Assembly: GCA_012845835.1 (NCBI GenBank)
Contig: JABAKD010000023.1
Span: forward strand, 23,561,108-23,625,107
DNA from: Undaria pinnatifida
Taxonomy: Eukaryota; Sar; Phaeophyceae; Laminariales; Alariaceae
DNA: 64,000 bases
Reading direction: 5' to 3'
This document shows positions 1 to 64,000 of the stretch, in pieces. The translations under genes were made by a program, and so were the position numbers. Below the pieces are notes generated by a model. That model was not told the DNA's origin, did not search any database, and saw only the letters and a program-made list of their open reading frames with translations. How positions within the stretch are numbered: the stretch's first letter is position 1; each line of letters begins with the position of its first letter.

Positions 1-42
1 AGAGCCGATGTGACGTTTGTTGTATTGCAATTGATGTGGTCA

Positions 43-675
43 TTAGTTGGCCGCGACGGCGTTGAAGACGCCAGTGCCTGTGTACCTACCCCGCGTGCTT
101 TGTGCTAAGTCCATCAGCTTAACCTCTTCCCGCAACCTAGCCTTCATGGTGCCGGAGTTTCCAAGCTTGCCTACCCTGTCGAAACTCCTTGGCTCTACCA
201 TGAGGTCCGCTAGTCTTTTAGCCCTACTACGACAGACGAAAGTAAGCCCCGTGCAGGCCTCCTTCGGCCCCAAGTCTATGACGGCCTTCTCTAACGTCTG
301 CCCCTGTGATTTGTGCATAGTGATGGCCCAGCAGAGCCTCAACGACAGTTGCGTCCTGACCTGCGCTCCCCCGTCCTGCCAAGTAGTGTCTACGGGAGAA
401 ATCGGCACACACACCCTCTATATCTCTCCTGAGACGACCATTCCCCCCCTGAGTACCCTCTGAACTTGACGACAACGTAAAGGGGGAGGTTCGGCGGGGA
501 CGCGTCGTCTGCAAACACCAACTCGACGACTTGGCCTCGAATGCCGTTCACGAGTCTAACTTGTTCGTACAGATTCTTCGTGAGCATGACCTTGGTTCCC
601 TTAGCTAGGTAGAGGTCCCTCTCAAGTCCCTCCGCCGTGTCTGCTGTCGCCCTTCTGCCGTTGGCGCACGGACCG
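43..675 (-). pseudogene. PIF1-like DNA helicase, C-terminal fragment
   Basis: The minus strand encodes the C-terminal third of a PIF1-family superfamily 1B helicase. Reading from about 675 downwards, a segment with GTKVMLTKNL and RLVNGIRGQV (seen near 545-610) matches the family block before the last helicase motifs. The frame then changes near 410-460, and the next stretch contains WAITMHKSQGQTL, the motif V/VI signature. A tail rich in R, K and E follows, ending at a stop at about 43. No Walker A motif is present, so this is a fragment with at least one frameshift. PIF1 helicases occur as host genes, inside Helitrons and in large DNA elements. The HKSQGQTL context with VIDLG looks more like stand-alone PIF1 than a Helitron RepHel, but no element ends are visible to decide. 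Confidence 0.8.
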
Positions 676-859
676 AGTTTGGGTCAATCGCCAACGTCTC
701 TCCATGATGACCTACTCTCACCACGAGACAGCCGTAGATACACTCAGCAGACACACCCCTAACGAGCACACACTCCCCATGCCCGCGCTCCGCTGGCCAC
801 TATTGTCGCCCGCTGCGCCCGTTGTCTGTGTGCTGCCCGCCGTGTGAGCGCTGTGTGCT

Positions 860-971
860 GCTGTGCGTGTGCGTGTGTGTGCGTGTGCGTGTCCGTGTGC
901 GTGTGCGTGCATGCGCGTGCGCGTGCGCGTGCGCGTGTGCGTGTGCGTGTGCGTGTGCGTGTGTGTGTGTG
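860..971. repeat. GT/GC dinucleotide microsatellite
   Basis: Alternating purine-pyrimidine tract made of GTGCGT and GCGCGT blocks ending in pure GT. Open frames across it (His/Thr/Arg-rich or Val/Cys-rich) are products of the repeat, not genes. Such tracts can adopt Z-DNA. Confidence 0.95.
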
Positions 972-1836
972 ATTCCAGAATCCAGCGTGTATGCACGGTG
1001 CGCAGCCACCATCACAGCAGTGCAGTAGCGTATGCTGCTGCCTGGTTGTCGTTCCCTTGGTTAATGTTTCATGTTACAGCGCCCACGGCTCGCGACCGCT
1101 CTGATACCTAATGCCTTGATATTCGGTGCTTGGCACCCTTCCATCCTTGACATCTCTCGCCAGCTGCTGGTGTGCGTACAGTAATCCTGTTTTATTGGAT
1201 TTCTACTACTTACTCCTACTGCTGTACTTGCTTTCACCTGCTGTATTGACTACTTAGCTACGCACAGCGATCAAACCTTCACATTTATTCACGATCTGCT
1301 GCATGTTTGCTGGTAGGTTTGCAACTAAATCGTGACAGAATCCAGAGGACGGTTGCGCTCGATCATAACAGACGACCGATGAAACAGGGCCATAGACCGC
1401 CAAACGGCAAACTAATGCAGAAGTTCTGTCTCACTCCTGGTCCGCCCAGAAAGCCTCTACGCTGTGGTGACATCAAACGACGCCACCGCAGCCGCAAGAG
1501 TAGCGACCGTCATCGATGGAGCGACTGCGGCGGCATATGGTATAAGCTCTCGTCACCACCGAAGGAGCAGCCACTGTGGCCCCCGCAGGAGTAGGGGCCT
1601 CAGCACTAGGCACAGGATCAGACACGCTGTTGCTGACGACTAGGTATTCTACCTGTGTCGCTGTTGCTGTCGTCTCGTGTCTGTCATCTGAGAGCCCAGG
1701 ATCAAGAACATTTTGGTGGGATTTGCGAGGCATTTCCCACCATGGAATGAAGAAGCTAATTCATGCCCAAATCGAAATTATGCCGCATCCCGCATATTGA
1801 GCAAAAAAGCAGGAAATAACTCCCGGTTGACATACG
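972..1836. other. stretch with no recognisable gene
   Basis: Only short frames without family resemblance or codon regularity are seen. No terminal repeats or strong tandem repeats were found. Confidence 0.5.
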
Positions 1837-1970
1837 ACGCGAGCACAACCGACGCCGACTCCGGCAGGGTCGGGAGAGTTGAGCAAGCTGATGAACCTCC
1901 AGAAAACAGCGCGCCGAGAGGTGGACCTCGAGTAGTTATCCCGAAGACAACTCAAAACCTGGTCTTAATC
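1837..1970 (+). repeat. dispersed repeat family X, copy 1
   Basis: Shares a roughly 130-bp block with 11434-11575 (ACCGACGCCGAC, AGAGGTGGACCTC, CAAAACCTGGTCT) and, more weakly, with 2455-2615. All three end in the same 'CTCAAAACCTGGTCT' segment. The similarity is clear but diverged, so the family is old. Confidence 0.75.
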
Positions 1971-2039
1971 GGATCCAACAAAAATTGCGTCATCCGACAT
2001 ACAATGACGGACAACAGCAGCAGTAGCAGAAGCCCCCGC

Positions 2040-2330
2040 ACAACTCTTCTGTACGTGAAATTTCAACAACAGCAGGAGTGGCAATTGTGGCAGTTCAACA
2101 ACAGCAAGCGTCCCTTCCAGCATAATATGCATACGTTCATATTTTCACTTTGCCTTGAGCCGGTACATGAAGAGGGAAAAACAAAAGGAAAGTAAAAGAG
2201 GATCGGATAATATACACGGACCGAGGCTCGAACCCGAAGGAAATAAAACAAATAAATTAACTTGAAAAAAGAGAGTGAATTCACCGAGACTCGCGGCGAA
2301 CGATTAATAATCGTTCGGGGCTACCCTTCG
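2040..2330 (+). repeat. dispersed CAACAG-rich repeat, related to 5340-5520, 5690-5790 and 11085-11250
   Basis: The order ACAACTCTT..GTACGTGAA, CAACAACAGCA, AATATGCAT, TTCACTTTG, GCCGGTAC and GAGGCTCGAAC recurs at 5340-5550 and partly at 11085-11210. It is a non-coding interspersed unit of roughly 250 bp. Confidence 0.55.
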
Positions 2331-2361
2331 AGCTGCTAGCGTTGTACGATTACTACAGGGA

Positions 2362-2665
2362 CAACATTTAGTGTCTTACACGTACGACTATGCATACATA
2401 CGCACTTGACATTACGCCAGAAAGAATTAGCAAAAGACACGATCTTTTCAGCGGCTTTCACGACACGAAGGGAGAACGGCCAAGGCCGCCCCCGGCAGAG
2501 TTGGGAGGGGCGAGCATGGTGAGGCATTTCCAGGAAATAGCATGCCGAGAAGTACACTTTTACGCTCGTTTTACGCTCGTTTTATCTCGAAGACGGCTCA
2601 AAACCTGGTCTTAATCGGGCCTCTCTATCGGTGAGATGACTTGGCCAACATTTGTATACATATAT
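2362..2665 (+). repeat. dispersed repeat family X, copy 2
   Basis: Matches 11347-11610 in order: ATTTAGTGT, ACACGTACG, TTGACATT, ACACGAAG, then the CTCAAAACCTGGTCT end and GGCCAACAT..TATACAT. It is more degraded than copies 1 and 3. Confidence 0.65.
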
Positions 2666-2935
2666 ACAAGGGCTGCGCGTGGGTGCGTGGGTGCCGGCAC
2701 TCGCCGGAACCCATGCCTCGGGTAGGGCAGGGAAGGAGTTGGAATTGTTCCATCCGACACAAACAAAAAAATGAACTTGAAAGGAATGCCAAGAGTTTCA
2801 TCCGAAATCAACAGTTTGGCACATGTGCGGTACCGCAGTACATCAAAATGATGGAGAAATAACGCTTGCACTGGCTACGTGTACTTGTACATACTACGTA
2901 CACACTCGGATAATATGTGGGATCGTTCGTACTCA

Positions 2936-3724
2936 GACCGGTGAGAATGTAAGCCAAAAGTTTGAAATTTCCGAAGATCCCAGTCAAAATTTGCCTGGAC
3001 GGTCGCCTATGGGCCCAATTAAGTACAGTTTGTTTTTGGAACTTTCCAAATTCCGGATAAAATTGATTTATCGCGGCGATCTTGGCCAACATCAGCTTGA
3101 GACATTCTCAAGCAGATTGTGGATTAGACGGGTCGTAATTTCGTGTTCTCCACACACTTCGACGAAGTCATCGACAGCGTCGTGAACTCTGAACGTGGCG
3201 AGTTCGTTAGGGGCTCCGAATCCCTCTTGGTGTACAGCGCTCACTGTACGGCCGGTGATTTGCGGCGGGCGCCAATCAGGCTTCTGTTAAAAACACATTT
3301 AGCGGCTGGTGTGCAGAAAACTGAGCCTAAAACTCTTTAAAGTCTCCCAACGAGCAAAAAACAGAGTTTGAGAGGATGTGACGGAAGACCACAGGACAAC
3401 ACAGGCAAACTTTCATGCCCTAGGGCATGGACCGAGATGAACTAGTCAGCACTGTCACCTACACCCACATGACCTCGGAGCGAAAAGCAATGACCATGGG
3501 TTGTCTCTATCTCGAGATGGAAGGTCAACCGTGTTTGTTGGACAACGTTGATCAAGGCTTGACGAAAACTAGACAAATTGACCTGTTGGACCGCATGACC
3601 CAAAAAAGAGCCAGAAAAAAAAAATATTAATCGTTCTTCCTCCATAGCGACGTTACCCGGAATATTTCAGCAACTAACCTCAAAAAAAAGTTTGGAAACG
3701 TTTTGGCCAAATTATCGGCTTTCC
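2936..3724 (+). mobile_element. 800-bp Harbinger-like MITE family, copy A (one end lost)
   Basis: Homologous over its length to the complements of 21227-22030 and 62527-63324. The left end starts GACCGGTGAGAATG, equivalent to the terminal inverted repeat of the other copies (GACCxxTGACAATGGAA). On the right, homology stops at about 3724 inside the inverted repeat, so the last dozen bases are lost or diverged and no target duplication is visible. The family carries a frame of about 100 codons that is open in copy C but interrupted in this copy. It resembles no transposase I know. Confidence 0.8.
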
Positions 3725-5239
3725 AGCAGTGTTCCACCACGATGGCCTCTGCAACGCAGCAATCGACGACGAAATAAGCCTTCTCACGTACCACGAACCA
3801 CCCAACACAACGAGCAGGAGACAGAAGCAGCAGCAGAGCAATATATGGATGGTACCATGGTGGTAGTAGCTGGTAGCACCTACTAAAAGCACGCGTGTGT
3901 GATACGCCATCACCCGCAGCGAGCTGCCGACTCCACGATGTACAAAATCTTAGTCGAGCCACTTGATCGCTACCAGTATTTTCCCTACTAGGTGACATAT
4001 GACTGCATAATGTATATGAGCCTACGAGTACGTACAAAACCTGTTTTCGTGATTTTTGGCTTGCCGCGACGAGAAGAACCCGCAAAACAAAAGCAGCAGC
4101 AGCAGCAACAGGGACAGTACCACTGGCAGTTGCGCGAGCCGCGACGACACCAACCTGGCCTCGGTCAACTCCGAAGATCACCGAGACAGGCGATGCATCG
4201 CGCGGCGCCTCTCCTCGGACGATCCAAACTGCATTCTTCTTTTTTTGGTCCGACTCTACTTTTTTGGCCCGACTGATGCTCTTTTTTTGTCAGTTTTTCC
4301 GACCAGGCGTCGTTACTTCGTTTAATGTTCCATCTTGCTACATGTTCCTTGCTAACCACAACGCTGCGATTCAGCCGCATCCATCCGACGAAAGGCGCTG
4401 GAACTGCTGTATACAAGCTGGGGGAATCTTTGCTGCTACCGAAGCGTGCTGTGCGGGGTGCACACCGCTGTGTGCTGGTCGTTGTGCACACCGCTTGCTT
4501 GTGTTGTTGGTTGTTCCCTTGTTGTTGCCTTGACTGTTCTTTTTCAACGGCCACGTGATTTTCCTCGTGATGCTACTGGTGCTGATGGTGCTGCAACTGG
4601 GTGTAGTTCTCGACGCACCTTATACATCCGAGTCTTTCGGACAAAGTCAGATGCCAATAATGTTGTTTGTATCCAAGCAAACTGTCCTTTTGGGAGCGAC
4701 AAATTGCATTAGACGCGTTCATGGTTCACGGGGTGGCATTCAACGGAGCACGAAGGGTGCGGGGCGTTCAAAACGATTCTCTCGCCACAGCAACACTGTG
4801 AAAAAATGTGGAGTACATCTACCGTCAATACTCACTCGACGATGGACCGCGAAGAAACATGGACAGCGACTCTACTGAGCAGCAACGCAAAGAGCTGACA
4901 AAATGCAATTCCTACCACTGCAATTATACTATACAAAAGTTACCCCTTTGTATTTGCGCACTACCAATCCCCCTGTCAAGATTCGAAAAATGTTCGAGCA
5001 TGCTACCCAAAATCCAAGATCGCGCCAACTTCTCGCTTGTCTCTCTCAGCCCCCGCACGCGTTTACGGTGAGGTAAGCAGGGGGAACGAAAGGCGAGGGG
5101 CGTTCAAGCCTATCCTCGAAGAGAGCGCTCGAAGAAATAAAAAAACCCTCGATATATTGCAAGTGTCGAGATTCCGATACTGAAGCCGACACGGTAAAAA
5201 AATATTTCCGACGCATGGTCTAGGATTTGTCATACATTA
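3725..5239. other. stretch with no recognisable gene
   Basis: Holds short CAG runs (about 4093-4110) and a T-rich patch at 4225-4300 with repeated TTTTTTGGTCCGACT-like words that also occur at 32400-32610. The longest frame (4165-4554, minus) has biased Gln/Arg composition and no domain I recognise, so I do not call it a gene. Confidence 0.45.
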
Positions 5240-5803
5240 CTATATATACAACAACAGCAAGTAGCAGCAGCAGTCCAAAGACAAACAATGGCAAGCCGTA
5301 GACATACAGAATACACACATAAACATCAGCAGCAACGCCGTACAACTCTTGCATGTGTGTCAATTCAACAACTGAAACTGCAACCAGCATGGCGCAGCAG
5401 CGGCTGCACCGTCAATCTGACAAACAGCAAGCAGTATCCAGTCCAGTGTAGTATGCAAAAAAGCGTACGTTCACTTTGGGCGGGTACCCGGTACATAGAG
5501 ACAAAAAATCAAATCCACTATGAAGGACTAACGTAATACCGGGTACACATCGAGGCTCAGACACAAACGTAATGAAAAAACACACACTTGAAAAAAACGA
5601 GCTAAAACAGCAGAAGCGCGGCAGTCCATCGTCAAACGGCAAGCCGTAGGAAAGTACAGTATACACACAGTAACAGCAGCAGCAACGCCCCACAAACCCT
5701 TATGTGCGTGAATTTTCAACAACAGCAAGCTGCAGCTTGACAGCACCAGCAGTACGACAAACAGCAAGCATTACATTGTGTAATATGCATAAAGAATGCC
5801 TTG
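5240..5803. repeat. tandem pair of about 360-bp CAACAGCA-rich units
   Basis: The block GGCAAGCCGTAG, ACACACA, CAGCAGCAACGCC, CAACAA, GACAAACAGCAAGCA occurs at 5290-5435 and again at 5638-5772. The second unit is interrupted on its right by the Ty3 element starting at 5804. Confidence 0.7.
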
Positions 5804-6071
5804 TGTACCGACCCGCGCGACCGCGGGCACGGTGGTGTCAGTTCCGAGGACTTCCCCTCATAGGCTCGGAGTGCGCTTGTCCACGATGCAATCGTCCGTT
5901 CGCTGTCACACGGGGAAGTGACATGCCATCGGCCATGGACCTTCCCGTTTGTACCACAAGATATCAACAGCTCACAAAAAACGCCAATAATGACAGTTGA
6001 ACTCCGTAACAAAATGTATCCAACCATTCTATGTACGGTAAATTGCTCAAAAACACGGCCACAGCGGTACA
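5804..6071 (-). repeat. 3' LTR of the 5.8-9.5 kb Ty3 element
   Basis: Starts TGTACC and ends GGTACA, forming a short terminal inverted repeat. Homologous throughout to 9200-9471. Confidence 0.85.
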
Positions 6072-6500
6072 GCACCCTCGAAGAGCCCATCTCGGGCTAC
6101 CAACCACAAGTTGGCTCAGACCGAGTAGCTTTGATAAGCATAGCTGTCCGTACGTTGGGCAATGGTCAAGTTAAAAAAATCCCGGTCAATGTCACCACCA
6201 TCTAAGATCTACCACGTTTACTGAGCGTGAACAACGATTGCTCAGCAACCGTGTCATCACCACCAATGCATCTTCGAGCAAGCCACGCACCACGCGTCAC
6301 ACCTCCAATTGCGCATGTAACTTGCCGAAACCCAGACCACACACGAAATGTGTACTCCAGTACAACAGTCAACCGTAAAACGGAAGCATCAGCGCCGGGC
6401 ATGCTCTGTCCACTCACAGCCTCGATGAACCGCCAGCTTTGGCTGTGTCAGGTGCCATCAGCGCCCTGCGCAGAAATTCCAAGCCAGAAAAAAAACGTAA

Positions 6501-6800
6501 TTAAAAAATTAGATAAAACCGGAAATCAGCAAAACAGAATTCGAGATGCCCCCCCAAACCACAATATGACCGAAAACGCAGCCCAAACCACTGTACGGAT
6601 CCCCGCTTCTGATCCGTCTTCAGCCGCAGCGCCTTGAGCTCTTTTCGCAGCACTGCCGTCGCGCCATCAAACAGGCGCGACACCGGCTCCCAGGTGCTCT
6701 CCGCCTCCTCCGGCCCTTCCGAGGCCACCTTGACGACAAACTCGTCGTCACTCCCGAGCGGCGGTCGGGGCAAGACTTTGCCGCACTCCACCGCAGGCGA
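6501..6800 (-). pseudogene. chromodomain part of the Ty3 element
   Basis: Contains DEFVVKVASEG followed by STWEPVSRLFDGA and a K/E/L-rich helix, which fits a chromo-type fold (strand, tryptophan, C-terminal helix) as found after integrase in chromoviruses. Such domains are thought to guide integration to marked chromatin. Fossil. Confidence 0.6.
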
Positions 6801-7230
6801 TTGCGTTCAGGTGGGAGCTTCGCCCTCACCACCCTTGCCCCTGAATGAAACCGGACCGCCACAGGCTCTTGCGTGCAGGTGGGTCACCCGACAACGCCCG
6901 AAATAACGCGTCAAGCAAGGTGCGTGCGAAAAACGATATTGCGCAGCATCTTGGCACATTCCAGCGGGGAGCCATGGTCAGCAGCGCTATCGACAGCCGT
7001 CTCCAACACGCCCACACGATCCCGCATTTCCACCTCGGAATCCTGGTATATCATGGGTCATTGAGACGGCAGCGTCAGTGCGATCTCATCGTCCACGTCG
7101 CCTGGCGCGTCACCGCCTGGCAGGAACGCTGTGACAGCCGTCGCCGCTCGCAGCACAGCACCATCGTTGGGCTCGCCCCCAGAACGAGCTGTAAGCTTCA
7201 TCCCAGCGCTATTTTGAAGTCCTTGTGCCT

Positions 7231-7600
7231 TCAGTACAGAGGCCTTGAGCTGCGCCATGAAGTCGATACCAGTTTCTCTCTCAGTGTTTTCTGCCCGATG
7301 ATAACCACATCGCCTCCCCCAGGGAGCACGATAAACGGCATGGTAAATCGGACTGGTCCCCATGGTACTTCGACCGTTAAGTGGAGCGGACACGATTGCG
7401 TCTCAATATCACACTCCTGGCCCAACGTCATCACACGCGCATGCCCAACAAACGCCTGCGTTAACGCGGCTTGTGTCACCCCCGGCTGTCCCCGCAGGGC
7501 CTATACCAGCTCCTCCGACATTGCTGTGATGTTTAAACCCGAATCCATGAGCACCTTGACTTCAGCAGCCGCGAAAGCACCGGGAACCGCAAGACGCCCC
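7231..7600 (-). pseudogene. retropepsin-like protease part of the Ty3 element
   Basis: A VLMDSGLNI-type segment fits the aspartic protease active site. It is followed by a strand-rich stretch with PFIVLPGGGD and VIIGQKTL, equivalent to the conserved IxG(M/Q)xxL end of retropepsins. Fossil. Confidence 0.7.
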
Positions 7601-7884
7601 GCGAGATACTGCGTCAGGCCCTCCACATGCGGTTCGTTCTGTGGCGAATCCACGATCGTGCCACCACATCTGCCAGGCTACACGACCGCGACACGCCCGG
7701 AATAAAGGGTGCTGGAATTCCCACGCCACTGCTGTAACACGGTCGCCGGCGGCTGCACCGTAACGGAGTGAAGAACTGGTGTTGCATTCTGTGGCATAGC
7801 GCTTTGGGAAACCTGGTACTGCACCGTCTCGGTGAGCCCGTTATCCACTGACACCATATTCTCCCTCGGCACGCGAATGTACAT

Positions 7885-9160
7885 TTAGTCGTCGTCATTC
7901 TGCGTAGACGCTTCAGACGCAGCAGGTTCGGTCTTCATAACCACCGATTTTGAGGCGGTCTGGTACCCACTAGCTCGAGGGGTGGCAGACGCAGGGGCGT
8001 CCCAGTTGTCTTGCTCCGGGTAAGCTGAGCGAGACCATCTGGGGACTGCTGTTCCGGTATAGGGGTCTGGTCGTGGCTCTGGCCATGGACGCCTTTCCCC
8101 GTTTTCCCCTGATGCCTTTGGGGGCAGCCCCACTGCTTGTGTCCCTGCTTGCCACGTACGAAACACTGGGTGTTATCGTACCGGCATTCCGCTCTGATTT
8201 CACACCTCACACCAGCAGCCTTGGCATTCTCGCGTGAGTCGTGCCCGTCAGCAGCACTCCCCTGCGGCTTGGGCCCCGCAGCAACTATCGACCTAGCGTC
8301 AGGCTGTTTTGCCGTTTGCCGACGTTCAGCATCATTGGCCTTAATTACAGCTTGGTCCCATTGCTGCTTGGCAATAATGTTGAACAACGCGTCAGGGTCA
8401 TGCGTTACGAAATCGAAACACACTTTCTTTTCCACCTTGAGGCGGGACTCGAGTGGCTCGATTCCCGTCGCAATTGCCTCAATCAGCAACGTTCCATGCT
8501 TTAGCGTGTACTGCCGACCGTCGGGCCTGACCACCTTCGTGAGCCCGCTGTTAGCAAGGTATTTCCGCAGGGCACCTTTTTACATGAACCCCCTGCTATT
8601 TACCGGTACGCTAGCATCCATCTTCAGCACACGAGCACACGGAATATCTGGCGGCAAAAATCCTCATCACTCGGCTGCTGTATACCAACGCCAGCAAACC
8701 GTTTGAGCCCTTGCATTAGCTCCTCCACGGAGACGTCGACCCAGGGCTTGCCATCGTAGAACTCATTAGCCGCCATCATTTGGGTCGCCGAATCTACCAG
8801 CTCTCGCCTCTTCGCGAGTCCCCGGTATCCTCCATCTTGGTATGTGATATGCATCTGCTGCTCGGACTCCGAGTGCGCAAAGAGAAATTCACGCATATCT
8901 GCGAAGGTTACAACATTACCACCCAACCTATTAATAGGTGGTCTGTCTCCTCCCATCGTCACTTTGATTTCCGGCTTCAGCGCGCCACCGACACAGCCTC
9001 CACCTCAAGGGTTGCCCCAACTTGCATAATGAACTCCGCCAGTGCCCTGCGCTCGCGCTCCTCTTGCTGCCTTAGGGTTTTCTTCCATTGCTTTCGGCTG
9101 GTGTCCAACGCCAACACGCAAAGCACTGCTTTCCGGCCTCCGAAAAGAAAATTGGTCACG
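7885..9160 (-). pseudogene. gag region of the Ty3 element
   Basis: Helical gag-like frames (for example 8624-8962 and 7935-8534). The latter ends in a basic region with CFVRGKQGHKQWGCP, a C..GH....C zinc-knuckle-like patch typical of nucleocapsid. Position next to the 5' LTR and upstream of protease supports the call. Fossil. Confidence 0.7.
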
Positions 9161-9199
9161 TTTTGAGCAGTAAGCAGAACTTACCCAATTCAATTGAAT

Positions 9200-9471
9200 T
9201 GTACCGACTCGTGCGACCGCGGGCCTGGTGGTATCAGCTCCGAGGACATCCCCTCGTAGGCTCGGAGTGCGTTAGTCCAAGATGCAATAGTCCGTTCGTT
9301 ATCGCAAGGGGAAGTGACTTGCCGTCAGCCATGGGCCTACCCGTTCGTATCACAAGATCTCAAGAGTTCACAAGAAACGCCAAGAATGACAGTGGAACTC
9401 CCTAAGTCAATGTATTCAACCATTCTATATATGTACGGTAAATGACCCAAAGACACGACCACAGCTGCACA
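9200..9471 (-). repeat. 5' LTR of the 5.8-9.5 kb Ty3 element
   Basis: Homologous to 5804-6071. Begins TGTACC, ends TGCACA and is followed by CTTG, which matches the bases before the other LTR. Confidence 0.85.
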
Positions 9472-9475
9472 CTTG

Positions 9476-10019
9476 GGATACAATACATATATAGCAGTTG
9501 CTCTTTGTAGGAGGCGTATGCATTCTAAAAAAGATGAATCATCTAGATACCTCTAAAATATGCCACTTGGCTTGCCATGTCATCTACACTGATAAACAAA
9601 ATTATAATGTTACATTACAAAATTATTTCAACATCGTCAACTGTAAGTTTTTTGTTAATACCGTTATTGTCGTTGATAATGTTTTACTACTGCATGTATC
9701 CTTATTATATAATACGCTATCATCGGAGTAGTAGTGATGTCCAAAGGGATCGTACAAAGCATTCGGTTTCAGTATTCGTTTCGCGTGACCCGCTATACCG
9801 TTCACCACCCGCCCCCCAGCGAACGCACGCCCGTGCCACGCCCACCTCACACGTTGCCCCTCCGTGTCTCCGGCGACACAACGGCGGACGTTTCCCAACT
9901 CGGCGAGCGGGGAGCGTGAAAAGCCTCTCCGGGGACAACTCGCGCTCTCCCCCGGAAGTCGGAGAATCGTCAGAAAGTGCAAATCCCCACCCCACCCAGC
10001 TCTACTGCTACTGCTGCAT
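9476..10019. other. stretch with no recognisable gene
   Basis: AT-rich first half, then a GC-rich patch at 9780-9970. Frames are short and show no family features. Confidence 0.4.
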
Positions 10020-10640
10020 TGCGGGCTGTGTTGTGCTGCGTTGGGGATTGGTCGGCACGTACTGCTGCACTGCTGTTGTAGTGCTGTGGTGGGTAGGTCG
10101 GTGGGTGGGTGGTGGGCTGTGGGTACTAGGTGGTGGCGGCTCGCTCGTTCCCCAAGATCGCTCCCCGAGATGGCGGGGGTTCGTAAAACAAAACAACCTT
10201 CCCACGTTTCTTACCACGTCCTAAAGACTATGGGAGAACCAACCAAATGTTCCTCGCGTACCGGTATACTGCCGTACCTGCTGCTGCACGGCTGTACTGT
10301 TGTAGTCCGTTGGTCGGCGGGTAGTGGGTAGGTAGTGGGTGCATTGGGTGATGCCTGGCGGGTTGGTTGATCGTTTCGTGCATGGGTTCATTGTTTCAGG
10401 ATGTGGGGTGACCCTTTTTCGGGTACTGGTTTACTACTGCCGTACGTGCTGCTGCACTCCTGTGCTGCTGTGCAGTACGATCGACTTACTACTGTACGTA
10501 CTGCTGCACTGCTGTACTGCTGTAGGGGGTTGGTCGGTGGGTGGTGGGTGGGTGGTGGGTAGGTGGTGGGTGCAATGGATGGTGCCTGGTGGCTTGCTGG
10601 ATCTTTTCGTACGTGGGTGACTTTTTTGTTGCTGTAGGGG
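10020..10640. repeat. G-rich tandem repeat, three units
   Basis: Three diverged units, each with a GCTGCACTGCTGT-type block followed by a GGTNGGTGGGTGGTGGG run, at about 10050-10150, 10270-10400 and 10490-10640. The GGGT runs on the plus strand could form G-quadruplexes. Confidence 0.75.
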
Positions 10641-10848
10641 TTGGCCCTATTTTTGCAATTACTTTTTTTTCTCCGCTATACCGGCCGGCAACTGGCATAC
10701 TTCAGCCTTGAGTACCACTAGTTTAACGTATGTATATTGCTGTTAACACTGACGAATCGTCACAACTTTCTACCTTGGGATGTACGTGTATGTTGAGCCA
10801 CCATTATAACAAATTGCTGTTGTTGATGTTCACGCTGACAACTTGTAT

Positions 10849-10945
10849 ATATTTTTAATCCTCCAGCGGATGACGAAAAATAAAGATCAAGCTCACCACA
10901 GCCCAACGTGTTTTTCATACACGTCGTGAGTCGATTTAACTCAAA
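10849..10945 (-). mobile_element. ultra-short SINE-like retroposon, copy 1
   Basis: On the minus strand it begins at TTGAGTTAAATCGAC, continues to a CATCC..GGAT hairpin and ends in an A/T-rich tail. It is flanked by TGTAT at 10844-10848 and 10946-10950. Homologous to 22082-22177 and 44941-45047. Confidence 0.8.
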
Positions 10946-11263
10946 TGTATTCGCAATCCAACTGACAACATCCGTACGTATTAGGAGGCATATGTATTCA
11001 ACGGCAGGATCTGTACAAACGAGCGGCTGGTGTATTATGCAGCTTGCAATGATGACGTGCTAAGAACAAGTTATAAATATTACTATGTTCACTTTGGGCC
11101 GGTACCCGGCACGCAAAGAGCAAAAATAAACGTACGCAACTCCAAAAACAAAACTAAAAACGTAACATAGCAGCATTGGTTGAATACGCATCAAGGCTCG
11201 AACATAAACAGGAGCAAAAACAAAGAAAATAAAACACCATGAAAAACAAGAAAATATATTTGC

Positions 11264-11336
11264 GATAATTTTCGAACCCGCGACTGGTGAACACGAAATT
11301 TGACGGTCTAACTGCCGAACTACTACACCACCGCCT
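11264..11336 (-). repeat. tRNA-like segment next to family X copy 3
   Basis: On the minus strand, GGTGTAGTAGTTCGGCAG resembles a tRNA A-box region and GCGGGTTCGAA a B box, about 45 bases apart. The acceptor and T stems do not pair well, so this is a tRNA-derived relic (SINE-like), not a working tRNA. Confidence 0.5.
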
Positions 11337-11346
11337 TTGTTGAAAA

Positions 11347-11620
11347 GAGAATTTAGTGTTTTTACACGTACGGCTTCGCATTTGACATTTCGGAACCAAA
11401 AATATGCAAAAAGTGATATTTGCGTAGGCCACTACAACACGAAGCGAGCACGACCGACGCCGACCCCGGCAAAGTCGGGAAAGTCGAGAAGCTGAGGAAC
11501 CTCCAGCAAACAGCGCGCAGAGAGGTGGACCTCAGCTCGAGTTATCTAGAAGACAACTCAAAACCTGGTCTAAATAAAAGCCTTCGGCCGCTCTCGTGCG
11601 AGGGCCAACATAACTATACA
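11347..11620 (+). repeat. dispersed repeat family X, copy 3
   Basis: Best-preserved copy. It matches 2362-2665 in its first part and 1837-1970 in its second, ending in CTCAAAACCTGGTCTAA and GGCCAACAT. Confidence 0.75.
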
Positions 11621-11937
11621 TGTATTCATATATATTGTTGGTACCATTAACATTATTGATGAGGTTTTGTTACTGCTGTACATTTCTAGTGGTAGACGTG
11701 TTGGTACTGTTCTTGTCGTTGGTGTTTTTTGAAGGTATGTATTATGAAAATAAAAAAATGCTGTTAACACTGACGAATCTGACAACTTACTACCTTGGGA
11801 TAGAGTACGTGTAGCAGCTATAATAATAACATTGCTGTTGATGTTCACCCTGAAAACAATCGTAGAACAAACGAGCGGCCGGTGTGTCACGCAGCTTACA
11901 AAGATGAGTATCGACTCGAATTTGTCAGGGCTTTTCA

Positions 11938-12660
11938 CGGGTCAGGTCAAATCTCGCGGGTCGGGTTGGGTCGGGTCGTGTCAGCTGACCCGCCCCGACC
12001 CGCGAGAACTTCGAGACGTATTGACCCGACCCGACCCGACCCGACCCGACCCGATCCGACCCGACCCGATCCGATCCGACCCGACCCGACCCGACACGAC
12101 CCGACCCGAGCCGAGCCGAGCCGACCCGACACAACCCGACCTGACCCGCGAGATTTTGAAAACCTCCTGACCCGACCCGACCCAACCCGCGAGATTTTAA
12201 AGGCCCGTTGACACGACCCGATCCGCCACACTCCGAGTGAACCGCGAGGTGCGGGTTCCACGCGGGTCGGGTCGACTGGACCCGTGATCCGACCCGTGAG
12301 GTTTTGAAAACCTCCTGACCCGACCCGAACCGACCCACGAGATTTGGAAGGCCTGTTGACCCGACCCGATCCGACCCGCCACACTCCGGGTGACTCGTGA
12401 GGTGCGGCTTTCATGCGGGTCGGCTTGACTGGACCTGTGATCCGACCGGTGAGGTTTTGAAAACCTCCTGACCTGACCCGAGCCGAGCCGACCCGCGAGA
12501 TTTTGAGGTTTTAAAAACCTCCTGACCTGACCCAAGCCGAGCCGATCCGCGAGATTTTGAAGGCCTGTTGACCAGACCCGATCCGACCCGCCACACTCCG
12601 GTTGATCCGTGAGGTGCGGGTTTCATGCGGGTCGGGTCGACTGCACCCGTGATATATTTC
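11938..12660. repeat. GACCC pentamer array with about 180-bp higher-order units and an orientation switch
   Basis: The first 45 bases carry the motif as GGGTC. At the palindrome GTCAGCTGAC (about 11986-11995) it flips to GACCC, which then runs almost pure to 12130. From about 12170 three longer units of roughly 180 bp follow, each with CGCGAGATTTTGAA, GACCCGCCACACTCCGG, TGAGGTGCGG and GGTTTTGAAAACCTCCTGACC blocks. Arg/Pro/Asp/Gly/Val frames in it are repeat products. Confidence 0.9.
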
Positions 12661-12899
12661 ACTGGTCAAAGTCGAACAGTCACGGGTCAAACATGTCTAG
12701 ATATGAACCTTGGTCGGTTGGTTAGTTCTTGGTCCCTCGTACTTTTCCCAAGATGTCGTGTTCTATCGTTCTTTCTACCGGTATTGTTTGCAGCATTATT
12801 ATGTGGTGTGCGCGCGAAGAAAGATAAAAGAGACCGCAACCCACGCACGCATGAGCAATTGCCGCGCTCGGAGAGCTAGATCACCGGGTCGACCCGACG

Positions 12900-13332
12900 A
12901 GCGACCCGACGAGCGCAAGCTAGTTATCTATGCAGTCTCCGGCCCCGTCAAGCAGCCCAGCTGAGCCGCCGCCGGCAGCAAGCCCACAACTGGGGTGGTT
13001 GATCTGTCAGCAGGGGCTGCGACCCGCGAGGATGCGTTGTCTGCTGCTGGTTTGCTTGCTGCTGCCAGTGCTGCTGCTGCTGCTTCGACGACGATTGCTC
13101 TTGCTTTTTTATGTTTGGTCACACTTCGTACAGGTATGACAATTATCGCTACTGTACCTATCTATGCAGTGTCCGGCCCCGGCAAACAGCCTCGCTGAGC
13201 AGCCTCCGGGGACATGCCCACAACGGGGGCCGTAGATCTGTCAACAGGGGCTGCAATCCACAAGAATCCGAGATCTGCTGCTGGTGCTTGCTGGTGCTGC
13301 TTCAGCTGCTGCTGTTGCTTCGAGGACGACGA
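12900..13332. repeat. tandem duplication (about 235 bp), second unit split by Copia
   Basis: 12929-13160 and 13163-13332 share CTATGCAGT.TCCGGCCCCG, AGCCCACAAC or GCCCACAACG, GATCTGTCA.CAGGGGCTGC and the CTGCTGCTG..TTCGA.GACGA stretch. Unit 2 stops at the Copia left LTR and resumes at 19039 with CCGCCCTTGCCTTTTTA, the equivalent of unit 1 around 13095-13115. Confidence 0.8.
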
Positions 13333-13726
13333 CGTTCGATGTGGTTTGACCCAACAAACAATAGGAGAAACATGCGGTGGCTACTTTGGGTCAGCGGGAT
13401 ATTGTAGTATTGGAATGATACGTGGAATATTCCTATAGGTGCCTGTGGAACGCTGAGAACAGTCCTAAGAACTTTCTGGTATTAGCATTATGGAATTTCG
13501 GGACTTCAGAAGAGTACCCCGTGGTACATGGAGCCGAGCACGTAGGTTTCGCATACCGGCGCCTACTCGCCCACTCCATCTCTTCCCCTCTGATCAGCAT
13601 CCAGGACAAGTTGATAAAAACATCTATATACCAAGTCCTTCACATTGTCTATTGCAGCGAAGCTCGCGCCCTGACACTGGGGTGCAAGAAGCACGTTATT
13701 CTTTGCATAACCGATTTATTTCAACA
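13333..13726 (+). repeat. 5' LTR of the Copia element
   Basis: Homologous to 18631-19038 from GTTCGATGT to TTTATTTCAACA. The partner LTR starts TG and both end CA. Confidence 0.9.
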
Positions 13727-13749
13727 CGTTAACGTGAACATGTATTAAA

Positions 13750-14900
13750 TCGGCACAGTGTCTGGAAGCGAGGTCGACGGAAAAAAAGTCAAACAACAAA
13801 AAGAGATTATGGAGATGCTGAGATCACTGGTGCTCAGGCAAGGCCAACTGCAGGAGCGGGTGGCCAACGACCGTGCCCGAGTCCAGCCCTAGCAACGAAC
13901 AGCAAGATGGAGTCCGAACCGGTGGGAATTTGCCAGACCCTGGTGTTGTACGCGTAGGCGAGGCTAGTAGGGACGAGGAGTTCGTAGACAGAGTGAATGT
14001 TGGCCCGCGAGCATTTAGTAGTATCAAGCAGGCAGTGCCCAAATTCTGCGGTAAGTCGGAGAATGTTCCAGTGTGGAGTACGCGTTTTGAGGCGTTTGTA
14101 TCAATGAGTGGATGCATGGGTTCTCTGCTCCGACATTGAGGTTGCTGTAGCTGATACCACGAAGGACACCCAGTATTTTATCTCTCAAGGTTTGACGCAC
14201 CAGAAGCGCACGAGTCGCGTGGATATGTTTGGCAGAAAGCATGACTAACACTGACCTGCTCGACAGAGTGTTTGTAAAGCAGTCTCCGAGCGATGCTTGG
14301 AAAATCGCGATTGTTTTCTGCCGAGATCAATTGGTACGCAAATCAATGGTCGGATGCCTTCGACGCTGTGAAGATGGAAAAGGGAGAAGAGCCCATGCAA
14401 TTCTTGAGCCGTGTAGACGAGATTGCTTGTACTTTTGCTTCGCTTGGTGTGCCAGATTGGAGGGCGACGTAAACCGAAAATTGGTAAGGGTTTTGACGGA
14501 TGACTACGAAATTGAGCAACGCACGCCTTATATCGAGATGATATAACTCGAGCAGAGATCAAGAATATAGTCCGACAGAGGTACCTGAGACTTCCCGTAT
14601 TGAGGGGCAAGAATAGGACAAGCACTGTTTTCGAGTGGAGTCGCCCAAGGTGATCGCGGGGGTGGTCGTGGGGGTAGCCGTGGTGGTGGTCGCGGATCCA
14701 ACCGTACCAATGGTGGATCGTGGAACAAGGAATCGGCGAATGCAAGAACTATCGAAGGTAGCAACAATCCCCCCGCCCACAACCAAACCATCCCTCAAAT
14801 AGAGTACGATAAGGAAAGGGCAAGTGTATCCGTGCTTGGAACTCAGGCGCATGCGGTACCAGTAAAAGGCTCGATTCACCCCGGCTTTGGAGAGGACGTC
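13750..14900 (+). pseudogene. Copia gag region
   Basis: Helical segments such as FISQGLTHQKRTSRVDM (about 14170-14230) and a basic Gly/Arg-rich stretch near 14640-14740 match the layout of Copia gag (UBN2-like core, then a nucleic-acid-binding tail). Fossil. Confidence 0.6.
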
Positions 14901-15049
14901 TGACGGGCGTGCACAGGGACAGAACAATAGCGGTGAGACCGTGTGCCGTCTTGCGAATGCTATGCTTAGTGGTAGTGATGACTCATGTGCTGTGGAACGT
15001 AGGGATAGCTTGAGAATTTCGCAAAGCAATGGACAGCAGACAGTGGCGC

Positions 15050-16918
15050 CTCATTCCACATGACTCATTCAGCTGACCCGTTGAGTGACGTACGACTGCG
15101 CAACCACAAGATTAGGATCGGTGACAACCACCTGATCGACGGTGTGGGTTATGGCACGCTCACTGTAGTCTTTCCCGGAGATCTGACTGTTAAACTGTTG
15201 GATGTTGGCTACGTGCCGGCTTTGGCGTTCAAATTGTTTTCGCTGATGGCCGCGCATGAGCATGGAGTAGGTTTCATGACCGAGGAGGAGGGCTTGTGCA
15301 TTTCACGTTTCAATGGGAGGTTGAGGTTCGAGGATGATGGATCTAGTTACTTCAACTTCGCGTACAAAATAGAGCCAGACAACGGCTATGTGCCGTTTCC
15401 CCTCTTGACCCCTGACTTCACTGAGAACCGCGCCAAAAAATGATCGCGATTCTCCAAAGGTGCTTCCCGTGTTGCCCCCGGTAGTGCCGCTTCTGCTGAG
15501 ATTGCTGTAGACGTCAACGTATTCCATCGCGTGCATGGTCACTCTAATTAACTGCTGTTGATAGAGACTGCGAACTCACTTGGTGTAGAACTGTTAGGAA
15601 CTCTTAAGACCCTGCACTGTCTGTGCTATGGCGAGAGGTTACCGCAAGCCTATCCCCAGCAGTGCTAAGTCACGTGCTTCAGAGACATTGGGACGGGTCT
15701 TCGTTGACCTGAGTGGCCCTAAGAGAACTCGTTCTCTAGTGGGTAAGAGGTACCTGGTATATCATACTAGTGAAGGATGATTTCTCTCGTTAGGTGTGGG
15801 TATACTCTGTGAGGCACAAATCGGAAGCCGCAGACGCGTTTAGGAAGTTTTTGGCTGATGTACACGCCGACGGTGTCTGGTCGAAGGTAGAGATTGCAAG
15901 GTCCGACACGGGGGAGTATTATATGGTGGTGAGTTTGGAGAGGTGTGCAAACTGTATTGCATCAAGCAGGAATTTACAAACGCTAACAGCCCAAAAAAGA
16001 ATGGTGAAGAGAGCGCTGGGCATAATTCAGAACGAAGTACTTGCCGCGGGCATCCAGGCTCCTATCATTTTCCTGATCGTTCAATTACCGCCAACCGGGT
16101 CCCTGTGGGCAGAAACGGTGCATTGGTCTTGTGACGGCCTGAACCACACCGCAGTCACTGCCAACCCTGGTACCAAGTCTCCGCATGAGATGTGGCATGG
16201 TACTGCCGACCCTGCCTCACCACACCCGCGCCTTCGCGCAGCGTACTGCCGGTGGAACCGCCCGTCCAAGTCGTCACCCCGGGCCGAGAGCTGTTTATAC
16301 CTCGGGACGGGCATCGAGCACCCACGTGAGTCTTTGCGGGTGCTCACGCGGGCGAACAAAGTGGTGGAGACTCGAGAGGTGAGGTGGGAGGCGACGCTTG
16401 ATGTGGAATCCCCGTCAACCCAGCTGCCGGAGATTCCGGAGCAGGGAGGGACGCAGAGAATAGAGGACGCGCCAGGGCTGCAAAGGACGGAGGATTTTGT
16501 CTCCGATTCGACGACTTCCCTACCGAGATTGGGGAGGGGAATTCCTCACCAACTTCGTGTGGTGCCTCCGATGACGCAAGCTAGTGGCGATTTTCGAGCC
16601 GAAGATGTAGAACAGAACGATACATCAACGGCCAGCAGCGAATCGTCCGACAGCGATTTCTCCCTTGAGGCTGGGAGTGACGTGTCAACCTCGAACAGTG
16701 GAGCCCTGAGCGACACGTCAACCTCTGACGGTGAAGCTCTGGGCGCCCCTGAAAGTGGAGCACAGACCCCGACGGCGGTCTGGACTGCTGCACGCCAACT
16801 TAAAGCGCACATGTCAGAACTGGGCAATGGTGAAGATATTCGGGAGGGCCGTACGAGGGCGCAGACCAGGGCGCTCAACCGGGAAGCGGCGGCGGGGCCG
16901 ATCAGTGCGATCCTGTGA
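15050..16918 (+). pseudogene. Copia protease-integrase region
   Basis: A frame at 15060-15443 with LLDVGYVPALAFKLFSL matches the segment linking protease to the GAG-pre-integrase zinc region (LxxVLYVPxLxxNLLSV in the family). Further on, PHEMWHGTADP, near 16170, equals the SPYELWHGxxP block after the integrase core, and a long Ser/Asp/Glu-rich linker leads towards reverse transcriptase. Fossil. Confidence 0.8.
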
Positions 16919-16989
16919 AGGAGGCCGCATTTTCCAGGTGCAACTGGCTGCGACTGAGACGGGGCGCGAGAAGACGAAGTTACCGGATT

Positions 16990-17640
16990 GTCTTGTCAAA
17001 GAGGCGGATTCGGAACCAACGTCTTATACCGCCGCGCGTTCGTTAAAACATTCAGACATTTGGATGGACGCGATGACATCGGAGTTTGATGGCCTCGAAG
17101 CTGCTGGAGCCTTTGCAGAGGTTCCGAACTTCCCGCCACTAGCAAAGTCGTGGAGTCAAAGTGGCTGTTAAAGTGGAATGGCGACGCGCACGGCATGATA
17201 GATGGAGCTAAGGCACGGTTGGCAGCTAAGGGCTATAACCAGGGTGAGGGAATTCACTACTTCGAAACGTTTGCCCCCACCGCCTCGACCACTCTAACCG
17301 ACTCATTGCAACAATGGCGTGCAAGCCTGATTGGGACTTGAGACACTTGGACGTTGACCAGGCCTTCATTCAGGCAGAGTTGGATACCGATATTTTCTTG
17401 AGACTTCTCCCTGGGTGTGGAAAGATGTCGGGTATGGTAGTCATACTCAAAAAAGCCCTTGACGGGCTGAAGCAGAGTGGTCGATCATGGAACAAGCTAC
17501 AGTCGTCAACCTTGGTAGAATGTGGATTTGAGCATTGCCTGGTAGACCCGTGCGTGTTTCGATTGATGTCGAATGCCGCGGTTGTAGCGATGCTGGTGGT
17601 CCACGTGAACGACCTTTTGATCGCAGCAATCAATAGGTAA
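16990..17640 (+). pseudogene. Copia reverse transcriptase region
   Basis: KARLAAKGYNQGEGIHYFET is the classic Copia RT start; then LDVDQAFIQAELD, LKKALDGLKQSGRSW and VVHVNDLLI follow in the expected order. Fossil. Confidence 0.9.
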
Positions 17641-17732
17641 CTGATGCGGTAGTTGCTGACTTCAACAAGATATTTCCGATCAAACATCTAGGCGAGGTAC
17701 GTGGTACATGGGTAGCGAGTACAGGAGGGATC

Positions 17733-18480
17733 GTGAAAAGGGAACCCTGGAAATTTCGCACTGAGTTAATCAGAAACGTTGCTGACCGTTTCGGTATCAC
17801 TAAGACCAGCCCAATCCCTGCTTCACCGTCGTTGGACCTCAAGCACGTGAGTGATGAGGAGCCGGCGATGAACGCGAATTTCCGCGAAATTGTGGGAAGT
17901 CTGATGTGGAATGCAAACCAGACGAGACCAGACATCTCCAATGCAGCGCGAGCGATTGCGCGGTTCTCGCACGATCCTAAGGAAGCATACGTTAAGGCTG
18001 TTAGGAAGATTCTCGAGTACTTGAGCGATACGGCTCACTTGGGCTTGACTTTAAGCAGAGAAAGTAAGTTGGAGGATGTACAGTTGGAGTATGACATAAC
18101 GACGCACGTAGACGCAGATTACGCCCACAGAGCCGAGGGCAGGCGTTCGGTCTCTGGCGTAGCTGTTTGCTGCGGACGTACGCTTGCATCCTGGTTTTCT
18201 AGAACGCAGAAATGCGTTACATTCTCCAGCACCGAGGCCGAGTATGTGGCGATGGCCGAGGGGGTGAAGGAGGCCTTGTACGTGCGAGGAGTGTTGTTTT
18301 TCTTGATGCCTAGTCTTGAATCGCCGAATATTGGATTGCTTGACAATAACTAAGGGGGCGATGGACTTAGCCAAAACCCCGCTGAGCTCGTCCAACAGCA
18401 AGCACATCGATCTGAGGTATCACTTTTTGCGCGAGTTGGTGGGGAAGGGAGACTTTTCCGTGAAGTAACTAAGGACAGAG
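17733..18480 (+). pseudogene. Copia RT thumb and RNase H region
   Basis: Contains IVGSLMWNANQTRPDIS, THVDADYAHRAEGRRSVSG and FSSTEAEYVAMAEGVKEAL, the standard Copia RNase H signatures with their acidic residues. The frame ends near 18353 in the region that normally carries the last RNase H helix and a KHIDLRYHFLRE-like block (seen at about 18400-18440). Fossil. Confidence 0.92.
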
Positions 18481-18630
18481 GACCAACGTGTGGAAATTCT
18501 CACGAAAGCGGTCGCTCGGGAGAGTTTTAAAAAACACCGCGATTTTTTGTTGGGGATATAACAGTTATGTCGCAAAATGCTGCTGGTAGTTATTTCCATG
18601 GCTTGTTAGTTGTTCGAGCGCCGGGAAGGG

Positions 18631-19038
18631 TGTTCGATGTAGCTTGGCTCAACAAACAATAGTAGAAACAATGCAGGGGCTACTTTGGGTTATCCGACAG
18701 GGTATTGCGGGATATTGTAGACGGGAATGATACGTGGAATATTCCTGTGGGTCCTTGTGGAATGCTAGGAACAGCCCTAAGAACTTTCTGGTATTAGAAT
18801 TATGGAATTTCGGGACTTCGGAAGAGTACCCCATGGTACATGGAGCCGAGCACGTAGGCTTCGCATACCGGCGCCTACCCACCCACTCCATCTCTTCCCC
18901 TCTGATCAGCATCCGGGACAAGTTAATAAAGATATCTATATACCATGTTCTTCACACTGTGTGTTGCAGTGAAGCTCGCGCCCTGAGACTGGGGTGCAGG
19001 CAGCACATTGTTCTTTGCATAACCGATTTATTTCAACA
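18631..19038 (+). repeat. 3' LTR of the Copia element
   Basis: Starts TGTTCGATGT and ends TTTCAACA; followed by the GACGA target duplication. Confidence 0.9.
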
Positions 19039-19436
19039 GACGACCGCCCTTGCCTTTTTACATTTCGTACTGGAATGATAAAACTCTTACCGGGTATCCA
19101 ATCAATGTGTACGTATACGTCGTACATGGGTTCTTATTCAATACTGTCATATGTCGTCTTTATTGTTGCACCCTGCAATGCAGCAGTGAAAGATTGTGAC
19201 CTGCCTTGTTTTAGGTTACTTGGATGGATGACAATATACCTGAATAATACTTACGGCTTCAGGGATTCGCGTAGTAATAGTTCATGCCTGGTACGAGAAG
19301 TTGCTGTCTGGTTCATATTTCTGGACGCTATGATAACATACGATCGGAGTAACGGGACGAGCGAGGCTATCATCATCATAACATCACCGTTAAAACATCA
19401 TCATAACATCATCACAACATCATCATAACATTTCGG
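19039..19436. other. pre-insertion flank and ATC-rich microsatellite
   Basis: 19039-19110 continues the tandem duplication interrupted by Copia. 19366-19434 is an imperfect (CATCATAA)n run. No gene is seen. Confidence 0.6.
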
Positions 19437-19910
19437 ATCCGCGGGTCCGACCCGGAGGGTGCCGGCACGACAAGGACCCTCTCGCAGGCAGCTGTAAATG
19501 TGAAAAAGGCGACTCCGCAGGCCAGATCCGCAGGTTCGACCTGCAGGTCAGCCAAAAACAACCCGCGGGCCATGGTGGCTTGATCTGCGAGTGACCCTTA
19601 TCTCGCGGGGTATGACCCGACCCGCGAGATTTCAAATTATCTTGATCCGACCAGGCCCGACCCGGGAAAATTTCGAGACGTCTTGACCCGACCCGATCCG
19701 ACCCGCGAGATTTCAAAACCTCTTGACCCGACCTGACCAGACCCGCGAGATGGAAAAAAGCCCTTGACCCGACCCGACCCGACCCGACCCGACCCGACCC
19801 GACCCGACCCGCGACATTTCAAAACTTCTTCACCCGACTCGACCCGTGAGCTTCTAATACACATTGACCAGACCCGACCCGACCCGCGACAATTTGACAC
19901 TCCCCTGCCC
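19437..19910. repeat. second GACCC array
   Basis: Imperfect units with GACCCGCGAGATTTCAAA separated by CTTGACCCGACC words, and a pure pentamer run at 19765-19810. Same motif set as 11938-12660 but without the 180-bp units. Confidence 0.88.
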
Positions 19911-20040
19911 GTAAAAAGCCCCCCCCCAAAAAAATAACTAAAACCTTGAGTCAGAATGAAAAAAAAGTCAAAACTGAGCGAGATAGCCGCTCCCACATTT
20001 ATTCTCGTTCTGGGACCTAACGCAGGCGCTTGGCCACGTC

Positions 20041-20179
20041 CTAACATAGTGTTAGCACGGGAGGAGTAATCACGGTGATGCGGTAACATAGTGTTACCTG
20101 GAAACCCACGAATGTGAACACACCTTAAAGTTAAGACTGCTGGATCCCGTCCAGCTCCGGTACAGTAACACTATGTTAC
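20041..20179. repeat. three near-identical palindromes
   Basis: CTAACATAGTGTTAG (20041-20055), GGTAACATAGTGTTACC (20082-20098) and GTAACACTATGTTAC (20165-20179). Each is an inverted repeat of the GTAACA half-site around a 3-5 base centre. They lie about 300-440 bp before the ORF at 20485. Confidence 0.7.
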
Positions 20180-20484
20180 GCGATAATCCGTCCTTGTACC
20201 AACACCGCAATATGTTGGGATTTTACCATAGACGTTTCATCACTTTAATATGCCCAAATCGTAGGGCTGTGAGTCGGCACGACTAAAGTCATTGACTAGT
20301 TATTAGTCAGACTACTAGTCAGGCGTGAAACGGAGGTGCCGACTTTCCGACTTATTGGGTTTCCTTAAATGTAAGAAGGATTTATTAATGCGGGGTGCAG
20401 CTGTTAACGTGACTTACAGCGGGCTGCGGATACCCCCTCGACACTGCAGCGCACAGCGGGGGATCCACAAACACACACGTACAT

Positions 20485-21011
20485 ATGGCGGAACAGCCGA
20501 TCTCTCTCGACGGTGCCGACGGCGTCAGCCCTGGCGCACCCAATGCCAACGCTGAGGGCGAAGATCCCGTCGGCGAAGTTGCGGCCATTATCGTCCCACG
20601 GACTACCTTGGCGAGTGCACGCGACCCCAAAACGGTGCTCTACCGCGTACAGCATGAGCGGAGGCGCAGAAAGCCGCTCATATCCAACAACCTGCTGCGG
20701 AAATTTTTTATTGTCTACCTCAAGGACTCGCTTCCTGGCATAGCCGTGGCAAGCTTTGCGAGGCGAACGGCAAATTTGCCGATGCCGAGGGGAGGTTCGA
20801 GTCCCCTACCCATTTCAGGCAGCATCCAGACACTACGAGGAAAGGCCATCGCGAGGCCCTGAAAGAACTTGAGGCGCGTGGGGCGGGTAGCAAGGGCGGC
20901 GACAATGGCAGGGCCCCGAGCGAGAAGGATGCAAGGAGCATCATTACCTACAACGACGGCGTCAAGCCATTCACGAGAAAGATGGTTCGGTTCATCTCCG
21001 ACAGCTACTAG
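20485..21011 (+). CDS. unrecognised GC-rich coding stretch, two frames
   Basis: Starts at ATG 20485 after a CACACACGTACAT leader and reads an acidic N-terminus (about residues 1-40), then RTTLASARDPKTVLYRVQ, a basic patch and LLRKFFIVYLKDSLPG. That frame runs on to 20862 without coding character. A second frame from about 20738 (HSRGKLCEANGKFADAEG) keeps a strong C/G-ending codon bias to KMVRFISDSY and a stop at 21011. Either a short intron or a frameshift at about 20735-20745 joins the two; GGCATAG there could be an acceptor. I recognise no family. It could be a gene fragment or the N-terminus of a transposase, being close to repeats on both sides. Confidence 0.35.
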
Positions 21012-21226
21012 GCGTTTTCGGTGAGCACACTCTCACATGTACAATGCCTGGAGATACAAAATGATGCATTACCAATATCAAAGATGAAACTCTAAATTGT
21101 TTAATTATCAATAGCACAAACCTCGATATTGTATAAACTGATTTACTTCTCAACAGAACCAACCTCACGCTCGCAAAATCCAAATGAGTAACATTATACC
21201 GGGTGTCACAAATTATCTGCCTTTTA

Positions 21227-22030
21227 AACCAATGACAATGGAAAGCCGCTAAAACGTTTCCAATTTTTTTTTGGGGAATATTTGCTGAACGATTCCGGGT
21301 AACGCCGCTATTGGGGAATAACGATTAATATTGTTTTCTGGCTCTTTTCTTGGCCATGCGGTCCAACAGGTCAGTTTGTCTATTTTTCATCAAACCTTGA
21401 TCAACGTTGCCCACCAAACACGATTGAACTTCGATCGCGAGACAAAGCTAACCCATGGTCAGTGCTCTTCGCTCCAGACAAGGCCACATGCGTGTAAGTG
21501 ACAGCGCTGAAGAGTTCATCTCGATCCATGCCCTAGGTCGTGAGAGATTGCTTGTGTTGTCCTGAGGTCTTCCGTCACATCCTCTCAAAATTCTGTTTTT
21601 CGCCCGTTGGGAGACGATAGAGCGTTCTTGTCTCAGTCTTCTACACACCAGCCGCTGAATGTGTGTTTAACCGAAGCCCGATCGGCGCCCGCCACAAATC
21701 CCCGGCCGTAGGGTGATCGATGTACACCAAGGGGGGGTCGGGGCCCCTAACGAGCTTGCCACGTTTAGCGCTCACGACGCTGTCGTTGATTTTATCGAAC
21801 GAAGCGTGTGGAGAACCCGAAATTACGCCGCGTCGAACACAACATCTGCGTGAGAATTTCTCAAGCTGGTGTTGGCCAAGATCGACGCGAGAAAAAGTTT
21901 TATTTAACGGAATTATGGAAAGTTTCAAAAACTATCAATACAAAAATTGGGCCCATAGGCGACCGTTCAGGCAAAGGTTGGCTGAGGTCTTGGGGGATTT
22001 CAAACTCTTGTCCTTCTCTCGTCACCGGTT
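21227..22030 (-). mobile_element. Harbinger-like MITE family, copy B (complete)
   Basis: 804 bp, bounded by AACCAATGACAATGGAA on the left and its imperfect complement ending GTCACCGGTT on the right. TTA stands on both sides (21224-21226 and 22031-22033). The empty homologous site is at about 30293-30300. Three-base TTA/TAA duplications are typical of PIF/Harbinger; no transposase is encoded. Confidence 0.88.
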
Positions 22031-22081
22031 TTACTGTCTAGTACGTATACAAAAAATATTGCCATGAAACGGATTAACTAA

Positions 22082-22177
22082 CTGAGTTAAATCGACACAC
22101 GACGCGTATGAAAAAACGTGGAAGTGTGGTGAGCTAAAGCTTTATTTTTCTCCATCCGCCGGAGGATGAAAAAAAAA
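22082..22177 (+). mobile_element. ultra-short SINE-like retroposon, copy 2
   Basis: 96 bp from CTGAGTTAAATCGAC to a poly-A tail, flanked by AACTAA at 22076-22081 and 22178-22183. The paralogous sequence at 30340-30350 has a single ACTAA and no insert, which proves insertion. Confidence 0.9.
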
Positions 22178-22822
22178 AACTAATATTGTTGTTTTTGAGT
22201 TTCGTACACAGGTATTTCAATCAAGATCATGGAAAAACACGAACACAAAAAGTAAGCAATGCACTTGTACATTCAGTCGGTATTGGTTCCTTGCTCCAGC
22301 CTTCGTTATGTGCGGAATCAAGACTTTGAGCTCAGCCTTCCGTGCTACAGTTCCGTCCAGCAGTGACTGAGAGGAACCAGGAAGCGTTAGTGACATGTTG
22401 AAGTGCATTGCCAAGCTGTTCACGTCCTGAAAAACTGAAAGACTTCCTTCATCTGCGGCAAACATACAGGTGGACATTTGGTGATAAAGGATTTTAATAT
22501 ACGAGTGAATAGAACTGAAAAGAAGTGCGGTCCAAGGAAAAAACGAGAATGAAATGTCATGGATGGGATACAAGCATTCATGCCGGAGCAACTATAACAA
22601 GTCAGGAAGGACGGAATGGACTGGGTATACACTGCTGCTGCGCACTGCCAAGGAAAGTACCATGAGTCTGGATATACACTGCTGCTGCGCACTGCCTATT
22701 CCAGGGAAGTACCATGAGTGTGCCAAAGCATGCCGATGCTCACTAGTCATGCTCACAACTCGTCGGTTCGCAAGTCATGCTCACAACTCGTTGACTTTGC
22801 ATGATGAGTGGTGTGCTTGCAG

Positions 22823-23095
22823 TCCATCGAGTCTTCATATGACATGACTCAGCAACCTAGTGCAAACAGTCAGTTTAACTAACAAGTGATAAAAGTTATT
22901 CCCCATGCGGGGAAATAACTTCGCAACTCTTCTCGAACCAGCCACCTCCAATATTACCAAATCTTCAATTGACATGACTCAGTCACATAAATTGTATCAT
23001 ATGAAGATTGATATCATAATACGAACAGCAAAAACAAAAATATTCCATACTACATACCAGATGTGTAAATCAAAATTCAAAATTAAACTGGAATA
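22823..23095. other. AT-rich stretch without a gene
   Basis: No frames with family features and no repeat partner found within the window. Confidence 0.4.
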
Positions 23096-24150
23096 ATGAG
23101 AGAGCGGAAATAGGGTCATTTACAAGAACAATAATTTGTCAACATTACACGTACATGATAGCCAAAACCCGTCATTATATCGGAGAAAACAAGAAAACAA
23201 GAAACAAAATAATAACCACAAGTACCACAAGCTCTGACAAAGCCATCCACCTACAAACCATCCATCATACACATATTGGACGTAAAAACGTAGGTTTGTG
23301 TCCCACAGACTCACTCTGTTTTCCTTTTTTTGGGGTAACAGTCGCAAACTTTTATTCTCGAATGCTGTATATATACTAACATATTAGATATCTACTGTAT
23401 TCGCACTCCTCCCGATATGTATGTGCCAAAACCAGCCATTATAGCGAAGAAAACACATAAATAAATAAACAATGGAACCACCCTCGAGTAGAGAAGACTT
23501 ACCCACATATTGCACCACAAGTACCAACAGCTCTGACATAGCTATCCACCCACAAACCATCCACCATATCATAAATATTTTAGACGTAAAACGTGGGTTC
23601 GCGTAATCCAGAACAGACTCGTTCCGTTTTTGTTTTTGTAGGATGGTGGTAGTCAACTCTAATTATAATAATTAATACAAACATATTAGATCACTACTGT
23701 CTTTATACTCCCGACGTATACCAAAACCCGCCATTAGAGTGGAGAGAAGCAAAAAACACAACAATGAAACCACTCTCAGGTAGAGAAAACTTACCTACGA
23801 ATTGAACCACAAGTACCAACAACCCTGACCAAGCCATCCACCCACAAACCATCGGCCATACACGTGATAGAGAGGTATAGTGGAAACTACTGTAACACAT
23901 TTAAAAAATAGGTATTTTGTTGGATCTAGCTCAAAACTCGCCACCTAGAGCGAAAATACCAACACCAGTCCTTAGAGTAGAGAAAATCAAAATATATTAA
24001 CTGCTGCATGTACAAAAATAAAAAACAAAATAACAGGACCCCTCCCATTAGGTGAAAAAATTAACCCACCTAGTATAAAACAAGCACCAACAGCTCGCAA
24101 ATATGACTATCGATCCTAAATTCGTCGAACTCACAGCTGACGTCTTTAGA
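23096..24150. repeat. about 290-bp tandem array Z, first block
   Basis: Four diverged units. The marker CCACAAGTACCA recurs at about 23217, 23516 and 23808, with a degraded fourth near 24078. Each unit has CCAAAACCCGCCATTA, an AAAACAAA-rich part, CATCCACCCACAAACCATC and, in the better units, ACGTGGGTTCG followed by CAGACTCGTTCCGTTTT. Partners: 62280-62526 with 63325-64000, 32190-32390 and 55225-55330. Confidence 0.85.
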
Positions 24151-24165
24151 GTAATTTTATAAAAG

Positions 24166-24265
24166 GGCAATTACCAAAACCAGGTATACCCGGTCACTTT
24201 CCTACCAAAAACGGGTACAATCTAAAATCAAGTGAAAAACGCACCCCACGAGCCACGCAATTGGT
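24166..24265 (+). repeat. left terminal inverted repeat of the MULE
   Basis: Starts GGGCAATTACC; the core GGTATACCCGGTCACTTT and the AAAAACGCACCCCACGAGCC block are identical or nearly so in the right repeat. Confidence 0.85.
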
Positions 24266-24583
24266 AAAAAAAAAACTGTACCTGGTTTTGAAAGATGATG
24301 TCCCGGGTACACCAGTAAATGGCCATTATGCTTGGCTTTCACCCGTGTTTGATTGTATCTAAGCCAATCAGATGCCTTCATATACATTACACCCGATCAG
24401 AGGTAATACATTGATCCCCTCTATACGAACGTCGCCTTCGCTGGGATGGAACGCCATCGTGGTGCCTGTGAAAGAAAGGCCAAGGGTTCACAGCAGCTTC
24501 GACCCCCTTCCACATTAAACATCACTTCACCCCTGTCACACACGTAGCTCTCTCTTTCCCTTCACCTCCGACGGGCGAGCACC

Positions 24584-25170
24584 ATGGCCACAGAGGGCAA
24601 CTCGCCTGGCTCATCGTACCTGTGCGTAGGCTCTGTGTTTGGCAGCACGAAGTAACTTCGTTCGGCTGTTGCGCGGGCGTATCTGGCAACCGGTCATGGG
24701 TACAGGGCCTCTGGGAAAGCGGGTGGGCGACAGAAGAAGTACTCGTGCTCCGGGGCGGCCGAGCTACCGAAACCGAAGCAGGATCCGTCGCAGGTTCCTG
24801 TGGCGCCTCCGGTGGTGTGCTCGGCTCGCACGGCGGAGGTGCGCGCGACGAAGTCGGTCCTTGATGAGTGACTTGTCACCCACGCTGATTTTGAACACGG
24901 AAACTGTTCAAGGGGAAACGCGCGCGCGCGTTTATGTTGGATCGACCCACTGGTGAAGGCTACACTGAGCGCAAACCCCGGCATCGGCGTGAAGGCGTTG
25001 AGGAAGACAATCCAGCAGGAAACTGGCGTTCCTGTATCCGTCAGCACCGCCACGCGTGCCCGCAACAACATCCTCCTTACTGGTGCCACCGACATCGCCA
25101 ACTCGTTCCATGATTTGCCTGGGTATTTTCAGGCTCTCTCCGACGCGTTGTACAGGGAGTGTTTTTCATG
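24584..25170 (+). pseudogene. MULE transposase, N-terminal fragment
   Basis: From ATG 24584 a damaged frame gives RSAVARAYLATGHGYRASG and a YSCSGA patch (zinc-finger-like N-terminus). After a frame change, 24953-25171 reads VKATLSANPGIGVKALRKTI, VPVSVSTATRARN and FHDLPGYFQALSDALY. This matches the conserved segment before the DDE core of MULE-type transposases (P.igvk.L...i....G..vS...a.Rar, then Y..L..Y...L). The catalytic core and the SWIM finger are absent, so the element must be mobilised in trans if at all. Confidence 0.7.
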
Positions 25171-25389
25171 AATACCTGGTGCCTGGTATCATATAGGGCC
25201 CATTATATGCCAGGTACCAGATACGTAAAAAGGCCCATACGTAAAAGAAAAACTACGAGGTTTCGTCATCTACGTATACATATCGACATACACGCTGAGG
25301 GGCCGATCATACTTGTTTGGGTGAGGGTTATGATGCAATTACGAGCCTACAATTACTGCTAAATGGTCATATCGTACAACAGTCCATGT

Positions 25390-25650
25390 TTGACGAGTAC
25401 TATGTGGTACATATCGTAGTACGAGTACGAATGAGTGTGATCACAGCAACAAATACACATATTTCATTATCGCTCGCTCGTTCGCTCACCCGCCGTCGCT
25501 CTTGTTACTACTATATATGTTCCATGATCATAGGGATCATACTCTGTTTTGAAGTGATGAATACAGTACGTGTTTGACGAGGATACTCGTATACGAGATG
25601 CATATCGCAGTACGAGTACGAATAAGTGTGATTAGGACAACAAATGCATG
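25390..25650. repeat. two tandem units inside the MULE
   Basis: GTTTGACGAG, CGTAGTACGAGTACGAAT (or CGCAGTACGAG..) and AAGTGTGAT..ACAACAAAT occur near 25388-25455 and again near 25572-25650, a period of about 185 bp. An imperfect palindrome with CCTGGTGCCTGG and CCAGGTACCAG precedes them at 25176-25225. Confidence 0.65.
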
Positions 25651-25742
25651 CATTCAATTACCAACTATACAATAGACATACCTTGTACGAGCACACCTCA
25701 TGTATAGCGTCAGCAGGCCAAAAAACGAGAGGTTCATCGGTG

Positions 25743-25843
25743 GGCAGTCGCGTGGCTCGTGGGGTGCGTTTTTTACTTGATTTTAGAGTGTAACCGTTTT
25801 CGAGAAAAAAGTGACCGGGTATACCCGTTATTGGCTATTGCTC
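25743..25843 (-). repeat. right terminal inverted repeat of the MULE
   Basis: Complement of the left repeat; ends ATTGCTC at 25843. Confidence 0.85.
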
Positions 25844-26657
25844 TTCAAAAGCCCTTGGAGTCGGCCCCACGCGGTAGCTCAAGTAACCCAGAAATTTAAA
25901 TGGAGAACAACGGTCACGTAGGTGCATTCCGTTGCCGCTATTCGGCTCATATGAGTATCGATCCATTTGGGTATTTCTCAACAACACCCTACGGAATTTT
26001 TCAAGTCACAGAAGCTTACCAGTGTTGGAATTAATCCAGGATTGTGATATTGCTAAAATTTGTTCGAAAACAACATCTATCTAAGAGATTGTCGAAAAAT
26101 AGCATTAATATTGCAATACAAATGTAGGCCCATTACTACCATGGCTCAAATTTATCTTGGGAAAACTTACTAAAAACTGACGATTGATGTAATAAGCAAA
26201 CTAAATTGGTATCAAACCTACGATTGAAGTTGAAACTGACCTTATCAGAAGAATATTATGAAACGTACAAACCGGAAGAACCCTTCCCCTCCCCCCCACC
26301 CCCTCACCCCGCGTACTCAACACCATGTTCCCATATCAACTACATACACCATTTCGGAATACATGTGAACTACTTGTTCAACGAAAGGGCTGAGCACGAT
26401 CTCAAGACATTTTCAACTTCAAGGGGTTAAGTTCAATAATACTTAAGAGCGCCGATGCCCAAGAGCATGGGTAGACGTGGTAGACCACCAAATTTCGTGG
26501 AATGGGCGCAGGGTCCCCCTTAGGAATAATGAGACAGGCACGCGTAAGAAGTAGAAAGGTACTTACATGCGACCACTCTAAGTTAAGGAGGATTTGGATA
26601 ATTAGAAATGCATGGTTAGAGAAGGGTAAATAATGTAGAGGTAACATCCCCCCGGTA
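25844..26657. other. AT-rich stretch without a recognised gene
   Basis: Short frames only, with a C-rich run near 26285-26310. It may include the 5' end of the Penelope-like element that follows. Confidence 0.4.
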
Positions 26658-27115
26658 TTGTTTCGTAGACTAAAACCAGGGAAACCAATTCCTGAATGGC
26701 GTGTAGAAAAGGATAAAATAAAAAGACGCCCGTTGCCAACAGAAAATGTTTGCTACATTTACGCGATTGTACACGTTCAAAATGGGAAAATCAAAGTTGG
26801 AAGTACTATTCAGAATACGTACGCAAGATTTCAGCAACATATAAGGACGGACGATCCTCTGGGCAAGGCAATGTTATTGCATGACTCCAAATTTGTAGTT
26901 TCAAGTATGGAAGTACTTCCAAAATTGTTCCCTTGCGAAGTGGATAATGTGATAAATTCATGGCATGGAGAAAAAGAGAAAATGCATGCATTCGTATGTT
27001 AAACTCACATCGTAACGGGTACAACACACGCAGAGGAATAGTTAAACCACGACCACCGGACACACCATCACATGGTTTTGGCATTAGTCCAATAAAATGA
27101 TCTCGACATGAAGAA
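26658..27115 (+). pseudogene. GIY-YIG endonuclease domain of the Penelope-like element
   Basis: CYIYAIVHVQNGKIKVGST is the GIY-YIG signature (YIY for GIY and KVG for YIG), followed by YARFQQHI with the conserved arginine. LFPCEVDNVINSW corresponds to the glutamate-bearing segment. The frame then slips by one near 26998, and NSHRNGYNTRRG continues the domain (the 'YN..RG' end) to a stop at about 27098. This domain nicks target DNA for target-primed reverse transcription. Confidence 0.85.
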
Positions 27116-27154
27116 CGCATATCAAAAGTAAATGGGGGTTTTCAAGGGAAGATA

Positions 27155-27688
27155 ATGTTCTTGCCTAGGGACTGGAAACGTAGGGTTCTTTACCTGGCTA
27201 GACTTGATAATCACAGACAACATATATTACAGTCCCAAATCTCGAAACTAGCCCCCAAAAACGTAAGACGCATGGTAAAGTATATGGGACACAAGGGATT
27301 TCCTGGGAACATGAGGGAGGCTTTCAAAATTCCGAGACAACACTTTCTAAAGTCGTTTTCACCACCAGAAGTAAACAAACGGAAAATCCCTAAGCTTATC
27401 GTTTTAGGGCATACCAGTGAGATTGCCAACGTACTTCCCTTACGGGGATTATTTATGTGTCAAAAAACATTAGCCTATATTCTCCCTTCATGTCAGGAAT
27501 CCCGAAAAAATATTGTGAAATCAATTCCGCGTTTAAAGTTGGGGGAAACATTGGACATCACGTCTTTGAACATTACAGCTGTGGGACGTGATGTTGAACG
27601 AAATTACGCATGCATCTGTAATGACAAAAACTGGTCTGAATATACCGTATGCATCAAAGATTCATCTACCATGTGTATTGACCACTGA
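27155..27688 (+). pseudogene. linker domain between GIY-YIG and RT
   Basis: 177-residue open frame, basic, with VRRMVKYMGHKGFPGNMREAFKI and LPLRGLFMCQKTLAYILP. No catalytic motif is seen. Its location between the nuclease and RT in one orientation makes it part of the Penelope-like protein. Function unknown; a nucleic-acid-binding role is an inference from its charge. Confidence 0.6.
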
Positions 27689-27689
27689 C

Positions 27690-29330
27690 ATATCTTGTTT
27701 TAGAGATGAAGATGCGGAAGCAGTATTGAAACTACACGCAGGTTTTGGACCAGATTATGCCACGGAAATAAAACACTTATCGTGTTTGGAGTACATATTA
27801 GAGACAATAGATTTGTGTCAGGTATTTGTGAAGAACTGGGAGTTAACTTTGTTGTCTTACAGACTATATTCATGCCTTATACATTGAAATGAAGAGATGT
27901 CTGGAATCTGCAGAAAAGAAAGGACAAGCACGCCCTACCACGGGTAACGTTGATTTTTCTGCAGCTAAGAAAGCTTTTAAACAAGCAAAAAAATAAAATA
28001 GTTATCACAAAAGTTGATAAAGCAGCGTAGTGCTTATGCATAATGTGCAAAGCTTGCTATGAAAGGGTTGTGATGCAAGAGTTAGATAGTCCAGGACATA
28101 AACAAGTGTAAAGAGAGAACTTAGAAAATATAATGGACAACATTATTGAACGGCAACAGGAATATTAAAAAAATTAATGCATGCCAATTCCAAATGTATT
28201 CATAGCACTAGATGGGTCGTAGAAGATTCTGGAAAATTCTACTAAACTGCAGGTAAGATACCTCATGCCCAAATTGCATAAAGCAAAACCAGCTTTTAGG
28301 GGCATTACATCATGATGTGGAACTATCACTGAAGGAATAGCGAAGATAGTTAAAGCGATTTTAGTGGTTATTAGTATTACACGAAATATGGCGCAAATAA
28401 TGCCTAGGTATTGGTATGGTAGCCAAGAAATGTTGGATTACCTCGGGGGAAAGCGACTTTGTTACCTAATGCGTGATATGGATAAAAAGGCAGATTCAGT
28501 GATCCAATAGATGGAAAAAAAATACCTCGCCAGTTAGAAACGTTTGATTTTGTAGCCATGTACTCTAATATCTCGGTTACTTATGTGTTTGAAAAGGGTT
28601 ATGAATTAATTCTTGGAACTGATATTCACGTACGAGCAAGTAGTGTATGGCTATAAATCCATACACGTGAAATTCGGGTACAAAAATGATGAGGTGACAC
28701 CTCAAGTACATGAAGTATCTGAAGATCCCCGAAATTAAATGGGAATTTTATGTAGGGAGAGACAAATTATGTGAATGGATAAACTTCGTTCCAAATGAAG
28801 GGTTTTGTACTATTTGGAAGTAATGTACATAAACAATCGTCCCGGATATTTATGGGAACTTCTCCTGGGCAAGAATTAGCAAACGATTTTGCATTTATGC
28901 ATGAGTTCATATCCTTAAACGTTATGAAAAATGAATTTGAACATGCGACGAATAATGGCAATTAACCCCTTTATCCGTATACATTCATGAAACAGTATGG
29001 ACACCGTGCAAAGAGGTTTATTGATGTTATTGTTACAGTTTCATTAGGATCACAGGGTAATGGTCCACAGTTTTGAAGAGATTATCAAACAAGACGAGAA
29101 CATATATGGTGGAATGTACCCGATGTATGTTAAAGATGTTGACGGGGAATTAATAGAAAACTCTGTATCTATTGTCAAGGAACGAGCAGGTAGCATAGTA
29201 AAATTCCTGGATTTGGAGATTTCAAAAAGTACACTTCTTCAAAAATTCCTTCTTCGAGAGATTACCTATTACAAGAACTATACGGGGAGTAAAAAACCCA
29301 AGCGTTCGTGAAATATTGGTTTACAGTGGA
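27690..29330 (+). pseudogene. reverse transcriptase of the Penelope-like element
   Basis: Family blocks appear in order but in shifting frames: IVITKVDKAA (about 27998), MPKLHKAKPAFRGITS (about 28264), FDFVAMYSNI (about 28545; RT motif A, with its Asp), KRFIDVIVTVS near 29010 (region of the catalytic aspartates, one apparently lost), and YPMYVKDVDGE with IVKFLDLEIS (29110-29226) in the last intact frame, 29060-29311. The RT copies element RNA at a nicked target. Confidence 0.8.
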
Positions 29331-29489
29331 ATTGGAGATTTGGAATCACATAGACCACGGATAATAGAAACAGGAAAGGGGATAGGATAGAAAACAGAGG
29401 AGTTTAGAAACTACCGTATTAAAAAACTTACAATAATGATATTTTAAATATGATGTTAAACATTGATTATGCGGTAAACGGTGATAGTA

Positions 29490-29790
29490 TAGTTGTCGAT
29501 ATAACTGGTTTTGTTGTTGTAATGGTTGTTGTGATTGTTGTTATGATGGTGACTGTTATTACTGTTGTTAATGGTTTTGTTGTTGTTCATACCTCTGTTG
29601 TGCGTGGTTGTCATTATTGTTGGCGTTGTTGTTGTGGTTGCGATTGTCGTTGCGTTTGTTGCTGCTGTTGGTGTTTTTGTAGCTATTGTTCATGTTAGTG
29701 CTGTTGTTATTGTTATAGTTGCTGGTATTGCTGTGCTTTGTTGTTGCTGTAATTGTGGTTGCAACTGTTGAGGATGTTGTGGTTGTTATT
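29490..29790. repeat. GTT/GTTG-rich simple repeat
   Basis: Imperfect trinucleotide run (GTT with GTG and GTA variants). Val/Cys-rich frames in it are artefacts. It sits just downstream of the Penelope-like element. Confidence 0.85.
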
Positions 29791-30076
29791 GATTAGAGAA
29801 ACGCAGATTTATTCAAAAGTTAGCAGATTAATGGAGTTATCACAATATATGAGCATAAATGATTGTTAAAATATAGGCGCTTAAATGAATCCATGGTCCA
29901 CTAATGAAATATATAATACATCGTCAAACCCCTAAAAACGATCTCTTATTCGTAGCGCTTAAGTGACACACAAAAAAAATCATGATAGAGTAAAATCAAG
30001 GAAGCTATTAGTGCGTTATACCTCCATTGACAGTCAGGGGGGACATTGAAAACCAAATTGTCCCTCACCATTGTGT
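29791..30076. other. AT-rich stretch without a gene
   Basis: Nothing recognisable seen. Confidence 0.4.
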
Positions 30077-30920
30077 TAGGATATATAAAATGATGCATTA
30101 CCAATATCTAAGATAAACTCGCAAGATAGCTATTTCTTAACAGAACCAACCTCAAGATTGTCATAAGTTATTTATTAGCAAAACCAACTTCAAGATTGTA
30201 AAATTGATTTACTTCTCGACAGAACCTACCTCACGCTTGCTAAGTTCAATAATAAGTAACAACATTATACCTGGTGTCACAAAGTATCGGCCTTGTAATG
30301 TCTAGTACCTATACAAAAAATGTAGCCACGAAGCGGATTAACTAATATTTTTGTATTTCTGTTTTGTACACAGGTATTTCAATCAAGATCGTGGAAAAAC
30401 AACTATACAAAAAGTAAGCAATGCACTTGTACATTCAGTCGGTATTGGTTCCGTGCTTCAGCCTTCGTTATGTGCGGAATCAAGGCTTTGAGCTCAGCCT
30501 TCTGTGCTAGAGTACCGTCCGGTAGTGACTGAGAGGAACCAGGGAGCCTTAGTGACATGTTGAAGTGCATTGCCAGGCTGTTCACGTCCTGAATAACTGA
30601 AAGACTTCCTTCATCTGCGGCAAACATATACGTGAACATTTGGTGACAAAGGATTTTAATATACGAGTGAATATAACTGAGAAGAAGTGCTGTCCAAGAA
30701 AAACGAGAATGAGATGTCATGGATGGGGTACAATCATTCATGCCGGAGCAACCATAACAAGTCAGGATGGACGGAATGGACTGGATATACACTGCTGCTG
30801 AGCACTGCCTATACAAGGGAAGTACCATCAGTATGCCACAGCATGCCGATGTTCACTAGTCATGCTCACAAGTCATGCTCACAACTCGTTGACTTTCGAT
30901 TATGAGAGGTGTGCTTCGCG
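30077..30920. repeat. dispersed repeat family Y, copy 2 (carries the empty sites)
   Basis: Uninterrupted homologue of 21047-22822. It holds single-copy versions of both insertion sites used in copy 1: GCCTTGTAATGTCTAG at about 30290 for the MITE and GGATTAACTAATATT at about 30335 for the SINE-like element. Confidence 0.88.
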
Positions 30921-31116
30921 TAGCCTACCACAAGGTGCAAAAAACGTAAGAAGCAGAAAGAAAAATATAATCTGCATCGCCCAAAAAAAGCAAAAACGAG
31001 ACGAACAAGCAGATACACAACAACAGAACAGAAGATCTACCGCTGCGCCCCATTCATCCGCAAGACTTCTAGTCCGAGCCTTCCCCTGCGGAGTCGCCGC
31101 AGCCGGCATTAACGCC

Positions 31117-31510
31117 CTATCCACCCGCAGACTTTGCCCCCCCTGAGTACTCATCGTAGTGGGCGTCCACGCCCGCTTCGCTGGCAGACCCCGCCTCGCC
31201 CGCAGAAAGGACGGCCACCTCCGCCTTCGGGTTGGAGAGACGGCGAGGTACCGCCTGGAGCGTCTGCTCAGTTGAGAGAGCCGGCACTTGAATGGGAATG
31301 TGTTCAATGTTTCCGTTGAGGAACATGACAATCTCCGCGTAGGCCGCGGATAGGCTGCTCCAGGAATCCGTAATGAGACGCCCGGCGATGCTGAAGTCCC
31401 TCTCCAGGACGGCAGAAGACGCCGGCGCAGAGTGCAGTACGCGAGCCACGCGGGCCATGTTCGAGAAGATCGGCTGCCCCTCGTTGGCCCAAAACAAGAG
31501 CAGGTCATGC
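31117..31510 (-). pseudogene. hAT transposase, C-terminal dimerisation domain fragment
   Basis: On the minus strand FWANEGQPIFSNMARVARVL, then APASSAVLERDFSIAGRLIT and SLSAAYAEIVMFLNGN follow. This is the hAT dimerisation motif (W....yP.L..mA...L..pas....ER.FS.aG.i....R..L.......... N). Upstream transposase parts and the terminal inverted repeats are not seen. The frame ends in a Gly/Ser/Glu-rich tail. Confidence 0.85.
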
Positions 31511-31774
31511 TAGGCGTGTTGTGTGGTGTTGTATATGTATGCGTGCGAGCTGGTGACAGGTGCCTCGATTGAGTTGAGTTGAATTGTACTTGGTCGGGTG
31601 GTACATGGGCTTGGTTGATGGTTATGGTTGTGCCGAAAAAAAAATCCACGGGTACTCTGTTTATTTATCTGGCATATTAAGAACAGAAAAACTCCGATCT
31701 CGTATATAAAAAATGTATGGATGTTTGTGTTGTCATGGTGTGGTGTGTACGTGCTGTTACCTGCGACTAGCAGC

Positions 31775-32160
31775 AGATCATGAGCTAGCTCATGCATCTC
31801 TTATAGCTCACGACATCAAAACATGTGCAGATGAGCTATCGTCTATAGCTATAGTTCAAGCTTTGAAAACATGTGCAAATGAGATATCGCCTGTAGCTCA
31901 AGCATTGAAAACATGTGGGGATCATGTAGCTCCTATAGTTCATCCTGGGCCAAATGAGCTAGCTCATGTAGCTCGTATAGCTCATCCTGGGTAAACATAT
32001 GCGGGTGAGCTATGGGATACAGCTCACCCTTCCAAAACATGTGCAGATAAGCTACCTTCTGTAGCTCAAGCCGGGAATCATGTGCAGCTCATCTAGCTCC
32101 CGTGGCTCATCGGTGAGCTACCGTCGAAAAGAGCTAGCTCGAGCTACGGTGAGCTGATCC
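31775..32160. repeat. AGCT-palindrome-rich minisatellite
   Basis: Irregular units of 40-60 bp built from AAACATGTG, GAGCTA and TAGCTC words. AAACATGTG recurs near 31818, 31867 and 31908, with variants near 31993 and 32034. Both orientations of GAGCTA are present, so the array is rich in short palindromes such as GAGCTAGCTC. Confidence 0.85.
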
Positions 32161-32184
32161 GTCCGGGGTGTGAAACATTTAGAA

Positions 32185-32395
32185 TTAATCTGGAATAATG
32201 AGAGCAGGAATAGGGAAACTTACAAAAACAATAATGTGTCAACACTACACGTACATGATATCTGTCGAAAAGGTTAGGGTGACAGCGTATCAATTTGGAA
32301 ACAAACGTGGGTTCGAGTCCAACCGACTCGTTCGTTTATATTATTTTTCAGGGTAGGAGTAGCCAACTCTTATTATCAGCTGTATAGGCGGCTTG
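32185..32395. repeat. single unit of repeat Z
   Basis: Shares TGGAATAATGAGAG and ACACTACACGTACATGATA with 23090-23160, and the GTGGGTTCGAGTC..GACTCGTTCG block with the Z arrays. Confidence 0.75.
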
Positions 32396-32399
32396 CTTT

Positions 32400-32610
32400 C
32401 ATGGGGTTTTTTGGTCCGACTAGCCTCTTTCGTTCAGACCTCTTGGCCTGGCTAGCTTCTTGATTATAGCTTGACGCCTACCTTCTTTCATACTTCTGGG
32501 CCCGACTAGCTTACCCGACTAGCACTAGCAGCGTTCTTGACTAGACTTTTCATACTTCTTGGCCCGACTAGGTTGCTCGACTAGCACGAGCAGCGTTCTG
32601 GCCTACTAGC
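32400..32610. repeat. degenerate GGCCCGACTAG tandem repeat
   Basis: CTTGGCC(C/T)GACTAG or GGCCCGACTAG words recur about eight times with CATACTTCT and GCAGCGTTCT spacers. Similar words at 4225-4300. Confidence 0.7.
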
Positions 32611-32679
32611 CCGTTGAGCACGCGACAGAAACCATACGAGCATGGTCAGCATTCTTTGTCAGCTGACATCGCTCGATAT

Positions 32680-33450
32680 CTCTCACAACACCAACCTCGC
32701 CATACATCAGAAGGGGGGAAGCTGTTGCTCTGCTCTGCTTGCCTGCTGCTGCTGTTGGTGCCACTGCTGCTGCATCACTGCTATACAACCGTCTGTAGCT
32801 GGCCAATGCTTTGGCTGTCGTGCGTGATGCGCGGGTGTGTTTTCTGTGGTTTTGTGCTTTTGTAAGTCAGTTGGGGACTCCAAGCTAGTGCCCGTACGCG
32901 CCGCCCCAAAATACCAGCACTATTAGGAACTATTGTGCATTGAGCTATTCGCACTAAGCTGTTTTCTCCGCATTTTAGAGGGCAGTGACACCATTCAACC
33001 GGCACAAAAAAAAAGATACCCGAGGAAAAACGAAAAAAATCGAAGCAAAAAAAAGTATCCGGTACGGGTATACAGCAGCAGCAGCAACAGCGAAGAAAGC
33101 AAGAGATCAGCGCCTGCAACTTGATCCCTTCGTATCACACAGCACTGGGCCGCGCAGGTTCTTGCGTCCATGTGTACCCTGCTGCTCTGCGCTTTGGGCC
33201 TGGTGCTGTACAGCAGCGTTTCGTACGAGAAGCAAAGGCATTGCACTAATCATCTGCCACAAAACCTTTAACGTTTGGGGAGTAGGTATGCGGCAGCCCA
33301 AAAACCGGCGTTGAGTAAGACACCGGCACTACTATTGGAAAATTGGTTCCATAGTCACTATCGTTGAGAGCTGTAGCCGTGTGTAGTGAACTTACCGGCA
33401 TTATAAAGAGCAATTGTCCAACCGGCACTATATGCTGGTGCACTCTACGT
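32680..33450. repeat. CCGGCAC dispersed repeat cluster, copy 1
   Basis: Collinear blocks shared with 52880-54950: CTGCTCTGC..CTGCTGCTGC, ATACCCGAGGAAAAACG, CAGCAGCAACAGC.AAGAAAGCAAGA, TGGGCCGC..TGCGTC, CTCTGCGCT.TGGGCCT and ACCGGCACTA. Non-coding. Confidence 0.7.
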
Positions 33451-35499
33451 ATTAATGTATTCTATTATTTGTCAACGTTTGGCCGACAAAAGTTGCCATC
33501 CTCAAAAACAATTCTGCCTCTTGTTCGTTTCTCTGGCTGTTTCTTCTGCTGTCCACAGGATGATTTTTTTGCTGCTGCATGGGTTTCAAAGCGTAAACAG
33601 CCACGCCGGCGTCATGGGCGGTGCCGAAGCCAACAGACACGTGGGCGGACCGGCCGTGGAACTCAGGGATGGAGTCGGCTACGGTGGTGCCATGGACGGT
33701 GCCGGAGTCCCCAGTGCTCCCTACGGACAGGAAGGCGGGCCCGCCGTGGTCGTCTGAGAGAGGGGGGGGTCGGCTACGGCAAAGTTCTGGGCGGCGCCGG
33801 AGCCCTCGGCGCCCCTTACGGACAGTCAGGCGGGCTCGCCGTGGGCGTTGGGCGGGGGTTCGGATACGGCGGAGCTCTGGGCAGTGCCGGAGCCATCGGC
33901 GGGCCATCAGTTGCACTCGGCCGAGCAACGTACGACGGGCCGAACGCACCGGGGGCCGGCCCGACCCTCCTTGGAGACGGCGACGTCGGTGACCCCTCGA
34001 CCACGTTCGGGAAGCAAAAATAAGAAAATTGGCCCCGCCCGCGCCGTGACAGCATTTCCCAGCCCTACGACCTGGCGGGGGCAGATGATCTGCGGGGGGC
34101 GTCCGGCATCTATGCGGAGGGCGGCAGTGCAACGGCACGTGGGGGGTACGATGGACATATCCGCGCGCGTCCACACCATGCTCGAAACGCTGGACGCCAA
34201 AGATTTCGTGGCCTTCGTACCGCGCGGTGGGGCCGGCGTTAACCTCCCACTGTCGCAGCACCTCTTGCTGCGTCGGCCGATGGCGGTACTGCTGCTACGG
34301 ATGCTCCGACCAAGAAAGCCAAGGGCAAGGAAAAGCGGCGGCAGTGCGTGGCCGTAGCGGCGGCGGCGGCGGTTGTGGCAACGGCGGCGATGGTCTCGGC
34401 AGCGGCGGCGAGGGTTCCGGCAGCGGCGGCGGTGGCAGCGGAAGCGGGGCGTCGGGCGTGGAGGCGTCAATTGGCTTCGCAAAGGCCAAAGCGGGGCTCG
34501 CCCCTCCCGTGGGGTCGACGCCGACCAGCTGGTGTACGGAAGCGGCAGCGAGAGTTGTACAGCTCGTACGTCCCGGATCGGCGTCCGTTGGGGGGGCCAG
34601 GTGTGACGAGTTTTGTGTTAGCCATGGGTGTCGATGTTGTGCTATATGCCCCGTGTCGCATCGCATTGCAGAGCATCCCGGGTGGAATTCTTGGGTATGG
34701 TGGCCTCGCGGCATGTACAGTATTTTCGGACGAGTGGTAACCGGTTCGGATGCATGCAGGCCATATAAACAGCCCTGGATGTAGCGCAGGTGAAAGCCAC
34801 TAGGATTGTTTTGGTCGGGAGAAGCAAACAAATTTCCGAGTTAGAGCAGTGCCGGCTATCGCAGAACACGGTGCCCCCGGGGGGCACGGATATCAGCGCG
34901 GCCGTGGTATACTAAAAACATCGCAGTGCAACCCCACAATCTGACAGCATCCTCGTCAAGATCTTTGACGACGCAAGGTGTCGACGGGCAGTAACGTTTC
35001 TGCGAAGCGAAGCGCATGACACCACTGATTTGCGGCTGTCTCCGTTGGGCGTCTTGGCGTCGCCGTCGAAAACTCGGATCGTCCACAAGTACATTCTGTA
35101 CCTGCGCCGACGATTCGGGCCGCGCGCACAGAGTGCGTTCAGTACGATAAACGTCACGGAGGCGTCCCGTCAGGCCAGCGTGCAGTGGTCGGGCGCCCGT
35201 GTTTGGGCACGGCTGTCACGAGTGGGTCGTGGCCGACCGTAGGTTGCAGTTTGGGTAACGGAGTCCGTCAGAGTTCTTCTGTGTGCTTCGACAGCCCTCG
35301 AACACTTTCATCGACACACGTCGTACGACGACGCTGTGATGATGGAACAAGGGGTACCGCGACGCAGCATGTCGCGGTCACCCCGCCGAGACTAGCTGGT
35401 CTGCCGGCCCCGTTGCCACCTAATTGTCGGGTCCGCCGCGGACAAGGAAGGGGAGGAGTAGCGATTTTCGGACGATACGACGTAAATGACGGCATATTG

Positions 35500-36800
35500 G
35501 TGGAGGTACAATGTGGCTAGACGGTCGGCGCTGTCGATGTGCGTCCGTGTCGCTAGCGTCGGACCTCTATCGGGTTTCTGGGGGGGAGGAGAGATCCGCG
35601 AGGGATCCCACTAATTTGTCCCCTCGTAATATTCCGCAGTGGGATACCAGGTTGTGCGAGCTTGCATGGGCCAGTCGGTTGCGCCATCGTCTCACCGAGC
35701 TTACACGACGAGCTTCCGGTCTTGGGCCGCTTCCTTTTTTGCGGGGGGGGGTTGAGTGGGGAGGCTGAGTTTTTATACGCCGTAATCTCCGATACAGATA
35801 AGGTTCAGGCGTTGCTCGGTTTTGGGCGTGTGCATCGGAGAGTAACCATGCCGGCACTAATGCGGGAAAACGTTCGGCCGTGTTACGCTTCTACCACTTC
35901 AACATACAAACAGGAGTTGCCCGCATCGTCACCGCGTACAAAACGCGCATTGACATGGGTTGCATGGTCGCAAGTTGCCTGCAGTGACTCCAAAACAGTG
36001 CGCCGCCCGATTTCAAGGGCGTATTCTTGGGAGGACAGGGCTTGGCTTCGTTGCGGGGCCCGGGCGGCCGAGTTCTTTACATGTTTCTCGCGTTGGGCTA
36101 CTTATTTGTTTTGTGGCGAGGTCGAACAAAATCCTCGCCTAGGCAGCCGGGGTGCTACGCCCCGTGCGTTCTTTGACAAGGAGAGATGTAGCGTTGTACC
36201 GGGGGGGTGGGGGGTTGATTGAGCTCGTTGCAGTGGCACCTAGCTACAAGCATCGAGGTTCGTTTTCAAGATCATAAGGGTGACGAGGCCCACCAGGGGT
36301 CGGCTATCGTGCGCACACGCGACGGCGCCAGGGGGGGGAACATTCCAGGTGGGAGCAGGCGGCGGTGCCGTCGCTCTCATGGTGGAGTTGCCGTCGGGTT
36401 ATCCGACACTACCGGAAAGCGCCCCCTCGTCGTCGTATCGGTTCGGGAACAAGGTTAGAGTGTGGAGCAAAACGGAGGACCTCGCGGCACTTCGCCAGGT
36501 GGTAGCGAACGCAAGGGATGATCCAAGCGAAGTGGTCTTCACTGATTGTGTATCCACGCATTGCGCATCGGCGGAGCCACTACGCTGGCGGCCAAGGGGG
36601 AAGTTTGGCAGAGGGTCATTCAGAAAGAAGGTAGATGGATACCCCCAGAGCCCTCCAAGGCATACACCCGTAATAACACAGAGGACGCGGGTATATTATC
36701 TCGTAAACGAGAAGAGACTAGAAAGATGGGTAGACAGCCAGGCCAAGGTGCTGTATGGGGCCGAACAACGTAGTATCATTGCGACCTCCGAGTTGGAGTA
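35500..36800 (+). pseudogene. tyrosine recombinase part of the DIRS/Ngaro-like element
   Basis: HALRIGGATTLAAKGEV matches the catalytic HxxR block and GRW..PEPSKAYTRNN the downstream tyrosine block (GRW.S..Y..Y.R in Crypton/DIRS recombinases). An N-terminal core-binding stretch with SSHRAYTTSFRSW lies near 35690-35740. Such enzymes integrate circular element DNA without target duplication. Fossil. Confidence 0.75.
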
Positions 36801-37044
36801 TGTCAATGGTTTGCTACCATTGGGCGTCTCGGTCGCCCGAGACTGCGTATGTCAGCGCCCCGATCAGTTGGCCGGGGGGGGGGGACTCTAGGGTTCTGGC
36901 AGAGCGATAGGATACTAGAAGCAGCGGCCGGAGCCGCGGCTCTCGTGTCACGCCCGTGCCCCCCCCCCCGCCCCCCACCGCCCCCAATGGCCACAGAAAA
37001 CAGTAATAAGAACATGACAATTCGAAGGATATACAACGAAGTAA

Positions 37045-37280
37045 TATATTTCTTCGAAATTTCAGTTTGTTCAAAACCGACGAATTACAATATTTATACG
37101 ATACTTGGGGGTCCTACGGGCGGGTGTACATTTAGGATCGGGTACAAGGGGAAGCGTGATCACTCTCGAGGCGTCACGCGTCTCACAATGCATAGACCTG
37201 CGAGCACACCAGCGCAAAAGAGCGGAACAATACTTCCCTTGCCGATTGGTAGGCCACAGTAGAAGCCAGTTTACTGCTGT
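37045..37280 (+). repeat. left arm of a roughly 230-bp inverted repeat
   Basis: Complementary to 38758-38998: TTCTTCGAAATTTCAG, TTCAAAACCGACGAATT, GGGGGTCCTAC, GATCACTCTCGAGGC, GAACAATACTTCCCTTGCCGATTG and GGCC.ACAGTAGAAGC all occur in the other arm. Confidence 0.88.
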
Positions 37281-37299
37281 GATTTCATGCGCGTCTCGT

Positions 37300-37790
37300 C
37301 GATCGCTTCTTCATGCACCGGCATAGAATGTGTGGCGAACTGAAAAAACAAACTTGTGCACTGGCTCAGAACGTGTGGAGATGCAGATATATTTGCCACA
37401 AATGTATCACGTAAGTCGTTGCGCGTATACTATCCGGGCACCGGCCTGTACGAGGGTGATGGTGTGTGCCGGCACACTATCGTTACATTGGCATTGGGTA
37501 GCCAGTGTACACGTCAAGAAATAATACGACCAGCATGCATCGCTATGAAGGCAGGTCCCGCCGATCGCTACTTTTATGCACCGGCATAGAACATGTAGCG
37601 AAACATACAAATAAACTTGTGCACGGGCACCGAACGTGCGGTGATGCAAATTATCTTTACCACACATGTATCGCGTAAGTCGTTGTGCGTGTCCTCGGTG
37701 TGTTACCATTGACTACGTCAGTACGCGTTGAGACCAATATGCATTGCTATGACAGGGCCGTCTCGCCGACGCTATCCTGTGCGCCGGCAC
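37300..37790. repeat. about 260-bp tandem repeat
   Basis: GCACCGGCATAGAA, AACTTGTGCAC, CGTGTGG.GATGCA or variants, and GTAAGTCGTTG.GCGT occur at 37316-37430 and again at 37577-37690. A third, degraded start is near 37775. Confidence 0.8.
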
Positions 37791-38030
37791 CGACGGTGAC
37801 GATATCTTGTGCATTCACACGGTATGTTGGCATGTATGGCCATGGAAGTTCCGTCTGGTTCTCTATGCCTCGCCAAACGCATGCTACACGTCTTTTGTGA
37901 GCATCAGAACTCTCACTATCTCACCAGTCTTACAGCTGCAGTGGCCATCCGTTAAGCAGTGGTTAATTGTGGATGTTCCGCTTCATAAAACAGATAGTTA
38001 CACCAGTATTTGTTTTGGTTTTTGTTCGCC

Positions 38031-38150
38031 ACTGTAACAGCAGTACAGGCGATCACACCGGCATTATAGTGGTATTTTACCACCAAATTTTCTCTTTTCG
38101 GCACTGTAACAGCGGTGCAGGCTATCGCACCGGCCTTATAATGGCCGTTT
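38031..38150. repeat. 71-bp tandem pair
   Basis: CACTGTAACAGC.GT.CAGGC.ATC.CACCGGC.TTATA occurs at 38031 and 38102. Confidence 0.8.
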
Positions 38151-38757
38151 AGCCGGCCCTGCGGGTTCATCTTCCCGTCCCGCTTGCGTTGGCGAACCGG
38201 TAGATGGGCACGGATTTCGAGTATGCGCAATGCCCGTCCTGTACACTGCCAATCTGTGCGCACTGTTCATATATGTACGAATGTTTCTATCCAGTACTCG
38301 TACGTTTCCATGCATACACTATACGAACACTCCTATCCTCCCACTGGGAACACCAGCCGAATAATACCTTCGTGGGCAAAAACCCCGGCTGGCATGCCTG
38401 GTGATCGGCGAGACAGTGTTGCATACAATATAATACAATAAAGTGCTCATGACATGCGTGTGATTTTGCTTTCTTTCGTCGCCCGTTCGTATGCATCAAA
38501 ACCCTACACACACGCGAACACTCGATGCATTCGGACCAAGCAACAAACACAGCAGTCCGCGCACCGATCAGCCAATCCACATCACCTTCGAGGTCTGTCA
38601 GTCTCAAACGCTTCTTTACGATACCGCACGTACCAGGAGGGAACAAGTAGGATGTAATAGACCCGCCCAGAATGCTCGCACTTCGCACCACTGTCGCCTT
38701 TTCCCGTGACGAGCGCCGCCACCGAATCCCCAGGAGAAACCACAGCAGCAGCAGGTA

Positions 38758-38998
38758 GCACAGCAGTAGACTAGCTTCTACTGTAGGCCTATCAATCGGC
38801 AAGGGAAGTATTGTTCCGCTCGTGTGCCCTGCTGTACTCGCAGGTCTACGCACGTGAGACACGTCAAGCCTCGAGAGTGATCACGCTTCCCCTTGTACGC
38901 GGTTTTGAAAGCCCACCGGTCGGTAGGACCCCCCAGTATCGAAAAAATATTATAATTCGTCGGTTTTGAACAAAACTGACATTTCGAAGAAAATAGTT
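38758..38998 (-). repeat. right arm of the inverted repeat
   Basis: Inverted homologue of 37045-37280, with about 1.5 kb between the arms. Confidence 0.88.
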
Positions 38999-39520
38999 GC
39001 TATTTTTTCGGTTTTCGGAGCCATCTGCTCCCGCTTCAGCTTCTTTTACTACTATCATATGTATACGTATAATTGTCATTTCGTTTTTTCTTCGGGCACA
39101 TCTCTTCGTGCTCGCACCTTTGTCCGAAACGTCGGATGGGGTGGGCACAATTCGACCGTTGGGGTCACGTTGCCGGAGGTTTGGGCGCGATCCGTGCAGT
39201 GTGTCGCGCGTGGCAAGCCTTTCAAACTGTTTTGGCCTTGGGCACACTTGAGGCAAATGCCCGGGTTTCCGCAACATCCCCGGGGATTTGGTTTCTGCAC
39301 CCCCGATCCCCGTGTACGCACATAAGATTGGGATGCAAACCGGGTTTTTCTGCTCGAAGAAGGGTACACGTACATTTCCCTATTTTGGCACAGAGCACCA
39401 CGGTACGATCCTGCCGCCCAGCAGCAGTCCAGCCCCCTAGCATCAGCAGCAGCCTGCAACTCTGTGCGCGTGTGGCTGCTGTTGTAGTAGGTGATTGCTT
39501 TGATCGGAGCGTGCCATTTG
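38758..39520 (-). mobile_element. second, inverted fragment of the same retroelement family
   Basis: Starts with the 230-bp end repeat in minus orientation and extends into a minus-strand stretch with RKPGHLPQVCPRPKQF, a zinc-knuckle-like patch (GH....C) expected in a gag protein. Fossil, fragmentary. Confidence 0.45.
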
Positions 39521-40160
39521 TCACCCCACCATACCCCATAATTCTGCTGTGTGCTGCCGTTGCGTCCGCATGTCCAAAGCATGTCCACAGCTCCCGCCAA
39601 TTCAAGCGGTAATATAGGAATATTTTTTATAGTAATTATACACCAATCTATCCTTACCTTTAGGTCCACACGTTTTGTGTCGGAGATTTTGCCCACACCA
39701 CAAATGACAGGCACCAGACAAGATGAGGGCAGCAAAACGCCACGTGTACAATCCTGCCGAACAGCAGCAGTAGTAGGATACATCATGTACGTGCGCGTGG
39801 CGGATCCTCAGGATGCTGCGGCGAGTTGCTTTTGTCGGCGCCTGTCACCTGTCACTCCACCACACCGCATCTTTCGGCTGTGCTGCAGCGGCGTACGTGT
39901 GCTCTAGCTCACAGCTCATTGTTCGCGTAAATTTGGACGTAAATACGGGGATCTTTGGAATAGCAGTTAGATACAAACCAACGCCTACATTTTAGTCCAC
40001 AATCAATATTTACGGACATTTCTTGCCTACATCACAGATGATAAGAAAACAAACAAAATGCGGGAAGCACGACGCCGTGTGTAGTGCTGCCGCCCAGCAG
40101 CAGCAGCAGCAGCAGACAGGGCCATGTGCGCGTGGCGTGTCCTCTCTATACTGCGGCGAG
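39385..40160. repeat. about 320-340-bp tandem repeat, three partial units
   Basis: GATCCTGCCGCCCAGCAGCAG at about 39408, AATCCTGCCGAACAGCAGCAG at 39749 and TAGTGCTGCCGCCCAGCAGCAG at about 40082, each followed or preceded by GTGCGCGTGGCG and CTGCGGCGAGTT blocks, with TTAGGTCCACA/TTAGTCCACA in between. Confidence 0.8.
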
Positions 40161-41759
40161 TTTCTTTTGTCATAGCTAGCCGAACGTATCGTCCTCTTGC
40201 TCCCTCGTTCTCAACATGTGCTATTTTAATATTTTCCACAGGATTAATAAGCCAGTAGATTGAGTTCGAAGCGTGGCCCTCTCCTAGGAATTATCCATAC
40301 GTATCCTACAAACGGCCCCCAAAAAATGTGTTTTGAGAGTGAGTGTTTTCTCAACAACGATACCATAATGTTAAGATACGGCCTCGAAAGGCCTGTATTT
40401 ATCCGAATTAAAATACTTTGGATGGGTTTCGTATGATAAGGTTGGCGTTTTATATTTTACCGGATAATACTCTTACAATATGGCGTCGTCGGTAGGACGA
40501 AAAAAAATAGAGGCAGCGCCCTTCCTCCTACAACGGCGACCACAACAGCAGTGAGATGGCAGGGGCCCTTCCTGTTGGTCGCCGGGCACGTACCACAAGG
40601 ACGACACCTTCCGACTACATGTGGACCACACTGCTCTTCGGAGCACACTCCTCGTCTCGGCTTTTGGTCGCATCAGTTCCCCGCCAGCTGGTCACATGGA
40701 CCACTCCGCAGCGGAACTGCCCAAGCCCCACCCATCAGACTTGTTCGCTCCGCGCTCAGCCAGCATGTTGCACTGCACATCTCCGCGAGCTGCCAGCACA
40801 AGCCCCAAGATCGCCCGTCGACTTGCACTTTGCTTTTGCGCTTCGGGGCTGGGGCATGTGCACAACGCGCCACGGACAAGCATACTGGAATCAACCCTTC
40901 GAGGGACCAGCGACGGCGGCTTCGCTTGCTGAGAGAGCCCATCGGGCCGCATACACGTTTGCTGACGGAGCCAGACCGACCTTCGCGGGAATTCCTTGGA
41001 CTACGGGCACCGCGGTCTAGGAGCTCATGTCGGGGCTCCTTCCTTGTGGTCCTCCTTGGGGGGGAACAGACGGTGCTTGCGGAATGTTTGGGCTTTCTCG
41101 TTTGACGATTTTTTCCAACACACGCGTTATCGTATGGGTTCAGTACATACGCCGATCTGTCTTGCGCGTCGGACAAACTGTGCTCCCTTTCTGCTGAAAA
41201 TAGTACAGCTACTAATAAGACGAAACCCGGACCCCACCCCGATCTTTCGCGATCAACAGCATTCCACTGCGTCACGTAGTTTCAACAACCAAAATGTTCA
41301 CAGCGCTACCAACTACGGTACAGCATAATGGGCTCGCTGTCAACACATGCCATATACCGCTGGATTCTCTGCTGTGGAATTCAATGTACAGCAGCCGAGC
41401 CGCCACCTCTGCTCCTGCCCATTCACCACATAGGTCGACCCTTCACTGCCCCAGCGACCACACTTACAGCACTGCAGCTCTGACAACCATCCGCTGCTGT
41501 GCGAGTGCTCCTTGCAAACTCGATTCTAGAGACTTTTGTCTTGGCCCTCTCGTGACAAGAATTTGAATTTAGTGAACACTGAACCTCTGTGCTGGCTTTT
41601 TTTGGGCAAGGCTGTCGGCGTGAGCGATGCCCTATATTTCACCATTCATGGGTATGCGGGGGCTACCACCACTTTCTGTATGGGCACAGCTGCGATAGCA
41701 CTTTCTGTATGGGCACAGCTGCGATAGTGCGGCACACTGAACTGCTGTCGACGTAACTG
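40161..41759. other. GC-rich stretch with long but unsupported frames
   Basis: 40551-41105 is open in all three plus frames and in one minus frame, so openness follows from composition. None of the translations shows a family motif. I see no gene that I can support, though an exon cannot be excluded. Confidence 0.4.
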
Positions 41760-42240
41760 TTCCGTTATAGTGCGGTCGATGTGGGTACGGATTTTCTTTA
41801 GCTGTCCAGACGTTAGGCCGTCTTCCTACTGCCGCCGGTACATGTGCTGCTCTTCCATAATGCTGCTAGGGTCGATGCTGCAATTTCTTTTTGCAGCTGT
41901 CACGACGGATACCGTCCGTTGCAATGCGGTTTGCAGTTGGCGGAGACGATGAGCATTATACTTTTAGCGCAAACGCTGCCTTTCTGCTGCTGATAGCACG
42001 TGTGTTGCCCTTCGCGGTGCTGCTAGGGTCTATGCTGGCATTTTTTTTTTTCTCTGCACATGTTCGGACAGCTACTGCCCGTTGCAGAGCGTTTACTACA
42101 GTTCGCGGAGATACTGCGCTTTACAGCTTTTGATAGTGCAAGTGGGGATCAGCCCGTTTGATGCGGTATTTAGGGGCAAACAGCCTTTCTATTCGGCTAC
42201 GGGCGTACACACTTTTCCTACAGCTGGTGTTGGTACTATA
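41760..42240. repeat. about 155-bp degenerate tandem repeat
   Basis: TGCTGCTAGGGTC.ATGCTG at about 41868 and 42021, each followed by a T-rich run, a CCGTTGCA.. block and GGCGGAGA or CGCGGAGA. Confidence 0.65.
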
Positions 42241-42660
42241 CTTCCCTTTTTCAGGCGGTTGATGTCGTCGTCACCCGTGGACACAGAAGCAACCTTGCAG
42301 CGACCAGCACTATTGTAAGCTCTACCGCCCCTCTATAGTGTGGTCGGTGGGGGGACTGCCTTGTTCGGACGTTATACTACCCACCTTGGTGCTGTTAGTA
42401 TTGCCGTTACCTGTTAACACAGCAGCGAATTTACAGCAATCAGCAATACTGTAGGCGTGATCGTCCCCCTATAGTGCGAACGGTGGGGAAACTGCCTTGT
42501 TCGGGGGTTATACTGCCCATCCTTGTGCGGTTGGTATTTTCCGTACCTATTGGCACAGCAGCGATAATGCAGCGAGCAGCACTACTGTAGGCGCGACCGT
42601 CTCCTTACAGTGCAGTCGGTGGGAAAACTACTTTGTTCGGGCGTTGTACTGACCTTGTCC
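42225..42660. repeat. 136-bp tandem repeat
   Basis: TTGTTCGG occurs at 42361, 42497 and 42633, exactly 136 bp apart, within units sharing ACAGCAGCGA, CAGCA.TACTGTAGGCG.GA and AGTGC...CGGTGGG. Confidence 0.88.
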
Positions 42661-43980
42661 TCTGGTTGGTATATGTGCAACCCTCTACTGTGCTACTCCC
42701 CCCTACATGCCTTCGTTCCCCTTGCCGCCTCGGTAAGGCATGCTGCGAAGCATGCCCTAGCAGGCTTGTAGCGAGTGGGGGGGGTATTTCTGGCGGGTGT
42801 AAGGCTGGACTCACCCTCAAGGAGTGGTACCTTCTTGCTGCTGCGTGTGGCCGCGAGGCTCGGGCGTGGCGGTAGAGTTGGGTCGTACGTGGTGCGTTAG
42901 GCATGGTCACTCACGATTCGCGCGTCTTTTCAGGCAGCAGGGGCGGAGCAGCAATGCTTAATCGGGATGCTCGTGCGCGGAGGCAGGCGCCACCACGAGC
43001 CACGCTACGGCGCAGTCTCGGTTTGCGTGGGGGGGAACTGCGCCGGCAGGAGGCTGGATTCGACGACGAAGGAGGAGGGCGACTGGCCGTCGACGGGCGG
43101 GGAAGGGACGGATTGAACTCTCCCTGAACGAGAATTTTTGTTTTTCAGATCAGCACCGCAAGCTGCGTGGAGCATTTTATTTTGCTTTTTTACGGAGGAG
43201 AAGGGGAACCGATTGAAATTGAGTGTGGACGAGAGCAAGTGCGAAGGAGTTGGCCGAGTGAACTAAGGCGATGAGGCGGCCACGGAGAACCACAGCAGGA
43301 GGATGGCACACGGAGACCCACGACCGGCACGCACACCATCATCATGAGAGCAGCGATCGCCTTTATTTGGTCAGGGTGATTTTTACGAGGCAGTAGTACA
43401 ACAGGTTACTTACGTCACTGATTTCTGTAAAGTTTGTAGAAGAATTGTATACCCTTCATGGGGAACGACCCGCCGCAAATTTCAATTTTCAGGCACGGGC
43501 GTCGTAGCTGCGCTGCAACCTGTCAAATAACTCGGGAAGGAGGGGCGATCATTGATATTTGTACTGCGGTTTTTGGTTCCATTGCTCTTGTTTCACTGCA
43601 TGCCCGCGGGTCGTCACTCTGACAGCACTCCAAACAGCAGGCGCGTTCGTTTTTACTCACGATCACCGCGCGGTTCGTACGGTGCAGGCAGCCCAACCGC
43701 TGTGGTTTGTAGCCGCGAGTTGGTTAGTTGTGGAAACGGGGGAACTCTATGCTGTAGTTGAGTGGATTCACGCCGCCATGTGAGTTCAGTTTGCACATTG
43801 GACCTTTTAACTTGTTGTGCGCCTTCATCCGTATCGTGCGTTTTTAGGCGGGAAAGCGTAGTATTTCCCGGACAAATTTTGATTTCACGTGCTTTTTCGG
43901 ATCTTCGTAGGGCTCCAGCACCTTTGTGCGACCACGGGCTCTAGAGTTTTTGACAAGAGTTAATGTGAGAAAACAACACT
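42661..43980. other. stretch without a recognised gene
   Basis: A GC-rich part (42690-43130) has a 74-codon frame at 42903 with Arg/Gly-rich composition and no homology I know. The rest is unremarkable. Confidence 0.4.
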
Positions 43981-43985
43981 ACTGA

Positions 43986-44720
43986 TAGGGCAGATGCTAC
44001 CCGTTTGCGCGATCGTCTACTGTGCTACCCCCCCTACACTACTGTCGGGGCAGATGCTACCCGTTTTTATGCGGCTAGCTGTGCGATCCTCTACTGTGCT
44101 AGGGCAGATGCTACCCGTTTTTTATACGGTTGGCTGCGCGATCCTCTACTGTGCTACCCTCCCCCCTACTGTGCTAAAGCAGACGCGGCCCGTTTTTATG
44201 CGGCTAGCTGTGCGATCCTCTACTGTGCTCCCCCCCCCCCTACACTATTGTTAGGGCCGATGCAGCCCGTATTTATACTGTTAGCTGTGCGATCCTCTTC
44301 TGTGCTACCCCCCCTACAATACTGCACCTAGGTTAAATGCTGCCTGTTTCGGTGCGATGAGCGTCGACGTGTTAGGCGAACCTTTACTGTGCTGCCCCCC
44401 TACACTGTGGATGGGATAAATGCTGCCTGTTTTGGTGTGATGGGCGTGGGCTTCTCGTGCAACCCTTTACTGTGCTACCCCCCCTACACTTCACCCAGGT
44501 TAAATGCTGCCTGGTTTCGTGCGATGAGCGTCGGCGTGTTGGGCGACGCTTTCCCGTGCTGCCCCCCCTACACTGCACCTAAGATAAAAAATGCTGCCTG
44601 ATTAAGTGCGATGGGTGCAGGCGTATCTTTACTATGTTGCACCCCCCCCCTGCACTGAGGTTAGGGTCAGTGCTGCCCATTTTTGGCCCCTTTCACTGCG
44701 GTTCGTGCGGGCGTTACCCG
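43986..44720. repeat. minisatellite of about 60-75-bp units
   Basis: About ten units of the form GATGCTACCCGTTTTTATGC, GCTAGCTGTGCGATCC, TACTGTGCTACC and a C run, progressively changing to TAAATGCTGCCTG variants after 44330. A related lone unit lies at 42660-42705. Confidence 0.9.
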
Positions 44721-44940
44721 TATACCCTACGGTCAGACTGGGCGCTGCTCTTATGTTGCGGTTTTGGTGGATTGTGCCTTTCCTACCGCTGTCCTCCTTT
44801 GACACTGCTAGTTGGCATGGGTGCTGCCATCACTGATTCTAGACGGAGTCGAGGCCCATATCTTGCCGTTTGCTGGCACATGGATATACCTACAATGGGA
44901 TCCGGAGGGTGTGCCAGCCAGCGTTGGGCTGCGAAAGTAA

Positions 44941-45047
44941 CTGAGTTAAATCGACACACGACGCGTATGAAAATACGTGGAAGTGCGGTGAGCCAAAGCT
45001 TTATTTTTCCTCATCCGCCGGAGGATGAAAGAAGAGAAAATAATAAT
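44941..45047 (+). mobile_element. ultra-short SINE-like retroposon, copy 3
   Basis: Starts CTGAGTTAAATCGAC and ends in an A-rich tail with AAT repeats. Flanked by AGTAA at 44936-44940 and 45048-45052. Closest to copy 2. Confidence 0.85.
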
Positions 45048-45603
45048 AGTAATAATACCGCTACTTGCAGCAGGGACACCACAACAACATATCTGCCTGT
45101 ATAGCTTCTTCACACGTCGTTCCGTCCCGCCACCTTCCCCCACACCCCCTCCTTCCGCTGCCCTCCCAACAGAAAACAAGCAACAACTTTTGTCTACCAG
45201 TGAGGAAGCGGGCTACTCGGGGGCAGGCTAAGGTCTCCGACGCGCCCCAATCTGGATGCCCACGACACAGGGAGACATCGCTCGAGATCCCGCGACTCAA
45301 GACGGGGGGAACCACCAGAGGCGGATTGCGGTGACGAGACAGAAGACGGAGCACCATACGACCACCCGGACCCACCAACCAAGAGGGTCGACTCGCCGGT
45401 TCGGGCAGAGAAGAAGACGGACCAACCCCTACCGGACTCAGGGGCGTCTCGACGCCAGCTTTCGCCAGTCCCGCGGGAGCGCCACCAGCTGACCCCCCCC
45501 GCGCTCGACAGGGAACCACCGCCGCCATCTGGGCTGTCCGCGCTCGACAGAGCGCCACCCTCCGAGCTCCCGTGACCGGGGCGCCCATGCCAGCCCCCAG
45601 GAC

Positions 45604-47331
45604 TTGGCATATGCGGTGGCGCGGGCCCAGCGGGCGCTCGACAACGCCAACCAGACGATACTCCGGCGTGAAGTACGCCGACGTCTGTTTGACAAAGATA
45701 TCGAGCAGGCGAAGACCGGTGCGCGGGAGACGTCCCTGGAAGTGAAGAGGGCGCAACAAGCCCTGGCCCAACACGTTGCGTCGGCTGTGGCGGGAGCTAC
45801 CGCGGCCCCCTCACCTTTGACGCGCCCGCAGGGTGTCGCATCCCAGCGACCACGACCAGGGGACGACGCCTTTTTCAAGGGAAGCGTCGCGTGCATGGCG
45901 TCTACACCGAGGGTAGACTTCTCCTCAGCGTTGGCGACCGCGGTGGTGGAAACGGCCTCCGCTTTCCTCCCGTTAGAGAGGCCGGCATCGCGACGCGAGG
46001 ACGTCCTTTCAGTGGAGGCGGCCTGGGCTCACATGGATTTACCTCCTATGCAGGACAGACGAGAGCAGTCCCGACCCTTGCCCTCGTCAAGGCCCTGCGG
46101 ATAGCCTACGACGAGACCCCCGACCCCGTCTTCTGGCCGAACCCCAGAGGGAGAGTGGGCGGGACGCAAACGGGGGAAACAGCGACGCAGCGACAGTCGC
46201 GACCGCGGGGACCGCAACCGTGAGGGTGGTGGCTTCAAGGGTGGCGGCAAAAATGGTGGGGGTGGCAACAACTACCACCGCAGCGGGGGTGACAGCGGGG
46301 GTGGAGGCGGGGGAGGCACGTTGGGTGCTGGTGTGGTACGGGGCGCCGCCGACGGGGCAACTTTGGTCGCAACAACAGGGACAGTGGCCGCTGCTCTGGC
46401 GGAGGCAACGGATTGCGGAGGAACGGCGCGAGAGGACGTTCAGCGTGGGACGGATCCTCGACCGCCTTCCGCTCGTGTTCGGCCTCGAGCACGGACCACG
46501 GCGAGGTGACCGTGGTAACAGGCAAGAGGTGTCGAGAGCCATGGCAAGAGGAGCATCTAGGCCGGAGGCTTTCACCCTCCTCTTGCGTCTGCTGATGACG
46601 CACTTGGACCGGGTCGACACCAGGGAGGGCTACACTAAGTTGAATACTGTTGGAATCTGTGACGGCACGCCTTTCTCTGATTTCCGTCGGGAGTTTCGCG
46701 TACTTGTGTCGACCGCTACGGCGAGTGAGCGTGTTTTATCTCCGGGGACGGATGTTGGGTTGGAGGTGGTTCGGGTGGCGGTGAATAAGCAATTTCCGGC
46801 TCTCACGCCCGCGTTATACCCTGGTTCGAAGGCAACGGACCCGCGGCCATACGCCTCGTTGGATGCTATTTGGCGGGCTTTACTACGCGCATAATAAGAC
46901 ACCTGCCGTCAACGGCGAAACATTTTTTTTCTCTGCCTGTTTCTTCGGCGGGAGATCGGTCATCCGCCCCGTCGGGGCCCCGGCCCGTCGATCATGGGCG
47001 CGGCCAGGGCCGAATGCCGTCCCAGTCGCTTTCGTGGTAGACGGGATCGAGCCATCATCCGTCGGTCATGCCCATCGATAATTCATCTGACCCTTGGCCT
47101 GCCCAGACATCGAACTTTTGGCCGCTAGAAGAGCACCATTATGCAGAAGTTTTCGCCGTTAATGCCTCGTTCAAGACAGACTACCCTCCCCTTGAGAGCG
47201 GCCTCCTTTCACCCTCCACTCGCGCTGATGCCCTCCAAGAAAACCGGGGGCTTTGCCTCAACTGCCACGAAGACAACCACTCCTTCAAGCATTGTAGGCA
47301 TCCTTTTGTTACTGCGAGTGGCTTTTGTTGA
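45604..47331 (+). pseudogene. gag with CCHC zinc knuckle
   Basis: A helical, coiled-coil-like start (45604-45790), a Gly-rich basic stretch (46150-46320), a capsid-like segment with RPEAFTLLLRLLMTHLDRVD and FSDFRREFRVLVSTA (46555-46710), and LCLNCHEDNHSFKHC near 47250, a perfect CX2CX4HX4C knuckle. Fossil. Confidence 0.75.
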
Positions 47332-47799
47332 ACCCTGAACTTGGCCAAGTTGGCGACGATGACGCATATCGACGTTAGCAAGCACGCATGGTCTGCTACC
47401 GCCGAGACGGCAAATCTTCTCGCCCGAACAACCACAAGAAAAATCGTCGCCATCTTTCAGGTCAATCGCGAGGATACCACCAGGATCAGGGCCACGTAAA
47501 CTGTCACAACGATAACACATACACGTCGGATCACCATGGTGGTATCCCGCGCTTGCCCGCCTCTTCTGCCCCCGCTCCTGCTCCTCGAATGCGCTTTGGA
47601 GCCGCCCATAAACCTAGCGGAAATACTCACGCGCGCCAGCCTGGACCATTCCGTACCGGCAATCGACAGCTCGACGGCGGTACGGCACACTCTACAACAC
47701 TGTCCGGGACCCCTCTTTTGGTTTCAGAAGATGCTCATGTTCCTGTTGCAAGCCTGTCCATGAATGCAGCACAAATTGCCTCTGCCAAAAGCCAACGGG

Positions 47800-48030
47800 C
47801 TCCTACGCCGTCTGCTGACGATTCTCACGGCGTAGTACCGGCGGCGGGAACTTGCGCTTGGAGCGTGGTTCCCCTCAGCCAAGCAATTATTTCGACGGCA
47901 AGAACGCGCGCTCTCAGCGACGTTCCCCTCGGTCATGGTCTGAGTTCGGCGACGGGAACCCGTGCTTCCAGCGCCGTTCCCCTCAGCCGCGGCATAAACT
48001 GAGCAATGGGGGTACGCGCTCCAAACGCCG
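47800..48030. repeat. about 60-bp tandem repeat
   Basis: GC.CGGCGGGAAC, GCGC, AGCG.CGTTCCCCTC and AGCC or GGTC blocks repeat four times. A further pair of about 65 bp (GGTGGCGG.CGGTTTGAGGTGTGGGA) stands at 48168-48260. Confidence 0.75.
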
Positions 48031-48689
48031 CCCCCATCAACCATGGCACGGGAGGCTGCGCTTTGCGCGCTGCCTCCCGAGGCACGCGTCGCGCAGCAAT
48101 GTAGCTGCGAGGACGGCGCGTCGCCTTTTTGCGCGAACGTGTTCATCCCCGCCTCTCCCTGACTACGCGGTGGCGGTCGGTTTGAGGTGTGGGACGGCCG
48201 ACCCTCAAACACTTTTTCTGACTATGAGGTGGCGGCCGGTTTGAGGTGTGGGAAGGCCAACACTAAAACACCGAGATCTTTTGCGAGACTCGATCCGGGG
48301 TTGGCTCGCGATAACAGCGGGCGCTGTCCTTTTTTTCATCAAAAGGAGTCGACAAGATTAGCTACCTTGTTTCCCTTCTCCAAGAGGCCTAACGGAACAG
48401 AGCCACCTCGAGAAAAAACATTATTGCCACCTGCCCGAGCCCCGCTCCAGAAGACGTCCACGGGGTCTATGGGCCCTGCTTGATCTTCTAGCACGCTAAC
48501 CCACGTGCTTCAGGCTACGTCTGCCCCAGTGGTACAGGAAGAATATCCGACACTGCGCGACGGGCCAGTGGTGACGCCACGGCCTCCAGCCTGATCAGCT
48601 GGACGCTATTCCCGTAAATTTACGGAAGAATCGCGCCTCTCGTCTAGCAGAAACAGCCCAGAGCCCCTGTCTCTTAGGGCGCAGTTAGA

Positions 48690-49280
48690 GCAGTATTTTT
48701 GCGATTATACGCCAAAGTGTGAGAAGGCCACGACGCGAGGAACCGTGGGTTCGGATTCCCGTCATTCTCCCGAGGCCTGGTGTTCCTGAGGGGTACACTA
48801 CAGGCCCAAAGTGCCGAGGACTGGTGTGCCCAGAGAGGGACATTGCAGACTCAAATGCCCAACGAGGCTACCGACTAGTCGACACCATCAGTATAGGACT
48901 ACTTTTCGGGTGCCGTGACGGCGGCTTATTACGAGCTTCCGCCAGCGAGTGAAGAGGACCCGAAGCGAGAAACCGCGGATTCGAACTCACATCATGCCCC
49001 GAGGCCTGGTGCTCCCGGGGGACACTACAGGCCCGAAGAGCCGAAGACTGGTGTTCCCACGAGGAGACATTGAAAACCCAAATGTCCAATGAGGCTACCG
49101 ACGGGTTGGCACCGTCGGTTTTTGCCATTTTTTGGGAGCAGTTAGAGCGGATTCTCGTGTTTTTCCGCGAACGAGCGAAAAAGACTCAAGGCGGGAAACC
49201 GCGGGTTCGGATTCGCGTCGAGCTACCGAGGCCTGGTGTTCCCGGACGGGGACATTGCAGGCCCACACTCCAACACGGTT
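48690..49280. repeat. about 230-bp tandem repeat, 2.5 units
   Basis: Each unit has GCGAGAAACCGCGG.TTCG, CGAGGCCTGGTG.TCCCG, GGGGACA.T.CAGGCCC and AATG.CCAA.GAGGCTACCGAC. The first block recurs near 48740, 48970 and 49195 and resembles a tRNA B box, but no tRNA fold is present. Confidence 0.85.
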
Positions 49281-49334
49281 TTGACCCTTCTCTCAAACAG
49301 TCCACCGACAAAGTGGTGTTGTTCTAGCAGCCCC

Positions 49335-49830
49335 CATCCTATTTTATACCGTGGTCCCGTTCGTCGTTTAACGTGGACGACGTGCCATATTCTGGCTCGG
49401 AGCAGTATATGATGGCCGAAAAGACCAGGCTTTTCGAAGACCATCGAGCAGTGGAGCTCATCATGTCGTCGCCTAGTCCAAGCACACGAAACGCATCGGT
49501 CGCGGTGTACACAACTTTGACTCCAGTGCTGGGGACAAGGAAAAGCAGAACGCCGACTTGTCTGGCACCTGCTGGGGACAAGGAGAAGCAGAACGCCGAC
49601 TTGTCTGGCACCTACGCCAAATTCACGCAGAATCCAGCCATAAAAAAATCACCTTTTGAGCTCTGACTACGAGATTCTGGCTGAATCTAAACCCTCTGGA
49701 CCCAGTGTGGGGCGTTGGTCTCCGGGCGGCTGATCCCAGGGCCAACAAGCCATGCCAGTGGAGAGGAAAAAATGCTCAGTGAGGCACATTCTGCCGCTGG
49801 CGAAGCTACTCGCGACAGTGAGCCCGGGGC
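49335..49830 (+). pseudogene. NADAR (DUF1768, YbiA/RibX-like) N-glycosidase domain, broken
   Basis: 49373-49480 reads SEQYMMAEKTRLFEDHRAV, the NADAR signature (EQYMMAEKA.LF.D). Later stretches give GRGVHNFDSSAGDKEKQN, LSGTYAKFTQNPAIK, then LDPVWGVGLRA and WRGKN, all in family order (GR.V.NFD...W, L..KF.QN, D..WG.G, GKN.LG). The bacterial homologue RibX hydrolyses the N-glycosidic bond of early riboflavin intermediates; wider NADAR members act on ADP-ribosyl or NAD-type substrates. The stretch does not read through, so it is a relic. It lies between the gag and integrase parts of a Ty3 element and may be element-borne or an older neighbour caught between fragments. Confidence 0.85.
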
Positions 49831-51120
49831 GGCGCACCCGGCCTCCCCTTGTCGGTTTTGCACCTAAACTGCGAATGCAAGAACCAAGAGATCTCGTCCG
49901 CGCCGCAGCCGGGCCATTAACAGCGGCCAGCGCTCGCAAAGCTTCCCCTTCGGAGTTTCCGACCTATTTCTCGGGCGCGTTGGCCAACTAAAAGCGGTGA
50001 AGTTTTGGCGATAGCTTCTGGCGTCGGTCCTGACCTTGCGCTGACCTTGCGATGTCAGAACACGGCCCCTGTGTCGTCGGGGGTACTGTGACGCTAAATG
50101 ACGTTTCGTTCACTATGAAAATCGCGTACATTTAGTCTAGCAACGCTCGACTCGGAGAAGCACTGGATTCCTCTAGATTTGGGGACCGGCAGCAATGTTT
50201 GGGCTCCTTAACGCCTCCGAGGGTGCTGTGGGGAACACTTTTACTGGCCCGCTTACCAGAGCCTGCTACGGAGTACGACCACAGCGGCTTGACAAACTTC
50301 AACCCCGTGGGGTTGACAAGCCCCAAGCCCGTTGGAGATAGCGGTATCTACCTCCTACGGACCGCCGGGCTGCGAGCTCCCTCCTCGCCGATCCCAGGGG
50401 TCGGTTTGGGTGGACTCGTGCCCCGCACTGAAAGCACTGCTTTGGGTAGAATCGTGCTGCGCACCGAACGCACTGCCTTGGGTGGACTCGTGCCCCTGGC
50501 CGAAAGCACTGTCTTGGGTGAGCTCGTGCCCCGCACTGAACATGCTGCTTTGGGTGGGATCTCTCTCACCTCTACCGCATTTCACGATTGTCGCACACAC
50601 GAGCCACGTTTAAGGATTGACAGCCTTTCTGCTCCCCAGGGGAGATTCGTCGCTCGTGTTTCTGCCTCCATCGCCACTACCGAAAGCTGTACCGGCCGCG
50701 GGTCGATTTCGACTGCCGCTGAAACCGTTTTCGCTTTTGGTTTTTGCCATGTCCATCGAGGGCGGCACGGGCTCCGCAGACGCCCTGGCTGCACGCCCAT
50801 CGCACAGCCGACTCCTCTATCAAGGAGTTCTACACAGGAGACGGACCCCCCCCGTCCACTGGGTCGACTGTGTCCGTCTCTGCCCTGCTTGGCACTCCAG
50901 CCCCTCCGTCGTCGACGACGCGCCGACGAACACCGACAGCGACCGGTGTTGCACCGCCGCTGTAGATTGTGGATTCGGGCCCGGCGGGGCCCCTCGGCCA
51001 TCTCCCAGACGAGGGATTGCTGAACCCTATGCGCGATAAAAAATGAAGGCAAGAACCGGGGGGAAGAAGGGACGACACCTGTGACCACGGCTTGTCCAGA
51101 GGCTGGAAAGTAGGAGTGTG
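49831..51120. other. GC-rich stretch inside the Ty3 element, no domain recognised
   Basis: Frames are long (50199-51023) but no motif of a known family is visible. Contains the 36-bp repeats listed separately. Confidence 0.4.
50408..50565. repeat. 36-bp tandem repeat, four and a half units
   Basis: GGGTGGACTCGTG-type starts at 50408, 50444, 50480, 50516 and 50552, exactly 36 bp apart. In the plus frame this encodes 12-residue units such as GGLVPRTESTAL. Confidence 0.9.
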
Positions 51121-51389
51121 AAGAAAAAAAAAACAGATCTATCGCCCGGCCATCGGTCCTGCCACCCGACCTTTTGGCGTGCTACCTCTCGCATAAGCGT
51201 CCATCCCTCTCAGACATCCAGGAGCTGGCGGGTAAGGGTCGACTACATACAACCGACGACGACATCGTTCCACTCGTCCGTAACCCGACAACGCCACCGA
51301 CAAGGTCTAACAACCCAACTCTGTGGGGCGAGCTGCTTGCTTGCTAAACGACGAGCCGGTTCGCATCTACGTCCCCCTGCTCATGCGCC

Positions 51390-52560
51390 CTTGAATCATG
51401 CAAGCTTGTCATTCGACGGTCTCTTGCCGCCTAGGCACCACGAGCACGTTGCGAATGCTGGAGCGGTTTCATTGGTGGATTGAAATGAATGTGTGCACCC
51501 GGTGGTGGCTTCGCCACTGCTTGAAGTGCCAAGCGCGGAAAACCCCACGGCTAACTGTCCGCTCGCCAATCATCTCATTGCCTCTACCGGAAAATCAAGG
51601 TGTCGCCGACTGTTGACTACTTCGGCCCTCTTCCGGTCACGCAACAAGGCAGCACCTACACCTTGCTGTTCACCGATCGTTTCAGTCGTCGGGCCGACAT
51701 GTTCCCCGTCACTGCCGCTGAGTTCATCGCGGAGGGTACAGCCAATATCCTGGTGAACCAATGCATCCCTTTGTGGGGGTGCCCGCGCACCATACTCTTG
51801 GGCAACGGCCTGCAATCGTGCTCCAAGCTTTCACAAGCTGTATATCAGCGGTTAGGCGTTCGCACGCTTGCTACAAACTCCCATCATCCCAACTGTAACG
51901 GGGGCATTGAGCGGGTAGACCACACTATGGCCCAAATGTTGGCTATGGTCGTCAACGAGCGACAAGACGATTGGGACTCGCAGCTGCCTTACGTCGAATT
52001 CGCTTACAACAATTCCGTCAGCGCGGCGACGGGTCTGGCGCCCAGTGAGATCCACATGGGCAGACTCCCACGTCTCCCCGTGACGGGTTTCGACCGCGCT
52101 GACGTCGTGGGACATCAGAGCCTGGTCCGCGACCACCTGGCCTATTGCCACTTGGCCACCGATCGGCAAAAGCGCGCGAAGCACATTGTTCGCGCACACC
52201 ACGCCTTCACCGTTTCTCGTGATAACCGCAGAAACTCCGCCCTCACCGACGCGCTACGCCCAGTACCTAACTTCGTTACGGGTGGTAGGGCATGGGTGTA
52301 CAACTCTGCCTCCACCATCCGCCAGAGTGTGAAGGCGAACACCGACGCAAAGGTACTCAAGGCCAAACTCGCGCTTAACTGGACGGGCCCGTACAAGATC
52401 ATGGCAGTCGGTCCCTGCTCCGCCGCCGAGACCCCGGAAGGTTCGCTGCTCGGGAGCAACCTCCTCTATTTGGATCTCCCTTCCGGCCTGCCCGGTTCGG
52501 ACGCTCGTCGGCGTGTGTCCATCGAACGCTGCAACCCTGCCTAACCCCCACGACAGCGGG
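51390..52560 (+). pseudogene. integrase part of the Ty3 element
   Basis: TLRMLERFHWWIEMN followed by CLKCQARK is the HHCC zinc-binding region (51430-51545). The core contains SVDYFGPLPV-like and LLFTDRFSRRADMFPV stretches, TNSHHPNCNGGIERVD (catalytic-glutamate region) and LPYVEFAYNNSVSAATG. The end carries KLALNWTGPYKI, the GPY/F motif of Ty3 integrases. Fossil. Confidence 0.9.
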
Positions 52561-52599
52561 GGCATGCCCAAATACCTACCGGCGGGGCTGACGCAGTAC

Positions 52600-52830
52600 G
52601 TGCTCAACATTTTTTCCAAGAAATCCCCACCGTACCACGTCACTCAAGACGACGTTTCGACTCCCCTACACCGGCTGGAGGTGGAGCAGATCACTGTTCA
52701 TAAGTCGGTACGGCGGCGAGGCGGCGTCATCCCGGTGCTATACAAGACGCATTGGGCGGGACTCTCCGAGCCTTCCTGGGAGCGGGAAATGGACCTACAC
52801 CTCTCCTGCCCCCCACATCTTGCAATATTG
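52600..52830 (+). pseudogene. chromodomain part of the Ty3 element
   Basis: LEVEQITVHKSVRRRGG, then YKTHWAGLSEPSWEREMDL and a helix: the chromodomain strand, V.W.G....SWE and helix pattern. Fossil. Confidence 0.85.
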
Positions 52831-52879
52831 GGCGGGAACCCAGGACCAGCACCGCCAAACCAACCGCCTCTACCGCCAA

Positions 52880-53250
52880 ACCGAAAAAGTCGAGGCAAAA
52901 ATATGTATGCGGTACGCCTACAGCAGCAACAGCAGCAGCAAAAAAAGCAACAAATGAGCGCCTGGTACTTGAACCCTAAATGAATTAGTTTTTGTCTTCA
53001 TTTTCGTTTGATTTTGTACGTTGTTAGAATAATTTTATTGATTTCGTGAAATAAATACCCAAGGAAAAACGAAAAAAGTAGAAGCAAAGATATTATGTAG
53101 CCAGTACGCCGACAGCAGCATCAACAGCAGCAAAGAAAGCAAGACACCAGTGCCTGCTACTTCATCTGGGCCGCACACGCTCGTGCGTCTATGATGCTCT
53201 GCGCTCTGGGCCTAGTAGTGTACAACAGCGCGCTTCGTGCGAGAAGCAGC
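52880..53250. repeat. CCGGCAC/CAGCAG repeat cluster, copies 2 and 3
   Basis: Two tandem versions (52880-52990, 53050-53235) of the GAAAAA.TCGAAGCAAA, GGTACGCC.ACAGCAGCA, AAGCAA.A.A..AGCGCCTG block also found at 33000-33120. Confidence 0.75.
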
Positions 53251-53338
53251 GCGAGAAGCAAAGGCACCCCAGTCCAAAACACCCAACAATGTGGCCGCCC
53301 GGATCTTGGAGGGTAGATTTTACGCTCTCTCATTGGCC

Positions 53339-53650
53339 AAAAAACTTCCGTACCCCCTTATGGGGGTATAAATACGTACACCCAGGTTGTTTTACCTCGG
53401 TTATGTAGAAACCCCACAGTACCCCCAGCGGCCCAATTAACGTCCAATCAACGTTGAGTATTTCCAAGCACAGTATCCAAGCCGGGCGAATCAACCTAGA
53501 CCCTTCACAAGCGACAGCCTCCAAGCACTGGTCACCCCATAGCGTTCGGGTTAGGGTTAGGGTCAGGGTCGCGTAGTACCTGTTCATCAAAATTGAACAA
53601 TCTGGGTACACGTATTGAACATCCCCATATAAGGGTACGGAATAGCGCCC
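53339..53650. mobile_element. 312-bp MITE with about 40-bp inverted repeats and 10-bp flanking direct repeats
   Basis: CTTCCGTACCCCCTTATGGGG..ATACGTACACCC near the left end is matched by the complement of the right end (GGGTACACGTATTGAAC..CCCCATATAAGGGTACGGAA). CTCATTGGCC occurs at 53329-53338 and 53651-53660, a 10-bp apparent target duplication. That length suggests a Mutator-type non-autonomous element. It contains TTAGGGTTAGGGTCAGGG at about 53549-53568. Confidence 0.75.
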
Positions 53651-53799
53651 CTCATTGGCCGAGGTCTATGTGGTAGTCCGCAGATCGGAAGAGTAAATAA
53701 TCTTCCAAAAGCGGAGCAATCCGGGCGGCCAACTTGTTAGGTGAGCCCCCCCAGTCTTGCTGACATTTTTCGGTACGCACAACCGACTCCTAGGCATAC

Positions 53800-54950
53800 A
53801 TTGTAAGTCAGTTTGGGACTTCCAACAGCAGTAGTGCCAACTTTTGTTGCATTTGACAATAGCGTCATCACTGTGCCGGTATACGTGCCAGCGCTAAAAA
53901 ACAGTCAGGACACCGACACTATTATTGGAGAAGGGTTAACCACACATAGTTACCCACTACAGAGAGTTGCGGTCGTGCCATGTGATTCCACCTGGTTACA
54001 CAGATCAAAATGGCACTATTCAACCGCCACTATACAGCCCATTTTTCGCCAGCAATGACAGCGAAAAGCGTACGCCTTCAAGCCAAAAACTGAACAACAT
54101 AGTTAGCACAACGCTAGACAGCGTCATGACAGAAAGGTAAACAGCATGGCGGAAGCGGGGAAGGCCCTGCTTTGCTCTGCTCTGCCTGTGTGCTGCCGCT
54201 GCTGCTACTGCTGCTCTTCTGCTTTACGATGTGTCTGTAACTGACTGATACTTTGCTGCGGTGCGTGCGTTCTTTGAGTGTGTGGGGAGGCAGCACCACA
54301 TAGATGGTAGTGCCCGGTATGTGCCAGCGCAATATAGCGGCACTATTCAAGACACCACCACTACTACTGATAGTAGTGCTGGCATACATGATGTGTATGA
54401 TTGGCGGGTATACGTGCCAATGCTATTCGGGACATTGGCACTATATTGGAATAATAGGGTTGGCATACGTACATAGCTACCTACAGAGAGTTCCAGTCGT
54501 GCCAAGTGATTCTACAGGCACAAAGGGCAATTAAATGGCCCTATTCAACCGGCTCTATACCCTTTATTTGCCAGCAATGACTGACAGCGAAAACTGATGA
54601 TTAGCTGCCGTGCGTGTGGTGTGTGTTTTTGTGCGGGGAGGCAGCACCCATGGTATTAATATAGTGCCGGTATGTGCCAGCCCAATATACCGGTACCACT
54701 ATGCTAATATTTACGACAGAAACCACCACTGGTAGTATACTGATTCCAGCTGGTGGTGCGCGAAGCGCGCCAAGGACCGTAGGCCGTGGTGCGGCCGTGG
54801 TGCGGCCCTGCACCACGAGACTAGAGCTGACACAAATATTTCGTTTGTATAAGTAGCTCCAGGCGTGCTACTTGTGCCGGCATTACAGAGAACAGTAGCA
54901 CTATTCAACCGGCACTACTGGGAGTCTCCCACTGCAATTTAAGACACGTT
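53800..54950. repeat. CCGGCAC tandem repeat, about three units
   Basis: GTATACGTGCCA.CGCTA, TACAGAGAGTT..GTCGTGCCA.GTGATTC, CTATTCAACCG.C.CTATAC and GCCAGCAATGAC recur near 53880-54060, 54410-54590 and, partly, 54670-54930. Related to 32985-33440. Confidence 0.8.
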
Positions 54951-55224
54951 GTATACTGCTCTTCAGTGTGTGACTGTGCTGCTTCGCGCGTTGTGCTACT
55001 GCTATACTACTACAACTACCATTAACGCGAGTGCTAAATTAAGTAATCTACTGCGTCTCATACATATGCTTTCGCTCTCTTCTCTTGCGTCACCCTCTTA
55101 TGCTTTCCTTCTCTTAATTATCTGCTTTGCCGTTCCCTTGTTAGTGTTTTCGGTTCTTCGCTCACTTCTTATTCTCTGCCTAACATTCCGCCAACTTATA
55201 TTTCCCCTCCGAAGCGAGAACTTG

Positions 55225-55330
55225 TATTAATATCAACATACTAGATCACTAGCGTTCTCGTACTCCTCCTGACGTGTGCCAAACCCGCCATTATAGCGGA
55301 GTAAAACAAAAAAAACAAAAAAAGTACATG
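55225..55330. repeat. partial unit of repeat Z
   Basis: TACTAGATCACTA, TCGTACTCCTCC, GTGCCAAACCCGCCATTATAGCGGAG as in the Z arrays. Confidence 0.75.
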
Positions 55331-55380
55331 GTTCCTGTTTTGTTCATAAAGTGGGAACAGTGTTTACTCATTCTAAATCG

Positions 55381-55520
55381 GTGGTTCGCTTCGCTCGTAG
55401 GCACTTTACGATAGTCGCGCTTGGTGGTGCGTTTTATCACACTAGGCCAGTGGCTCGTTTCGCTCGTAGGCACTTAATGATCGTCGCGCCTGGTGGTGTG
55501 TTTTATCACACTAGGCACAC
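55381..55520. repeat. 70-bp tandem pair
   Basis: TCGCT(C)CGTAGGCACTT.A.GAT.GTCGCGC.TGGTGGTG.GTTTTATCACACTAGGC occurs twice. Confidence 0.85.
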
Positions 55521-55747
55521 GCGACGCAATGCAACTTTGACATGTGAGCGCTGGAGGAAGGTGAGATTGATATACGCTTGCAAAGGAGAGAACACACGAC
55601 CATGGCACGCTCAAACACACATGCTATGTACACCTAATCAAACACACATCACTACCGCTGTTGTATTTGCACGACTGCTTTCTACGAGACGTGGACGGAG
55701 ACAGGCTGAGAAAGTGTGTACGGATGTGTGTATGGGTCACCGTGTAC

Positions 55748-56068
55748 TGTGGACAGTGGAGCACCAGATAGCATGTAGTGCTTGTGGTAAGATGCGACCT
55801 GATCTTGGTGGTGATTGACTGTGAGGATCTGATGTGGAGTGTGAACGTTATCTAGATCTGAAGACAGAAGGGGTTTCTACTTATCCTCTTCTGGATTTTG
55901 GTAATGGGATTCGGAGATGAAGTTAAGATCGCTTGTTTTCTCGCGTTCGGAATAAATACAACAATTTGTCTCTCTTTTTAGAACCTGGATGTTGCCGACC
56001 AGCCCCCCTCAGGCCAAGGGGGGATACTTTCTGGTCAGTAGACCTTGCCTAGCTTAGGCGTTTCTACA
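55748..56068 (+). repeat. 5' LTR of the 55.7-59.4 kb Ty3 element
   Basis: Includes a strong hairpin at 55997-56036 (GACCAGCCCCCCT paired with AGGGGGG and CTGGTC) conserved in the other LTR. Confidence 0.92.
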
Positions 56069-56459
56069 ATTATCGATAATTTTGGTGAACACACCGAAGT
56101 TAGTCAGGGATTTTTTCTGGTACGATTGCGACAGCGGCAAGCAGGTGTGGATTGGGCCGCGTTTCGGAAGGATGCCACCTGACCCGATGAAGGCGGTGTC
56201 CATGTGCTGCCTCAGAAATCCGAACGAGGTCTGCTGTGGTCGTACGAGGGGCCGCCTCATGGGTCGTCCACGGGGCGTGGACGACCTCCGCCGCCGGCGC
56301 AGCAGCAGCGACCACAGCAGCAGCGGCAGCCGCAGCAACGACAACCGCAGCACTCGCAGCAGCAGCAGCAGCAGCCACAGCAGCAGCGGCAGCCGCAGCA
56401 TCGGCAACCGCAGAACTCGCAGCAGCAGCAGCGTTTCTCGACGCTTCAACCAGGCTCGA

Positions 56460-57300
56460 CGCCCTTTTCTGGAGCGCTTCGAAGAGGTCGGATTGTACGC
56501 TGCGGCTCACAAGTGCACCTTTTTCGAAACTGGCATCCCTTGGTGCGGGAAGGTGTACTCGAAGGGGCAAGTCAAGCACGATCCTGAGCGGTTGACGGGC
56601 TTGGCAACGATGAGGCGGCCCGAGACTGCGGCCGAGTCGATGCAGTTCTTGCAGGCTGTTAATTGGATGCGTACGTCTTTGCGGCGCATGGCAGAGGTTG
56701 TCTATCCTCTTTGTGCTTTCCTGGACGAGCATCTGGCGGGCGCCAAGCGTAGCACTAAACGTGTGGCATCTACCGGGTGATCTCGGCCGGGAACTGGACC
56801 TCGGGGTTGATCGGGGCCGGGAAGGCGGCGCAGGATCTCGTCGTTCACGCTGTGGCTTTGTCTCACCCGAAACCGGGATGGGCGGTGCTCATGTTTCCGG
56901 ATGACTCCGATGAGCATTGGGGGAGTTTTCTCACGCAGGTGCCCCAGAAAGAGCTCGACCGCGGTGTTTCGGTCAGGGACATGACTCACGAGCCTCTTGG
57001 ATTCCTGAGTGGGGCCTTCAAAGGGTCACAGCAGCGCTGGGCGACGGTGGACAAGGAAGGCTTCGCCGTGGTGGGTACTTTCAAGCGGTTGGAGTACCTT
57101 TAGTGAAACGGCGTGCATATTTTTACTGGCCACCGGAATTTGGCGTACATTTTTTATCCGGAGGCGTGCGTGTCGTCTGCTGCGAAGACGACGGCGCAGC
57201 GTTTGGACCAGTGAAAGGCGGTTTTGGGGCAATACGACTATACTATTGTGCACATCGCCGGAGATCGTAACCGCTTGGAGGATTTGCTCTCGCGGTGGGT
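56460..57300 (+). pseudogene. reverse transcriptase end and RNase H
   Basis: ERFEEVGLYAAAHKCTFFET is the Ty3 RT palm end (L.L...KC.F), followed by LTGLATMRRPETAAESMQFL. RWATVDKEGFAVVGTF is the RNase H block, and YDYTIVHIAGDRNRLEDLLSR its end. Fossil. Confidence 0.88.
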
Positions 57301-57599
57301 GACTGTCTCTTCGGTGAGTGTTGGCGCTACCGCAGTGTATGCTGCTAGCGCGCCCGATGAAACTCTTCCGTCCAAGCAGGTGATCCGGGACGCGCAGCAA
57401 GCGTCGCGGGCAAACCTGGGCGCGCTCGCGTCGGGGGCTACGTCGTTCATGACTACGTTGGTCACGTGAGCTTGGATGCCGAGGGTTTTTTCCGGCTCCC
57501 GGTTAATGAGCGCGCGGCGTTGTGGATTCCAGGAGGAGCTAGGCAGGTTCAGGTACGGTAAATGGTTTGTGCTCACATGAAGTAGGCTGGCTATCGGGG

Positions 57600-58275
57600 T
57601 GCCGTAGCTACTCTGCACCGGCTGTCGGAATACTGGTGTTGGTTTTGCATGGAGGAGCACGTAGCCGAGTTTGTTAAGCAGTGTCTCCATTGCATGGATT
57701 CAAAATCAGGGGAGAAAGTGCCACGTCTGCTCGGGGAGACGGTGTACGGCACCAGGCCGGGCAAAGTGGTCCACGTCGACTATCTCCATGTTGGAGCTAG
57801 CGGGCCGTTGGGAGACGATGGCCTGGATGAGGACGGGAGGTACCGATACATCCTCGTCATGATGGACGATATGAGTAATTGGGTTTGGCTTCGGCCCACG
57901 GAAGCATGCACTGCCCGCTTGACAGCGCAGCATCTCCTGACCTGGTGTAAGATTATTGGGGTTCCGGAGGTGTGGGTGGATGTGCTGGACGAGAAGGCTC
58001 TTCGGGCAAAGGTACAGAGCGTGGTTGCGGCGAAGAGTCAGCTGCACAAGGAGGTCTTGGATAAGGTGCAGGCGCATCGTGGTAAGCAGCGTGTGGCCGC
58101 GAGTCGAGGAAGTTTGCCGATTTTTTTTGCCGGTGATTATGTCTTGGTAGCTCGGGTGCGGCGTAGTGGCTCGACGCCAAAATTGCTGATGACGTGGACT
58201 GGGCCGTGGCGTGTGCTAATCCCTCAACGATCGCATGTGTATGGCGTGCAGAATATTGTACCTGGCGAAGTCTGA
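57600..58275 (+). pseudogene. integrase part
   Basis: CLHCMDSKSGEKVPR (zinc-binding end), VVHVDYLHVGAS and YILVMMDDMSNWVWLRP (core) and LLMTWTGPWRVL (GPY/F) in order. Fossil. Confidence 0.85.
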
Positions 58276-58379
58276 GACGTTCACATTGCTCGGATGCGTT
58301 GTTGTGCGGATGCTGCTCTTGAGATCACTGCCGAGTTAAAAGAGTTTTTCAACATGCTTTCACGCAAGGAGAGTTTGAG

Positions 58380-58595
58380 ATGGCAGCAATCGTGGATTTG
58401 ACGACTGTGGAGGAAGGATCTGGCTTTGAGGTAGAAGTAGAGTGGGCTGGCTTTGACACGGAATAGAATACGTGGGAGGACCTAGCGAAGATATGGGGCG
58501 CGGCTCCTCAATTTGTGAAGTCGGAATTGCGTAAGTTAAGATTGAACCGGGGAGTGAGGACGAAGCTGACACGGCAACGTGGCATTACGCTGTGA
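58380..58595 (+). pseudogene. chromodomain part
   Basis: GFEVEVEWAGFDTE followed by NTWEDLAKIW, the chromodomain core pattern, then a basic tail. Fossil. Confidence 0.75.
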
Positions 58596-58599
58596 GTTA

Positions 58600-59110
58600 G
58601 CTGCGGTTTTCGCGTGCCTTGAGCCAAAATCGTCCTGGAATGTTTTTACGGTAATATTTAGCCGAGTGCATGACTTTGTGGTATAATTGTGGATGAAATC
58701 GGATGATACTTTTTATATTCGTGTAGTCGTAAAAGGGTTCTTACGATGTTTACATTTTGGTTGGCGGGTTTTTAGATGGGTTTCCGTTTGTCTTGCCACT
58801 TACATAAGTATGTTTTTTGGAGTTTGCGTGTGAAAACATATACGAATTAATGTACCTGGCAGTACTTATTGGTGATATTGCTATGTTTTAATGCATGATT
58901 TGTGCCTGGTGATCGTGTTTGCATGTTTTTGTGAAGTATTGTAATGTTTCATGACTCGTAATCATTGGGTATGGTATCTAGATGTATGTGGTCGTTTATC
59001 ATTCAAAAACGACATGTATGTTTTCTTTCATGTTTTTGTGTGGCTGGTGCTCACTTTTGATCAACGCTTGTTCATGAACTACTTTGAGAAGGGACGCGCT
59101 TTTGGGGGCA
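58600..59110. other. T-rich 3' untranslated part of the Ty3 element
   Basis: AT-rich, no frames of note; lies between the chromodomain and the 3' LTR. Confidence 0.6.
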
Positions 59111-59111
59111 T

Positions 59112-59433
59112 TGTGGACAGTGGAGCACCAGAGAGTGTGGTAGTGCTGGTGGTAAGACACGACCTCATCTTCTTGGTGGTGATTGACTGCTGAGGATCTG
59201 ATGTGGAGCGTAAACGTTATTTAGATCTGAAGACAGTATGGGTTTCTACTTATCCTCTTCTGGATTCTGGTATGGGGATTCGGGGATGAAGTTAAGATCG
59301 CTTGTTTTCTTGTGTTCGGAGTTAATACAACTTCTCTCTCTTTTTAGCACCTGAATGGTGCCGACCAGCCCCCCTCAGGCCAAGGGGGGATATTCCTGGT
59401 CAGTAGACCTTGCCTTGCGCAGGCGTGTCTACA
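59112..59433 (+). repeat. 3' LTR of the 55.7-59.4 kb Ty3 element
   Basis: Homologous to 55748-56068, with the hairpin at 59363-59401. Confidence 0.92.
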
Positions 59434-59439
59434 GTACAC

Positions 59440-59605
59440 AGCAGTAGGAGGCAACTGCTGCTGTAACGCACGCTCACATATCACAGCACGCACAGATCGC
59501 CAGTGTCTAAAGCGGTAAGTAGGCTGCTGTGCTTGAATGCTGCTGCAGCAGATACAGTAGGAGGCGAATCGCAGGTCACAAAGAAGCAAGAGGACAGTGT
59601 CTAAA
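59440..59605. repeat. direct repeat flanking the exon-like region, left copy
   Basis: AGTGTCTAAAGCGGT, CTGCTGT.CTTGA.T.ATGC and CGAATCGCAGGTCACAAAGAAG have counterparts at 61215-61430 in a slightly different order. Confidence 0.6.
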
Positions 59606-59848
59606 CCTCGAAGTCCGAAAACCGCTTGATACTGTGGATGCTGTCGGAACGGTCGAAGCCCATCGTGCGCGCCCGCTGCCCCATGACGATACGAAGAGGC
59701 GGGCTTCCTCCGGGGGCTACACAGTGCCGTTGCAACTCGGCGACGGGCAGGGCGCGGCCGGCCGTCACGTGATGGACGATGTTATCGGCGACTTTCGCTT
59801 TGAGACGGCGAATGTCGTCAAGGGGGTGTTCGTGCGTAGTCCTCTGTA
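59605..59848 (-). CDS. candidate host exon, unknown protein
   Basis: On the minus strand a pyrimidine-rich tract ending CTTCTCATTACAG (59849-59861) is a textbook 3' splice site. The following frame reads RTTHEHPLDDIRRLKAKVA, LPVAELQRHCVAP, LRIVMGQRARTMGF and HSIKRFSDFEV, then a TAG stop. GAG/GTTTAG at the end could instead be a 5' splice site. Codons end mostly in C or G, unlike the flanking repeats, which suggests real coding history. I recognise no family. It could be the last or an internal exon of a gene that begins at 60866, or a gene piece captured by a mobile element, since direct repeats flank the region. Confidence 0.45.
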
Positions 59849-59892
59849 ATGAGAAGAGTAACATTTGGCGAGGAGGGGCAGACGACATGATG

Positions 59893-60120
59893 AGAAAGTG
59901 TGTACGGATGTGTGTATAGGTCACCGTGTACACAGCCGTCGGCGGCAACTGCTGCTGTAACACACGCATAAATCTCACAGCAGGAACAGGTCACCACGCA
60001 AACACACGCGACGCACGTAACTCTGACATGGATCGCAACGGAAACACACGCGACGCACGCACGTAACTATGACATGAGCACTGGAGGAAGGTGAGTTGCA
60101 TATACGTTTGCAAAGGAGAG
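59893..60120. repeat. paralogue of the Ty3 target site and tandem GCAACTGCTGCTG repeats
   Basis: TGAGAAAGTGTGTACGGATG..GGTCACCGTGTAC equals the left flank of the Ty3 element (55708-55747), and ACAGC..TAGGAGGCAACTGCTGCTG-like sequence continues as the right flank does (59438-59465). Two tandem AACACACGCGACGCACG units follow. Confidence 0.8.
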
Positions 60121-60470
60121 GACACACGACCATGACACGCTCACAGACACACATGTGAACACAAATATTACACACACGTCACTACTGCTGTATGTGCATG
60201 ACTGCTCTCTACGAGACGTGGACGGAGGCAGACTTGGTGTTAGGAGTCGTGATGTGCGTCGTGTATGAACAGTAGAGATGCACACACACAAAAGCCTACA
60301 CATACATCACTACTGCTGTATGTGCATGACAGCTCTCAGTAGAGGTGCACACACAAAGCTCACACACATATCACTACTGCAGCATTGCATGTGCATGGCA
60401 GCTTTCTACTAGACGTGGACGGAGACAGGACCTAGTGTGAGAGTTTTGATGTGAGAAATGTTTGAACAGT
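60120..60470. repeat. tandem TCACTACTGCTGTATGTGCATGAC repeat
   Basis: CATCACTACTGC..ATGTGCATG.C.GCT occurs near 60175, 60303 and 60367 with variable GAGACGTGGACGGAG.CAG tails. An older copy is at 55645-55705. Confidence 0.8.
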
Positions 60471-60639
60471 AGTGGCGCACACACCTGCCCCAAGAAACCG
60501 GCAGTTTCTGCTGAGCAGAGAGTGCCACCCGCAGATGCCATCTCCCCTGCACGAAACAGGTGGGATACACCTGCGTCGTAGGACAAGGCCGCTTAGGCGG
60601 TGAAGTTGTTAAATCGCGTGCTGTTGTCCTCTTGAGGTG

Positions 60640-60866
60640 GCAGGATGCAGCAAAGCCCCCACACGAAGATGCTGAGTGAGCCTTGTGAAGGTGTGATGGA
60701 ATAAGTGGTCTCCCCAGTTATCGAGGTACTGCTCTGGAGGGACGCTCTGCTGCATGCTGGGCAGATATTCGGCCACAGCACCCGCAGTTTGTACGCGGGA
60801 AGATCTGAAGACGGCCAAGAACACAAAGCCGAAGAAGACGAGTAGAAGTCTAGGTCGCGCAGACAT
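60640..60866 (-). CDS. candidate first exon with signal peptide
   Basis: From ATG at 60866 (minus): MSARPRLLLVFFGFVFLAVF is a good signal peptide or signal anchor (basic start, hydrophobic core), followed by EYLPSMQQSVPPEQYLDNWG. The open frame runs to a stop at about 60609. A GT after HLR (CTTCGT/GTGGGG, about 60658) would allow an in-phase junction to the exon at 59848, but this donor is weak. A TAAATAA at about 60990 could serve as a TATA-like element. It may be a secreted or Golgi protein; the family is unknown. Confidence 0.3.
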
Positions 60867-61214
60867 ATAGCAGCATAGCAGCAGACGCGCAAACTCCTTA
60901 CAGGAGGTGTCTTGCTCGGGGACAGGCGCGCTGGGAGGAGGGAGCGGTGTGTTTCCGCAGAACGAGCTGCCGCTTGAAATTTGGGGTTTATTTAGAGGAG
61001 GCGCCGTTTTTCAGCAAGGGATTTTTGTCCGTGGCCCAGGTCACGCGTAAGTGACAAGTGCTTACGTAAAGCTGAGCGAAGGCGAGCAGAAGCATAGGGC
61101 GACCAAGTCACAACAGACACCCACCGAAGTCGCAAGAGAGGAGAAGCGACAGAAGCGAGGCAGCAGGCCGCACGAGAGGACGCATCGCTGGAGACACACG
61201 GCAAACCACGAGGA

Positions 61215-61430
61215 GGATCGAGTCGCAGGTGACAAAGAAGGGACGAGACATGTGTAGGCTGTATGTATGTAAGGAAAGTGTAGGCTGTATGTTTCTACTC
61301 GCGTGACAGACAAGCATCAGCATACCCACCCGATCGCTGTGCATGAGTGCTGTTGGCGGCACGCACGTAAGGCAGCAGGACCGTGTCTAAAGCGATGTGT
61401 ATACTGCTGTACTGGAGTTATGCGGCAGCA
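61215..61430. repeat. direct repeat flanking the exon-like region, right copy
   Basis: CGAGTCGCAGGTGACAAAGAAG and CGTGTCTAAAGCGATGTGTATACTGCTGTACTGGAGTTATGC correspond to 59502-59605. Confidence 0.6.
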
Positions 61431-61689
61431 AAGAAGGAGGAGGTGTACAGCTCACAACAGCAGCCGAAAGCGTGATGTGTAGGAACCTGCTCCAGAGGCA
61501 CGGAGGGGAGGGCGTGGGATGCACGAGCCCAACATCAAAGCCGCGTACAGCAGTGTTGCACTATGAAGGAAGGCAGGGCTATGCGGAATGTAGTCGACGA
61601 AAGGAGAAGTACACCCCAAACACAGCTCTAGTGTTAGGTTCCCCCGGAAGCCGAACAGTGCTTGCATACAAGTAGCAGTGTCGAATCCC

Positions 61690-62010
61690 CGCCCCCCCCA
61701 GCGCCGTGGTCAGTGTGCGTCCGAGCGCCGTGGTCAGTGTGCGTCCGAAGGGTGCCGACAGTGTGCGTTGGAAGTCTCCCCGACAGTGCTTAGATCCAAG
61801 TAGCAGTGCCAAGGGGAGGGGGCGACGCGCCCTTTCCCTAACCCCCCCCCCCCCGGGCCCTGGTCAGTGTGCGTTCGAAGGGTGCCCACAGTGTGCGTTG
61901 GAAGTCTCTCCGACAGTGCTTGGGTTCAAGTAGCAGTGTCGGGGGGAGCCGCCGAGCCCCCCCCTGAACCCGCCCCCCCGGGCCCTGGTCAGTGTGCGTT
62001 CGAAATGTGC
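61690..62010. repeat. about 125-130-bp tandem repeat with C and G runs
   Basis: TGGTCAGTGTGCGT.CGAA, GTGCC.ACAGTGTGCGTTGGAAGTCTC.CCGACAGTGCTT and AAGTAGCAGTG recur (TGGTCAGTGTGCG near 61706, 61730, 61861 and 61986), separated by C runs and GGGGAG..CGCC patches. Confidence 0.85.
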
Positions 62011-62279
62011 CGACTTACAGGATGCACTTGATAAACTGATGCATTTCCTTTCACAGCTGTCAGATTTGGTCCCCTTCATAAACGGGTTTTATAGTTTCCG
62101 CGCGCGGACTGACTAACATCACCCTGTTGACCCTGATAGCTACACTGTGGTTGCAAGGGGAGTCGCCGACCTATATCCTTAATGAGGATACACAACCCGG
62201 AATACGCGCGATCGGAGTATCACACACAGCTTGCAAAGATGAGTTTCGACAAAACCTTCGATCTCACAGCTTGAGAGTG

Positions 62280-62526
62280 TTATTATTTTTATAATAAACG
62301 CAAGTACCAACAACCCTGACAAAGCCATCCACCCACAAACCATCCATCATACACATGTTAGACGTAAAAACGTGGTTCGTGTCCTACAGACTCACGCTCT
62401 TATTTTTCTTCTATAATAGGGTAAGAGTAGCCAGCTTTTATTCTCGAATGCTGCAATAATATTAAATATTAGATCACTACTGCATTCGTACTCCTCCCGA
62501 TATGTATGTGCCAAAACCCGCCATTA
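62280..62526. repeat. array Z, second block, left part
   Basis: Units with CGCAAGTACCAACAACCCTGACAAAGCC and ACGTGGTTCGTGTCCTACAGACTC, interrupted at CGCCATTA (62526) by MITE copy C and resuming at 63325. Confidence 0.85.
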
Positions 62527-63324
62527 GACCTATGACAATGGAAAACCGATAATTTGGCACAAAAGTATGCAAAATGTTTTAGCGGTTATTTAAGGAACGA
62601 TTCTGGGTAACGTCGCAACGGGGGAAAAATGACTAAAACCTTTTTTTCTGGCTCTTTTTTGGGTCATGCAGTCCAACAGGTCAATCTGTCTAGTTTTCTT
62701 CAAGCCTTGACCAGCAATGCCCACAAAACACGATTGACCTTCGAGCTCGAGATAGACACAACCCAAGGTCACTCCTCTTCGTTCCGGACAAGGTCGCATG
62801 AGTGTAGGTGACAGGGCTGAAGAGTTTATCCCGATCCATGCCCTAGAGCATGAGAGGTTGCTTGTCTTGTCTTGTGGTCTTCCGTCGCATCCTCTCAAAA
62901 TTCTGTTTTTCGCCCTTTGGGAGACGATAGAGAGCTTCTGTCTCAGCTTTCTACACACCAGCCGCCAAATGTGTTTTTTAACAGAAGCCTGCTCGGCGCC
63001 CGCCACAAATCACCGGCCGTAGAGTGAGCGCTCTACACCAAGGGGGGGTCGGAGCCCCTAACGAGCTCGCCACGTTTAGAGTTCACGACGATGTCGTTGA
63101 TTTCGTCGAACGAAGTGTGTGGAAAACACGAAATTGCGCCGCGTCTAATCCACGATCTGCTTGAGAAATATTTAGGCCGATGTTGGCCAAGATCGCCGCG
63201 AGAAATCACTTCCGGAAAGTTTCAAAAATAATTCTACCAAATTGGTTCCATAGGCGACCGTTCAGGCAAAATTTGGCTGGGATCTTCGGGAATTTCAAAC
63301 TTTGGCCTTCCATTGTCACCGGTC
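62527..63324 (-). mobile_element. Harbinger-like MITE family, copy C (complete)
   Basis: 798 bp bounded by GACCTATGACAATGGAAAACC and the complement of GACCGGTGACAATGGAAGGCC; TTA on both sides (62524-62526, 63325-63327). It sits inside a Z unit: CGCCATTA joins TTATAGCAAAG across it. It carries a 138-codon minus-strand frame (62590-63006) with GCDGRPQDKTSNLS and LKKTRQIDLLD that is unrelated to any transposase I know. Confidence 0.9.
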
Positions 63325-64000
63325 TTATAGCAAAGAAAACTGAAAAACAAAGAACAAAATAATAGAACCACCCTCGGGTAGAGAAAACTTATCTGCATAT
63401 TGAACCACAAGTACCAACAACCCCATAAAGCCATCCACCCACAAACCATCCACCTCACATATTTTAGACGCAGAAACGTGGGTTCGAGTCATACAGATTC
63501 GTTCCGTTTTTTTTTTATTTTAGGATGATGGCAGTCAACTTAAATTCTCGAATGCTGCATGTATTAATATTAACATATTAGATCACTACTACTGTCTTCA
63601 TACTAACGATGTATACCAAAACCCGCCACTGTAGTGGAGAAAAACAAAAAACAAAATAATAAGACCACCCTCAGGTAGAGAAAACTAACTTACGCGTATT
63701 GTACCACAAAAAACAACAACCCTGACAAGCCACCCACCCACAAACCATCCGCCATACATATGATGGAGCAGGATAGTAGAAACTACAGCAATAAATTTAT
63801 AAAGTAGACATTATGTTGGATCTAGCTCAAAATTCGCCACCTAGAGCAAAAATACCAACACCAGCCTAAATATTGGAGAACAACAAAATATGATAAAAGC
63901 TGCATGTACAAAAATTAAGAAAAATAATAATAATGACAGGACCCCTCCCATTAAGTGGAAAAACTCACCCATATGGCATACTACAAGTACCAACAACGCA
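63325..64000. repeat. array Z, second block, right part
   Basis: CCACAAGTACCAACAA at about 63406 and variants near 63705 and 63983 (spacing 299 and 278 bp), with CATCCACCCACAAACCATCC. Continues past the window edge. Confidence 0.88.

Follow-up and report, generated by a model that had tools for sequence, protein, structure and literature searches.

A 97-bp repeated sequence of Undaria pinnatifida is very likely the 3′ end of a 405-bp poly(A)-tailed retroposon

Results

The 97-bp sequence as part of a longer retroposon

A sequence of about 97 bp occurs three times in the window (the whole 64,000-nucleotide stretch of Undaria pinnatifida DNA that was analysed), and a first-pass annotation described it as an ultra-short SINE-like retroposon family. 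We conclude with high confidence that this sequence forms the 3′ end of a longer element, a non-autonomous retroposon of U. pinnatifida that is 405 bp long, poly(A)-tailed and present in thousands of copies. No published description of the 405-bp element was found in the open-licence literature.

The three copies and the sites around them are as follows.

Copy 1: 10843 to 10961, minus strand; an older copy, consensus 303 to 406 plus an A-rich tail, 80–81% identity
5′ target-site duplication of copy 1: 10962 to 10969, minus strand; GTTGTCAG (8 bp), the last base of which may belong to the element
3′ target-site duplication of copy 1: 10835 to 10842, minus strand; GTTGTCAG (8 bp)
Copy 2: 22082 to 22177, plus strand; 5′-truncated, consensus about 319/321 to 408 plus an A-tail, 96.6–96.7% identical to the consensus
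5′ target-site duplication of copy 2: 22076 to 22081, plus strand; AACTAA
3′ target-site duplication of copy 2: 22178 to 22183, plus strand; AACTAA
Paralogous empty site of copy 2: 30288 to 30425, plus strand; a single AACTAA at 30340 to 30345
Copy 3: 44885 to 45055, plus strand; consensus 265 to 408 plus an A-rich tail with an approximate end, 93% identity

Three copies with A-rich tails were found at the places first annotated. The extent and the AACTAA duplication given for copy 2 were exact, whereas the extents given for copies 1 and 3 were not. Copy 1 had been placed at 10849–10945 with a TGTAT duplication; its homology continues to consensus 303 and its real duplication is GTTGTCAG, and we take TGTAT to be a chance match. 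Similarly, copy 3 had been placed at 44941–45047 with AGTAA, but its homology reaches back to 44885 and AGTAA is internal element sequence (consensus GCGAAAGCAACTGAG). The sole duplication found for copy 3 is ATACC (5 bp), which is not above chance, as 21% of shuffled pairings give at least 5 bp. Thus, of the separate target duplications ascribed to the three copies, AACTAA was right and the other two were wrong. The empty site reported at about 30340 proved to be a paralogue carrying one AACTAA, to which the joined flanks of copy 2 align with 119 identities, 17 mismatches and 2 gaps. It is a diverged repeat copy and not an allele, 22178–22818 and 30340–30916 being 83% identical. The common 97-bp boundary arose because the three copies compared were truncated at different points.

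Several other repeats were seen in the window. Direct repeats at 13334–13726 and 18632–19038 (86.5% identical) lie around ORFs at 15794–16918 and 17733–18353 that look Copia-like by eye, and the pair is probably an LTR retrotransposon. Direct repeats at 55748–56068 and 59112–59433 (88% identical), around ORFs that by eye are retroelement-like, are probably another LTR pair. A repeat of about 800 bp is present at 2935–3725, 21248–22029 and 62524–63327 (80–82% identical), and the first of these copies has the opposite orientation to the others. Short-offset self matches of 69–79% at 11988–12653, 42269–42672, 43983–44615 and 48710–49264 suggest degenerate tandem arrays.

Extent of the element

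The genome (511,146,479 bases in 68 contigs) was searched with copy 2 (583 first-look candidates, of which 40 were scored and 30 fetched) and with the upstream part of the element (2,364 such candidates, again with 40 scored and 30 fetched). The two fetched sets overlap in part; for example, L038 and L017 are the same copy. A further 30 copies were taken as the first pattern matches in contig order (L061–L090). Because copies were chosen for an exact core pattern or a top score, these sets are biased toward young copies.

With copy 2 as the query, the homology extended upstream into a common longer sequence in 27 of the 30 fetched loci, the exceptions being L001 (the window copy itself), the central copy of L024, and L030. 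The same extension was present in 26 of the 30 position-ordered copies. In addition, among the first-listed 100 of the 4,675 matches to an 18-mer at the 5′ end of the core, 86 kept the element's 10 letters at −17 to −8 when up to three mismatches were allowed, and some of the other 14 appear to be shifted or diverged instead of truncated.

With the upstream part as the query, 29 of 30 loci began at CCGAGG and L032 began 2 bases later. The flanks of the loci starting at CCGAGG were unlike one another, except for those of L059 and L060. The searched 3′ word was found at a spot fitting a unit of about 405 bp and was followed by an A-run in 26 of these 30 loci; the exact word was not seen in the remaining four. 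The consensus is 405 bp long before the poly(A). Its 5′ end is constant at CCGAGG, its 3′ end is constant at CATCCGCCGGAGGAT followed by A's, and the last bases ahead of the tail read ...CTTTATTTTTCCCCATCCGCCGGAGGAT(A)n. The longest open stretch is 75 codons; the element is thus short and non-coding. The supposed ultra-short family is therefore the 3′ part of a longer unit. The first-pass annotation had named membership of a longer known element as grounds for abandoning it; the longer unit is established here, although no description of it in print was found.

Target-site duplications and 5′ ends

Target-site duplications were counted in 87 distinct copies (90 loci plus the window copies, with duplicates removed), and in the shuffled control each element was paired with the upstream flank of another locus. 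Duplications of at least 8 bp were found in 37 of the 87 copies versus 0.6% of the shuffled pairings, and those of at least 6 bp in 52 copies versus 7.8%; in the other 35 copies the duplication was shorter than 6 bp or none was found. The description of a retroposon family bearing A-tails and target duplications was therefore sound. The length of the duplication is variable, with a median of 10 bp among the 43 fetched loci having at least 7 bp, and a weak target preference was seen as an A two bases ahead of the duplication (−2) in 28 of these 43. The duplication and target counts use the best-scoring copy of each stretch, so that L024, L069, L074 and L079 gave a neighbouring copy in at least one count.

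The 5′ ends of the position-ordered copies, measured on the matched copy itself, lay at consensus 1–2 in five copies, which are full length, and were scattered over 41–344 in the 25 truncated ones. The target-site duplications are the signature that an enzyme of the LINE type leaves in target-primed reverse transcription.

Copy number and age

Three core patterns gave 3,177, 3,532 and 4,675 exact matches genome-wide, and the same patterns written backwards gave none in each case. Since only exact matches were counted, the family size is underestimated. An exact core pattern had no match in two contig collections (viral_contigs and genome_contigs), neither of which consists of kelp genomes. Older relatives with 67–80% identity are found in the fetched flanks and in the window, and the lineage is therefore not solely recent.

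Some neighbouring copies lie in opposite orientation and form inverted pairs (L069/L070, L079/L080, and G000:C30:21894235 with 21895465). In L042 (2228–2705), an old copy of the element is split by an expanded (GGACA)n array.

Mobilisation and the search for a partner LINE

The element carries no ORF, is truncated at the 5′ end in the manner of LINEs, and is flanked by duplications. It is most likely a LINE-dependent non-autonomous retroposon like RTEX-N1 of Ectocarpus. Transcription of source copies, probably by a polymerase other than Pol III, would yield a compact non-coding RNA with a strong fold. The reverse transcriptase of a LINE would then act in trans, nicking the target and priming on the A-tail, and reverse transcription would often halt early, leaving 5′-truncated copies such as copies 1–3 of the window.

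A search of the genome for the reverse transcriptase family gave 3,526 candidates, of which 150 were scored. Among the listed matches, frames open over 1,250 and 1,267 aa turn up repeatedly and represent two LINE families, as follows.

LINE family A: loci L092 to L094; 3′ ends read in L092 and L094
LINE family B: loci L091 and L095; 3′ ends read in both

The two families have T/C-rich 3′ UTRs, one with a (CA)n tail and the other with an (AAC)n tail. By eye we labelled both as RTE-like. In Pfam, RVT_1 alone was found over 1,061 residues of family A, and a 308-residue C-terminal piece of family B matched no family; a search of the genome with PF14529 gave no hits. The comparison with the 3′ tails of resident LINEs proposed in the first-pass annotation could thus be made for two families, and no 3′ similarity to the element was seen. 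Nor did the element resemble any part of the stretches of families A and B in L091–L095, which do not include the 5′ ends.

These LINE comparisons also bear on the possibility that the element arose from an autonomous LINE by internal deletion and retains the 5′ and 3′ ends of its parent. Truncation of the LINE kind together with an A-tail would fit such an origin, as would the non-autonomous Ectocarpus family of about 600 bp, which has a 3′ end in common with RTE-X LINEs (PMC12477816). Against it stand the lack of similarity to the examined stretches of both resident families and the absence of any second upstream sequence that adjoins the 3′ end repeatedly: for three parts of the 3′ end, sequence other than the normal upstream one was found at 10, 43 and 8 places, and by eye none recurred apart from one adjacent inverted pair. 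We consider this derivation rather unlikely, though more probable than a canonical SINE, a separate short family or an origin from a small nuclear RNA.

For the LINE-dependent retroposon, our first guess at a partner is a LINE that recognises poly(A), with L1 as a candidate, because both resident families have other tails and no 3′ sequence in common with the element. The L1-type target site is TT/AAAA, from which the A at −2 differs; this therefore counts against a partner of the L1 type. The kelp Saccharina is reported to carry Jockey as well as L1, CRE and RTE-type elements that inserted recently (PMC4421812), and a LINE using poly(A) is therefore possible.

Promoter, fold and origin of the RNA

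Canonical SINEs are transcribed by Pol III and have features such as A and B boxes. The length, copy number, A-tail and duplications of the element would all suit a canonical SINE with a Pol III promoter and a head derived from tRNA, 5S or 7SL RNA, but the sequence-based tests did not reveal either. The window gave no Rfam hit at the gathering score. One full-length copy gave six matches at E up to 10, none over the gathering score, the best being RNase P with 20 bits against a cut-off of 100. ARAGORN predicted no tRNA in the window and none within the element in 10 loci, in which the one tRNA found (tRNA-Arg, in L037) lies upstream of the element. Hence the comparison with tRNA, 5S, 7SL and snRNA models by Rfam and ARAGORN, which had been proposed earlier, gave no head from any of them. 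Shuffled sequences matched or exceeded the best pair of A and B boxes in 221 of 300 cases, in agreement with the initial remark that convincing tRNA boxes are lacking, and runs of T4 (at 81) and T5 (at 384) lie inside the element. The absence of such heads and of boxes above the shuffled level, and the internal T-runs, are therefore evidence against Pol III, without proving another polymerase, and a canonical SINE is improbable.

The predicted fold of one full copy was far more stable than those of shuffled sequences (z −4.87), and that of a short copy was mildly so (z −2.05; equalled by 6 of 200 shuffles). In the 3′ region, none of 21 predicted pairs had a two-sided change that kept the pairing. 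Over the whole element, with a structure derived from one of the aligned rows, 7 of 113 pairs had such changes compared with a shuffle mean of 4.1; 18 of 500 shuffles reached 7, and one to three pairs were found when the structure was slid. Covariation among the diverged relatives thus gives weak support to the predicted fold of the whole element. No internal duplication was detected in the element, 198 of 300 shuffles scoring as high.

We tentatively put forward, as a possibility that we hold to be less than even, that the element is a high-copy retroposon from a long-lived lineage without Pol III ancestry, whose compact, strongly folded RNA is the product of a different polymerase and moves by way of its poly(A) tail. 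If so, a retroposon with a head not derived from Pol III transcripts may represent a brown-algal class of SINE-like elements.

Possible separate short units

A distinct ultra-short SINE family of about 97 bp, with its own start, might exist alongside the longer element. Starts near consensus 319–325 are seen in copy 2 (L001), the central copy of L024, and L030, and L069–L071 begin at 324–329. Moreover, when the normal upstream sequence was excluded for one part of the 3′ end, which gave 43 places genome-wide, 5′ ends were commoner at the five offsets closest to the start of the core (9, 8, 7, 7 and 8) than at the next three, consensus 318–320 (0, 2 and 2). The breaks are spread about evenly over the five offsets, and there is therefore no single 97-bp start. 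Only four of the 30 position-ordered copies start past consensus 315 (at 324, 324, 329 and 344), and the upstream continuation in 86 of the 100 listed 18-mer matches likewise speaks against a discrete unit with a common 5′ end. We judge a separate family to be very improbable. Comparing by eye a small number of truncated copies can thus suggest a false ultra-short family.

That the copies derive from a small nuclear RNA is the least probable reading of all, because, although TTTATTTTTC is followed by CATCC..GGATG, which resembles an Sm site and a 3′ stem, no snRNA family exceeded its Rfam gathering score and the element is 405 bp long, not just its 97-bp 3′ part.

Discussion

The published U. 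pinnatifida assembly comprises 511,280,173 bases in 114 scaffolds with 50.14% GC, and its annotation counts 326 SINE copies (17,815 bp, 0.003%) and assigns 36.1% of the genome to "unknown" repeats (PMC7058681). The copy number of the element is far above that of all SINEs counted there. Given 4,675 exact matches to a single core pattern against 326 annotated SINEs, the retroposon was probably counted among the unknown repeats of that annotation, or among its LINEs. Its precise insertions could become markers for kelp populations or phylogeny.

Like the canonical Pol III SINEs (Alu and the tRNA-SINEs), the element is short and non-coding, has an A-tail and variable duplications, and is present in thousands of copies. 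It differs from them in that no tRNA, 7SL or 5S head and no boxes above chance were found, in containing T4 and T5, and in being mostly 5′-truncated. The resident LINE families A and B are retrotransposons of the same genome and possess reverse transcriptase, but their (CA)n and (AAC)n tails differ from poly(A) and their 3′ ends are dissimilar to that of the element.

The report on RTEX-N1_Ec32 of Ectocarpus describes a non-autonomous element of about 600 bp with more than 6,000 copies, which is thought to depend on LINEs and whose 5′ region is of undetermined origin (PMC12477816). Compared by description, the Undaria element resembles it in being brown-algal, short and non-autonomous, in having thousands of copies, in its probable dependence on a LINE, and in a 5′ part without a recognised source. 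The 3′ end of RTEX-N1_Ec32 matches RTE-X LINEs, whereas no such match was found for the Undaria element. Together, the two elements point to brown-algal retroposons whose 5′ region has no recognised source.
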